In this document: positions 1 through 64,000 of the stretch, piece after piece | Layout of the letters: every line of letters begins with the position of its first letter | Position numbering within the stretch: position 1 is the stretch's first letter | Assembly: GCA_000151295.1 (NCBI GenBank) | Contig: GG745328.1 | Span: 1,995,015-2,059,014, forward strand | DNA length: 64,000 nt | Reading direction: 5' to 3' | From: Allomyces macrogynus ATCC 38327 | Taxonomy: Eukaryota; Blastocladiomycota; Blastocladiomycetes; Blastocladiales; Blastocladiaceae | Position numbers and translations under genes: made by a program | The notes under the pieces: generated by a model | Database searches by the model: none | The model's input: the letters and a program-made list of their open reading frames with translations, nothing else | Told to the model about the DNA's origin: nothing

Positions 1-1252
1 GCGAGTTGGTTGTCGATGGCCTGCTTGCGGCTCGCCAAAATGTTGTCGGGCTATGATGCGTCAAGACGATACAGTGAGCCGGCGACACAGTCAAATCTTG
101 GCGAGATCACTCAATAAAACCGAACGTACGACTTGCGCGTCCGACATGACCGTCTGGTAGGCCTCGGCGACGCTGACAAGCTTGTGCTTGGCGGCCTCGC
201 CCGACGAGTGGTGGCCGACCATTTTGCAGTGCACGCACACGGGCACGTGGCACTGCGAGCAGAAAAACTCAAAGAGCTTGTCGGGATGGTGCCGGCAGTG
301 ACCAAACACGTCCATGCCCTTGCCAATCGGCGTGCGAATGTGCCGAGAGACCAGCTTGTTGGCGCTGTGCAGCTGCGTGTCGCACTTTTTGCACAGGTTG
401 GCCGAGTCGGCGGCGCAGTAGAAGTCGGCCAGCGCCGACTCGCAGTTGTCGCATTGCGGTTTCTGTTCAAGAGGGGAGCGAACGAGGTCAGGTCAAGCAC
501 TCGCACGGAATAAGCGGTTGAGAGACAGGACGTACCTCGCGGATGCGCCTTTCCTTGACCGGGTCGTACTCGTACTGGACCAGGTACATGGGGAGGACCT
601 GCGCCGCGCTCGAGATGAAGTACTCGTGGTAGTAGTCGTTGTGGTTGCCGTCGGTGTCCTCGCGGTCGACTACGGCAAGGATTAGGTCAGTTTTTCTTGG
701 TTGGGCAATCTCAATCGAGTGAAAGAGCAACGCACCGGGCAGATAGTAGCTGTCGTAGCCTTCCGGGAGTGGTTCCCGTGCCGCGTTGTCCGGGTCATTC
801 ATGTAGGCGCGGCCGATGCCGACCTTGCACAAGATGGCCTTGTGAACCGTCTTGGTCTCATCTTCTAGCAGGCCGGAATGAAGTTGGGAGCACGGCGGGT
901 TCGCGTCAGCATTCGGCAGCACGATCGCTGCAATGACATCAAAGCACGCACGTTGTGCCGACCGGATCGCGCCAATCCCGACACGGATGCCCGGTGCGTT
1001 GGCCGAAAAGACAAACCCGCGGCGAACGACCTCTTCCTCGGCGTTGCCGGGCGGGAAGTGGGCCGGGTCGACCCAGGTGTCGAGCGTCAAGATGTCGCGG
1101 CATCGGCGCTCAAACTGGACCGTGTTGTGTGGATTGGAGAGGGCATGGACGGTGAGGAGGCGCGCCGAGGACGCGTGCAGGCACAGCTGCAGAAAGTATT
1201 CGAGGTAGGCAAACTGCGGGCTGCTCGACGAGAGCGGTGTCTTTTCGGACAT
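1..1252 (-). CDS. PARP-like catalytic domain plus tandem B-box zinc finger protein (3' end off window)
   Basis: The start is the ATG at 1252 (MSEKTPLSSS). I read introns at 865-951, 670-735, 463-535 and 51-129, all GT-AG. Removing the first two, which are in frame, improves the match to the PARP/ADP-ribosyltransferase fold: a strand AILCKVGIGRAY (like the PARP LLLCEVALGxxY), then LPEGYDSYY, then YYHEYFISSAAQVLPMYLV, which resembles the PARP segment holding the catalytic Glu (NEYxxYxxxQxxxxYL). The canonical HG[ST] motif is not seen; PAHFPPGN lies where it would be expected. Next comes a B-box matching the plant-like spacing (CDNC..YC..D..LCKKCDTQLH..H), then a second B-box (CRHHPDKLFEFFCSQC..CVHC..H) and the start of a likely coiled coil. 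The family calls rest on motif knowledge. Enzymatic activity is uncertain because the HG motif is altered. Confidence 0.7.
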
Positions 1253-1998
1253 GGTGGCGAGGGCACGAGCGAGACGAGCGGGACGAGCGGACGGCGACGA
1301 GCGGGCGGGTCGGGGACGACGAGGGATCGCGATTGCTGGCAGTTGCGAAGACACTGGTGCTGGTGCTGCGACGGGACAACTGCGAGAACGTCGGGAGTTT
1401 AGTGTCGGCCAGCGAGGTGGAGGGAGTGGAGGGCAGAAGAGATTCGCCAACGTCAAATTTGGGCCCCTGACGCGACCCTGTGAGCGTCACAGAGAGCGTG
1501 CGCCGCACGCGGTCCAGTCCCCAACACTGTCTTGCTCCTTCTCAACGTCCACACCACCTCACACGATTTCCTAGGCCGCTGGCAGCGCGACCTGACAGAC
1601 CCTGTCCTTCCGCTCTCATGTTCCCCATCCTCTCCACTACTGCTCGCCAGCACGTTTGGGCGCCCGCACCACGTTCTGCACCAACGGCACCGCCGACTAA
1701 ACTGTGCGCACGGGTGGGAAGGCCGGCCGACGCCGACGCTGCTGCCCTGCAACAGGTGGCCTTCCACAGCACACGGCAGCGACCAGGGCGCCCAACACGG
1801 ACCAACCCGTTCAGCTCAGCAAAGTCGTTCCCCCCCCCCCCCCCCCCCTCCCCGCACTTGCGCCCCATCTTGGCACCGACCGGCTTTACAGCTCGACCCG
1901 CACGTGCGCTTCCAGCACTGCCAAATTGGCCGCAGGCTGGGGTGGTCTGAACGGCACGGGCCAGCTCGACCTTTGCCACCGCCAGCAGCTGCAACACC
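1253..1998. promoter_or_regulatory. Divergent intergenic region with a 19-nt poly-C tract
   Basis: This is the shared upstream region of the PARP/B-box gene (-) and the TPR/RS gene (+). It contains an uninterrupted run of 19 C at 1830-1848. No conserved ORF or RNA gene is visible. Confidence 0.4.
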
Positions 1999-4900
1999 AT
2001 GACCGAACCGACGATCCAGCAACAAGTCCGGAAACTGGTCGCCAAGCCGGCGCTCGCTCGCCAGATCAGCGTTTGGGCCAACAAGTATGGCAGCGACTTG
2101 CCGTCATGGGCACCGCCGCCGCCAGATTGCGACATCACGGCCAATGCAACGAGTATGAGACCCCCCCCACTTGGCTAGCGCTGATCACGGCAGCAGCAAC
2201 GACGACGACGATTTTGGGCCGGGTCTTGACTGTAGTTGCTCGTCGTTTTTTGTTGTAGACGGCACGGCAACGCCCAACCAGGGCGACGACATTCCGCCGC
2301 TTGCGCCGCTCTTCGACCTCTCACGCCTGGCGCTGCCGGTCGACATTGACGTTGACGCTCTCGACGCCGAGGGCGCCAACCCGGACGCGCTGCACCAGTG
2401 GACCAAGGGATTTGGGATCGGCGTGCAGGCCTCGTTTCTCGAGGTTAATTGGGACCGCGGTCGCCCGCGTCAACGCGACGCTGTCACTGTCGGTGCCGAC
2501 GCGAACGTCACCGGCGCACCAAGCCCGCGTACCGGTGCGCCCGGTGACGACGGCGACGACGAACTCGACGGCTACGAGCATCTCCTCGAGGACTACATTG
2601 GACTGCGCGACCACCAGAATCTGGCGTGGGCGGACCAAAAGTACGCCGTGGTTTTTCTTGAACGGTGGAGACGAGGCGGCGCGATGCCATCTATTACTTG
2701 TCAAACAAGTTTGGTCGTTTGCGGCCCTTGTCCACCACTTTCCATTCCACTCTGTCTGAATGTGCATTTGAAATCTGATCAGTTGTGCCCTCGTTGCCAT
2801 ACGTCCTCTTCTTCAGCCTGGCCGAAGGGCTCAATCTGGAGCACCGTGGCCACGACCAAAAGGCGCTCAAGTGCTTTTCGACCTCGATTGAAATCTTCCC
2901 CAAGCACCTCCGCGCGTGGGTCGCGCGATCGCGTCTGTACGTTTGATCCCCCCCCCCCCCCCCCCCATGCCTTGACCCGACCCGGACGCTAACGGGGTGC
3001 ACGCTATAGTCAACTCAAGCTCGGCGCGAACTCTGAAGCGCTCGACGACCTGCGCCATGCGCTCGATCTCGACGCCAACGACGCCGACGTGCGAGACCTC
3101 GTCGAGCAGTTTGGCATGTCGAATACCGACTTTGACGCGGTGGCACTCGTGGCGAGCCCGATCGTTACCGCGGCTCTTATCCCGAGCGCCGATGGGGACC
3201 ACATGGACCTGGACGAGGGGGACGCGGCCGCACCGCACCTGTCCGACGCCAAGTCCATGGAGGACGTGCGTGGGCCGCCGGCAACGCGCCCAATCAGCCG
3301 TAGCTCGGAGAGCGTCGCGGACGGCGAGGACCTGATGTCGTCGCGATTCGGACCGCACGAGACTATTGTCAAGACGGAGCTCGACTCGATGGCCGTATCC
3401 GCGTGCGGCGGCACGTCGAACGGGTTCCCGAATCCGTTGGGCGGCAGCATGGACACGCCGCCGGCATTGACGACGAGCCGAGACGCGCGCCGGCGCTCGG
3501 CGCTGCCGCATGAAGTCGAGACCGCTTTTCGCCGCCAGGCGGAGCAGCGCATGGACGAGCCGGACGGTGCGCCGCGCGATGCCGGGTTTCCTGGCACGGT
3601 TTCGCATCCACCACGAAGTGACGCGCCCCGCTCACCTCGGTCCCGCCAAAGCGCACCCCGCTCTCCGCGCGAGTTCGACCGACCGCCTCGAACATCGCGT
3701 GGCTCTCCGTCGCTATCGCGCCGGTCCGACCGCGATCGCGGCCGTCGACCAATGGATGCACGATACCGGTCCCCCGATCGTGGGCCAGTGGATCCACGCT
3801 GGTCTCCCGGCAGCCGGCCCATGGACTCGATCCAATCGCCGAGTTTTCGATCGATCAATGCGTGCGACTCGCCCGGCCGCCGCCGGTTGGCGAATGGGCA
3901 CGACTCGCCGCGCGAGACGCTGCAGAACTCGCGCGGATCGCGACGTGGCGACGAGGGGGCTCGGAAAGATCGGCACTACGAGGACGAGCGCGGCAACCAT
4001 CGCAGGGATCGTGACGAAAATGTGAGCCACTACATGCCACGCGGCGACGAGCGGCTCCGACGGCCTCGACTGGACGAAGACGAGCGTGACACCCGCCGTC
4101 GGACTCGTGACGATGACGAGGGCCTGAACACGCGACGTGGCGACGACCGGCCCCGAAGGGATCGACTGGACGAGGGCGAGCGCGACGATCGTCGTCGAGC
4201 TCGTGACGAGGATGACCGGGAGGGTCGTCACCGGGACCGTGGCGACGAACACCGGTACGAGACGCGTCGCGATTCCCAGTTCGTAACTCGCGCGCGGCCA
4301 CGACCACGCTCGCGCAGCGCTTCGCCGCGCCCGCGACCCAGGACCTCACCGTCACCGGATGCGCGACTCTCGTCGCGGAACAACCGTGCCGACTCACCCC
4401 CTCGATCGTCCCGTGCCGAGACGGGCCGGCCACGGTCGGCAGAGAGGACGCGTGATTCTCGTCGGTCGGCACGCCGGCCTCATTCCACAGCACGTCGGTC
4501 AAGGTCCCCGGGCGCGAGCGGCACGTCGAGGATGAACGATTCCCGGCCCCGGTCGCCTATGCGTCCACCGCGCTCGCCTGCCACAACGCGTGGCCATGCT
4601 CGTGGCCGGTCGCGACCGCGCCCCCGCACGCCTGTGCTCGACGCGTACGTCCCCGCTCGACTGGAGCAGTACCTGCCCCCTCGTTCCCCGTCACGGCATC
4701 GGCGCGATTCCCGTGGCCGGCGGTCCACGCCTCCGCCGACACCGCCGCGCCGCCCGCCGTCGCCAATCCCTTCGCGCGACCAATCCGGGCCCCGCAAAGA
4801 CCGGCCACACTCGTTACCTCGTCGCCCGACCTATTCGGTCTCGCGGTCGCGGTCGCGGTCGCGGTCGCGGTCTCTCTCTCGCTCGCGGTCCCGGTCCCGG

Positions 4901-6598
4901 TCCCGGTCGCCGCGGCAGCATCCGCCGCCCCGGATCGATTCCCAGCGGTCACGCGATCGTGACGGTGACGTTAGGCGCCGTTCACTGTCCCGGTCCCAGC
5001 CACCGCGGCAGCATCTGCCGCCGCCCCGGCCAGAATCTCAACGACCACACGAACGTGCCAGTGACACTGGGCACCGCCCGCGGTCGCGGTCGCTGTCCCG
5101 GCCCCGGTCGCCGCAGCAGCGTGCACCATCTCGTCCCGAGTCTCAAAGATCGCCCAATCGTGACATTGACGCTGCGCGCCGCCCGCGGTCTCGCTCCCGG
5201 TCACCGCGGCAGCGTCCGTCCTCCCGTCCCGAGTCTCGACGATCGCGCGACCGTGGCGCTCAAGATGGGCGCCCGTCGCGTCACGGCTCAAACCAAGCAC
5301 GAATGCCATCTGCTTCGCCGCGGCCGCGGTCGCGCGCGTCGAGATCGCGCCAGCAGCGGTCTCCGAGCGCGTCGAGCTCGGTCACGCTGCCGTCGCCAGA
5401 GGCCATGGCGGATCCGCACGTGATGCCGTCCCGGACAGAGCGTTCGCCGCGCACCTCGGCGCTGCGAGAGGATCGCTCGCCACGAGCCAATGTGCGTGCT
5501 GGCTCTCGGTCGTCCGAAAAGCGCGCTGGCTCTCGGGCTGATGCACGCGCTGGCTCTCGTGCTGCGACTGCTCCCGCGGATCGCTTGAATACCGCGGTCG
5601 ACGAACGTCAAGCAGAGCATGCAGGGGCAGATGCCATGGTCGTTGATCCGGTGCCGCTCGACGTGACGTTCGCGGACCATGGCCCGCTCGAGCTTCCCGT
5701 CGCCGTTGTTGCACCCATCACCGTCGCTCCGGTTTCCCCACGAAAAGAGCCAACTCCAGTCGTTGCGCCTGTCCCAGCCAAGGATCCGATGCCCATCGAC
5801 AAGCTGGTGCCAGCAGATGAGCCGATGCAGGTGAACACGCCGGCACCGCAAGTTCACGTGCCGCGTCCGCCACCACCGCCGATTGTGTGGACAGGGCCCG
5901 ACACGGTCGATCCGCCGCAGTCCAAGACGAGCAAGTCGAAATTGCAGCGCAAATCGAATACACGGGCCCCGCCGTCGTCTTCGTCGACGACGAAACCCGC
6001 CGCCGCCGCCACGGCACTGCGCGAGTCTAAGTCGTCGCAGCGCCGCCGGCCACGGTCGCCGCCCGTCCCTCGTTCACAAGCTGTGTCGCAGTCCCCGCCA
6101 CCACCGCCGCCGCCGGCGCCGCCAAACCTCGACCGCCGCAACTCGGAGTCTGGCGGGACCATTTTCTCGCGACTCTCTGGATCGTCACGCAAGCGTCCGG
6201 CCGGGGACCTGCGGCAAACCCTGACCAACCACACCCACCACCAATCGCGACATACACCCGAGCACGACATTGACGATTTTGTCGATCCAGACGCGGTGCA
6301 TGCGCCTGCAGCCAAGTCGCGCCGCAGCACGTTTTCCAACCGCATGCTTGGCCCCGTCGCGCCGATCCGGCTCAACCCGCCGGCGGCGCTGCCGTCCGGG
6401 CGATTGCCGGCGCCACCACCACCACCACCAGCGGCCCCAGCGACCTCGGTGGGACGCGTTGTGGTGCCATCAGCGGCCCCGGCCTTGTCGACGCTCGCGT
6501 TTGGACCGCAGCCGCGTAACACGACGCCGCCGCCACCACCGGCGCTGAAGGCGAATCCGCTCAAACAGTTTTTGATGAGCAGTAAGATGCGCAAGTAG
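1999..6598 (+). CDS. TPR-containing, Arg/Ser-rich protein (multi-exon)
   Basis: The start is the ATG at 1999 (MTEPTIQQQVRKL). Several introns lie between about 2150 and 3010; I could not fix all their borders. The last begins shortly after 2940, spans the poly-C tract at 2948-2966, and ends at an AG near 3009. Around it the peptide DQKALKCFSTSIEIFP...LRAWVARSRL...LGANSEALDDL...ALDLDANDADV reads as tandem TPR helices, similar in style to TTC14. From about 3089 one open frame runs to 6598: roughly 600 residues of Arg/Ser/Asp repeats (RSRSRSRS, DRRRAR), then an acidic/proline region and poly-Pro stretches ending in KMRK. RS domains are typical of nuclear-speckle splicing proteins, so a role in RNA processing is inferred. 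No RRM or S1 domain was found. The gene assignment is secure; the 5' exon structure is not. Confidence 0.6.
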
Positions 6599-6875
6599 CG
6601 GCGCGTTTCGAGGGTGTTTCTGCTTTTGCCTTTTCTCCCCCCTTTGTCTTTTTTCTTGTTCTTGCGAGTCGTGGTGTGAAGCGGAATGAGTGTCCCCGGT
6701 TGGAAATTGCATCCTGAGCGAACGAATAGCTTGTTGTCTCGGTGTGAGCTTCACAAGCTTCACAAGCTGATACTTAAATACCAGAGAACATGATTCTTCA
6801 AGTAAAAATCGAGTCTATTTCAGGTGCCGGGGCCGGCACCACCGGCACCAACGACGACACGACCACCCATCAAGT

Positions 6876-8544
6876 TCACGGTCCAGTCAGCCGTGGGCGC
6901 TCCGACAGCAACATCTTGCGCTCCACCTCCTTGCAGTACTTTTCCGGCACGCCGAGCGTCTTGAGCTCGGCCAGTTTCCGCGCGCGAATGCCGTCGATCT
7001 TGGCCTTCTTTTCGCGGCGCTCGGCCTCAAGGTGAATACCTTCCATAAAGAAATCGTCGCGCGCCTTTTTCAGCAGCGCCTCGCGCTCGCTGATCTGGCG
7101 CTGCACGTCGCGCGAGTACTGGCGGTGCATGTCGGCGCGCGCGGCCTCGGCCGCACGAATGCGCTCGTTCTCCTCGCGCTGCTGCGTCAGGTTCTCGTCA
7201 AACTCGTGGCGCAGATGGTTGGCCTCGACGGCGATCGCGGCCTCGCGCGCGGCCTGCTGCGCGGCACGTTCCTCGCGCAGGGCACGTTCCTCGCGCACGC
7301 GTTTCTCGGCGGCCTCGCGCTCCTTGCGACGCCACTCGCGCTCGTAGGCCTCGGTCGCGCGCTTGGCACGCAACGCGTCCTGCTCGGCCAACTTATCGGT
7401 CGCGCGCTTCTGCGCGGCGTGCAGCCGAGCCAGTTCCTTTTCGCGCTCGGCCTTACGCGCCTGCAACTCGCGGTCCTTTTCTATCTCCTTCTGCTCCTTC
7501 TCGACAAGGTACTCGAGCAACCGGCGGTCTTCGTCCTGGTCCGCGAGCTTTTGCGCTTTTTTCTTGGCAATCGCGTCCTCGTTGGCCTGCACGACTTGCC
7601 GCATCAACGCGCGCTGACCCTGCAACTTGGCGCGCTTCTCCTGCTTTTCCTGGTCAGCCCGCCGCGCGATCGCGGCCAGCGTCGCCTTGGTCTCTTGGTC
7701 GCGCCGCTCCGACTCGAGCATGGCCGCCTCGCGCCGTTCCGTGATCTGCTGCTGAATGACCTGTGCGCCACGGCGCAGTTCCTGTTGCCGCTGCTGTTGC
7801 CGCTCCTCCATGCGCTGCAGGTCGCGCTGCCGCTCGTTCTCCATGACGGCGTCGAGCCGCATGTCCTCGACCTTGCGCTCATGTTGGATGAGTTTCTGTT
7901 CCGGACCCGGCGGCGCGTCAGTCAGTACGTCCATCCCAACCTCGCCGAACACGTCTCGTGGCAGTACCTTTTCCTGCACCTGCGCGTCGCGAATCGAGAC
8001 GCATTTGGCGTACAAGATCAGTTCGTTCATGCGCTTGATATCGTCCTCTTCCTCGTCGAGCTGCATCTGCGCCTTGGAGAGCAAGTAATTGGCCTTGTCT
8101 TTGGCCTCCTTTTCAATATCGCTCAACTGCAAGTGCGCGGTTCGCCGCTTCTCGAGCGATTCGAGCCGCTCGCGACGGTCACGCGCGGCCTCGGCAGCGG
8201 CAACGCGCTCGCGCGTCAGGTTCATGACGCGGCGCGCTTCTTCTTCTTTGGTGACGACGACAGCGGCATTCTAGACGGAGACAACGGGGTGGTGAGCAAT
8301 GCGGACGAGGGGAATGAAGGGGCGAGGGAGGACGGTACCTTGATGCGCTCGACGTCCTTGGCCGAGAGTATGACGCTCGGGTTCGATCGCGTCTTGCCGT
8401 GCGCGTGCAGGACGCGTATGTTGTCGCGGGTGATCACGGTGATGTTATTCTGTTAAGGTATGGCCAAGTGCCGCGTCAGGGCGGACGAGTACGAATGGCA
8501 TAGAGGTCGCAGATCGGCGCTACCTTGTCGCCCGACATGATCAT
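6876..8544 (-). CDS. CFAP45: CFAP45 (CCDC19) axonemal protein
   Basis: The predicted product is 508 aa from three exons (introns 8450-8523 and 8271-8338). Exon 1 is MIMSGDK; exon 2 starts NNITVITRDNIRVL, matching the MITRD start of the CFAP45 core. Shared blocks include VILSAKDVERIK, LSDIEKEAKDKANYLL, ILYAKCVSIRDAQVQEK, EQDALRAKR..EREWRRKE and the C-terminal GVPEKYCKEVERK. Nearly the whole protein is a charged coiled coil. CFAP45 is a microtubule inner protein of motile axonemal doublets, so this gene implies the organism builds a flagellum at some life stage. It is transcribed away from SPT6. I am very confident of the family. Confidence 0.93.
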
Positions 8545-9541
8545 GGCGGGGTGACAATGAGCGATAACAGTGGGGGAGCCGGGGGCCGGGAATACAGGGC
8601 TGCGGCTGAGGGAGGAAGAGAGGGGCACGTTGCGAGTGTCGCGCGAGACCCGGGCAACGGCAGGCAGCGTAGTGACGGGTTGGATCTGCCGACAGTTGGG
8701 TGCGGGTGTGGAATGGACCCAAAGCGTGGTGGATGACGGCGCGAGGGGCGGCCGGCGGCAGTCGAAGTTGACGGATTCGTGATGCCCAAGGTTGGGCGAG
8801 TCTATTGCAGCAAGTTGCGAATGGTGGCCGAAAGCATTGGGAGCGTGGGTGAAGATGTCGGAGACGATGAAGCCGAAGTTGGTTGGCAGGGCGATCAAGA
8901 GCGATCAAGCGAGAGTCGTCGCGTCTCCCGCGAGCACGTGCGTACATGATGATAAAGCCAGCAAAAAACGACAAATGTGAGGGACATGGAGCCACGCCCG
9001 AGGTGAGGTGCGCAAGGCGCGTTCGCGACGTGGACTATGTTGCCATCGGTTGCTCGTGCTTCCCGTCGTAACTCGGCGCGCACGCGGACATGCCGACGTG
9101 TGCACGAAGCAAAAACGGTGAGTCCGGCACCACGGAGCCCGGAGCGCCCGCAAGACGCAGGCAAGTCTGGGCGGCTACAGGTGGCAAGAATGCACAAAGT
9201 GTGCCCTGTCCGTGGTGGCGGATTGAAGGTGTGTCGAGCAAAATCGTCGACGGTGGCGAGCAAGCTGGAGGAGCCGCGCCTGCACAGTGCGTCCTGAGTC
9301 ACGCAGATGGTTGCTATGCCACATTTGCCTGCCACAGCTGTCGCGTCCCGTCACTTCAGCTGAGCCGGCCGCTGTGATCACATTCACTTGGCCATTTTGA
9401 CGACTACCACGGTCGACACTCGACCACGCGCCAACCACCGCGCCCGACTTGGCGCACTGATACGCCCCGCCCGCGCTCTTGCACGCGCGCTCAATCAATA
9501 CCGCCCCGGCCCCCGTCCAGCACCGCGGTCACCCCGGCACC
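8545..9541. promoter_or_regulatory. Divergent intergenic region between CFAP45 and SPT6
   Basis: About 1 kb holds the promoters of both genes. I see no further coding sequence; ORFs here are short, overlap on both strands and resemble no family. Confidence 0.4.
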
Positions 9542-12500
9542 ATGGCCGACCACGATGGCGCCGCCACGCCTGCGCGCCGCGGCCGTGGCCCGCTGTCCGA
9601 CTCGGAAGACGACATGGGCGAACCGACCATGCGCGATGTCGACATGGAGGACTCGGAGGAGGAACCCGAGGACATTGACGAGGAAACCGAGGCCGACCGC
9701 GGGTTCATTGCCGACGACGATGAGGACGACGACGCGCCCGTGCGAATGCCCGCTGCCGACGACGACCGCGACGTGCGCAAGCGCCGCAAGAAGCGGAAAA
9801 AGGTGGTCGAAGATGAAGAGCTCGACGACGATGATCTCGACCTGATCGAAGCAAACACGGGCCTAAAGGTCAAGGAGTCGCGCAATTTCAAGAGGCTCAA
9901 GAAGCGCAAGGACCGCGAGGAGGAGGAGGATTACGGCTACCAGCGCCGCGTGCCCAACAACGACGTGGCCAATATCTTTGACGACGTGCCCGAAGACTAT
10001 GATTTGCCCGAGGACGATTTCATTGTGGACGACGAGGTGCCCGAGGAGGAGCAGGTCTACCGCAAGGCACAAGAGCGCGAGCGCAACCGAAGCCGTTACT
10101 ACCAGACCGACCAGGTCGTCTCGGAGCAGTTCGTATTCTGTTTGTTCACTTTTGGCTCCATTCGCTCCTCTCCCGCTCCCCCCACGAACGAACCAACGAA
10201 CCAACCATGATGATCCCACCATTCCAGAGCACTCGACGACATGCACGCCATCTTTGGCGACGGCACCGAGTACGACTGGGCCATTGAGCTGCAGGACCGC
10301 GACCGCCGGCCCGCCGACGACGACTACGTGCGCGACCAGAACCAGCAGGACATCAAGCTGACCGACGTCTTTGAGCCGTCCGAGGTGGTCGAGAAAATGC
10401 TTACTGACAAGGACGAGGAGGTGCGCGTGACCGACATTCCGGAACGCATGCAGGAGCTCGGCATTCGCCGCGCCGACCCGGCACAACTCGACGAGTCGGT
10501 CGACTGGTGCACGCAGGCCGTCTTGCGCAGTCGTCGCTTGGCCGACGACGATCCACGTGGCGCCGTGGCGATTCGCGATGCTGTGCAGACGGTGCTCAAC
10601 CTGTTGCGGCAAGAGTTTCTCGAAGTGCCTTTCATCCTCTACCACCGCCGCGACTACTTCCGCCCGGCGCTCAACGACGAGGAGCTGTGGCTAATTGCCG
10701 ACGCCGACGAGGAACACCGGTCGTTTTTCCAAAAGCGGCGCGCGCTATTTAGCAAGTACGAGCGGCTGCAGTACGAGGATCCGGCGTTTCTCGATGCCTT
10801 CTACACGATTCGCACACCCCGTCACATTGCCGATTTGAGCGACTACCTCAACTTCAAGCACGCCAAGCGGCTAGCGCAGGTGCTGCAAAATGAGCAGGCG
10901 GTCGCGGGCCACCGGCAGCCCGTCAAGTCGGATCCGAACGACGTATTCCGGACCGAATCCGTCGACTACCTGATTCACCTGTTTTGCTTACCAGAGCCAC
11001 TGCTCGTCGAGAACTTGCGCGCGCGCACGCAGCTTCATATCGCGCCCAGCCCATACACGACGCTGTCCGTGGAAATGGCGCGCGCGGCACCAAGAGGCGT
11101 CGACGTGAAGCGGTTCCAGGCGGCGCTCATCAAGTACCTGGCGTCTACGCTCTTCCACAACCCGGAGGTCCGGCTCTTCTACGCGACGGAATTCGAGGCC
11201 TCGGCGACCATTTCCGTGAGCCCGACCGACGTGGGCAAAAAGGAGATTGATGCGGCGCACCCGTTCTACTACTTCAAGTACGTGACCAAGAAGCCGATTG
11301 CGACGCTGCAGAACGCGCAGTTTCTCGACTACCTCGAGGCCGAGGCCAAGGGGCTTGTCACGCTCGATATTTCCTTTGAGCAACAGCACATTGTCACGTC
11401 GCGGCTCAGCAATGCCTGGGTCACGAGCAGCACCGACGAGTGGAACGCGTGCCGTATCCAGATTCTCAAGGCCACGGAGACAATGCTGTTTGAGCACGCA
11501 ACGGCGTCGTTGCGCGAGGAGTTGTTGCGCAGGGCGCAGTCGCATGTCGCGCGCGAATGCTCGTCCAAGTTGCTCGAGGCCGTCATGGTCGCGCCCGCCA
11601 TGTCGACGCGGCCCGACGACCGCGACCGCGATCATTTCCTGCCTCAGTACGCGCGTGTGCTCGCGCTTTGTCTCGTACAACAGCACCGGTCCTACAAGGT
11701 GTTTGGCGCTGTCGTCGACTCGCGCGGCGAAATGCTCGACGTCTACACAGACGAGTTCAACCTCCCGGAACTCGCCAAGATCATTGGCCGGTACGACCCG
11801 GAGCGGATTGTTATCGGCCTGTGCACCAACTTTTACGCGTTCCGGCTCGTCCAGGCCGTCAAGGAGGTCGCGCAAGGGTACAATTTGCCAGTCGACGTGC
11901 TTTCCGACAACGTCGCGCTCGCCTACCAAGTGTCGGCCGCGGCGATCAAGGAGTTCCCGGACCACTCTGTCCCGGTGCGGCACTGCATTGGTCTGGCCCG
12001 ACAGCGGCAGGACCCGGCGCACGTGGCCGCAGCGCTGTTCCCCAAGGACGTACTCAAAGTGCAGCTGCACCGGCAGCAGGCGCAGATCCCCGAGGAGCTA
12101 TTGCTTCAACACCTCGAGCGCACCATGGTCAAGTGCGTCATGGTCATGGGCGTCGACATTAACGAGGCCTTCGACTGCCCGCACTACTCGCACACGCTGC
12201 AGTTTGTCGCGGGTCTGGGTCCGCGCAAGGCCTCGGGGCTCTGCAACAAGATGCTGACGGTCGGTCACTTGACGAGCCGCCAGAACCTGATCTTGTCCAA
12301 GTGCATGGGCCGGCGCGTATTCATGAACTCGGCGTCGTTTATCCGGATTACGACCGGGTTCATGGATGAACGCTCGGGTGACCCGCTCGACGATACCCGC
12401 ATTCACCCGGAAGACTACGCGCTCGGGCGCAAAATGGTGGCCGATGCGCTGGATGTCGACGAAGTCGACGACCGTGACCCGAACGTATTGTCGAAACGCA

Positions 12501-13705
12501 TTCGCGACATGTGGGCACGCCGCCGGCAGCATGTGCTCGACGAGTTGCGGCTCGAGGCTTACGCCGACATGCTGCTGCAGGAAATGAACTTGAAAAAGTT
12601 TGAGACACTGCACATCATCAAGGAAGAGCTCAAGTCGCCCTACAAGGAGCAGCGGCCGCCGCTGCACCATCCGGGCCCCGAGGAGTTGCTTGAAAAAGTG
12701 TTGGGTTCGCGGCCGCAGGAGAACGTGCTCGTCAAGGCCACGGTCACGCAAGTGCGCGACAAGGTTGTGCGGCTGCGGCTGCCCAACGGCATGGACGCGA
12801 TTATGTGGCCGCGGTGCGTCTCACAGGACCGCGACTTCCGCGACGCGATCAAGCAAGGGCAGGAGATTGAGGGCGTCGTCATGCAGGTCGATATGGAGCG
12901 TGTGTGCCTGACGCTCTCGATGCTGCCGCAGGACATGCAGATTGCGCGCGAGCCGTCGCAGTACTCGACGAACATTGACCAGTACTTTGACCGCGACCGC
13001 GCACGCAAGGACGACGAGCTGCAGCGCGCGCGCGAACGTGCCGAACAGCTGTTTGCGGCCACGACCAATCCGGCTGCGGCGACGGGGCCCGTCATGATCA
13101 AGCACCCACTGTTCAAGCCGTTCAATGCACAGCAGGCGACCGCGTACCTGGCCAAGCGCAACCCGGGCGAGGCCGTGATTCGGTTCTCGAGCAGGGGCGA
13201 AGGCCGACTCACGATTTCGTGGCACGTCGTGCAGGGCATCGTGCAGCACCTCGAGGTCGTGCAGGACGCCTACTCGAAGCAGTACCGCATTGAGAACGCG
13301 CGGTCGTCGGGTTCGGGCGGCGCGCACGGCTACAACCACCAGCACGTTGCCGACGTTTACTACGACGACCTGGACGAGATTCTGTTCCGGTACGTCGAGG
13401 CGTGTTCCACGCAGGTTGCCAAGGTCACCAAGCACCGCAAGTATGTCGGTGGGCCGCGCGACGATCTCGAGCGCAAGCTCACGCGCGATATCAAGGCCGA
13501 CCCGAATGTGGTCGCGTACGGAATTTGCCCAAACCCAGAGTTCCCGGGCTGGTTCTACCTGCTCTACCTACACCAGCTCGGGCGGCCATCAGAACTCGGG
13601 TTCAAGGTCGTGCCGCGCGGTTTCGTGTTCTTAGGGCGCGAGTACCACGACATTGAGGACGTGATCAATGCCTTCAAGAACTCGTTCCGGCAAATGCGCC
13701 AATGA
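9542..13705 (+). CDS. SPT6: Transcription elongation factor SPT6
   Basis: Two exons with an intron at 10129-10227 (GTTCGT...CCAG) give 1354 aa. The N-terminal ~190 residues are very acidic and lysine-rich (DMEDSEEEPEDID; RKRRKKRKK), as in SPT6. The junction reads ...VVSEQ/ALDDMHAIFGDG. There follow the helix-turn-helix/death-like core, the YqgF-like RNase H fold (ARVLALCLVQQHRSYKVFG, IGLCTNFYAFRLV), the helix-hairpin-helix segment (LQFVAGLGPRKASGL), an S1 domain (VLVKATVTQVRDKVVRLRLPNG) and tandem SH2 domains (VIRFSSRGEGRLTISW near residue 1180; GFKVVPRGFVFLGREY). SPT6 is a histone chaperone travelling with phosphorylated Pol II, and the SH2 pair binds the Rpb1 linker. Length and domain order are normal. 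An AATAAA follows at about 13774. Confidence 0.95.
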
Positions 13706-15240
13706 GCAAGCAGTGCGAGGAGGCGGTGGTGCTGTGATAAGGCGCTCAACGTAAAAGATTGTACTTTTGGTCCAATAAATTTGCTCAGGTCGGCAGACGC
13801 CCGACCGGCCTTGATGGTCATGGCATCCAATCGGGTCACTTGCTGCTCCACCACGCCCTCGTGCTTGTCATCAGTTTGCTGAGTAAAATACTAGCAAGAG
13901 CGAGATCCGCATCGTGAGCACACCGCACCAGCCGCGACTGCCGGGGACGGTAATCGGCCGTGTACCGGTTCCGAGCGGTGCACCGGCCGCGTCGCTGTCA
14001 GTTGGCATAAGCGCGACGACTTCAGCAAGGTTTGTGGCTGGCACTGGCCCAGCGCCAGCGCAAGTTGCAACATAAGGCTCTATCAAGGTTAGCCAGGCTG
14101 AAAGTGATCTTTGAATGGATTACGTTGAAGATGAAGTTCAAACAATGCGACTGCCACAATCTGGCATGAAGTGGTTGTTCGCGTCGTCAACCCCAACAAC
14201 GTTGCACCCGCGATCTGATGCGGACGGTGGGTCGAGATCGAGAGCGTATGGCAGCACCGGGACGTCGGGGCCGCACAAATCAAGGGTATAGTGAACACCG
14301 GAGGTGCAGCGGGCACGGGAATGGGTGGAGAGCAGATACCGAGCAGCGACGAGACACGCGCCAGATCCACCTGACCGGCAGCGGCGTCAGGAAGTGGAAC
14401 GGCGCGGGCGGCACGATGAATCAGGTCGGATGTCAAGACCTTTCCCCAGCAATAGCGTTCCCAGTGCTGTATAGTGTGGCGGTGCCGACGTGCGCGGCCG
14501 CGATCACAAACGTGCGTGGGTCGCCCGCCAATATGAGTGACGCGAGTCCAGACACGGGGACGAAATGAAGCCCGGGCGGGACGAGAGCGGTCCCCATCGT
14601 CGCCGCGGCGATGCCCGCAGCACCACTGAATGCCGGGAAGATGCCAATGTTGGATCCGCCGGTGAAGGCGGGCGCCCGGGAACGGGGCCGACACGACGAG
14701 GTGATGGATGCAAGTTGCAGGGTTGATGAATACTTGGTGCCCGTGAGCATGGCCTAATCCGTGCGCGAGAGCCTGTCCCGCGCGCGGGTTACCGGCGGCT
14801 GCGGGCGGTCCCATCACGAATGGTGGCAGGCTGCTGGGCAGAGGCGCAGGAGCGGTCGACGGCGTGCCGTTGGCCAAGGGCGGAGACACAAAACCGGCGG
14901 CGGGAGCGGGCGCGGCGGCGGGGGCAGGATGAGCTGAGCTGGTGCCAGCAGCTGGACCTAGACGCGAGCGCAGCGGAGGGCGGTTGCTTGGGATGTGTTG
15001 TAGTCTTCGCAGATGGGTTGGTCACGTCAATCAGATCGAAATGACAGGACATGATCGAATGTCTCAGTTTGCGCCTGTTTCTTACCAAGTATTTGCGAAA
15101 ATACTTGATCAAGACACGAATTCCGAAAGAACGTCACCAGATATTAAATACTTCATTCATTCACTTTTTTTGCTCATGCCGTCTCCCAGCACATCTCTTG
15201 GCGACGGAATAACACGTTCATTTTCGTCACTGTGTGCAGA
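13706..15240. other. Intergenic region with fragmentary coding-like sequence
   Basis: On the minus strand between about 14090 and 14960 there is GC-rich, Ala/Pro-rich coding-like sequence split over two frames (for example PLANGTPSTAPAPLPSS in one and FTGGSNIGIFPAFSGAAG in another). I could not join these into a gene or match a family. It may be a decayed gene or an unrecognised multi-exon gene. CpG density falls from about 15.1 kb rightward. Confidence 0.3.
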
Positions 15241-16089
15241 TCTGCATTGTGCAGTGCTGCCAGCTCATTGAATCGGCTGCTCCAACAATGATGGAATGGC
15301 ATTTTCCTTCAGCACATGGCGTCACTAACTTGCTGAAAACGCATGATTGCCATGAATGGCTGCATCACCATCTCGACTTGCTCTCCCTCTTCCCTGTCCC
15401 CCAGTCCTTTGGTCACAACAACAGCTTTGTTGTTGCTGACCTCTTCCATTGCACTTTGCCACTGTTCCTGCTCTCCCCCCTTCCCTCCCCCCCCCCCCCC
15501 CTCCAACAAGATGTTGCCACTTCTCTGCTTCATCCACAGTCCTATCTTTTCTGGTGCTCTCAAGTTTGGTAGGCCTGCCCCCATTTCACTTCACATCACT
15601 TGTGTTCACTGTCCTTAATCATCTCTTCCTTCAGTCATGCTCACTGGTGGGATTGGCAGCATTGGCTTCATGATGGTCCATACCTGGTGATCTCATTGTC
15701 TTCATCTGCTCAGCACTCCCTTGACCCCCAATGCCTTTGTCTCTTGTCTGGTCCAATGGCCATCTGCTGCTCCAGCTTGACCACTCTTCAAGCAAAAGAT
15801 TGAGCGCCTTGAGTTTGTGCTTGAGAAGAAGGACGTGGAGCTTATGTTGAAGAGTGACTACATTCACACGAGTGAGAAGCAACTGGTGGCCAAGGATTTG
15901 CAAATTGTCACACTTGAAGGTGCTGTTGCTTGTGCTGCCATTCTCAAGGTTGCTCATGCTGCCATTCTTGAGGCTACTCATGCTGAAGTGTGCTCTGTCA
16001 AGATGGACTTGTGGTTTGTGTTTTATTTTGGAGATCAAATACTAGCAACCTAATTGACAAGAACCCATTGACAAATGAGCAGTAGTAGT

Positions 16090-16878
16090 TGACCACCCCA
16101 AGAAAGCTTAACAATTCAGGTAGGTCCTTGGGCAGTGGGATTGCACACATGGCTGCAACCTTGGACAGGCCATTGCAACACCATCCTTGGAGACAATGGA
16201 CCCAAGGAACTTGAGTTCATGCTGGCCAAACAAGCATTGTGAGCTTCAGAGAAATTGAGCTTGGAGAACTGAGCGCACATAGCACTGGACCACAGATGGC
16301 ACCACAGCCAACCCAAACAGCAGCTGAGTTAACTTGCAGAGGCCATCAGCCATGACAAATGCCATGTACTTGCACAACTTGGGTGCAAGCAGCAGCTGCC
16401 AATAGCCAGAGAGCATGTCAATCATCATGTAGTAGATGCAGACATGGAACTTGTTGAGCATGTCATTGATGACAGGCAGTGGGTATGCATTGTGCTCAAT
16501 GACACAGTTGACATGCCAGTAGTTGACACAGAAGCAGACTGAGCTGTTGGCTTGGGCACAAAAGTGACTGGGCTGGCCCACTCACTATGCGACTTTGACA
16601 ACAATGCCAGCTGCTTCCATCTTGGTGATCTCAGCTGTAATGACAGCACACATGGTGGGCACATACCAGTATGGCATCAGGTAGATGGGGTTCATGTCAC
16701 TGACCTGCAGCTCAACTGAGATTCCCTTGGCTGCAGGCAGGTTCTCGCCAGTTGTTGGGAACAGCATGGTGTACTCAGCAATCAGATTGACAAGCTTGCT
16801 CTTCTTGATCTTCAAAAAGACAGTGTCAATGAGCAACTGCTCAATCATGTGGCAGTCATGAAACTTGGCGACCAGCAA
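16090..16878 (-). pseudogene. Reverse transcriptase remnant, YxDD box missing
   Basis: Reading successive minus frames gives a pre-RT segment (MEAAGIVVK), then SEWASPVTFVPKP, then CVNYWHVNCVIEHNAYPLPV and MIDMLSGYWQL, all typical Ty3/gypsy RT blocks. Frame changes occur near 16560-16590. After FGLAVVPSVVQ the text jumps to CLFGQHELKFLGSIVSKDGV, so the central part of the palm domain with the YxDD catalytic motif is absent. This is an inactive fragment. Confidence 0.7.
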
Positions 16879-17330
16879 CTCTTCAGCCAGCCAGCATGCA
16901 ACTCAGCAATTGTGGCAACTGGCTTGTCAATTTCCAAAAAGGACAGGGGCCATGAACACTGGTGTATCAGGAGCTTGATGGCATGCATGCCAGCCTTGAG
17001 CACAATCATGTTCTTGTTGAGATCAATCTGCACACAATACACAGAGAGGAAATTGACCCTGAGAATCAAATCGTGCAAGAGCATTGGGCGCACAAACGCA
17101 GGGAACAAGACCATCATGTACTTTATGAGCATCAGGCTAATGCATGTTGTGCTGACAGCTTGTGCACAACTAGAGAGGGCCAACAAGATGCACAAGGCCT
17201 TGGATTTATTGACCTTGAGCCTGAGTGAGTGCACAAATTCCTTGCTCACAATGGTTACAGTGGCGCCCAAGTCAATGAGGAATGTGATAAGGTGGCTGCT
17301 GTGGTAGTGACATGGTTGCCCTTGGTTCAC
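16845..17330 (-). pseudogene. Retroviral-type aspartic protease region of the element
   Basis: The ORF contains FLIDLGATVTIVSKEFVHSL, matching the active-site loop of retropepsins (usually D[ST]GA). Here the residue after the Asp is Leu, which would be expected to impair catalysis. The downstream VLFPAFVRPMLLHDLILRVNFL resembles the following strands of the fold. It lies between Gag and RT in the expected order. Confidence 0.6.
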
Positions 17331-17763
17331 ACACAGTTTCTGGCCTCTGGGACTGTGATCAAAGTGTGATCCACCTCATCCCCTGTGGCTTCCATTTCCA
17401 CTGTTTTCTGCTTTGTGCCTCATGTGATCTTCTTTGGTTTTCTTTGTGCTTTGTCACCTTTTGTCGGTTTTGTGAGCTTTTGTGCTGTTTCTGTTGGTTT
17501 CTTTGTCCACCTGTCTTAGTAAGCAGGTAAGGCAGACTGGGCCATAAGAGCTGGTGCCCATGCCAAGGGAGGCTCATGCCATCAATCAATGTGTGGGCCC
17601 CAACTGGACCAGGGCCCTTGACCTCAGCATCTATGGTGGGGATGACCAGATCTTCACAAGTGGTGTTGGTGATGGGGACTGGTGTGGTGGCAGAGGCCAG
17701 TGCCACAACAATGTCAATGGCCACATTAATTGCAACTGCAGGCTTGCCCTTGCCTTTGCCTTT

Positions 17764-18597
17764 TCAGTTTGAGTGACTGAGGTTGTGCTCATAGTTCAGA
17801 TGCTGCTTGTGGTTGACACCCTTCTCCACATTGGACACCTTGATCCTGTATACATGCATGGGGTGGCTGACATGGACACAGTCATGACAGTTGCCAGAGA
17901 ACTGCTTGTTGTCTGGCTGGTAGGTGGTGACCTCAGCCTTGACCTTGACAACATTGTCCTTGCACAGCATTGGTTCAGGGTCCAGACGTCTTGTGACATG
18001 GCATGCATAGATTTCATGCACAGCAATGACATTGTTGATGGTGTCAAAGTCCATGATGCTGAGCGCCTGTTGGTACTCAGTATCAAGTGTGTTGATAAAG
18101 CACATGACAAGTGTGCAGTCTGACAGTGGCAACAGGACAAGGTTCAACTTGGACTCCCACTTGAGCATGTAGGCGCAAAATGTGTGACTGCATTGCTTGA
18201 CATGGTACAGGTCAGCCTTGGTGAGTTCATTTTCCATATCCTCATTGTTGGCAAACCAGTTCAGTAACTTCTCAATCAACCAGCTCCACTGGTTGAGGGT
18301 GGTGCACTCCAGCACTGGCAACTTGGCCCACTTGGTGCTGAGCAACGTCCACCATGTTGTGATGTCAGACAACATGTGCCAACTGAGCATGTAGATCCAG
18401 GACGCGCACAGCAAGCTGTTGCTGATGGCCAAGTGTTCAAACTTGGTGATGAATGTGTGTGGTGTGCATGTTGTGGCCATGAACTTGCCACTGAGTCCCA
18501 ACAAGTCCTTCATGATTTCAAACACAAGATGCAATGGCACCCCCCCCCCCCCTGATGCAGCCAGCCATGCCAGGTGCCAGAGGAGCCAGCAGCTCAT
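17764..18597 (-). pseudogene. Gag-like protein of Ty3/gypsy element
   Basis: This 277-codon ORF is still open. The middle resembles retrotransposon Gag (WTLLSTKWAKL..., LLNWFANNEDMENEL, LVMCFINTLDTEYQQAL). Near the C terminus CHDCVHVSHPMHVY matches a CCHC zinc knuckle (CxxCxxxxHxxxxC) whose last Cys is replaced by Tyr. A 13-nt poly-C at 18540-18552 falls in the N-terminal part and encodes a Gly run, so the true start is uncertain. It is adjacent to the protease and RT remnants of the same element. Confidence 0.6.
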
Positions 18598-18699
18598 TCA
18601 GTGCACATGGGTGAGTACAGGCTGGCAGTCAGTGAGGCTGGTGTGGGGTGCACTGACCTGCAGTCATCATTGTAAAGGTGGTCATCACCCTCGGCGTAA

Positions 18700-19992
18700 C
18701 CAAGCACAAGCAGGGCAGCACAGTGGCAGTGCATGCAGTGGCGGGTGGCATTGGTGTCTGGTTCAGCAGCATCAATGGCAATGGCAACTACCTGGCGATT
18801 GTGGATGGCGATCCAGTGGGCGCCAGGTCAGGCATAGTTTGCAGGAATTGGTGCTACATTGTGCAGGTTGTGGTTGCAGAGTTCGAGGAAACAGGATGGC
18901 CATTGTGGTTGATGTTTGTTATGGATGGCGGTGGTAGTGGTCAGTGTCAGTTGACGATGACCAACGCAATGTGGTGGTGCTGTCCCTGCCCAAGTGGTAT
19001 GGCGTGGCCCAGGTCTGCAGATTTTGCTGGCTCAACTCTCCCACCAACTCTCCTGCCAACTCTCCTGACTGCACAACACTGGTGCCATTTTTCGTGCAAG
19101 GCACAATATATCAGTGAGTAGTCTATACCTTTCTCGCTGTCCTGGTGCTGTTAGTTCTCATCATTGGGCGGTTTGGTCACTGCCATATGCTGCTGCCCAA
19201 TAGCATGCCACCCAGCATGGACTCCATGCTTCTTGAGCGTTTCCCACTCGTCCTGTGAAGCATCCAAATGAGAGTAGTCATGCATATGAGCGAAGGCTCG
19301 TCGGTTTTCATGAGTGCTGCTCCTGTGAAGTGGCAGCAATGTTTCTTGGAATGACCCAGTGAACAAACTGGATCAGCCATGCAAATGAGCCACCACCAAA
19401 CCATTCCCCCCAGTAAGACCAATCACGGAGCTTGCTATGAAATTGAGAAATCGCGGGCGGGGTCAAAGGAATGTCGATCAATTAAATCGAGGGAAGGTGA
19501 ACGATGATGACCTACCAAACATTTCATTCGCTGAAAGTTGGCAACCCCAGATAGCACTGGGAGCACTCGTCGCGTTGTTGCTGGTCGACAATGTCCGGAT
19601 GGAACGGCGAAGAACAGCTGAACGAGCAAGCTGGTTCATTTGGGCAGCGTGAGTGGTTCGGTGAAGGCAGGATGGATGGAAAGAGGCCAGAAGCACATTG
19701 TGAAGCAAGACCGAAAGGGTGTGAGGCGGAGGAGTCAAGGGACGAACAACCCGCCGTCGCCTGAATCTGAACCCGACCCTGAACCTGCACCCACCTCAAC
19801 CTAGACTTGACCGATCGTTGCGGGTCAGTGGCCATCAGAATTACCAGCACTTAAATACCTTTCTCATTCGCTGCCTTCGAAACCGAACAATGCCCACTCC
19901 AACGGCGATCCACTCTCCATCAGGGCTCAACAACCACATGCCTCGGCCCCCTGCCTGCGTCCACTCATCTTATCATCCCTCCCTTCTGCGCG
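18700..19992. other. Intergenic region without a recognised gene
   Basis: CpG frequency rises again here. A plus-strand ORF at 18678-19121 begins with an orderly Gly/Val-rich stretch (STVAVHAVAGGIGVWFSS) but has no match I can name and is probably a gene fragment. The rest, to the stop of the ataxin-2 gene, shows nothing I can support. Confidence 0.3.
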
Positions 19993-22900
19993 TCACTCGG
20001 CTAGCGCCTGCGCGGAGGCTGGCGGCCCCTGGTGAGTCGGCGAGATCCCATGCGCCGGAGCACCTTGCGGCAGCGGCGCCGATGCCGCGACCATGACCCC
20101 TGCGGGCACGGGCATTCCCGGCGCGGCTGCGAGAATCGGCACAATCGGCATCCCAGGCCCTGCGGCCATCGGGTACATGGCCATATGATGCGGCGGGATC
20201 CCCGTGGGCGCTGCGTGCGGCGGAACCCCGGCCGAGTGCGGGGGCGGCGGCTGAGCGGTAGCGCCCTGCGCACCCATCGGCGGGTGCGGGCCTTGCGGGA
20301 TCGGGGCGCCAGGGAACATCGGGCCCGGGAACATAGGCGCGCCAGGGAAGTAGGCGGGCGCGGCGGTGCCGGGGGCCGGTGCGCCGGGTTGCGGCTGCGC
20401 GCTTGACGAGACGGGTGGCGACCCGCGGCGACCGGCCTGTTGCGGGTTGTTCGGGCCGGGAACTGGGGGAGGCGCGTTGGGAGCAGCGGCCGGGTTGTAG
20501 TGTCCCGGCGGAGGAGGGACGGGCATGCCCGGCATCGGCATGCCAAACGGCGCGGGCATCATGGCGCCGGGCGGCGCGCCAGGGTAGTGCATGGGGATCG
20601 GCATGGGAATAAACTGCGCACCCGGTGGGAGCTGCGCCGGGTAGCCCTGCGGCGTCGTGGGAATGAAGTACATGGGCTGCATCGCTGGGAAAACTGGCAT
20701 TTCGATGCCCTGCGCGATGTTGCGGAAGCTGCGGTTGGGCTGATCGACGGGCCAGGTCGTGTCTGTGGGTTGGGATAGTTGCTCATCAGTTGGGCTCAAA
20801 AGTGGAGCGGAACAGATCACAGAAAGGAAGGTAGCAAACGTACCGTTCATGTTGGCCAACACCGAGGGAGCAATAAACATGGCCTTGACCGACATCGGGT
20901 CCACTTTGAGCTCTTTGCCCGCAAAGAACCCGGTCTGCACCTTGCGCGTGTCCGGCACCGCAGGCGTTGGACTCGGGGTCGTGCCCGTCGCAGACGAAGC
21001 AGGGTGGATCTAAGCAACCACAAACGTCAGAACGAGCTCATACAAAAGCGTGCGCGGTTGAAAAAGGCAGCGTACCGGCACAAACGACTTGGCCGAGAGG
21101 TTGAACGAAAACGGCTTCGCGGTCACGTTCAGCGCCGACTTTTTGTCCTTGGTCTCGTCCTTGCCCGTCGCACTCTTGCCTGGAGACCCGGCGCGCTTCG
21201 CACCCTGTGCGCTCGCCGCGGCACCACGAGCCTTGCGTGCGGCCGCCAGCTTGACCTCATGTTCCTGAATCCGCTTCCGCGCGCGCTCCTTGTCGAGCAA
21301 ATCGGCAATATCCTCGGGCGGTTCCGGTTTCGGCAACTTGAACGCGGCATGGAACTTGCGCAGCTCGTCAAACGTCTTGGCGCGCAATTTCTGCCGCGAC
21401 TCCCAAATCTTTTGCTTTTCCTTGGCCAGGTAGGCGCCCATGCGTCGCTGCAGCGACGCGGCATTCTGCGCCGTCTTGTCCTGGCGCGCGGCGGCTGCAG
21501 CACTCGCGGCGGCTGCCTGCTCGGCCTTGACCTTGTTGTGCATCGCGAGCCGCGCCTGGAACTGCAAGAGCTGGTGGTGCGGGACGGCGGCTGACGACGA
21601 GGAGGACGCGGTCGAGGACGAGGTCGACGACGAGGCGGCGGCGGCGGCGGCAGCAGCGGCAGCGGCCGGGTTGTGGTGCGCGTACTGCAGCGTGCGCATG
21701 GTCGGGACCAAGATCGGCATTTGCGCGACCTGGCGCGCAAACTCCTTGGCCGCAGACATTGCTGCCTTGTCAGCAGACGCGGCTGCGGGCTCGTCGGTGC
21801 GATTGGCCAAGACGGCCTTGTACCGCGTGATTTCGCGCAGGACCGTATCGCGCGAAATCTGCGGCAGGCCCGCGGCGGTGGCAGCAGCGGCAGCCGCACC
21901 CGGTGCGGGGGAACGCTGCGAGAGCGGCGACCGGAAGAGGGTCGACGTGGCCGACGCGGGCACGGCAGAGCCAGTGAGAAGCTTACTGGCCGAGTCGGAC
22001 GGCTGCAGCGACGCAGGACGATCGCCGCCGCGACCAATCTTGGCCGCGGTGGGCACGGGCGAGCCAGCCGAGTCGGTCGACTGGTCGGCGGCGTTGCCAC
22101 CGCCACCGGCACCAAGCACGGGCCGCTCAGCGCTCCCGACAAACGACTTTGGCCGCGGACGGCCGGACGTGTATGCCTCCTTGGCATTACGCGTGTGGGA
22201 CGGGACCGCAGCCGCGGCTGCCGCGGCCGTCTCACGGACAACCGCGCCGTACCGGTCCTCTTCGTCAACATCATTCGCCGCATGACCGCGCTCTTCGAGA
22301 ACGTGGACATTGGCCGACCCAGCGGCCTCGATTTCACGCGCAATCCGCGCGGCCTCGCGCTCGTGCTGCTTGTAGAGGTCGCTCGACCGGTCGAGCGTGG
22401 TCGTGTAGATATCTTCTTGGTAATCGGTTGTGAGCCCAAACTTGGTTTCGTTCACTTCAAACTGGTTCCAGCCGCGCGCGCCGCGCGTCGACGCGTCGAG
22501 GTGCAGCAGGTCCATGTCGGCACCGCCCGCCCCGGACCCGTCGTCTTCGGGCACCCACCGCTCGAGTGCGCGCTCCTTGACGTCGGTCGCGCCGCTGATG
22601 GCCGTATCGGTCTTGAACCCTGCTGCGGGAAAGGGAAGAGAAAGGGGCTCGTCAATCCACGACGCGCGCTGCTCACTATGCCACGAGCAACGGACGGTAC
22701 CCTTGCTCGCGCGCTTGGCGTCGTCGTTGACGGTCGCGACGTGCAGGACCGTGAACATGGCCACGTCCTTGAGCGGGACCACGAGCGTGTCCATGAGACC
22801 GGGCGTGTCCGCGTCGGTGCCGTTCTTCTTCTTCTTCTTGTCGCCCGCATCGATAGAAGCGGCTTTTTCGAGGTGCCGCACGGCCTTGAGGACGAGCATG

Positions 22901-23428
22901 CGCTCAGCTCGGACGACGGCATGCACGACACCTTCAAAGACGTCACCGGCGGCCGTGGTCACGACGGCAATGTGGCCCTGGTCAAAAGGGAGAGATCAAA
23001 CTGGCGTGGTGAGCAGAGATGCCGTGTTGTTGCTCTGTGCGCTCGGGTACGATCACGGCCGTGCACCGGCTCACCGACGAGCACGGCACCAGTGACGGGA
23101 CGTGGCGCCACGCCGGCATCAGGGCTGCCATTACGAATGGGCGCGGCGGCAGGTCCCAGGAGCCGCATGGCGGTGGTACTTCCCATCCGGCAAGCTTGCC
23201 GAGTGCCCAGGCCCACACCTTCCCTGCCAGTGCGCGACCGATCGGCGGGCCAGACTCCATCACCGACGACAGCAGCACAAAGAGTTCGCGACGACTTACC
23301 AGGACGAGGGCAAAGGCATAGTGCAGGCGCGCGTCGGCGGCTTGAGCGGCCTTGTCGGCCGTGGCGGCGGCCAGGTCGGGCGGATTGGTCGCGGCCGCGG
23401 GCCCACTGGCCAGGAGCTGCTGGAGCAT
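19993..23428 (-). CDS. PBP1: Ataxin-2 / Pbp1 homologue
   Basis: Five exons (introns 22978-23299, 22623-22700, 21010-21075, 20763-20843) give 962 aa. The first junction restores the Lsm-like fold: DARLHYAFALVL/GHIAVVTTAAGDVFEG. The next joins ...KRASK/AGFKTDTAISG. The LsmAD domain follows (FEVNETKFGLTTDYQEDIY...LYKQHEREAARIAREIE). Just before the third intron FSFNLSAKSFVP resembles a PAM2 motif, the peptide that binds the MLLE domain of poly(A)-binding protein. The C-terminal ~300 residues are Pro/Gly/Met-rich and probably disordered. Ataxin-2/Pbp1 acts in mRNA stability, polyadenylation and stress granules. The start at 23428 (MLQQLLASG) is the ATG nearest the fold; an in-frame ATG at 23593 is possible. 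The first intron, 322 nt, is the longest I read here. Confidence 0.88.
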
Positions 23429-23884
23429 GGTTGCCGGGTGCGTATGCGCGCAGTCGTGGTCTTGTTGATGCGGACGTTGGCGGGCTGGCTTGCGCTGCCA
23501 GCGGACTCGAGCGGTCGCGGAGCTGGAGCGTTGACGGTGGCCGGGAGGGAGTGCCGAACGCTGCGAGACGTGGGCAATGATCGCCGCGATCACGTGCGGT
23601 TCGCCGCCTCCCCCTTGCCCGTCTTCACGATGCTGTTGTGAGTGATTTGGGTCGTGTCTGGCTCGACGTTGTTGTCGCGCTCACCTCGGCCGAAGATGTG
23701 CTGTGCCTCTGGTTCCTGACTCCTGACGCGCAGCAGGCGCAACGGCAGACCCGCAGGCCGGTAAAGCACACCAAAGAGCAAAGCAACTTATTTGCACCCT
23801 CACCCTACCGCGTGCGCAGCGCCGTTCTGCTGGAGACAAGAAGAAACGCCAGCCCGCCTCGATTCACACGACGACGACGCGCGT
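23429..23884. other. Spacer between ataxin-2 start and eL34 stop
   Basis: This spacer is the ataxin-2 upstream region and the eL34 3' flank. No coding sequence or RNA gene is visible. Confidence 0.4.
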
Positions 23885-24363
23885 TTATTGCTTCTTGGCC
23901 GGCTTGGCCGCCTTCTTGGCCGCCTTCTTCGGCTTGGCCTCAGCAGCCTTGGCCTGCGTCTGTGCGGCCTTCAGCACCTTCTTGACAATCTTCTGCTCCT
24001 CAACGAGGAACGCGCGCAGGATGCGCTCACGCACGCAGTGGCCGCAGCGCGAGCCGCCGTAGGTGCGCGAAACCGTCTTCTGGCGCTTCGAGAGCGTCGC
24101 GTACTTGCGCGGGCGCAGAGCCGGGATCTAAATTTCACAGAAGACAAAATGGCATCAGAGACGGCAAAAAATTGCCCGTTTAAGATTCTGAAAAAATGAC
24201 GTACGCCGGCAAGAGCAACACCGCAGTCACCGCACTTGGGCGATGCCGCCTTCTTCAGGGCGTACTGGTAGACAAGCTTGCCACCGGGCGTCTTGACCAC
24301 GCGAACCTTGTTCGACTTGGTGTTGTACGACAACCGGCGACGGTAGGTGAGGCGCTGGACCAT
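23885..24363 (-). CDS. RPL34: 60S ribosomal protein eL34
   Basis: Two exons (intron 24128-24204, GTACGT...TTTAG) give 133 aa. The sequence begins [19 protein letters not shown], and continues [55 protein letters not shown], ending in a Lys/Ala-rich tail. The two CxxC pairs are the known zinc-binding site of eL34. The length is close to the usual ~120 aa. The TAA stop lies inside an AATAAA, which would give a very short 3' UTR. The call is near certain. Confidence 0.96.
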
Positions 24364-25814
24364 TTTGAAGAATGATACTGGCAAAAAAGACGGACAAACA
24401 CGGCAAGGCGTCAGTCGTTCCGTCCGTTCGGCGAGTTCGTTCCGCGATCACGCAGAGTGACAAGACGGTGCGCAGAGCACCACCACGACCACCACGCAAA
24501 ATCGCCGCGTTGCAATCTCGCCACCACCGCCACTAGCGCGGCGACAGCGTCAGCGGTAAAATTGACGCTGGCACCAAAACAAGCGCAAGCTGCGGTCTGT
24601 TCAGAATGACGATGGGCCCGTTTGGAGCGCCAATTTTGCAACGAGCTCCGTTCGGCACGGTCGGCGTGCAATCATCGTCCCGGGAGCGTCTCCTGCCGCA
24701 GGGACCGTCAAAATAATGGCGTAACGGCGTTCTGGTGCCCGCAAAATGCAGCGAGAGTGCAACAACGCAGTGTTCGGAACGAAATTGGCGAGAACGGTGA
24801 CGGATGGGCGAGCGTGTTCAACCCTGGAGTGGGAGGTCACGGCGGTCCATCCGTTGCGATGCGGGGTTCGTTTCGGTGCGTAGCGCCGCGAGGAGTCGCA
24901 GGCGGGGGGTTCGACGACCGGTTCGAGCGCTCATGGCGCTCGCAGTCGCGATTTCGTGCGGTGGTGGTGGTGCGTGGTGGAGCAGCGTCGTGTCGCGGAT
25001 TTGCAAGCAGTCGTTCGCTACCTGAAAATGTCCACAAGGGCCGGAGGAGGAGGTTTCCAAGGCGTTGAGGGTGCGCCCAAGCCTAGCCGAGCACGGCCCA
25101 GTCAGTTTCCGGGCCGAGTCGAGTCCAAGTCAGTGCCACGTGCCGGTAATCGAAAATACACTCTCATGCGTAAAACACATATATTTTCGCTTCTATTCTC
25201 TTTGGCAGCACTTTGGCCCCTTCTATGCTCACCATCTTCGCTGCGTGGAGCTCCACACGATCCTCGCCAGCATCGACACACGCAAGCCAGCTAACATGGC
25301 GCATTGGCACCTTGCGTGCCCTGATCTAACATGCACGACGCTGCCAGGCGAGATGTGAGCAGGCGGCCGAAGCCCACCGACCGTGCGGCCTCGGCCTCGT
25401 CTGGCCGTTGGCGGTGGCCGGTGCGCGGGGTCTTCTGCCTGCAACGGCAGGTGCGGACACAAAGAATGGTGGGAGGTGGTTCTGGCCAAGAAGGCGCCGC
25501 AAAGAATGTTCGTGGGCGAGGGGCGTGCCGCGCAGAGCTTTTGTGGGAACCAACGCAGCCAAGGTCAGCAGGTCCGACAGTGCACGCGTGGGCAAAGGCA
25601 GCGCTGCGTCGCCCTACTTGCGTGTCCTCTTCTCTCCGTTCCTCGTGTCCCGGCCCCCCTCGCTGCCACCGCGCCGCGACAACCTCGCGCAAAGCAGATT
25701 GCACGCACCCGCCCTCGGCAGCACGCCCAGCAGCACGCCCGCCTGCTGCCGCGCGACGCGCTTGATCCCCCATTCCCCATTCCCCCGCGCGCTCCTGCCC
25801 GGGCACCAGGTTGC
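24364..25814. promoter_or_regulatory. Long intergenic region upstream of eL34 and the CTD-phosphatase gene
   Basis: About 1.45 kb lies between divergent starts. A TTTTTTGCCAG just upstream of the eL34 ATG could be the end of a 5'-UTR intron. The reading frame of the plus-strand gene is open upstream to 25383, but that part has no family resemblance. Nothing else is supported. Confidence 0.35.
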
Positions 25815-28478
25815 ATGCCGCCCCACCAGCAGCACAACGAGCACGAGCACGAGCCGTACGAGTGCGACTCCGACGACGAGCCTGCGCTGCGCGTCGACCT
25901 GGTTGCTTGTGCTGCCGGCGAGTGCGCAACAGCAACGACGCGAACCGACGACGACGACGACGACCAAGTCGATTGCACCCGCAACGCGCAAACGTCGCGT
26001 GAGCTTCTGTGCACGAGCACCAAAGCAGCGAACAACGCCCCGCCTCGGCAACTGCTGACAGCCCCAACTCTGCCATCGCTTGCCAGCCGCCCGCCGCGTC
26101 CTCTCGTCCATCGCCCGTCGCCTCCCGTACCTGCCGCCGCTGCCGCTGCCGCCGTCGACGACAACGACCGCATGGACGTTGACGCGGCCATGGTCTGCCC
26201 CGTCGTACCCACGCCGTCCGCTGCCACATCCGCCGCACCGTCCGCGTCCACGCCAGCCTTCATCACCTCGGTCCAGACCACCGCGCACGCCGACGCGGCC
26301 TTGTCACCGCCTCTGCCCGCTGCGCCCGACTCGCTCGATGCGTTGCTCGACCTCGAGGACCCGGACGCCGACACGGCGCTGCCCACGTTCGACCTGCCTG
26401 ACGCCGACCACGTTGACGACGATGCCGTCGATTTTATTTGTACCGTCCCGCCATTGCCACGGTCGGCACGCGGCCGCGGCCCGTTGCTCCCACCGCGTCC
26501 GCCCGGCAAGTCGCACACGCTGTTGCTCGACATTGACGAGACACTGCTCATGTGCCGCGCCGGCGCGATGCCCGGCATGCACCTGGCCTTTTCGGTCGAG
26601 TACCTCGGCACGCGGCACGACATTGCCGGCAAGCTTCGTCCGGGTGTGCGCGCGTTCCTGCGGCGTATGGCGCAGCATTTTGAGCTGGTGCTCTTCACGG
26701 CGTCGCAGGCCGTCTACGCGGACCGCGTGCGCGCCGTGCTCGACCCGCACGGCGACTTGATCGACCATTTATTGCATCGCGACCATTGCGTGCCCGTCAA
26801 CGGCAACTACCTCAAGGATCTGGCCCCGCTCGGTCGCGACTTGGCCACAACGCTGCTCGTCGACAATGCGCCGCAGGCTTTTGCCTATCACCCGCTCAAT
26901 GGAATCCCGGTCCCGTCGTGGTACGGCGACCTCGACGACCGCGTCTTGCCGCGGCTCGCGCGCCGGCTCGTGCATCTCGCACAGCACCCGGACGTGCGCC
27001 CGCTCGTCTGCGCGCAGTCGCGGCTCGTGCACCGGCTCGTGCACCACGCGCACCAGGCCGGTCGCGTGCCCGTTGGGCTCGCCATGGGGCTCGCGAATCT
27101 CTACCCGCACGCCGTGCAGCCCGTCAACCCTGCTGCGCTCAACGCTGATGCTCTGGCGCCGGCACCGTCGCTCGCGGCTTCGTCATGGCCAGGCGTCTCG
27201 GGCATGCTGCCGTTTTTCAGCATGTCGAATGCGCGGTACATGGAGACGTGGGACGAGCCCGAAGTGCGGCTGCTGCCGCTCGATACGTCCGCGTACGAGT
27301 GCCTCGCGTGGCCCGTGCCGAGCATCGACGAGCCCGTGCCGTGGAGCGCGTCCATGGAGGCGTCGCTCGATCCGTTCTTTGGGCTGTATGACAATGCAAC
27401 CGAGCATCACCAGCATCACCACCACCATGGTGATGGCGGGGAAGAGGAGGGGTACATGCACGACGACGTGCACGCTGGCGACAATGGCAAACAGGACGAC
27501 ATGTCGCAGGATGTACCCATGGTGCCCGTTGCGTTCGAGGACCAGGATATGCTCGACTTGCTCGATACCAATGACAAGGTCGTCGACCACAACGGCGTTC
27601 TTACCACGACGTTGGGCGGGCCCCTGACCTTGGACCCAGCCGTCCTCGACCTCAACTCGGCGAGCCCGCAGCCGACGCCGCCGCTCGAGTACGATGACCA
27701 CCATCATCACCACCATGGGTTCCTCGGGCTCGCCGCGACCCCGGCCTCGTCCGAGCTCGATTTCACGGGCATTACCGTGTCTCGGCGGAGCACATGGGAC
27801 GCGGCGACCGCAGCCATGCATCTGCCCGGCCCACCGCCGCTGTTGCCGTTGCCCAACGTGCACCTCGAGTTGTCGCTGGCGCGCGCGATTGAAAAGATTG
27901 CCGATCGCAACGCGTCGGGCACGCTTGCGAGCACGGCCCCATCGAGCGTCGCGAGCCCAGCATCGCTGTCGAATCCGTCGTCGGTCCCACCGTCCCCAAC
28001 ATCGTCGCGGCGTGCACCGCGGCCCAACCCGCTCAGTCCCGCCGCTGTTGCGGCACCGCCCACAGCCTCGCAGCTGACCCCCGTGACCCCGTCGTCTGCA
28101 CCCGTCGCGCCGTTCCCGACCCCAACCACGCCCGACTTTGACGAGGCCGCGTGGACCGTCACGCTCGAGGACGTGCTCGCCGACGCAGCGCGACTTGCAC
28201 CTCGTGCCGCGGTCTCCTCTTCGTCGTCATTGGCTGCCGCGCTCGGCCCTGCACCGCGGCCAGCACCACCACCTGTCCCGCCGGCACCGCACCGGCCGCC
28301 AGTCGCGCGCACCAACGCCGCGCCTGCACACCTCGGCCCGCCGCCGAACCCGTCGCGGCTTGCGCGGTCGCCGCCCGCGTCATCGATCTGCGTCGCTGGC
28401 GCGGATCCCGTGCGTGGCGCTGCGACCGCTGCCGAGCCCACAGTCGTGCCGCTCGTGTCCGTAACGGCGGCCGAATAG
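25815..28478 (+). CDS. FCP1/SCP-family (HAD) CTD-phosphatase-like protein with long disordered flanks
   Basis: This is a single exon of 887 aa, read from the ATG at 25815. Residues ~232-400 hold the catalytic domain: KSHTLLLDIDETLL with the DxDx(T/V) nucleophile pair (D239, D241), then KLRPGVRAFLRRM, the ELVLFTAS motif, NYLKDL and LLVDNAPQAF with the metal-binding Asp, as in NLI-interacting-factor/SCP phosphatases. These dephosphorylate Ser residues of the Pol II CTD or other proteins. The N-terminal ~230 residues are acidic and Ala/Pro-rich. The C-terminal ~450 residues are low complexity with His runs, Ser/Pro stretches and Asp/Glu patches. There is no BRCT domain, so it is not a classical FCP1. 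The stop lies 2 nt before the assembly gap, so the 3' end is not visible. Confidence 0.82.
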   Translation: MPPHQQHNEHEHEPYECDSDDEPALRVDLVACAAGECATATTRTDDDDDDQVDCTRNAQTSRELLCTSTKAANNAPPRQLLTAPTLPSLASRPPRPLVHRPSPPVPAAAAAAAVDDNDRMDVDAAMVCPVVPTPSAATSAAPSASTPAFITSVQTTAHADAALSPPLPAAPDSLDALLDLEDPDADTALPTFDLPDADHVDDDAVDFICTVPPLPRSARGRGPLLPPRPPGKSHTLLLDIDETLLMCRAGAMPGMHLAFSVEYLGTRHDIAGKLRPGVRAFLRRMAQHFELVLFTASQAVYADRVRAVLDPHGDLIDHLLHRDHCVPVNGNYLKDLAPLGRDLATTLLVDNAPQAFAYHPLNGIPVPSWYGDLDDRVLPRLARRLVHLAQHPDVRPLVCAQSRLVHRLVHHAHQAGRVPVGLAMGLANLYPHAVQPVNPAALNADALAPAPSLAASSWPGVSGMLPFFSMSNARYMETWDEPEVRLLPLDTSAYECLAWPVPSIDEPVPWSASMEASLDPFFGLYDNATEHHQHHHHHGDGGEEEGYMHDDVHAGDNGKQDDMSQDVPMVPVAFEDQDMLDLLDTNDKVVDHNGVLTTTLGGPLTLDPAVLDLNSASPQPTPPLEYDDHHHHHHGFLGLAATPASSELDFTGITVSRRSTWDAATAAMHLPGPPPLLPLPNVHLELSLARAIEKIADRNASGTLASTAPSSVASPASLSNPSSVPPSPTSSRRAPRPNPLSPAAVAAPPTASQLTPVTPSSAPVAPFPTPTTPDFDEAAWTVTLEDVLADAARLAPRAAVSSSSSLAAALGPAPRPAPPPVPPAPHRPPVARTNAAPAHLGPPPNPSRLARSPPASSICVAGADPVRGAATAAEPTVVPLVSVTAAE

Positions 28479-28480
28479 AG

Positions 28481-28938
28481 NNNNNNNNNNNNNNNNNNNN
28501 NNNNNNNNNNNNNNNNNNNNNNNNNNNNNNNNNNNNNNNNNNNNNNNNNNNNNNNNNNNNNNNNNNNNNNNNNNNNNNNNNNNNNNNNNNNNNNNNNNNN
28601 NNNNNNNNNNNNNNNNNNNNNNNNNNNNNNNNNNNNNNNNNNNNNNNNNNNNNNNNNNNNNNNNNNNNNNNNNNNNNNNNNNNNNNNNNNNNNNNNNNNN
28701 NNNNNNNNNNNNNNNNNNNNNNNNNNNNNNNNNNNNNNNNNNNNNNNNNNNNNNNNNNNNNNNNNNNNNNNNNNNNNNNNNNNNNNNNNNNNNNNNNNNN
28801 NNNNNNNNNNNNNNNNNNNNNNNNNNNNNNNNNNNNNNNNNNNNNNNNNNNNNNNNNNNNNNNNNNNNNNNNNNNNNNNNNNNNNNNNNNNNNNNNNNNN
28901 NNNNNNNNNNNNNNNNNNNNNNNNNNNNNNNNNNNNNN
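28481..28938. other. Assembly gap (458 N)
   Basis: This is a run of N only; its true length is unknown. Any translated ORF crossing it is meaningless. Confidence 0.99.
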
Positions 28939-29234
28939 ATTCAATTTGTGCTCGAGTGAGCTCCCGTGTGCGCACCTGCCGGTTCACCGCGGGCCCGGTT
29001 TCGACTTTGTATTTACTTTCCACCTGTGGCGTGTGCAAGAGCATCGGATGTGCACGGGCGCCCCGCGCGTTCCGTCGCGAAATTTGCCTGTCTGAGGGCC
29101 GCGTCCGGTGCGTTTCTCAACGCACTCATCCTCCCGCTCCTTCCTCATGGCCTAGACTCTTTCGTTTTGTTCTTTTTCGGTTGGGGTTGGCCGGACCGGC
29201 CCTTGCTCGCTCCTCATTCCGCCATGTTGTGCAC

Positions 29235-29236
<2 letters not shown>

Positions 29237-29303
<67 letters not shown>
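29237..29303. repeat. CT dinucleotide microsatellite
   Basis: About 33 uninterrupted CT units. Confidence 0.97.
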
Positions 29304-29305
<2 letters not shown>

Positions 29306-29453
29306 GTTAATTTGCCTTCCCCACGCATCCAGCGCGTCGGCTCATCGCGTGCGCACGCGCGTATCGACCTACATTTGTGTTCACATTTTCGTCCGTTCCC
29401 GTCTGTGCACGTCCTTTCCTCGCTTCTTTTTCTTTCTCTGCTGCTGCTGCTTT

Positions 29454-29474
29454 GGCTCGGTGCATATCGTGTTT

Positions 29475-29505
<31 letters not shown>

Positions 29506-29579
29506 GGCATTGGTGTTTTCGGACCCAGCAACTCGTCTCCAAGTTTCTTTCCATCGCGGTTGGACATATAAATGGCTTC
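29454..29579 (+). repeat. Dispersed repeat, copy A
   Basis: The sequence from GGCTCGGT through GTTTTCGGACCCAGCAACTC to ATGGCTTC is found again in reverse orientation at 45312-45420. By eye roughly three quarters of positions agree outside the poly-T. Weaker similarity appears to continue downstream to about 29750. Confidence 0.7.
29479..29505. repeat. Poly-T tract of 27 nt
   Basis: A run of 27 T lies inside one copy of the dispersed repeat, where the other copy has mixed sequence. Confidence 0.97.
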
Positions 29580-30200
29580 TTTTCGCATTCAATATCGGTT
29601 CTGCACAGTGGGATCTTGCTCCGGTCGCGGCGCGTTGGTGGGTGGTGGTGGCGCACGGCGGTCGCGCGTGGCCCTGCGGGGGGCGCAGAGCCGCGCACGG
29701 TGAAGGCGGCGCATGGTGGTCGGAACTGGAATGTCGTGAGCAATAGGAGCGAGGGGAAGGGTCAGACCACTTCATGTCGCCGTGACGCGAACGATTCTAA
29801 ATTTGATCGTTGGATATTCTCAAATGCACCGAAACAAATACATTCTCAATATTTACTGCAACTCCATTCTCCGTCTTCGGCGTTGGACGCAGCCTCTGGC
29901 GGGACCTGGTCGAAATGAGTGGCCTTCAGATGTGTATTGAGAACCAGTGGCCCCTCTTCCTTGCGCGCGCATCGGCCCCTTGAGTTGCGGCTTCTTTCTT
30001 GGCTAATGAACTCAACAGATTTGCACACTGGCATGGCCAGGCCGCCGGCCTGGATGTTACTATTCGCGACCTTTATCGTTTTCGTGCAGCAGAGGACGAC
30101 CGCTCTTCATCGCACGAAAGCGATCCCGCAACTGCTTCGCTTCCCATTCATCCTACGTCCATCGTGAAAGCAACACCAACCCGCGCATGCATCTGTTAGC

Positions 30201-31604
30201 TCATCGCACCTAACCAGACCACCCACAATCCAGCGATGTCGTAAGCGTCACGTACTTCATAGATGACGTGCGCAAACAGGTACCAAATGCCAGTCAATCC
30301 GAGAGAAGTCACTTTGAAGTGACCGCATCGTCAGTGAGTGCGGTCTTAGCAGCGTCGGTTGGGTTGGGTCTTGATGGGACGGAGGAAATCCCATCAAGAT
30401 ATCCATTAGCAACTGAGACGTGTGACTTGAAGAACGTGAACTGCCCAAACACCAGAATCTTTGCCCCATCTGTGTCCACCCAGTGATTTGAGGCGTGGGC
30501 AAGTAGGGCATGGTGGAGAAGCTGGCGCGCCGTGATCAAGACTGGATCGTAGAGGCAGACGGTCTTGGAAGCAACTTTTGTTTGGTTAAAGGTCTCGTCT
30601 GAGCCCCCCTCGACTTCGTCCCTCATCTTTGGACAACTGACGATCCACTGCATGATGCGTGGTCCTCCGGAGTTCTCCCTCAGTCGCGCTTGGAGAAAAA
30701 TGTATTCTGCTTTCGTATGTTTGACTTTCCACCTTTGCCATGCGTGCTGCCTGGTCGCGCATGTGAGGCCGGCGGCGGCGACGTTATTCCGTTACTGTCT
30801 TGCTGTCCTTATCCGTCGTGACCGTGGAACCTTTGCCGGTGACCAAGCGCCCTTCCCTGATGGCTGCAATCCCGTCGCGCAGCCCCAGCTCTTGAATCGT
30901 TTGCCATTGGCCCTGGACACCCTCAGCGGGGTGGTCAGTGTGAAATCGAAGCGTGCACGTGCATCTCCACTTGTCCACGAGCCCAGACACGTACAGGGTA
31001 TTGCACACGCGTGAGCCAAAGCCAAAGACTGGCGCCCAAGACGGTCGTCGCGATATCTGGAGGGGCAGTGAAACTCGTCAGCCTTTGCGCAGGAGGTGAT
31101 ATGGAGGGGAGGACAGAATTTCCGCACTGGTGCCAATGTGTTGGATGCGCCGCATAGTGGTTGTTACTGGAGAGTGGATCGGTTCAGGAAGTGGGACGCG
31201 TCACTGGAGAGCGAGGAGAACATTGAACCAGTAACGCTGGACGAACAACACAGGTGGAAGTTTTGACGTGGATATCCACGGCTGCTCATGGATTTGACAG
31301 GCTTGCGTCTTAACTCGTCTTTGCACACGGGTTCTCTCCATGTATTCACCATGCACCCCCGAATGTGATTCAAAACGGAGCTTTATTCGATACAAGGAAA
31401 GACACTCGGGCCCGGCCTCGGACAGTCCTGGCCGTGCCCTGACTGCACGTATGGCCTCACGCACGGCGCGCGAAGGAAATGTATGAACAGGGACACCCAG
31501 CGCCAGCAACCATCGCGCGCATGCTGGCTGGTCCGACGTGGCGGCTCGTCCTGCTGCTCCCTGCTGCTCGGCGAGCGTGCACCGCGCCAACGCGAGGGAA
31601 CGGC
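30201..31604 (-). other. Fragmentary minus-strand ORFs, no recognised gene
   Basis: Three minus-strand ORFs (31201-31590, 30784-31008, 30309-30653) have protein-like composition, for example PACARWLLALGVPVHTF and YDPVLITARQLLHHALL. They are separated by stops and frame changes. They could be the remains of a transposase-like or other gene. I could not identify a family. Confidence 0.25.
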
Positions 31605-33755
31605 TTAGTCATCCAGCTGGATCGCGTCGAGCGCCGGAATCATTGATTCCCATAACCGCAGCGACTAGGCAATATCAAAACCCGAATCGGGATCCAGTCA
31701 GTCAGTAAGCATCCCTTCGTCCACTCTCTTCCCCACGCCCATCGGTACGTACGCGCTCAAAGTACTCGATCTGGCCATCGGCATAATCCGAGAAAATCTC
31801 CTTGAAATCCGCACTCCGCGCGGCCTGGAAGTAATCCACTTCCTTGGCGACCGCGTCCGACGTGGCCACATGGTCGGCGCGCGCCGCGTCGACCGCCGCG
31901 TGCGCATCGCGCACCCTTGGCCTCGAGCCGCGCCACCTTGTCGGCCTTGGGCGTCCCACGTGCGCCCGCATCGGCACCACTAATCTCCTCGTACTTTTCC
32001 TTGAAGAACGCACCCGCCGAACTGGACGCGGCCACGGCCGCGCTGAGCAGGCCCCCACCGGCGGCAGGCGCGGCGGGCGCGGGCGGTGCCGATGCGCCGT
32101 TCCCACCGCGCGCCTTGTCGAGTTCCGCGGCGGCGGCAGCGAGCGCGGCTTCGCAATTCTCAAAGTGCGCGTGCTTAGCGTCGCGTGCGCGTACGGCCTG
32201 CCGGACAGCGGCACAGTAGGCGAGATAGTCGCGCACGTGCGACGTGAAATCAACGTCTTCACGGTGCGTGCATGCGGCCGTGGCCTGCGCGACTTCGTAA
32301 ACGACAGCGCCGACATGTGTGAGTGCCTGGGTCAGGTCCGGCTCGAGGACGCCGAGCGCCGTCAGTCCCGCAGCCACGTCGGCGAGCTCGTGCTCGAGGT
32401 CGAGATGCTTTTTGATGACGCGGTTCGTGAGTCGCTCGAGCGTGTGCAAGTGGTCGTCAAGCCGCGCCATGGTCTCGCGCGTGTGGGTGAACCGGTCGTC
32501 GGGGCGCTTGTGCTTGGCGTGCGTCGACGTCGAGGTGAAGGGGAGCAGCGTGCTCGACAGGTTCTCGAGCACGCCCGTGTCGTTGCTCTTCTTGGGCGGC
32601 TTGGACGCGTCGAGGATCTGGGAAGTGACGATGGTGAGCGCTGGGAAGCGGAGAAGACAGTAAAATTACTGGGAGAATCGCAAGTACCCAGTCGGGCATG
32701 GTCAGGAACCGGCGCACGTCAATGCTGGTCTGAAGGACCGGGTGGCGGACAATGCGGTGGAGAAAGCGCTGCAGCGACAGACGACGCTTCTCGACAAACT
32801 CGGCACTGAAGCGGTCGCCCGTAATGTACTCTGAGGTGGTACAGGTGGGGCGTTAGATCCCGGCTCTCATGTTGCTAACCCACCAAAAACAAGGGGATCA
32901 AAACGGACCCATGCGGTGCTTGTCGGGCAACGGGCACACGATCGCGGTCGGGTACTCGTTGACGAGCAAGCTGTGCAGCCAGACAAAATCCGTGAACCGA
33001 CGACGCACAGCGTGCGTGGATCCGCGTGCGAGATCGCGCGTCGAGACAAGGTAGGACACGTAGGCATCCTTGAGCCCTTCGCCGTGCTTTTGCGGGTCAT
33101 CAATGGTGACCTCGTAGGGGGACCGCGCGGCGCTGAGCAGGTGGAACGACGTGAGCAGGTCGTTATTGTTGCTGATGCTGCTTGCGGGCGCCGGCAGTGG
33201 CGGCGCTGGTGGGGCTGGCGGCGGCGTGATCGGGTCGCCTGCCGAGAGCGACGTGGCACCGAGGCCCGTGGGCGCCGGTGGAAACGGGACCGAGGGATGG
33301 TCGAGGAGTTGCGCAGAGCGTTGGGGTGGCGACGCGAGCGAGGCAGTCGGCACGAATCCGGTCGCGCCGCGAGTTGCCGGTGCGTCGGGGTCACCGCGTG
33401 TGGGTCCGGGCCCCATGTCGACAAACGACGAGGGTGCCTCCTGAAGAGTGACGCAGTGCAAGCGCATTATTTAGCGGTTGTCGCGATGACGTTTCGGCGC
33501 GGACACATGGCGTGGCAGCGGCACCTGGAGCGGCGACGGCGGGCCCGATGCAGACCACGGCGACCGCAGCGACGTGGATCCAGAGCGCGCCGTCGCAGCA
33601 GCAGCGGACGAGGCAGTGGCGGTGGAGAGCGGCGGTGGGGGCGACGAGAGCGGGTCGCGCGGGACCGGGACCGGTGCGGGCGCGTGCGGGTCGGCGTTGG
33701 TGTGGTCGTGGTCGAGGTCCCAGACCACCTCAGAGAAGCCGTCGAGATCCTCCAT
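31605..33755 (-). CDS. SNX4: Sorting nexin SNX4/Atg24 (PX-BAR), one-base frame disruption
   Basis: Five exons (introns 33441-33524, 32831-32908, 32619-32697, 31665-31752). Exon 1 starts MEDLDGFSEVVWDLD, similar to SNX4 N termini. The PX domain is clear: DPQKHGEGLKDAYVSYLVST, RRRFTDFVWLHSLLVNEYP, PLPDKHRM/EYITGDRFSAEF, RRLSLQRFLHRI. The BAR region follows, ending SLRLWESMIPALDAIQLDD. Summed exons total 1822 nt, one too many. The extra base maps to a CCC run at 31914-31916, where LEAK must join VRDAHAAVDAARADHVA. It is probably a sequencing or assembly error, otherwise a real frameshift. With one base removed the product is 606 aa. SNX4 recycles cargo from endosomes and acts in selective autophagy. 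Confidence 0.9.
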
Positions 33756-34093
33756 CTTGGCGTGCGGGGCGAGCTGGCGGTGCGGGTGCGGGCGGTAGCG
33801 TGTTGGTCGCGTCGGCGATGGCGCGTGCAACGAGGTTGTCGACGACGACGACGATGACGAGTGAGAAGGGCACCTTGATGAGCAGCAGCAGCAAGAGCGC
33901 ACGTCGCGGTCACGCCGGGCCGGATCAGGTTAGGGTTTCGAATGCCGGCAGCGAACTCGCACGTGACGACCGCTTTCCTGTTGCTCACGCTCAACGTTAT
34001 GCACCACGGCCGCGGTGATCAAGTTGGCCCACGCCGATCACGACGGCGCCCGCAATTCGGCCCACCCAACGACTTTCTGCAGCGATCCGCGCC
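33756..34093. promoter_or_regulatory. Divergent spacer between SNX4 and mitochondrial uL2
   Basis: About 340 nt serve as the upstream region of both genes. Nothing else is seen. Confidence 0.4.
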
Positions 34094-35224
34094 ATGTGGC
34101 CGACCCTGGGCGCCGCCGTGCGCGCCGCCGTCCGCCCATCACCTGCCAATGCCGCGCTCGCTGCGGCTCTGCGCCCGACCGTGACCCGCCCGCTCGCCGC
34201 TCCCCTGGCCGCCGCCACGCTCTCGGCATCGCGCACCCGGTCGACGCTCGCGCGGTCCGATGGCCGCTTCATCCGCTACAAGCCCGTCACCAACGGTCTG
34301 CGTCACAAGCGCGACGTCGACATGGACGCGCTCGGCGTCTGGCAGGGCGAGCCCGAAGCGTCGCTCATCGTCATCAAGAAGCGCACCGGCGGTCGTAACC
34401 ACCACGGCCGCATCACCGTCCGTGGTCGCGGTGGCGGTCCCCTGCGCGTGATTCGCCAAGTTGACTTCTTGCGCCGCACGCCCGGGCCGCAGACGGTCCA
34501 GCGCATCGAGTTTGACCCGTTCCGGTCGGCGTTCCTCGCCTTGCTCAAGCACAACGCGACGGGCAAGCTGTCCTACATTATTGCGCCGCAGGGCGTCAAG
34601 GCCGGCGACGTGCTCTACTCGTACCGCACAGGCATCCCGGAAGAGCTCGCCAACGCTGAGCCGGGCATGGCCTCGCCCGTGATCCAGGTCGGCAACTGCC
34701 TCCAGATCAAGGACATTCCCGTCGGCACCACCATCCACTGCGTCGGTCTGCGCCGCTGGGGGCCCGCCATCATGTGCCGCTCGGCCGGTTCCTCGGGCCA
34801 GGTTATTTCCACGAGCAACGACGGCTATGCGCAGATCCGCTTGCAGTCGGGCGAAGTGCGTCTGATCCACGTTCGTTGCGTCGCCACGGTCCGTCATTCC
34901 TCTTCCACCAAATCGAATATGCGAACGTGTCCACTCAATTGACCCTTTCTCGCGCACCTCTAGATCGGCTCGGCCTCCAACCCCGACTGGATGCACCGCG
35001 TCCTCGGGTCTGCCGGTGCCAGCCGCAACCGCGGTCGCCGCCCGAAAGTGCGTGGTGTCGCCAAGAACCCGTCCGACCATCCGCACGGTGGTGGTGAAGG
35101 TAAGACCAAGGGTAAGATCCCCGTCACGCCGTGGGGTGTGCCCACCAAGGGTTACAAGACGCGCCGCAAGGCCAAGCCGACGTGGTGGATCGTCAAGGAG
35201 CGGCCGCGCGGCAAGAACAAGTAA
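34094..35224 (+). CDS. Mitochondrial large-subunit ribosomal protein uL2m
   Basis: Two exons (intron 34889-34963, GTCCGT...CTCTAG) give 351 aa. The first ~55 residues are Ala/Arg-rich with no acidic residues, as in a mitochondrial targeting presequence. The body is bacterial-type uL2: [46 protein letters not shown], and after the junction the conserved [17 protein letters not shown] and [13 protein letters not shown]. The HPHGGGEG loop is the part of uL2 reaching toward the peptidyl-transferase centre. The presence of the presequence and bacterial-type sequence separates it from cytosolic uL2. Confidence 0.95.
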
Positions 35225-35907
35225 GGTCGCTTGCCGTCAGTCAAGGTCGAATTTTGGTTTCAATTTCGTTTCTCTAGTGCCGGATTTAAATACATACGTA
35301 TGCTTGTCTACCAAGTTCTGTTTTTCTCCACCTTGTTGCGTGGCGTGCCGCTCGACATTTCGTTGCGACCTGAGCATGCCGTTATCTGTAGGAGTGGACC
35401 CGTCGCCGTGGAGGGTCTTCGCGCACAGCCGCCGCCATCTGGCAGCTCGCCTGCCTCACAACGACGGACGCACGTCGTGCCCTTGGAGTACAACCACTCT
35501 CCCCACCCACGTACCATATTAGATCAAATGAAGTGGCACGCGAGGCGCCGGTGCCGCCTGACGCGCGCAACGTCGCCAACCGTGCCTGACAAGAGATAAA
35601 ATCATGTCCTGTTGGGGTCCACGTCTCGTTGGGCCATAAAGGTGCTCTTTGTCGTCCCGCTGAAGCATTCACCAGTGCCCTTTCGCCAAAGTTTTTGGCG
35701 ACAAGTTGCGCAGGTGAGTGTAGTGGGGTCGGGCCACCTCCGCTTGGGCTTTGGCCTAAACCTGGCTCTTGTTTCCTTGCCCCCTCTGCTATCCGATAAC
35801 ATCTCTCTTTGCCGACGTCGTCGACGAAAGCAACTACGGCATTTTGCAGCTCGCTAGCGCTCCTGCTTGACCCAACCACAACCAACGTGGACCCGCTGCA
35901 ATCCGTC
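35225..35907. promoter_or_regulatory. Intergenic region upstream of the oxygenase-like gene
   Basis: This is the uL2m 3' flank and the upstream region of the next gene. Only short unrelated ORFs are present. Confidence 0.4.
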
Positions 35908-37255
35908 ATGACCGTCGCTGCCCCCATCGAGCTGAACAAGGACAATGTCGTCGTCCTCGACTACAACTTGCTGACCGACCCGAACACGAACTACGCCGAC
36001 GCCATTGAAGTCGCGTACGGCTCGGGCCCGCAGTGCCTTGGTGCGTTTGATGTCGCTTGGTCGCTGCTTCGCCTCCGTTGCCGCCGCTCTCGACGAACCC
36101 ACGCTGACCGCGCTCAAGTCTCTGCAACATCCAGGCGTGCTCGTCGTCAAAAACGTGCCCGACTTGGCCGGCAAGCGCCTTACGCTCCTCGAGCTCGCGT
36201 CGAAGCTCGGCAACCTGCCCAAGTCGGTCCTCGCCAAGGCGCACGACCCGGCGACCGAGTGGGTTGGGTGGGACCACGGCACCGAAATCTTCAACGGCAA
36301 GCCCGACCTGGCCAAGGGGTCGTTCTACGCGAACCCGCGGCACGATGAGCCTGAGAGCGACGCTGACAAGCTGACCAAGTTCCCAGGCATGACGCGGCCG
36401 AACCGTTGGTATGTGCGGACGCATGGCGGCTGATGCACGAGTGGTCGCCACTCGCGCATCGCGTTGAAGAGCTGTGGCACAGACTGACCATGTCGGCGTT
36501 GCAGGCTCCCCGAGGACCTCCCCGAGCTCGAGCCGGCATTCAAGGCGCTCGCGCAGCTGATCATGTCCGTTGGCACGCACGTCGCGCGTCAAGTCGACAA
36601 GTACGCAACGTCGCGCGCGATCGCCGAGTACCCGGCGCCGCACTACCTCGAGTCTGTCGTGGCCACGTCGCGCACGACCAAGGGGCGGCTCCTGCACTAC
36701 TACCCCGTGTCGACGCTGCCCTCGGCCATGCAGGCCGCCGCCGGCGGCGCCGTCGATAACCTGTGTGGGTGGCACTTTGACAACGGGTCGCTGACGGGCC
36801 TGACGTCGGCGCTGTACGTCGAGGAACAGCTCGACCCGACCACGGGCGAACTGGTCGCGCTCACACACGCGCCGGCGCCGACGGACGCGGGCCTGTTTAT
36901 TCGTACCCGCGGTGGCGAGACGGTGCGCGTCGGGATCCCGACGGACTGCTTGGCGTTCCAGATTGGCGAGGCGCTCGAGTTGTCGACGCAGGGCAAGTTG
37001 CGCGCGACCGAGCACTGTGTGTTTGGTGGGAAGCAGGCGCACTTGGCGCGGAACACGCTAGCCGTGTTTTGCCAGGCACGTTGGTTGGACGGTCGCGTGG
37101 AGGGCGGAATAGGGGAGGTGCTCAGACTGATTGCTGCTGGCGCGCGCAAATTTCATGTGTAGCCCGACCTCGACGCGCCTGTCACGCCCTCGCTCACGTT
37201 CGCCGAGTTCAGCAACAAGGTATACCTCCAGAACCACGCGCCGGAGGCCAACTAA
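35908..37255 (+). CDS. 2-oxoglutarate/Fe(II) (clavaminate/IPNS-type) dioxygenase-like protein
   Basis: Four exons (introns 36041-36134, 36409-36504, 37076-37162) give 356 aa. The N-terminal part contains GVLVVKNVPDLAGKRLTLLE. The double-stranded beta-helix has CGWHFDNGSLTGLTSALY with the His-x-Asp iron ligands, then GLFIRTRGGETVRVGIP, FQIGEALELSTQGKLRATEH with a candidate distal His, and NTLAVFCQ/PDLDAPVTPS, matching the F-x-Q-P ending common in this family. The last intron begins GCACGT, a GC-AG intron; only that junction gives the FCQ/P joint in frame. The substrate cannot be told. The neighbours do not suggest a biosynthetic cluster. Confidence 0.78.
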
Positions 37256-38143
37256 ATGCTGCGGTGCCGTGCGCAAGCGCACCTTGGACGAGACGATGTT
37301 TTGTGGCTCTTGTAGTGAGAACCTGCTTTTGATAAATAGAATGTTGACCCATGTACTGCGATTCCACTGCCACGGTGACAACAAAGTATGGCGTATCAAT
37401 AACCCCTTCGACAGCAGAGACGCATCCGTCCCTGGAGGAAGCACAGCACGATACGAGGACGTGATCAAGTGAACTGAAGAAGAGAATGCCAAGTATGTGA
37501 GGACGTGGCCACGTTGTCACCCCCTGCCATCGCTCAAAAATCGAGAATCTCGAATCTTGAAAAAATCTCGAATTCTTAAAGGTCTTGGACGATTCCACCC
37601 ATTCATGCTCGTGGGGCGATTTTTTGCGGCTCATGGCGCTCACAATCGGCTGCAATTAATGTCCTCTCCAAGTCCTTGAGCAAGTTTGACCGCTTTTCAG
37701 TGCCCGTCCACCGCGTTACTGGGAAGCGTAACGGCGCGCTGGAGACTTAGACGCGTGTCTCGTCTCTGACGCGACGCAGGGCCCTGGGCACGACGTTCGA
37801 GCAGGGACTGTCGCGAAGCGATCACGATTTGATCAAGCCTTGGTTGTTGGCCGTGTTGGGTCAAACCCTAAACCTGGGCACTCACGCTGCTCCGCCCGTG
37901 TGAAAACGGACAGTTCGGCTCTCCCACGCTGCATTTCCACGTGCTGGCGATTTGAAAAGTCGTCTGGGATGCGCCCCACGCTCGCATCACCATTGCGGAT
38001 CATAGGCAGCCGCGACCCGGAAGGGACACCTGGGATGGCGATCCATGGCAATCGCAACGACCCTTTGACCGCGAACGGCCTGTTCTCTCCGTGCACATAA
38101 ACGGCCAGCACCCTTGCGCAGCGACGACGACGACGCTGCAACC
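37256..38143. other. Intergenic region
   Basis: A small AT-rich segment near 37540-37580 has short direct repeats of the form AATCTCGAAT. No gene is seen. The right part is the upstream region of the acyl-CoA oxidase gene. Confidence 0.35.
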
Positions 38144-40685
38144 ATGACCTCGACCACGACCACAACCATGATCGCCGCGCCCAACCGCGAAATGGCGGCG
38201 CTCGCCGAGGAGCGCGCCGCGCCAGCTTTCCCCGTCCGCGACATGACCTACTTCCTCGACGGCGGCAAGGACGCGACCGAGGTGCGCGCGGCATGATCGG
38301 CAATGACGACGAGCAAATGTGGAAGAGTCGCGCTGACGTCGTGGGCCGAATTCGCAACGAACAGCTCAAGGAGAGGTTCATGCTCGAGCTCGAGCGCGAC
38401 CCGGTCTGGCGCAAGGACGACTGGCCCAACCTGACGCTGCCCGAAATGCGTGAGCGCACCATGGCCAAGGCGCGGCTGATTGTCAACTTCCTCGCTAACG
38501 AGCCCGTGCACGTTTTCCGCGCGCGCATGGCCGTCATCTCGACCGTCGACCCGGGCTTCTGGACGCGTCTCGGCGTGCACGTACGTTATTGTTCCCACCC
38601 CGAGGGAATATGAAGAGGAGATTGGTATCGGAATGTGCGCAAAGAGCTGATCGCGTTGGTGTTTTGGTCGTCCAGTACGGCTTATTTTTCGGTGCCCTGC
38701 AGTCGCAGGCGACGTCGAACCAGCTCACCTACTGGGTCCAGAAGGGAGCCCTGGCCGTCCACAACATGTACGGATGCTTCCTAATGACAGAAATGGGCCA
38801 CGGGAGTAATGTCCAGGCGTTGGAAACGACGGCAACGTTCGACGAGGCCTCGGACGAGTTTGTGATCCACACGCCGTCTCTGACGGCCACGAAATGGTGG
38901 ATTGGCGGCGCTGCGCACACGGCCACGCACGGTACCGTCTACGCGCAGCTTATTGTGCGCGGTAAGCGCCATGGAGTCAAAGTGTTTGTCGTTCCGCTGC
39001 GCGATCCGAAGGCGGGGACGTTGCTGCCGGGGATCTCTATTGGCGACTGTGGCAAGAAGTTTGGCCGTGACGGCATCGACAACGGGTACTTTTCGCGTGT
39101 TTCACTTGCCTCTACGTTATTTTAGAGGAGAGGAATGCTTGTTGACAGTGGGGTGTGCGAGGAGTGAACACTGATTGCAATGTGATGGTGACCTCGGCGT
39201 GTAGTTGGGTCCAGTTCACGAACGTGCGTATCCCGCGGTCCTACATGCTCATGAAGCACACGCAGGTGAAGCGCGACGGCACCGTCATCGACCCGCCGCT
39301 CGCGCAGCTCTCGTACGGCGCTTTGATCCAGGGCCGCGTGGCCATGGTCGTCGACTCGGGCAACACGGCCAAGAAGGCGCTCACAATCGCCATTCGGTAC
39401 GGCGCGATCCGGCGCCAATTCGCGTCGCCCGGCGCCGACCAGGAGACCAAGCTGCTCGACTACACGATCCACCAGCACCGCCTCCTCCCGCTGCTCGCGC
39501 AAACGTTCGCCATGCACTTTGCCGGCCGCGAGGTTGATGCCATGTACACGGCTCTCATGGAGCAGCTCGATTCGGTGCAGCCGGGCCAGGATATGACGAC
39601 CGTTCTCGAGACACTCAAGGAGACGCACGCGACCTCGGCCGGGCTCAAGGCCTACTGCACGTGGACGACGCTCAACTTGATTGAGCAGTGCCGCCAGACG
39701 CTCGGCGGGCACGGGTACTCGGAGTACACGGGGCTCGCGCCCATGCTCAAGGACTGGGCCGTGCAGTGCACGTGGGAGGGCGACAACACGGTACGTTTCG
39801 CGTTGCATTTGTGGTGGACTTGGTAGTATACGACCTGGTTGATCTCACCATTGTGGTATATTCTCGATATAGGTCCTCACGCTCCAGCTCGGTCGCTTCC
39901 TGGTCAGCTGCTGCCGCGAGGCCATCACCGCCAAGACCAAGGGCACGCGCGCCAAGCTCGGCGCTGGTGTCGCGTACCTCGCGCAGGTGCCCGAGATCCT
40001 GAAGCGCGTGTGCCCCGTGCCCGTTGATGCGGCGTCGGGCGAGGTCACGGACGCCATGGCCGTTCTTGACCCGTCGATCCTGCGCACGGCATTTGAGGTG
40101 GCGGCCGCGTGTGCCGTCGCCAAGGCGACGCGCGAGTTCGAGACCGCGCTCAGCAAGCACATGCAGGGCGTGTCGGCGACCAACAAGAAGGCACGTGCCG
40201 CGGCAACGGAGCGCGCGCACGAGGACTCGGCGCACGCGCGTTTCGTCGCCGCCAAGACGCACTCGATGGGCTATCTGTTTGGCAAGTTTGTCGACGGTGT
40301 CGCCAAGGCGCCCGCCGACCTGGCCGCTCCGCTGCACCGGCTCGTCCAGCTGTACGGCGCGCACGCGATCACCGAGCACGCCGGCGTGTTCCTGACCTCG
40401 GGCTACCTGACGGCCGCCCATGTGAGCGCCGTCCAGACGGCCATGAACGCGCTCTTGCGCAACGTGCGCAAGGACGCGGTCCCGCTCGTGGATGCGTTCA
40501 ACTTGACGGACTTTGTGGTCGGGTCGCCGTTTGGCGCCAAGGACGGTAACATTTACGAACGTTACTTTGAGCGTGTCACCAAGCTCAACCCGCCCCTGCC
40601 CAAGGCGCCCTACTTTGAGTCGACAATCAAGCCGCTGCTTGAGCGCGGGATCCAGGACGAGGAGTACCCGGAGCTCGAGGACTAA
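38144..40685 (+). CDS. Acyl-CoA oxidase (peroxisomal beta-oxidation)
   Basis: Five exons (introns 38282-38364, 38581-38675, 39086-39204, 39791-39872) give 720 aa. Signature blocks: MTYFLDGGKDATE/LKERFMLELERDPVW; CFLMTEMGHGSNVQALETTA with the FAD/substrate motif; TKWWIGGAAHTATH; IDNG/WVQFTNVRIPRSYML; TIAIRYGAIRRQF; and CRQTLGGHGYSEYTGL. The enzyme makes trans-2-enoyl-CoA and H2O2 from acyl-CoA in peroxisomes. Reading through the first intron meets a stop, so skipping it is required. The protein ends in PELED, so there is no C-terminal SKL-type PTS1; some fungal acyl-CoA oxidases also lack one and are imported by other signals. Length and order are normal. Confidence 0.95.
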
Positions 40686-40990
40686 AGGGGCCGGTTGGTC
40701 TTTTGCGGCGTGGTGCCGCTGTTTTGATTTGTGATCATGGTCGCCAAGAGGGAGGGGCCCTCGCGGCCGCGCGTATTGGCTGCGCGGCCGTTGGGGGAGG
40801 GCCAGTGCATGTTTCGTCTTGTCCTTCATTTTATACAGTGTGCGAATCATCCATTGGCTACAGTCTTTCACCCAAGATCTACGAGGAGCACATGAATCCG
40901 GCGGTTTGTTGGCGTTACGATTGACATAGAGGGAGACACAAAATAGCATCAAGGATCCATGTTACTACGCGTATTCAGCACATAGTCAAA
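40686..40990. terminator. Tail-to-tail spacer between acyl-CoA oxidase and RBM42
   Basis: About 305 nt hold the 3' ends of two convergent genes. There is no ORF of note. Confidence 0.35.
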
Positions 40991-42058
40991 CTAGAATCCA
41001 CGGCGCATCTTTTGCTTCTTGACCTCAATGTTGCGGTCCTGCCAGGTCGACTTGCGCAGCTTGACGGGTCGGCTGCCAAGGTACTTGTCTATCAATCAGG
41101 AGCACATCGCGATCAGTCGTGGTCCGGAAAGACATGGAACCGAAGTGGGGAGAAGAAAAGACGACGCACTGTTGTAGTCCCGGAACGCACGCGTGTAGTC
41201 GTCGGCGTTCATGAAGCTCACAAACCCGTAGCCCTTCGACTTGCCGGCCTTGTCCTTGACGACGTAGGCACGTTGAAACGACTCGTACTTGCCAAACGCC
41301 GTCTCGAGCATGGCCGTCGTGACCTCGGGGCCCAAGTCGCCGACAAACAGCCGGAAGTCGTCTGGAGGCGAGGGCAAACGCGAGCGTCAAACGCCGTCGA
41401 CGTCAAGAAATCGCAGAGAAGCCAACGTACTGTCTGGCCAATCCTCGAGCGACTTGTCCTCCCATACTTGCCCAGCGGCGTACCGCAGCACGCGCTTCTT
41501 CTTGGCGGGAGGCCCGCTTGGCTCCGCATCGGCGGATGTGGCTGCTCCACTCGCGCTCGCGGCAGGAGCACCGGAACTCGACGTTGCTGCGGCCGTTTTG
41601 GATGGCGCAGTTGATGGCGGGACAGGTGTTGCCGATCCAGACTCCATTTCAGCGTGCTTGCGAACCGTCCCGCGCTTCGCATCAGTCGGTGCTGGCGCTG
41701 CAGATGCCGACTTTGCCGCCGTCGTGGTTGCAGCAGCAGCAGAGGTGGTCGTCGACTTCGTGGTCTTGGCCTTGGAACTGGATGAGGTCGACTTGCCCTT
41801 TTTACTCTCGGTCTTGACAATTACCGAATCAAGATCGACGGGAACCGAGGCTGTCGCTGCGGTAGCGGTGGTGGTGGTGGGCGTGGCAGCGGAGCCATAA
41901 TAGTATTGAGCATAATAGGCAGCGTAGGCCGGGTCGGCCATCATTTGCGCATAGTATGCTGCGTACGCGTCGTCGGTCTGGGCGGGCGGGTAGGCCGCGG
42001 AAGGGGTACTGGTGCTCGCGCCGGCGCCGGGCGGAAGGGGTGGTCCCGGATACGACAT
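40991..42058 (-). CDS. RBM42: RBM42-like RNA-binding protein (single C-terminal RRM)
   Basis: Three exons (introns 41362-41430 and 41089-41169) give 305 aa. The N-terminal half has Ala/Tyr repeats (DAYAAYYAQMMADPAYAAYYAQYYYG) and low-complexity Ala/Ser/Thr. It is followed by RYAAGQVWEDKSLEDWPDNDFRLFVGDLG, the characteristic lead-in to the RBM42 RRM. RNP1 is KGYGFVSF and RNP2 is LFVGDL. The C-terminal KYLGSRPVKLRKSTWQDRNIEV is diagnostic for RBM42. RBM42 binds mRNA and associates with hnRNP K and the spliceosome. The ATG at 42058 (MSYPGPPLPPG) is preferred; the frame is open upstream but unlike the family. Confidence 0.92.
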
Positions 42059-42742
42059 GGTTGGTGGGTGTTGCGGGCTCGGAAGGCGGCAGAGACAGCG
42101 TGGTCGCAGCAGGGCAATGCACTGCAGCAAGTTGGATCGTGTCGACGTTGCTGGCCGCAGCGTCGTGTGGTTGGCTCGGCAACGACGACATGGTGCGGCC
42201 TGACGCGCGCGGACGTTTGAGAGGGAGCGACTGAAGTGCGGTAGAGTCGAGCAGGTGGTTGACAGAGAGAACCATGATGGATCTGGCAGCGTGCGGTGGG
42301 CCTGGCGCTGATACACCCACATACGCGCGGTTACGCCGTTTCACGTTTGCGCACCTCGGCGCATTGCAATTGCATTTCGCTGACTTTCGCCGATCACGCC
42401 AGGGTCTTTCGCGCCTTTCGCAGCATCGTCGCCACACGCCACGGCGCCACGCCGCACCTGCCGGCCAGCCTTCGAACTCCAACCAACCCAACCCACCATC
42501 GTGTGTTGACCGGCAACGACGACGGCCGCGACAGCAACTTCGAGCTACATAGGAACCAACAGCACGAGCACGCCGCTGTGGACAACCTGCACGCGCACCT
42601 GCTGTGGTCCGCCCGCGCCCGACAGAGCAACCGTCGACCGGACCATCGTCACGAACGACTGCCCTCAGATCCAAGCACCATCGAGCATCAACTGCCGCCA
42701 GCATCTGGACCAAGCACGATAGAATAAAGCAAGAACCGCGCC
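42059..42742. promoter_or_regulatory. Divergent intergenic region between RBM42 and BEM1
   Basis: About 680 nt with promoters for both genes. No supported coding sequence. Confidence 0.4.
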
Positions 42743-44752
42743 ATGTCGTCGACCATCGCGGCCGCGGCCAAGACGCCGCCCAAGTTTGTCATCCGCGCAC
42801 GCACGGAGTTCAAGCCGTCCTCGCCCATCGAGCTCTCGTTCAAACGCGGCGATTTCTTTCTCGTCGTGAACCCGAACCCGCCCACGGCGCTCGCGCTCGG
42901 CCGTCCGCCGGACCCGCCCGACGGCGCTGATGCTGGCCTGATGCGCCGTCCTGCCGGCGTCGGGCCCTGGCTCGAAGTCATGGACCCGCTGCGCAATGTC
43001 AAGGGCCTCGTCCCGTCCGATTTCTTTGACGTGATTGAACGCACGGGACACGCGCACCTCGCCGCGTCAGGTGGAGGTGGGTCGGTCGTGGGCATGGCAC
43101 CGTCTAGCCCCGTCCCGACATCCGGCAGCGTTGTTGGCGGTAACGGTTACTCGGCAGCAGCAGCACCGTCGTTGATGAGCCCCGCAGCGGTGGCCCCGGC
43201 CGCTGAAGGCGGCGCACGCCGCCCGTCGTCGTCGTCGCCACCACTCGTCTACCCGGCCGTTGTCCAGTACGATTTCGAACCAGAGAACCCGGACGAGCTG
43301 CATGCGCTCGCCGGCGACCATGTCCTGGTGCTCGCACACTCGGGATTCGAGTGGGTCGTCGCTAAGTTCATCGGCAAGCTCGGGAACCCGGGCCTGATCC
43401 CGATTTCGTACCTACAAATCCGCGATCCGATCACGAACGCGCCCTACTCGGATTTCGCGGCGCAGGTCCTGCACCAGGGCAGGCTGCTGTCGCTACGTGC
43501 GTGGAAGGCCCGGCAGCAGGCACTCGCCGAGCATGCCGTGCAGATTGGTCCGGGATCACCGGCACCTGCGCCGGTGAGCATGACTGGCCACTATTCGTAC
43601 TCGCACGCGTCGCACGGTCACGACTCGCTCGCCGCCAAGGAGCGTGCTCCGGCCCGCATCTCGTCGCGGTCTCAGTCGTACGCCGGGTCGGACCTCCCCG
43701 ACGGATCTGCTGTTGGCACGAATCTACCCCCACCCCCGCTCCGGACGCGCGGGTCCCTCTCTGCCGGCGCTGTTTCGCGCGACGTCTCACCATCACCCAC
43801 CTCGGCAACCACCACCTCCACGACTCCCTCGGCCACCGGCTACCCGCGCGTCGCCGCCGCGACCGTGCCCTCCTTCGAGCCTCGCGGCACCGACTACGTC
43901 TACGCGATTCATGCAACGCGCATTGATCACGCCAAGTTCATCCTCTACCGAACCAGCGACGCGCTCTACGACATCCACCTGCAGTTGACCACGTGGGCCG
44001 CGCGCGACCCGGATATGGTCAATGCCGGCGTCCCGCTCCCGTCGTGGCCCGACGATGTACCCATCGGTGTCCCCGCCGACTCAGACGCGGTCGCGACTGC
44101 GCGGCGGTACCGGCTCGACGCGTACCTGAGCGCCCTCCTCGCGCACCCGTTGGCCGCGAGGATCGCGTCGCATCCAGCCGTCGCGCAGTTTTTCCGACCA
44201 CGTGCCGGGGATAAGATTCGTCGGCCGTCGACGCGCGCGGCGGCAGCGGCAGCGGCCTCGTCGTCGTCGCCAGCACCGCCGCTCCCGAGTACCGGGCCAC
44301 CGCAGCCGCAGCCGGCAGCGCTGATGCGCACGAGCCCGGCGTCGTCGGTACCCGCATCGCCCGTCTCGGCGAATACGCCCGGCGGGGCCGACCAGCTCCC
44401 GCCGCCGGGGATGCCCATGCCACCACCGCCGGCGATCCCCGAACAACAGCCGTTGGCACACCACGTCGAGCTCGCGCGCGCGGCGGAACTGTCACTAAAA
44501 ATCAAGATTGTCTTTGGGCACAAGGTGATCGCAATTCGGTGCAACCCTCACACGATCACGCACGCGTCACTCCTGGCCAAGATCGCCGAAAAACTGTTCG
44601 ATGGTGATATTGGTTCCATCAATCGGCTCGTGTGGCGGCGGCCTGCGGGTGGGGACGCGTCTGCACCCGAGTTTGTGGATGTCGAGGACGAGGACGAGCT
44701 GGCGCGTGCGGTCGCCGAGTCGGGCGAGAAGATGCTCCTGTACGTGCAATGA
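42743..44752 (+). CDS. BEM1: Bem1/Scd2 polarity scaffold (SH3-SH3-PX-PB1)
   Basis: A single exon of 669 aa. SH3-1 is at about residues 13-93 (FVIRARTEFKPSSPIELSFKRGD ... WLEV ... GLVPSDFFDV). SH3-2 is at about 168-232 (YPAVVQYDFEPENPDELHALAGD ... GLIPISYLQI). PX is at about 378-487 (DYVYAIHATRIDHAKFILYRT ... YRLDAYLSALL ... VAQFF). PB1 is at about 582-669 (LSLKIKIVFGHKVIAIRC ... VDVEDEDELARAV). This order is that of fungal Bem1/Scd2, which links Cdc42, its exchange factor Cdc24 (through PB1) and PAK kinases at sites of polarised growth. The linkers are Pro/Ser/Ala-rich. It supports a fungal host. Confidence 0.93.
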   Translation: MSSTIAAAAKTPPKFVIRARTEFKPSSPIELSFKRGDFFLVVNPNPPTALALGRPPDPPDGADAGLMRRPAGVGPWLEVMDPLRNVKGLVPSDFFDVIERTGHAHLAASGGGGSVVGMAPSSPVPTSGSVVGGNGYSAAAAPSLMSPAAVAPAAEGGARRPSSSSPPLVYPAVVQYDFEPENPDELHALAGDHVLVLAHSGFEWVVAKFIGKLGNPGLIPISYLQIRDPITNAPYSDFAAQVLHQGRLLSLRAWKARQQALAEHAVQIGPGSPAPAPVSMTGHYSYSHASHGHDSLAAKERAPARISSRSQSYAGSDLPDGSAVGTNLPPPPLRTRGSLSAGAVSRDVSPSPTSATTTSTTPSATGYPRVAAATVPSFEPRGTDYVYAIHATRIDHAKFILYRTSDALYDIHLQLTTWAARDPDMVNAGVPLPSWPDDVPIGVPADSDAVATARRYRLDAYLSALLAHPLAARIASHPAVAQFFRPRAGDKIRRPSTRAAAAAAASSSSPAPPLPSTGPPQPQPAALMRTSPASSVPASPVSANTPGGADQLPPPGMPMPPPPAIPEQQPLAHHVELARAAELSLKIKIVFGHKVIAIRCNPHTITHASLLAKIAEKLFDGDIGSINRLVWRRPAGGDASAPEFVDVEDEDELARAVAESGEKMLLYVQ

Positions 44753-45587
44753 GCAGTCCGATTATTTTTGCGGACAGGGGTCCAGTTTTGCGAGGGCTGA
44801 TCTGGACAGCCCGTTTTGTGGACCCTCTTGGCGTCTCGTCTCCCTCCTCGTCGACCAGTTGTAGAGAATAACGGGAAGTTGAAGCCTTGATTGTTGTGCA
44901 AAATAACCGAAAACATCTCATTGAACCGTCGTGGCCAAATCCGCAGCGCCTTGCCAGCTCTCTTCCACCCCATCCTCGAGCCTGACGGTCGCACCACGTG
45001 CGTGGGCGTGAGCGGCAAACTCTTGAGAATGTTCTTGAGCGAGGTGCGGTTGAGGAAGGAGTGATCAGGCGAGGAAGTGCGCGACGGAATTCATATACAC
45101 GGGAGACGGGAGGGACAGTTGACTATGTGTTGGTCTGGGGCCATGTTTTCGGGGTGTTCCACACCGTCATTTCTGCTGGAGAGGACGGCCACGTCCCCTT
45201 CACCCACTCTCCTGCAACGTCCATTCAAGATTCAAGTCATCCCAGCGATGCGCCACCTTCTCCACCGTGCCCTGCCCCTCACTGCGGACCGTGACTGTCG
45301 TTGACGAGAGTGAAGCCGTTTTCATGTCAAAAAGCGATGGGATCAACCTCGGAGAAGAGTTGCTGGGTCCGAAAACGGCATTGCCAAATAACAGCCAGAG
45401 CAAACACGATGGACCGAGCCGAAAAGAAGCAAGAACAGGGGTGCAAGAAAAACGAAACCATTTCATTGAAACAAACCACGACAACCCCGCGTCATTTTGC
45501 AAACTCTCTCCTGACCTCCGTCTTGAGCCCAGACCCGCGCACGGCTTCTCCACCCGAGCACGACGTTGAGCGACCCCCGCCTTGCCC
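44753..45587. other. Tail-to-tail spacer between BEM1 and V-ATPase subunit B, with a dispersed repeat
   Basis: It contains copy B of the dispersed repeat (45312-45420). No gene is supported. Confidence 0.4.
45312..45420 (-). repeat. Dispersed repeat, copy B (inverted relative to copy A)
   Basis: The reverse complement reads GGCTCGGTCCATCGTGTTTG ... GTTTTCGGACCCAGCAACTC ... CCATCGC ... TTGACAT ... GGCTTC and aligns with 29454-29579, but has ordinary sequence where copy A has poly-T. Weaker similarity may extend to about 45215. Confidence 0.7.
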
Positions 45588-47451
45588 TTACGACGACGCC
45601 GGCACCGGCAACGGGCCGGCACTCCCGACGGTCGCGGCCCCCGCGGTCGCGCCACGCGCGCGCTCGCGCGCGTAAAACTCTTGAATGTACTTGGGCGAGA
45701 TGCGGTTGAGCAGTTCCTTGGGGAACACGCGCAGCAGCGACCAGGCCAAGTCGAGCGACTCGTAGATCGTGCGCGACTCGTAGTAACCCTGGGCAATAAA
45801 CTGCTTTTCAAACTTGTCGAGGAACTCGAGCGACAGCTTATCCTCTTGGTTGAGCGCCTCTTCACCGACAACCGCCTTCATGGCCGCGGCATCACGGCCA
45901 ATCGCGTACTTGGCATACAGCTGGTTCGACACATCGCCGTGGTCCTTGCGCGTCATGCCCTCGCCAATGGCCGACTTCATGAGCCGCGACAGCGACGGCA
46001 GAACGTTGATCGGCGGGTAAATCTGGCGGTTGTGCAGCTGCCGGTCGATAAAGATCTGGCCCTCGGTAATGTACCCCGTCAAATCCGGGATCGGGTGCGT
46101 GATATCGTCGTTGGGCATGGTCAAGATCGGAATCTGCGTGATCGACCCGTTGCGGCCCTCCACTCGGCCGGCACGCTCGTAGATGGTCGACAAGTCTGTG
46201 TACATGTAACCCGGGTACCCGCGACGCCCAGGCACTTCCTCGCGCGCGGCCGAGACTTCGCGCAGCGCGTCGGCGTAGGACGACATGTCGGTGAGAATCA
46301 CGAGCACGTGCTTCTCAAGCTGGTAGGCAAAGTACTCGGCGGTCGTCAGGGCGAGACGCGGCGTGATGATGCGCTCGATCGTCGGGTCGTTGCCGAGGTT
46401 CATGAACAGCGACACGGTCGACCCGGATTCCTCGAATTCTTGCTTAAAGAAGCGCGCTGTTTCCATGTTGACCTAGAGATCGAGATGGTGGTGAGACTCT
46501 TGGCCTCGCATGAGACACACGATAGAAAATGCCGACGTACACCCATGGCGCCAAAGACAATGGCAAAGTTATCCTCGTGGTCGTCGAGCACGCCCTTGGA
46601 CAGTTCCTGCTTGCGGACGAGACCGGCTTGGCGGCAAATCTGTGCGGCAATCTCGTTGTGCGGCAGACCGGCGGCCGAGAAAATCGGGATCTTTTGGCCA
46701 CGCGCAATCGAGTTCATCGTGTCGATGGCCGAAATGCCCGTCTGGATCATTTCCTCTGGGTAGACGCGCGACGACGGGTTGATGGGCTGGCCTGAAGAAG
46801 ACAAAATCGCGTCGGATCAGGGGCAGGGCCGCACGGGGTTGCTTCCGAAAGAGACAACGAGCGCACCCATAATGTCGAGGTAGTCGTCGGCAAAGACCTT
46901 GGGGCCCTTGTCGATGGGCTTGCCGGATCCGTTGAAGACACGGCCGAGCATGTCCTCGGACACGGGCATGCGCATCGTCTCGCCCGTAAACTCGACGTGC
47001 GTCGCCTTGGCGTCGACACCCGACGTGCCCTCAAACACCTGCACGACGGCCTTCTTGCCTGAGACCTCAAGCACCTGGCCCGACCGCTTGGTGCCGTCGG
47101 GCAGCGTCAGCTCGACGATTTCGTAAAACTTGGGGAACTGGAGCGCAGGGGAAACGAGGCCGTGAGCAAGCTGAATCTGAGGCCAGGTGAGGTGAGAATC
47201 ACGCAGCGCGAGCATACCTTGACATTATCGAGAATGACAAGCGGGCCGTTGACACCCGAGACGGTGCGGTAGTCTAATCGGGCGCGGCCGGTGATGAGAA
47301 CCAACTAACGCGGCAGCGAGGATCGGGGGGTGCTTGCGTGCGTACCGAGGCGCGGCTTGAGAATGTAGTCGCGCGTGACGGCGGCCTGGTGCAGCGCAAA
47401 GGCCTCGGAGGCCGACAGGCGCGGGTCTTGCGGTGCGCCCGTGTGCGGCAT
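45588..47451 (-). CDS. VMA2: V-type proton ATPase subunit B
   Basis: Five exons (introns 47274-47345, 47138-47217, 46792-46866, 46473-46540) give 522 aa. Junctions read [41 protein letters not shown], then [27 protein letters not shown], then [26 protein letters not shown]. The nucleotide-binding-like segment [20 protein letters not shown] is the B-subunit version of the P-loop, and [20 protein letters not shown] is highly conserved. Subunit B is the non-catalytic nucleotide-binding subunit of V1, which drives proton pumping at vacuoles and endosomes. The C terminus carries a short Ala/Gly/Pro tail. I am certain of the family. Confidence 0.97.
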
Positions 47452-47871
47452 GGTGGGGTGGGGTAGACGTGCAGCTGGTCGAGTTGGATAAGGTCGCGAC
47501 GGCCGGCGGCGCGATCGTGGGCGTGGGTGCGGGGTGCGACTGCAGCAGGTCGTCGGAGCGGTCGTTGTCGTCAGCGGTGCTGCTCACGGTGCGACGGCGC
47601 AGACTTGGATTTGATGGCCGGTGCAGTCGTGATCGCGTCTGGTGGAAGCAAGACGACGCGACGCGCACCATGGCTGCGTCACGTGCCAGCGCGACCCGCG
47701 ACTTGAACAAGAAACGAGGCCATGCCGACCGACGGTACCGCGCGCGACTCGACCACGAACGCGCCCGCGCACTTGCTGAACGACGCTGCTGGACATAGTA
47801 CGGCAACACCGTCGGGATCAACTTCGTGCTTGGCCGCGACGACCGTCTTGCGACCAGGATATTCGCCCGCC
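47452..47871. promoter_or_regulatory. Divergent spacer upstream of V-ATPase B and the coiled-coil gene
   Basis: About 420 nt of promoter region. The plus gene's frame is open back to an ATG at 47722, but that stretch looks like untranslated sequence. Confidence 0.35.
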
Positions 47872-48426
47872 ATGAGCTCCACCGACAGCGACACGACCAA
47901 TCAGCACATTGATGAGATTGCCGACCACGTTTCCCTTCTCGATATTAACGACGCGCAAGCCGAGAGAACCGACCCAGAAGCCAAGGACGCACCAGCACAG
48001 TGCACGCCCGATGACCTCTATGCCGACCTGGACGCCCTCGAACCGCCGCCCGTGCAAGTGCGTCTCGACCATGCCGAACAGCGCGCAAGAATGCTCGAGG
48101 AGGTGCGCACACTCTTCACCCGATTAAATTTCCGGCACGGGTCGGTGCTCACCACCGCGCGGCAACGGCACGAGCCAGGACAACGCCGACCTCCGCGCCG
48201 AGAACAAGAAGCTGCGGAAGGCCATTCAGAGCCTTCGCGCGCAGGTGCGCTCCAGTGGTCCGAATATTGACTGTCAGACTGGCCGAGACTCTGACGTCCG
48301 ATTCCGCGGGGGTGGGTGCAGATGACGGACCTGCAAGAGCTCAACGCCGTGCTGGCCACCAACCTCTCAGCCCTCTACCAAACGGCACGCATGGAATTAC
48401 AAAGGAAACACGCCGGTTCAGATTGA
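47872..48426 (+). CDS. Small coiled-coil protein with FLASH-like C-terminal motif
   Basis: I join three exons (introns 48103-48178 and 48245-48321, both GTGCGC...CAG) into 133 aa. The first ~60 residues are acidic (DEIADHVSLLDIND, DDLYADLDALEPPP). Removing the introns gives a continuous heptad-like coiled coil: AEQRARMLEE/DNADLRAENKKLRK...SLRAQ/MTDLQELN, then ATNLSALYQTARMELQRK and the stop. That last block strongly resembles the segment NISALIKTARVEINRK in the N-terminal coiled coil of animal FLASH (CASP8AP2). This is a resemblance from memory, not a search result. The function is unknown; the rest of FLASH is absent. Without the introns the frame is broken, so the splicing model is supported by the coiled coil it restores. 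Confidence 0.6.
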
Positions 48427-49416
48427 ATTTTGTCTTGCATTCCCGTTGCACACTTTGGGCTGTCGTCGGGTCTTAGATTCGACTGAGCGGGTCTGAATCG
48501 GGCCATTCCCTCCCTCCAGCGGCACCAGAATGGAATGGTAAAGGTTCATTCGACCCTCTCCACTGTTCTCCACCCCGTTCAATTTCGGTGCCGTCGGTGC
48601 TCGCAGATCAGCACCTCGACTGCTTCATCTCAAGCGCTGCGGGCAGCCGCCGGACCTTCTCGTCCTTGTCGCTGAGCTCGACCCGCAGCCGCACCAGCTC
48701 TCGGTCCTTAACATAGTCCTCATCCTCTCTGTCCTTGACCATCTTGCGCAGGTCGGCAATGATCGCGTCCTTGCCTACGCTGCTCTCCTGCATAATTACC
48801 GAGCCCAATTTCGTGAGCTGCGCTGTCGGTGCCCCTCCGACATGCGGAACAGACGTACCGGAGGGAAGTACTTGAGAAGCAATCCCAATCCCACGCCCCC
48901 AAAGAAGGTCCAAACACAAGCCGCTGTTGGAAGAACATAATTTGAATCGGTTTCGCAGCGAGTCAGACGGCGACAGCGTAACAGAAGGGGGAGATTTAGT
49001 CAAAGCTCATGAAATATGTAATTGTGATCGCATTCAGTCCATCTGCTGCTCGTTGATATGCTAAAACAAGTACAGCATCCGGGTCATCCGGCATCCGGCA
49101 CAGGAGCGTGGGTGCGTAAACAATGTCCGAAATGGACCACCAAGTGAGGCCGGGCGGACAAGTCGGTTCATTTTTGGGGTGGGGCGGTGCGGGTGAAGGA
49201 CAAGCGCGCAACAGACACGGTTAAGTGAGTGAACGACGGGCCTCTTCCAGACGAGAAAATTATTTAGAACCATGAGAAACCGCAAGATATATTTCCGGAG
49301 TCACCTGCCGCCGCCACCACGCTGGGCTCGCATATCAAATTCAGTCGTCCCCTCACTTTCCCTTCCCTTCCCTCATACCCCATACCGAGCCAACCCAGTC
49401 GTCCCAATCCTTCCGC
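48427..49416. other. Intergenic region with one doubtful small ORF
   Basis: A minus-strand ORF (48608-49003) ends in a charged, coiled-coil-like stretch (DAIIADLRKMVKDRED...LVRLRVELSDKDEKV). It might be the last exon of a small gene, but no upstream exon or family could be fixed. The rest shows nothing. Confidence 0.25.
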
Positions 49417-51385
49417 CTAGAACCCGCCCGTCGGCGACCCCGGCATCGGCGCAGCCAGCGGGTTCCCAACGGCCGCGGCCACAGGCGCCGGCTGCTGCTG
49501 CTGCACTGCCGCGGCCAGGGGCGCCACGGGCGACGAGAGCGGCAGCGGCGCGGCGGCGCCAAACCCGCCAGTGCCAATCGGCGACGTCACGGGCGGCGAG
49601 CTCGCGCCAAAACCGCCCTGCATGCGCACGGGCGAGATGGGCACGGGCGCCGCACCGCCAAACCCGCCCATGGCCATGGGCGCGGCCGCCACCTTGATCG
49701 GCACTGGCGCCGGGGTCGCGGGGGACTTGGCACGCGACGGCGACGGCATGCGGATGTCGTCGTCCTCGTGATCAACGACGGCGTCCTGTGGAATGAAGTT
49801 GGGGGTGGGGGTGGTGAGTGTTGGTGGGATTGATCACGGGGCGCATCACGGTTGGGAGGGAGAAGCGCACCTGGTACTGCTGGTACTCGGACACGAGGTC
49901 GTTCACTACAAAGCGGCACCGGGTTTCATGGTCAGCACACGCGGCAAAGCCGCGACAAAAACGCAAAGAGACACGCACTGTTCGACTCGGCCTCGGTAAA
50001 CTCCATCTCGTCCATGCCCTCGCCCGTGTACCAATGCAAGAAGGCCTTGCGGCGGAACATCGAGACAAACTGCGCATTGATGCGCTTGAACAAGTCCTGA
50101 ATCGACGTCGAGTTGCCAATAAAGACCGACGACATCTTGAGCCCACGCGGCGGGATATCGCACACGGCCGTCTTGACATTGTACGGGATCCACTCGACAA
50201 AGTGCGACGAGTTCTTGGCCTGCATGTTGCACATTTGGTGGTCGACCTCCTTCATCGACACGCGGCCGCGGAAAATGGTCGCGACCGTCAGGTACCGCCC
50301 ATGGCGAGGGTCGCACGCCGTCATCATGTTCTTGGCGTCAAACATTTGCGTCGTGAGCTCCGGCACCGTCAAAGCGCGGTACTGCTGTGACCCGCGCGAC
50401 GTGAGCGGCGCAAATCCGCACATGAAAAAGTGCAGCCGCGGGAACGGGATCATGTTCACGGCCAGCTTGCGCATGTCGGCGTTGAGCTGCCCGGGGAACC
50501 GCAAGCACGTGGTCACGCCCGACATGACGGCCGAGACGAGATGGTTCAAGTCGCCATAGCTTGGGTTGGCCAGCTTGAGCGTGCGGAAGCAAATGTCGTA
50601 GAGCGCCTCGTTATCGATGCAGAAGGTCATGTCGGCATTCTCGACGAGCTGGTGCACCGAGAGCGTCGCGTTGTAGGGCTCAACGACCGTGTCCGACACC
50701 TTGGGCGACGGCGCGACCGAGAACGTGCACATCATGCGGTCCGGGAACTCTTCGCGCACCTTGGAAATGAGCAGCGTGCCGAGACCGGACCCGGTGCCTC
50801 CGCCCAGCGAGTGCGTGATCTGGAAGCCCTGCAGGCAGTCGCACGTCTCGACTTCCTTGCGCACCACGTCGAGGACCGACTCGACGAGCTCGGCACCCTC
50901 CGTGTAGTAGCCCTTGGCCCAGTTATTGCCGGCGCCCGACTGCCCGAAAATGAAGTTGTCGGGCCGGAAAAGCGCGCCGTAAGGACCGGCGCGGACCGAG
51001 TCCATGGTGCCGGGCTCGAGGTCGACGAGGATTGAGCTATTTTGGGCGAGAAAACGCGTCAGATCGGATTCGCAGAATCAGCTTACTCGCGTAAAAGCTC
51101 CAAATAAAGCGTACCGCGGCACGTATTTGCCGCCCGAAGCCTCATTGTAGTAGACATTGACGCGCTCGAGCTGCAGCGGGTTGTCGCCCGAGTAGGTGCC
51201 CGACGCGTCAATGCCGTGCTCATCGGAGATCACTTCCCAGAACTTGGCGCCGATTTGATTGCCGCACTAGAAAGGATTTGGATGTTGTCGAGCGAGGTCA
51301 GAACATGCCCAGGAACGCGCCGAAGTGCGCGAGTCGCAAGAGGGAAGCGTACCTGGCCGACCGCGAGGCAGACAATTTCGCGCAT
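49417..51385 (-). CDS. Beta-tubulin with a ~105-residue GGFG/Ser-Pro-rich C-terminal extension
   Basis: Five exons (introns 51267-51352, 51037-51114, 49906-49978, 49786-49870) give 548 aa; normal beta-tubulin is about 445. The start is [24 protein letters not shown]; the MREI tetrapeptide is the autoregulatory start of beta-tubulin mRNAs. The body is canonical: [21 protein letters not shown], the GGGTGSG nucleotide loop, and the C-terminal helix end [20 protein letters not shown]. Instead of the usual Glu-rich tail, the last exon reads [20 protein letters not shown] followed by three imperfect repeats around GGFG ([45 protein letters not shown]) and a Gln/Ala/Pro end. The last intron has a normal donor and acceptor and keeps frame. 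Very confident of tubulin; the tail is as read. Confidence 0.96.
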
Positions 51386-52301
51386 GGTTGGAGAATGAAA
51401 TGGGAAGAGCGGCGGTCGGTGAAAGTGGAGGGAGTCACGTCGACGTAGGCGCGATCACGGTCCACTATTGACGGGAGACCGTGTCCGTCAGAGAGACCGT
51501 TGCTCGTTGCTTGGAGTAGCGTTCAGTTGGTCAGCCGGCCCTGATCCGCGCCGTGCTCGAGCGTCTGGACCTCGATACGGTGCAGCGACGGTGGGGAGCA
51601 GCAGTAGCGAGCCGGTTCGCGGCGGCAACCGTACCCGAGCGTGGGCTTGGGTGAACGAGCGAGACACGGCGCGTCAACTGCGGGGAGTTGCGACGGTATG
51701 GTCGGTTGGGTGCGGGAGCAGGAGCGGCCGCGCGGATCAAGGATCAGTGGGAAGAGTGGAGTGGAGAGAGGTGCAAGTGGGTGGACCGACGCCAGCTGGA
51801 GCACGAGCACAGCAGATGCAAAGCAAGGAGCGCGGACCGGGCGAGCGCAGCGCGGCTTTTTGAGGCCGGCCGTTCCGGCTTGGGCCTTTCCTTGATTCCT
51901 CGAATCCCTCGAGGCGCCGGTCAGGGCGCCAAGCGCGCCCGCCGAGTCCAGACCAGCGCCCGAGTAACCGCAATATTGGATTAATTTCCCGAAGGCACGT
52001 CTTTTTTGCCTCGAGCCCTTTGATGCGGCCGTGCTTCTGGCGCTTTTGGCTGCCTGTTGGCTCGAAAACGACCCGAAATCAATGACAGCGGTGCGAGACG
52101 CGGGAGAGGTCACGCGTGGATCACGTTCCCCGCGTGCCTCATTGCCCCTCTCCGCTCTCGTGTTTCTTCGGGGTTGCGCGAGTTAGAGGGGTTGCGCGAG
52201 TTGGAGAGCTTCGCAGGCTTCGCGGCAAGCCGGTCAGCGCCAACAACCCGAAAAGACCAGAGACCGGCGCCCGTCAACTTGCTGCAGTTCCTGTCATTGT
52301 C
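51386..52301. promoter_or_regulatory. Divergent intergenic region upstream of beta-tubulin and an unknown gene
   Basis: About 0.9 kb. The plus gene may start earlier, at the ATG 52116, which is in frame. No other feature is seen. Confidence 0.35.
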
Positions 52302-54711
52302 ATGGCCGCGTCGCCGCCGCGCTGGGCTGCCAACGCCGCGTGGACCGCACCGAGATGGCCGGCATCATCCACTTCTGCTCCAGCCTCGGGTCATGGCGGG
52401 ACCGATCCATGGATGCGCCTATCCTGCGATGCCTACGAGCCGTCTCCAAACACCCATTTATTCAACGCTGGCGAGCGGACGCGGTTGGGCCACGTTGCGT
52501 CGCAGTCCTGGAACGAAGTAGCTCCGCCTGCCACGTCCCTCGCATCGCTGCGGTCGCGTTATGCCGCCCCTGCCGACGCTGCGCCGCGCTGGTCATGCGA
52601 GGACGCTCTTGCCGAAGACCTGAGGGGGCTGTTCGACGATGAGAGCACGTCGCCAGCCGAACGGGTCCATGAACACGCCGAGGAACCTCGTACTGCCACG
52701 ATTGCCGCCGACTCGCGCCCCGTACCAACTTGGACACCAGGTCCGTCATGTGTCTACGACGACGGCGACTGGGTTTCCGTCACCGAGGCGGCGAATGGCG
52801 CTGGCTCGGCCGTGCCGCACAGGCCTCCAGCTTCCACGTGCCCGACCACTGCCGATGGTTTCGATTTCGGTGCCGAGTTTGGCGATCCGGCCCCGCTCCC
52901 AGTCGTTCGCGCCATCCAGAACGAGCAGTCTCCTCCCGGTGGTCGTTTCCGCTCTGGTGGCCCGCGCCGGTCGCAATCACTCCCCGTCGGCGGCCATGGT
53001 CGCGTCATCGACCGCGGCCGGCCCGTGGCGACGCACCCGCTTATCAGGTTGACGCTCTTCCGCGACCCGCCTGCTCGGCCCTGCGTCTTCTACCACCGGA
53101 TTCCGGCGCGCCTCGCCACGATCTTGGGCCGGCACGAATGCGCCCTGTCCACGCTCCAAGCCCAACTCGTCGACGTCACGGCGCACAATGCTGACCCGGC
53201 CGATATCGTCGGGCTGACGGTGAGTGGCGCTGACGCTCAGATCACAATGCGCGCGATCCAGGATTTGCTCCGATTCCTTGACGCGGTGCCGAAAACCGAC
53301 TTGATTGTACTCTACGAGCAACCCAAGGCGACCGAGGGCGAGGCGGGGAAGGTTCGGTGGGCGAAATGGCCGTACCCCGCCATCGACCTGGACGTGACGG
53401 TACCACCGTTTTATCACTTGATCGCGATCAATCCTGGATCTGGTTCGTCGGCCCTTTTTGAGCGGCACTGCTTCTCCATGTTTTCGCTCGCCCGTAGCCG
53501 CGCCGCCCAAGATCAACCAAAATCTCCAGGCCTCGCGGTCCAATGGCCCGCTGCAGCACTGTCAATCCGTCACGATCCAGTCTGAAAGGACGTGGTTCAC
53601 GACCGCCAAGCTCATGCGGTCCTACGCGCGCTACTACCTGTCCCTCCTCACCAACACGCCGCCGCGGTTCGACACGCTCCCACCGCCACTCCCACACATC
53701 CTCGACGGCGGCCCATGCATGGCCATCAAGTACACGGCGACGCTTGGCAAGCACCTCGTCGCGCACCGCAACGTGCGCAACCCGCACCTCCTCACGTCGC
53801 CCACGATCCCGCTCGCGTCATTGCCCGGACTCTACAACGACGGAGACCTCAAGGGCTCGTTTGCGTTTTATCTCGCCCCGCCCGCCGTCGCACGGATTAA
53901 GAAGGTGCTCGCCGAGTTCCAGTTTGAGCGCGATCCGGACCGACCCAACGTCGACGAACATGTGCTCGTGCGGGTCACGCTCCCGACCGATCGCGACACT
54001 GATCGATTGTTCCCAGACCCGGGTGGAAAGTATCACGTCAAGATCCCGCTCGCGACGGTGCCCCGTAGTGCGCCGGGCGTTTCGGCGGCGATGGTCCCGC
54101 CGCTCGCAGCCGATACGCACATGCGCGTTGCGCGTGTCTCTCGTGTGCCCGTCAAGGCGACGCTTGCGACCGTCCAACCCAACATGCACGATGTGCGTTT
54201 GCGACAGGAGCTGCGCGCGACGGCGACTACGCACGTCGTTGGCGCAAAGGTGCGCACGCACGGGCCGCGGTCGGCAAGTACGCATCTTGCTCTGCTCGAC
54301 GAGCAGGAGGTGCGCGCGTGCATCGATGCCGCGCGGAACGCGGTCGCTGCGTGCGAGCTCGATGCCAAAGATGGCACGTTCCGCGCGATTGCACCGACAA
54401 GGGACCGGCAGCAATGTCAGCAGCAGCCGCGTCGGCGCGATGCGGAGAGTGGTGGGGGGCGCGCAGCAGTCGCGCTCCGACAAGTTCGGCGGTTCCGGCA
54501 CACGTCGCAGTCGACGCGTGTGCGCGCCAAGGTCTTGCGCGTGTTCCCGTCGGCCACGGGTAATGCGGCGCCTGCGGCGCCGTCGTACGTGGTGTTAGAG
54601 ATGACGCTGTGTGTCACGGACGAGGAGCACGCCGACGCGGCCAAGTTTCGAGCGGTGCTGGACCAGTTCCGGGACTTGCTTGTGAAGTTGAGGGAGAAGT
54701 TGACGTTTTAA
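52302..54711 (+). CDS. Unrecognised protein, ~784 aa
   Basis: Two long open frames are joined by a 55-nt intron (53443-53497, GTTCGT...CCGTAG), giving LIAINPGS/AAPPKINQNLQA in frame. From the ATG at 52302 the product is 784 aa. The N-terminal ~230 residues are low complexity. From about residue 245 the sequence looks folded: ATHPLIRLTLFRDPPARPCVF, LATILGRHECALSTLQAQL, IDLDVTVPPFYHLIAI, then RTWFTTAKLMRSYARYYLSLL, GGKYHVKIPLATVP and a C-terminal helix FRAVLDQFRDLLVKLREKL. I recognise no domain. Third-position G/C bias is strong throughout, so it is a real gene. The start could also be 52116. Confidence 0.6.
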
Positions 54712-55068
54712 TTCCCTGTTCTCTTGTGATTCCCCTCTCTTGTGTCTGTTTTGTGTACGCATTTAAGATATACCTTTTCCATTCCAAGCTTATTTCGGAT
54801 GCGCGACGTTTTCTCTGGCGCGTGGGTACGATCTGTTGCTGGTCTCCGCATGACACGCACGGCTCAAAGATGGAGTGCGATTTGCTGCTGCTGCCCGCAA
54901 TCAAAGTCCAGCGATGGGGACGGCCGGTTTGAACCCAAGGGCGGATAGGAACGGCTCAAGTACAATTCCTTTTCCAGTCGTGTATTGTTTGTTTTACCAT
55001 CCCCCGACATCCGTTCGGGTCACGCTTCGGGATGTGAACACGTTTACACAAACCAACCGCCAGCTTTA
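54712..55068. terminator. Tail-to-tail spacer between the unknown gene and TAF4
   Basis: About 357 nt, with the 3' flanks of convergent genes. Nothing else is seen. Confidence 0.35.
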
Positions 55069-57842
55069 TTACTTTTCACGCATCTTGACCCACGCCTTCC
55101 CTGCGATCTTGCCCGTACCCGTCGCGTTAAAACTTGCCCGCGCCCGTATGCAGCTCACCCTGCAGCGCCAGCAACACATCTCTCACATGCAATCGCTTAT
55201 GCCGAGCCTGCGCGGCCGCGGTGCCAGGAACCGGCACGCCCGCGCCCGCCGCTGCCGCCACACCCGCCGCCGGCCCCTTGCCGGCACGCGGTCCGCCCAA
55301 CAAATCCGCGCGCCGCTTGGCCACAAGTGCAGCCGCACGTTTCGCTGCAGCCGTCGCGAGCGAGACCCCCGCGCCCGGCGCGGCACCTGGGACAGCCGCG
55401 ATCGCAGCAGACGACGTGGGCGGACCACCGGCCCCAGCGCCGCCCATGGTCATCCACGACCGCGCGGCACCGCCGGCAGCGAGGAACGCAGTCGTATTGG
55501 CGTTACGTTGCCGCGCCTCTTCGGCAATATTGGCGCGCTCCTTGCGCTCGCGTTTCTTGGAGAGTGCGGGCAACGACGCGGCCATGGAAGCGATGGGCGC
55601 GGGCGGCGGCGGCGGTGGTGGGGGGCGGGGACGCGTGGTCGCCGTCGACGGACATCGCATCACCATTTCGGCGCGGCGGGGATCGAGGATGGAGCCACGA
55701 TAGCGGGGCCGTGAATCAATCCACGTGCACGCGCTGCGGCATGCTCCTCGGCCGCGACCTGCAACGCGGCGTCACGAATATGCAGCAGCGCGAGCGTCGA
55801 CTCTGGGTGGTCCGCGAGACACAATTCGTACGCGACCATCTTGGGCGTCTCGTCGGCCCACCGGCCGCATTCGCATCCGCCTGCCGCGCCGCCGCGAGTT
55901 GCGGGATCCGGAACGGGGTCATGAGCACGGGCGCCTCGCCCGGCTGCGAGACGCCCATCGCCGCCAAGTCGCGGTGCAGGGACGCGCCAGTGCGCTGGTT
56001 AGCCGCATGCACCGCGTCCGTGACGACCGTACGCAGCCGTTCCTGCAGAGCGAGCGCAAGGAAATGTAGGGCCGACTCGGATACGTGTGCGAGCCCTTCG
56101 CGCCCGGCAATCTGTTCCATGCGCGACCGGATGGCCGGCACGTTCACGTGCAGTCGCTCGACGGCCGCCTGTGTTGCGGGCGCGCCAGCGGCGCCGGCCG
56201 TGCGCGTGCGCAGCATTTCTTCCTCGTGCTCGAGGTTCACCCCGAGCGTCGCGAGCGCCTGGTCCTCGTCGTCGCCCGCGGCTTTACGGCCGCCTTTAGC
56301 GGCAGCGGGCGCCGAGGAAGATGCAATCGTGGTTCCGGCCGCGGCAATACTGCTTGGAGTCAAGGACGACGACGCCGGCTGCGTCGTGAGCGAGCCCGCG
56401 GTACTCGGCGGAATCCCGGGAGGTGCCATGTACGAGAACCCAGCGAGTCCAGCGTACATTTCTGGCGTCATGCCCGCAGTCGAGAAGGACATGGGTATCG
56501 CGGCCATGGGCATGGTCGACGCGGCCGTGGTGCCCGGGATGATCATGGGCGACGCACGCCCAGCTGGACCCGGAATCACGACGGGCATCGGCGACGTCGC
56601 GCTCGACGGGGTCGCCGTCGGTACTGCCGACGCCACGGTCGTGGCGGGCGCAGTGGCAACGGGCGGCTTGCCGACCACACCGGGTGTAGCAGCACGCGGC
56701 TTCTTGGCCGCGGTCCCACCCGCCGCACCCGCCTGCCCGGGCCGTTTCCGTGCGGCCGCTGTGGCCGGCTTACCGGCTACCGCTGTGTTGGGCCCTGCGC
56801 GCGCCAAGTGCTCCATGGCCGCGAGCGACTTGAATTTCTCGGGCCCGAGGAGCGCGTGCGCGCGGTCCAGGAACTCGTTTGCCGAAATGGCCTTGGTGCT
56901 AAACGAGTTCCAAAGCACCGTGATTTGCTCGCGAATATCGGGTGCGACTTCATTAATGACGGACCCGAGCGTCGCATTCGGGGCTGCGAGACCCGGCATT
57001 GGTGCTGGTGCGGGAGTCGGGACGGCAGGTGGCGGGATTACGGGTGCGGCTGCGGGAGCGGGTGCAGGTGCAGGTACTGATACCGGCGCAATCGTCACGG
57101 GCATCGACGGTGCGGGGGACGCGACGCGTGCCGCTGCCGCTGCCGCAGCAGGCGTGTTGAGAACGACGGCCGGCGACGTGCCGCGCGACGGCGGCGCCGG
57201 GGTCGCAGCCATGGCGGGGGACATGACGGGACTGCTCGCGGCACTGCCTGGGCGCGACCACGCGCCCAAACTCGACGGTGGGTGCCCGGCGGGATTCGCC
57301 GCGGAGAGTGATGGCGTCGCGGCGGCCGAGACAGACGCGCCTGCGGGAATGCCGTACATGGCCGAGCTCGCAAATTGCGGCGCGGTCGCGGCCAAGTGCA
57401 TGGGCGGGGGCCGCATCAAGAACGGTGCGTACATGCGGTTGTACATGTGGTACATCCCAGCGGCGGCCGCAGCGGGGTAGGCGGCCGCCTGTGGGTGCGC
57501 CGCCATCATGCCTGCGGGCATCATACCTGCGGGTGCCGTCGGGACGTGCGGCGGCGGGACGGTGCCCGGTACAGAAGCGTAGGACGGGCGCGCGGCAGCA
57601 GCAGCGGCAGCAGCAGCCGCGGCCATGGCGGCCGAGGACGCGGGGGCCAGGACGAGCGGTGACGCGGCGCGCGAGGCCGGATTGGCGGCGTTCATGGCGG
57701 CGACCTGCGGCTGACTTGCGAGAGCGGTCGGGGTCGGGATGCGCGCGTGCTCGAGCGGCTGGATCTGGCTGAGCAGGGCCTCGACGTCGGCGGCGGCGAG
57801 CGGCACGCCGTGGGGCGGCGGGCCGCCGTTAGGCGTGCTCAT
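55069..57842 (-). CDS. TAF4: TFIID subunit TAF4
   Basis: Starts MSTPNGGPPPHG. The first ~290 residues are Ala/Pro-rich. Then an RST-type domain: VINEVAPDIREQITVLWNSF, ANEFLDRAHALLG. The TAF4 C-terminal histone-fold region follows: SRMEQIAGREGLAHVSES, LHFLALALQERLRTVV, then LSKKRERKERANIAEEA, NANTTAFLAAGGAARSW and RLHVRDVLLALQ/GKAWVKMREK. The last intron is 55101-55158 (GTGAGC...GCAG). A further junction near 55759-55861 is ambiguous: a 103-nt GTGGGC...TTGCAG intron restores frame and gives 870 aa in total, but that stretch also reads as convincing protein in another frame (ETPKMVAYELCLADHPE), which would instead imply two missing bases. TAF4 is the TFIID core partner of TAF12. The TAA stop overlaps an AATAAA. 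Confidence 0.85.
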
Positions 57843-58207
57843 CTTCGCGGATTCGGGAGCGCGCTGCGAGTGCGGAGCGAATGCGGGGAGTGGCGGGCCG
57901 TGACAGCACGGATCGTCGCGAGAACGGCGTGGTTAAATTTGATGGCGCGGTGGTCGTGGCCAACGACAGGACGGCGAGGAGTGACCGGGCTTGGAAGGGA
58001 CAGCGCGAGACGCATGCGTCATTGATCGCAGCGACAGGTCACAGCGCGTGCATCTCGCGTGTCATGTCTCCATGCCCGAGCTCTGTCTCACGGCCAGTAG
58101 CGCGTCCCTGGAAGCGCTCCTGTTCCTGACCGCCCAGCGCGCACGGCTGCTTCTGTGAGGGTGGAAAACTCAGAGAGAAGAAAGAGCAATAGTCACTATG
58201 GGTTTAT
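57843..58207. promoter_or_regulatory. Spacer between the nuclease stop and TAF4 start
   Basis: About 365 nt, upstream region of TAF4. An AATAAA overlaps the nuclease stop at its right end (58201-58210). Confidence 0.4.
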
Positions 58208-60290
58208 TCAGCGATTGGCCGGCGTCTCCGGGGGATGCCAACATTCCGCGACCACCTCATTCGGCGCCAACTGGTCCGTGTCGATCCCCTCTGCCACCCT
58301 CTTGCGGCTCAAGCGCGGCTTCCTCTTTGACTTCTCCGGCGCGGGCGCACGCATCTCCACTGGGAGTGGCAGGAGGTCATTGATGCCCGTGACCGCCGCG
58401 CCGTACTGGGCCACGGCCGCGTCGAGAGCACTGGCCACCCCTTCATCAAACGCGACCACATCAAACGGCCGCACCTGGAACTGTTCCAAGATCTTGACTT
58501 CCTGCTCGGCATTGATCGACGCGGCGGCCCGCTCCTTGGCAAACACGGCCACCTCGTTCACTTCGTCGAGATCCAGCAACGAATGCTTGAACACGGTGCG
58601 CGCCTCCTCGGGCGCAAACGACTCGTCACACTGCTCGCGCAATGCCGGGTTCGCCTCCAATGCCTTCTCCAGAGACCCAAACTGCTGCACGAGCGCGAGT
58701 CCCTTGACCGGCCCGATATTCCGGATCCCGCCGCTATAGTCGCACCCACACACGACGGCAAAATCAATCAGCGCGTTCAAGTCTCGCAACTTGAGCGCTT
58801 CGAGCAAGTACGGGTCCGGCGGAGCGAGAGCCATCGGCGCCTTGTCAGTGCGGTACAAGTTGTGCACAACCGGCAACTTGGGCCAAAACACGTGCACGTC
58901 CGAGTCCTCGGTCGCGACCCACTGCGCGTGGCCGAGGTGCACGAGCGCCCCACACACTTGTTCGGCCTCGGTGCGCGCGGGAGCGTAGACGACGGGGATA
59001 CCGCGCGCGGTCAGGAGGGTTTCCAACGTATCAACAACTTCCATGTCGGGACCGCGCGTAGATGCGTCGAGCCGCGTCCGCTCGCGCGCGAGTGACTTGA
59101 CCCAGGCGTTGAGTTGCTCGGGGGTCGCTTCCGTCGCTGCGTCGAGTTCTTGCAGCGTCTTGGCCACGCGTGAGCGGAACGTGCCGAGGTTGGCCAAAGT
59201 CGACAGCGGGACCGGTGGAGCGAGGGGCACGCGAACTGGTTCGGGCGGTTGAACAGTGGCGGCAGGTGTTGCACCCGGCTACATTCGAGCACATTTGCAA
59301 TTAACTCGGGGGCGAAGAGTGAGCACTGCACACGAAACCTGGGCGCACCACATCCAAGGCCATCCGTTCCAGCGCAGCGTTGAGCGCGTCAAGCGACACG
59401 GGTGCATCAGAAATCGGCTCGCCAACCACCGACACCTGCGCGATCATTTCCGCATCCACCGACTGAACAGTCGGCTGCAACAATCCAGGTTCATCGACGA
59501 CCGACACTGTGGACTGACTCGGTGGCAGCTCAGCCGATTCGGTCACAGTTGGCGTCAAGTGCGGCGACGCTGCCATCTCGGTCACCGACGGACGCAATGC
59601 AAACGGTGCGGTCGCCCCCTCCTCGACCATTATCGGCGTCACGGTCGCAGGGTGGCCCATGCCCACTCGCTGCGGGGCAGGCACGGTCGGTCGCGAATCG
59701 AGCCCCAAATCACTTGCTGCGACAGGTTCAACTGCGCTGGTGATCATCTCGTCGACGGTCAGCGTGAAGTCGCCCTCGCCGTCGACAGTGGCCGTGACCG
59801 TCGCGGCAATCTCGACGCTCGGCGGCACCCCCTCGACCTGCTCTGCCGTCTCCGCCGCAACCTCGACCTCCTGTGCTGGCGCCGCCACCCCCACCCCCGG
59901 CACATTCTCAAACCCATGCCGCAGCATCACATCGCGAATAAACTCCTCCCCAATCTCCGCCGCGTCACGCAACTCGAGTGACCGTGCGCGTCGTGCCGCG
60001 CGTTCGCGGTGCGCGACCTTTTCCTTGGCAACAGGCCGCATCGCGCCATCAAACACGACAATCGGCGTGATCTGATGGTACGCGAGGTAGTCGAGCATGT
60101 TGTTCGTGTACTGCACGCACAGCCGCGGCGCCGAATCGGCGCGCTGCGATTGCGCAGCAAACCAGAACCTGTTGAGTGTGAGCGTGCCGTCGATCGCGAC
60201 GGTTTGCCCGCGTAGCGCCGAGATGGACAAAGGGCGGTAGCAGTACGGGTGCTTGTCGCGGATGAACTTGAGCAGGTTCTTGATGCCCAT
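58208..60290 (-). CDS. FEN1/XPG-family structure-specific nuclease with long insertion
   Basis: Two exons (intron 59279-59333, 55 nt) give 675 aa. The N domain starts MGIKNLLKFIRDKHPYCYRP, followed by GQTVAIDGTLTLNRF and ITPIVVFDGAMRPVAKEK, holding two of the conserved Asp. After about residue 130 comes a ~200-residue acidic, Val/Thr-rich insertion with no visible fold. The I domain has GIPVVYAPARTEAEQVC (Glu 423 and 425), ATEDSDVHVF (Asp 444 and 446) and CGCDYSGGIRNIGPVKGLAL, so the metal-binding acids of the family appear intact. The C terminus is basic (KSKRKPRLSRKR) without an obvious PCNA-binding QxxLxxFF box. It is longer than FEN1 (~380 aa) and shorter than XPG. The precise orthology is uncertain; 5'-flap cleavage in DNA repair or replication is inferred. 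Confidence 0.85.
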
Positions 60291-60951
60291 GGTGCCGGTC
60301 GGTCGTTGTTGAGGTCGTTGGGACGGCGCGCAAAAGTGGTTGGTCGTGGCCGTGTCGAGCGCGTCGGTTCGCGTCGGTGCTCGCCCAAGCGCGTCTTGTT
60401 CGCTTGCGATTGCTGTTGTTTAAATCCAGAACGCAAAGACAACACATTATTCGTCAGTTCATCTCAATCATCGCGGCGACAACAGCCAACAACGACGTTG
60501 AGCAAACTGACCGAAAGTAATCTCGCGTCGGCAATACCAATAGTCACCCAGATTGCGGGTTCCAGAGGTTGGTGCAGCTGGTGCAGGGTGTCTTGCCTCG
60601 GCGGCTCGATTTACGATTGAGAGTGTCGTTGCGCCTGGTCCAAAGGAAATTGGAGCGTAGTCGGAGTCGTCACTGTCCTCTACTTGCCATTGCGCCAAGT
60701 TGTCGAGGTGGATGGCCTGGCAAGCGGTGCGCCGTTGAGCACGTTTGCGATGACTTGCACCATAGTGGAGACAGACGCTCTGAACGTGCCTGGTTGGGGA
60801 ACGGGGAAGCCCGGCTGGCTTTTGATTGGGTCTTTGATTCTGGCGAAGAAAACAGGAGCACGATTCACGCCACTATTCACGACACAGCGCAGACTTCCGA
60901 GGCCGCGACAACACAATATTGGGTGGACACAAATCGGCCCATCAAGGCCCA
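60291..60951. other. Spacer upstream of the nuclease, with a doubtful small ORF
   Basis: A minus-strand ORF (60468-60698) reads MAQWQVEDSDDSDYAPISFG and ends RRCWLLSPR. It could be part of a small spliced gene: a CAG before GCCATCCACCTC would give AIHLDNLAQWQ. Upstream exons are not clear, so I do not call it. Confidence 0.25.
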
Positions 60952-63230
60952 TCAATATTCGCCATAATCCAGCTCCTCCACGTCCCCGTCTCGCGGTCCC
61001 CGGTGCGCGCCGCCGGTCCCCACGACCGGGTCGTCATGCTCGTCGTCACCCAGCGCGTCCTCGAGATCCCGTGCGAGATCGTCATCGTCTTCATCCAGAT
61101 CATTATGACCACCACCGACCTCTCCACCGATATGGTGTTGTGGTTGGTCGTCGTACTCAGACGAATCGGCATGCGGCGCGACGTGAGTTTGCGCGTAGCC
61201 GTGGCTCGGCGGCGCGCCGTTATCGTACTGGTGCGCGTCGTCATAGCTGGACGAGCCAGCACCTGGCGGTGCGTCGTAATGCCGCGTGTCGGCGTAACTA
61301 GACGAGAAGGGGCCCGAACTGGACGAGAAGGGGCCCGGCGCACTGCGGTAACCCGAGGATGCCGATGACGGCGCAAACGACGAGTAGGCCGGATCGCGCA
61401 CGGGCGCTGCGGCGTGCCCGTTCGACCCGCCCGAGTAGGACGGCGCCGGGGTCACAGTGCCCGTCGCCTCGCGCATTTTCCAGTTGGACTTGATGACGGG
61501 CGCGTGCGCCTCGAGCTATCGACGCGATCAATCGATCAGTTCTCCGCGCTCGGCAATGCCACAAGCGGGCGAGAGAGGGCCGACGTACCTCCTCGCGCGT
61601 CACCCCGTCCTGGATACTGTGCAAGATCTTGCGGTAGACGTCCGTGTGGTTGCCCGTGTTCTTGTCTTCGCGGAACCGCATGTACTGCCACCGCTGGTGC
61701 TCCGGGTCCCAGTTGCACTCGATGATCTTGCCGTTGGATTGCGACAGCAGGCTAGGAAGGTGCCAGGGATCGCTCAGTGAGGAGAACAGCAGAGAATCAA
61801 ACGATATGGGGGACGCACTCGCGCAGCTGCTGGTTCTCGACCTCAAGATAGGCCTGGAACCGGTGCCTGTCCTGGCCCTCCCACAAGTGCAGCTCAAACT
61901 GGTCGTTGCGGATGCGCAGCATAAAGTCGACCGAGTTCTCGTCGGCCGGCTTCCACTTGAGGCTAGATGCGATGGCGATGCGCGCCAGTTGGTGGAGAAG
62001 TCGGCTAAACGGTGTGGTCAAACGGGACGCACATATTTGGGTCGGTGCCGAGCGTGTACGGCTCTTCGGACGAGGTGAAGATGAGCCCGTCGCTCTTGTG
62101 CTTGAGGAACGGAATTGAGTCGAAAATCTCCTTGACGTGATAGGAGAGCTGCATTTCCTTGGCCTCGATCCTAGAGGAGATAGCGGCAAATGACATGAGT
62201 TCGAGCTTGCATCTGCGGTCGTGGGTGAGCGCAAGTTGGGAATACGTACAAGAAGGGGATCCGCGCGGCCAAGTCCTTGCGTTTCACGACCATTTCCTTG
62301 AGCGGCTCCAAGACAAACTTGTGGAAGTGCTAGACAGAGCAATGTTGGGACGTGAGCACACCCGAACGCGACAACAATGATCTCAAACATGGCGAGACGA
62401 ACCCCAAGTCGAACGCGGAATGGTCGGTCGATGACCGTCTTGCCAATGCACACGAGGCAGTCGAAGACCAGGTAGCGCAGGATTTTTTGCTAGTAGAAGG
62501 AACGGAATGCGTCAGAATACCGTCTAAATATCGATCGTCGTGGGAGCAAGAGAGCAGGGCGTACACCGTTGGGCTCCGTGTCGAGAATCAGCTCGCCATC
62601 GAGCAGCGTGCAGCGATGAAACTCGACAAACGGCTTCTTGGATTTGGTCGCCTCGAGCGGCAGCGGGAGCAGGATCTTGGTAAAGTAGAACTCGTTTTTG
62701 CGGTCTATCTGCGCGCACGACCGCGGAAACCAACGTGGTCAGTTCTGGGTCGTTGGTAGGACAACCGGCAACGTGCAGAGAAGCCACGATCGCACCAAAA
62801 ACGTTTCGTACTTGCTCAAGCGCTCGTTGAACGTCGTGTAGAGTAGCATGCGCAGCCCGTCCGTCTAAACAACCGATGAATGGTTACCAACCATCCTCAC
62901 TTCGTCGTCAAATGGACAGAGACCGGCGTGCCGCACCTTTTCGCAAACGAAAAAGTTGCGGTTCTCAAGCGAGTCCAGATGCTCCTTTGTAAACGAGACG
63001 GGTTGGGCGCCCGCAAATCTACGTGAGGTACGACCACGCGCGATGGTCAGCCCCGTGTGGTTCATGAGGCCCGGCGACGATCGCCGATTCTGGTTCATTA
63101 GTTGGCAGATATTATTGGTCGGTATTTACCGTTTATGACGGACGTGCAGCAGGTCGGCGACTTGCTGCCGTAGAATATCGAGGTAGGGGCCGAGCACGCG
63201 CTCGCCCGGCATCGTCAGGGCTGGATCCAT
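60952..63230 (-). CDS. CEG1: mRNA capping enzyme, guanylyltransferase (Ceg1-type)
   Basis: Ten exons (introns 63090-63143, 62865-62936, 62709-62795, 62490-62564, 62330-62402, 62171-62249, 61963-62032, 61752-61818, 61516-61588) give 542 aa; the exon sum is a multiple of 3. Nucleotidyltransferase motifs appear in order: FVCEK/TDGLRMLLY (motif I, KxDG, split by an intron after the catalytic Lys), LLDGELILD (III), LRYLVFDCLVC (IIIa), HKSDGLIFT (IV) and LKWKP (V). The OB-fold part has KIIECNWDPE...WQYMRFREDK. The enzyme adds the GMP cap to nascent Pol II RNA through a Lys-GMP intermediate. There is no N-terminal tyrosine-phosphatase-type triphosphatase, as in fungi. The C-terminal ~170 residues are low complexity and end acidic (DLDEDDDDLARDLED). 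Confidence 0.95.
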
Positions 63231-63741
63231 GGTGTTGGGCTCTGGCTTGTTGGTATAGGTTGGTCCAATTGAGGTTCGTGCAATGGAGCGGGAACCGCTG
63301 CTGCAGGTCGGGTGGGGGAGACGAGGCAGAGCGGGGGAAGAACAGGGCCGGACACGGCGCCGGTGCCGTTTTGGCGGTGTTAGTGCGGCGCGGCTTGCCC
63401 GCTGCTCGAGGGAGAGCAGGTTGGTCCTCCGAGATGGCGCCGTGACGTGGTCGCGACTGACGCGAAATCATCCATGTCACTCGGGCGTCCCTGACCCGAT
63501 CTTGCCTGCAAAGCCAAGGAGGTGCCAGGAGGACACCAACGAGCAGCGAAACGATAACGACGGCAACGACAGAAACTTCTTGTTTTGAGAGTCAGAAAGA
63601 GCCCGCGCCAACGGCCAAAACTGCGAGCTTCTTGATACAGCCTGGGGGATAGAGAGGGGGGAACACGATGCGCGACGAAAATTTTCACAACAACGGCAAC
63701 AAAATGACATCAAAAATGGACGGACGAGGCCAGCTGGCAGT
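63231..63741. promoter_or_regulatory. Spacer upstream of the capping enzyme
   Basis: About 510 nt between the capping-enzyme start and the stop of the next minus-strand gene. No gene is seen. Confidence 0.35.
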
Positions 63742-64000
63742 CTAAACGCGCACGAGCACGCGCGCGCGAATGCGCACCTTGGACTCTTCGAGATCAAACA
63801 CGCCGGGCCAAACAAAGTCGGACACGATCGTCATCGGGTCAAGCGTGCTCATCCCAGCGCCAATCTCGTCGAGCGACGCAAACGAGCTATCGATCCCAGC
63901 ACTGCTCTGCAGGACGCGGCCAGACAAGAACACGGCACTCGCATTCAAGATATCCATCCACTTCTCGTCGGGCCGCCCGCCCGTACCCGTGACTTGAACG
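63742..64000 (-). CDS. C-terminal part of an unrecognised gene (5' end off window)
   Basis: The frame is open from the right edge to the stop at 63742: VQVTGTGGRPDEKWMDILNA ... MTIVSDFVWPGVFDLEESKV, then RIRARVLVRV. It has good codon bias and an orderly alternation of strand-like segments. No family was recognised from 85 residues. Confidence 0.5.
   Translation of the reverse strand, partial: VQVTGTGGRPDEKWMDILNASAVFLSGRVLQSSAGIDSSFASLDEIGAGMSTLDPMTIVSDFVWPGVFDLEESKVRIRARVLVRV

Follow-up and report, generated by a model that had tools for sequence, protein, structure and literature searches.

We describe a second beta-tubulin isotype of the Blastocladiomycota, which carries a long, near-neutral C-terminal tail and which we tentatively favour as a non-axonemal tubulin, the microtubule cage of the zoospore being its first candidate site and the spindle its second. 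The gene from which the analysis started lies in a window of 64,000 nucleotides of the Allomyces macrogynus ATCC 38327 genome (i.e. the whole stretch of DNA that was analysed), on the minus strand at 51385-49417, and comprises five exons and four GT-AG introns of 73 to 86 bp. The predicted protein counts 548 residues, namely a canonical tubulin body of 426 residues that ends in SEYQQYQ, followed by 122 residues from the last exon. When the gene model was re-read, the sequence, frame, coordinates and GT-AG intron at 49786-49870 given in the first-pass annotation all proved correct. The parts of the gene are:

51353..51385, minus strand: exon 1 (11 residues), with the start codon at 51385 (gene model)
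51267..51352, minus strand: intron 1, 86 bp, GT-AG (gene model)
51115..51266, minus strand: exon 2 (gene model)
51037..51114, minus strand: intron 2, 78 bp, GT-AG (gene model)
49979..51036, minus strand: exon 3, the bulk of the tubulin body (gene model and tubulin profile match)
49906..49978, minus strand: intron 3, 73 bp, GT-AG (gene model)
49871..49905, minus strand: exon 4, the canonical body end, closing with 12 residues (gene model)
49786..49870, minus strand: intron 4, 85 bp, GT-AG, phase 0, at the border of body and tail (gene model)
49417..49785, minus strand: exon 5, the tail exon, 122 residues and the stop codon (gene model, second copy, tailed relatives)

Despite the variant tail, the product is a beta-tubulin by its domain matches: PF00091 matches the window locus with an E-value of 9.7e-53, and the database protein P0002 (tubulin beta chain, A. 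macrogynus ATCC 38327) carries both PF00091 and PF03953. The window gene model includes the MREI start and the GGGTGSG loop, which we take to be beta-tubulin features. P0002 corresponds to a second copy of the gene (L005), located on another contig, which has the same exon structure and, when spliced like the window gene, yields a protein identical to the annotated one. If intron 4 is retained, a frame of 32 residues follows and then a stop. As for a different, acidic tail exon, which the first-pass annotation had considered, a scan of the 2,970 bases that run from 49870 towards lower coordinates for an AG followed by 6-80 residues with at least 30% D/E turned up none, and the same scan at the second copy gave one 6-residue frame in 784 bases. 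That the tail is an artefact of annotation or assembly, through a misassigned last exon or fusion with a neighbouring frame, is in our view extremely improbable: the evidence does all come from genome or metagenome predictions, yet the two loci lie on different contigs with an identical exon structure, selection is apparent at the codon level, tailed relatives occur in three other genera, and the acidic-exon scan offered no alternative in the 2,970 bases covered.

Other frames in the window were looked at by eye. A long open frame at 42743-44752 (plus strand) resembles a Bem1-type scaffold (two SH3-like stretches, PX, PB1), a frame at 45588-46466 (minus strand) the vacuolar ATPase B subunit, and an Ala/Pro/Ser-rich frame at 55716-57842 (minus strand) is TAF4-like, while two frames at 58208-60290 (minus strand) look like one XPG/FEN1-family nuclease gene. 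Ala/Pro/Ser-rich low-complexity stretches are, again by eye, also present in neighbouring frames and not just in the tubulin tail.

Searching the 54-Mb assembly with the Pfam tubulin profile gave 16 matches, whose loci were then read. The number of beta-tubulin genes, a count that had been proposed as a check on the first reading, is five: two are tailed (the window gene and L005) and three (L003, L004 and L008) have ordinary acidic tails that read DATADDEGELD(D/E)EGDAEAEA. A search with alpha-tubulin recovered one full alpha-tubulin gene, ending in EEEEAEEY, and TTL-family matches number 11, at four loci. We note that there are five beta-tubulin loci versus one full-length alpha; several other tubulin and TTL loci of the assembly are paired. 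Capture of the tail from another gene was considered and rejected, a genome search with the tail matching only its own two copies (E<=1, 3 candidates scored).

The body and the MREI start of the tailed isotype are like those of ordinary beta-tubulin (L003, L004 and L008, and solved chains, e.g. beta-4B), whereas the short Glu-rich C-terminal tail that is typical of beta-tubulin is absent from the window gene. An ordinary Allomyces beta tail has 20 residues, 11 of which are acidic (5 to 6 Glu), and a net charge of -11; the tail described here has 122 residues, one Glu and a net charge of -1. It opens with an acidic stub of ten residues, and the remaining 112 are near-neutral, rich in Ser/Thr-Pro and include no acidic residue. 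The stub is an altered form of the normal tail start (DATADDEGELD... in the ordinary genes). The initial description of an acidic tail that has been replaced therefore needs amending: the Glu-rich tail is indeed lost, but by being cut short and extended, with its stub kept, and not by being wholly swapped. The following features were recognised in the tail:

49756..49785, minus strand: acidic stub (alignment of six tails)
49732..49743, minus strand: S-P-S-R, full CDK-type consensus, also in the Sorochytrium tail (tail comparison)
49657..49668, minus strand: first GGFG, SGFG in the second copy (sequence of both copies)
49636..49647, minus strand: PVPI, which aligns with PVPIARP of Catenaria and Blastocladiella (tail alignment)
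49624..49635, minus strand: S-P-V-R, second full CDK-type consensus (tail comparison)
49606..49617, minus strand: second GGFG (sequence)
49558..49569, minus strand: third GGFG (sequence)

The repeats around GGFG that had been noticed at the outset are real, in that the three exact copies compare with a mean of 0.005 in shuffles of the same residues (0 of 20,000 reach three). Sites of the type [ST]P number 8, against 2.6 expected (8 are reached in 10 of 20,000 shuffles); two S-P-x-R sites, which we take as the full CDK-type consensus, are reached in 94 of 20,000 shuffles, and three FG pairs in 131 of 20,000. Expansion of the GGFG units as a DNA tandem repeat was discarded as an explanation: Tandem Repeats Finder gives only three short arrays, with units of 5-9 bases.

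Judged by its pattern of substitution, the Allomyces tail is maintained by selection as a protein. Without the stop codon, the tails of the two copies differ by 21 bases but only 4 amino acids, with no indel (dS 0.19, dN/dS 0.08), and the bodies by 59 bases and 3 amino acids (dS 0.22, dN/dS 0.014). The same substitutions placed at random in the tail cause 14.3 amino-acid changes on average, with none of 20,000 trials as low as 4, and they create a stop in 11% of the trials. Outside the coding sequence the two copies align with gaps: each of the four introns (71-91 bp) has 57-69 shared bases and 5-8 gap positions, and gaps also occur in the 300-base flanks on both sides. As a yardstick, dS between the main exons of the ordinary beta copies is 0.13 to 0.20. 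The scarcity of amino-acid changes and the lack of indels argue that the tail is kept by selection as a protein, and the similar dS of tail and body makes a recent conversion restricted to the tail unlikely.

Relatives were taken from the best 120 of the 7,511 matches that passed in a search with full P0002 (7,971 candidates scored). Besides P0002 itself, these 120 include three tailed proteins, namely P0058 of Blastocladiella britannica (tail of 117 residues), P0064 of Sorochytrium milnesiophthora (51 residues) and P0062, a metagenome protein on a JGI contig of 1,672 bases (54 residues). Many long database entries, by appearance tandem or fused gene models of tubulin, crowd the top matches of this search. 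When the C-terminal region of P0062 served as the query, the best 120 of 5,589 passing matches added P0146 of Catenaria anguillulae (103 residues), the gene model of which starts without the N-terminus. The pattern used to recognise tails failed in 16 of 220 proteins; P0146 was among them and was read by hand, and the other 15 lie outside the survey. A. macrogynus and the Blastocladiella, Catenaria and Sorochytrium species all belong to the Blastocladiomycota, and a chytrid with such a tail was found neither among the best 120 of 7,511 nor among the best 120 of 5,589. A protein search with the tail alone (7,997 candidates scored) gave one match at E<=10; it says little because it missed the known tailed relatives of Catenaria, Blastocladiella, Sorochytrium and the metagenome. 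The absence of the tail from all close relatives, which the first-pass annotation had listed, together with evidence of misassembly, as counting against its reading, is contradicted by its presence in three other genera. On the sequence evidence, at least four blastoclad genera have the tailed beta-tubulin as an isotype, and it is not an artefact.

How much of the tail is shared varies along its length and between lineages. A-V-V-D and one Glu are invariant in the six aligned tails, and PVPI is common to the three genera with long tails (Allomyces, Catenaria and Blastocladiella). The exact GGFG is found in Allomyces only; FG occurs 3 times in Allomyces, 2 times in Catenaria, once in Blastocladiella and not at all in Sorochytrium and P0062, the tails of which are short and have a net charge of -5. 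Enrichment of [ST]P is seen in the three long-tailed genera (10, 213 and 243 of 20,000 shuffles match or exceed the count), and full S-P-x-R sites number two in Allomyces and one in Sorochytrium, with none in Catenaria, Blastocladiella and P0062. Beyond the stub, the Catenaria and Blastocladiella tails align with a score of 178, versus a shuffled mean of 60.6 (0 of 2,000 shuffles as good), and those of Allomyces and Catenaria clearly (5 of 2,000), while the similarity of Allomyces to Blastocladiella is weak (89 of 2,000). Between themselves the short tails align fairly well (17 of 2,000 shuffles as good), but they are no better than shuffles against Catenaria (578 and 1,594 of 2,000) and, outside the stub, hardly above shuffles against Allomyces (148 and 330 of 2,000). 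A tail function common to the whole clade is accordingly putative.

The rapid change in length and sequence between genera (51 to 122 residues) and the confinement of the exact GGFG to Allomyces would fit a relaxed tail, i.e. one that drifted by low-complexity expansion after the gene had ceased to serve where acidity is required, tolerated but functionless. We nevertheless give this explanation a low probability, since the two Allomyces copies show strong constraint and no indels, the alignment of the Catenaria and Blastocladiella tails lies far above shuffles, and the [ST]P enrichment recurs in three genera. Of the two molecular roles first suggested for the tail, FG-type phase separation does not survive as the main reading: it is weak because the exact GGFG occurs only in Allomyces, where one copy has already changed (SGFG in the second gene), and the motif is not kept in the relatives. 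The suggestion of a substrate for proline-directed kinases fares better, in as far as Ser/Thr-Pro is enriched in all three long-tailed genera, and kinase regulation would seem the better reading of these sequences.

The phylogenetic tree was built from 39 hand-picked bodies among the matches (P0151 was dropped for its length); of the four genera, Allomyces is the one in which ordinary beta-tubulins were sought. In it, the six tailed bodies form one clade (100/98) that is separate from ordinary Allomyces beta. By this tree, the duplication predates the split of Allomyces, Catenaria, Blastocladiella and Sorochytrium, and a tree in which the tailed and the ordinary Allomyces beta are held together is not rejected (p-AU 0.089), which leaves room for more than one placement relative to other fungi. 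The proposal of a separate beta isotype in a blastoclad fungus is borne out.

The tailed Allomyces body is identical to that of ordinary L003 at 364 of 413 aligned residues. All six tailed bodies have Ala170 and Tyr347, which none of the up to 33 others in the comparison shares, and Cys6 is present in the five tailed bodies that are readable there and in 2 of the others, ordinary Allomyces beta having His. At position 198, where ordinary Allomyces beta has Glu, the tailed proteins have Met, Ala or Gln, but Ala or Met is also found there in 5 of the 33 other rows; the window gene itself has Cys6, Ala170, Met198 and Tyr347. Positions 6 and 198 presumably line the benzimidazole site, and the tailed and ordinary isotypes may differ in their sensitivity to benzimidazoles; a literature search on these drug-site positions found nothing.

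Modelling covered P0002 only. With 46 sequences, AlphaFold2 gave a folded body at middling confidence (mean pLDDT 66.3, pTM 0.67), in which residues 435-548 nearly all have a pLDDT <50; with 4 sequences the model was poor (mean pLDDT 37.7). The tail is accordingly predicted to be disordered. Beta chains in the PDB match approximately residues 1-434 of P0002, and the best 60 of 170 matches end at or before residue 435.

Published motifs bear on the microtubules that the isotype may serve: EGEF is an axoneme motif, EEEE a modification motif and (S/T)G(G/A) at positions 55-57 an outer-dynein motif (PMC3382179). An axonemal or kinetosomal isotype, the long tail of which binds flagellar or basal-body components, would agree with the fact that blastoclads are flagellated fungi (PMC13358043) and with the SGG that both Allomyces copies have at 55-57. 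We consider it improbable. EGEF and EEEE are missing from 6/6 tails, positions 55-57 read GSG, AGN and SNG in the three other lineages that are readable there (the Catenaria model being without this region) and do not fit the motif, EGEL in the ordinary Allomyces tails differs from the axoneme motif by a single residue, and the two sets of 120 best matches hold no tailed chytrid. Axonemal use, which the first-pass annotation had listed among the options, is therefore disfavoured, while the motif at 55-57 in both Allomyces copies speaks for it. Spindle or cytoplasmic microtubules, the other options of the first-pass annotation, stay candidates.

Somewhat unlikely, in our estimation, is an isotype that serves the mitotic and meiotic spindles, with CDK phosphorylation of S-P-x-R switching its partners at division. 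It is encouraged by the two full CDK-type sites in Allomyces and the one in Sorochytrium, and by the beta-like tubulins BLT1 and BLT4 of Tetrahymena, which are without the axoneme and EEEE motifs and which, when GFP-tagged, label nuclear microtubules and spindles and not cilia (PMC3382179). The Catenaria, Blastocladiella and P0062 tails, however, contain no full CDK-type site, and the tailed body is near ordinary beta, whereas the BLTs are at 56-65%. To our knowledge a spindle is required in every fungus, yet among the matches listed the isotype is seen only in blastoclads and in one metagenome protein.

In zoospores, an array of microtubules that runs from the kinetosome around the nucleus and the nuclear cap is described as a defining trait of the Blastocladiomycota (PMC9616733). 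This cage is our first candidate for a single reason, namely that the distribution of the isotype fits the cage at the level of the phylum. Under the tentatively favoured non-axonemal reading, the complete tailed beta body should pair with the single alpha-tubulin found, which keeps its acidic tail, and would add to the microtubule a short acidic stub followed by some 40 to 110 residues of low-complexity sequence. Where this isotype is abundant, the microtubules would have a bulky and less acidic beta-side surface; with the beta-side Glu cluster gone, they would be poor substrates for beta polyglutamylation and would be bound less by the motors and MAPs that read tails, while the tail could present its own partners with short motifs and with sites for proline-directed phosphorylation. 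The first array in which such microtubules might be expected is the cage around the nucleus and nuclear cap, the second the spindle. A stronger version, in which the tailed beta would be the molecular basis of the blastoclad zoospore cage, its disordered, regulatable and near-neutral brush hiding the cage from the readers of acidic tails and linking it to the nuclear cap, is unlikely as it stands.

Known tubulins resemble the isotype in part. Tetrahymena BLT1 and BLT4 likewise form a second beta class without the axoneme and EEEE motifs beside the canonical one, but their bodies share 65% and 56% identity with canonical beta, with total lengths of 471 and 458 (PMC3382179), whereas the Allomyces body is near canonical and its tail far longer. 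Toxoplasma alpha3-tubulin also has an unusually long tail (PMC10056924), which is less acidic than usual (PMC9294176); it is, however, an alpha-tubulin, with a tail of about 40 to 48 residues (PMC10056924), and the 122 residues of the Allomyces beta tail are more than twice that. An apicomplexan review calls the alpha3 tail extraordinarily long and says that no other characterised tubulin has been observed to have one like it (PMC10056924). The beta-tubulins P0159 and P0197 (ENA contigs) similarly have a long non-acidic extension behind an acidic stub (85 and 62 residues after the body), but these tails are Arg/Ser-rich, unlike those of the blastoclads, and the proteins group with animal beta-tubulins in the tree (100/97, 4 rows); by composition and tree position, theirs is a separate origin. 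In the titles and abstract openings that were searched (best matches only, subscription journals excluded) such a beta tail is not reported, and the passages searched in a fungal flagellum atlas, which treat tubulins, do not mention one (PMC13358043). As far as the literature search shows, a non-acidic beta tail of 103 to 122 residues in three genera, and shorter in two more lineages, is new.

The tubulin code resides mainly in the tubulin tails. The finding suggests that some microtubules of this fungus have a very different surface, and the isotype offers both a unique epitope for seeing one tubulin isotype in zoosporic fungi and a natural experiment on the need for an acidic beta tail.
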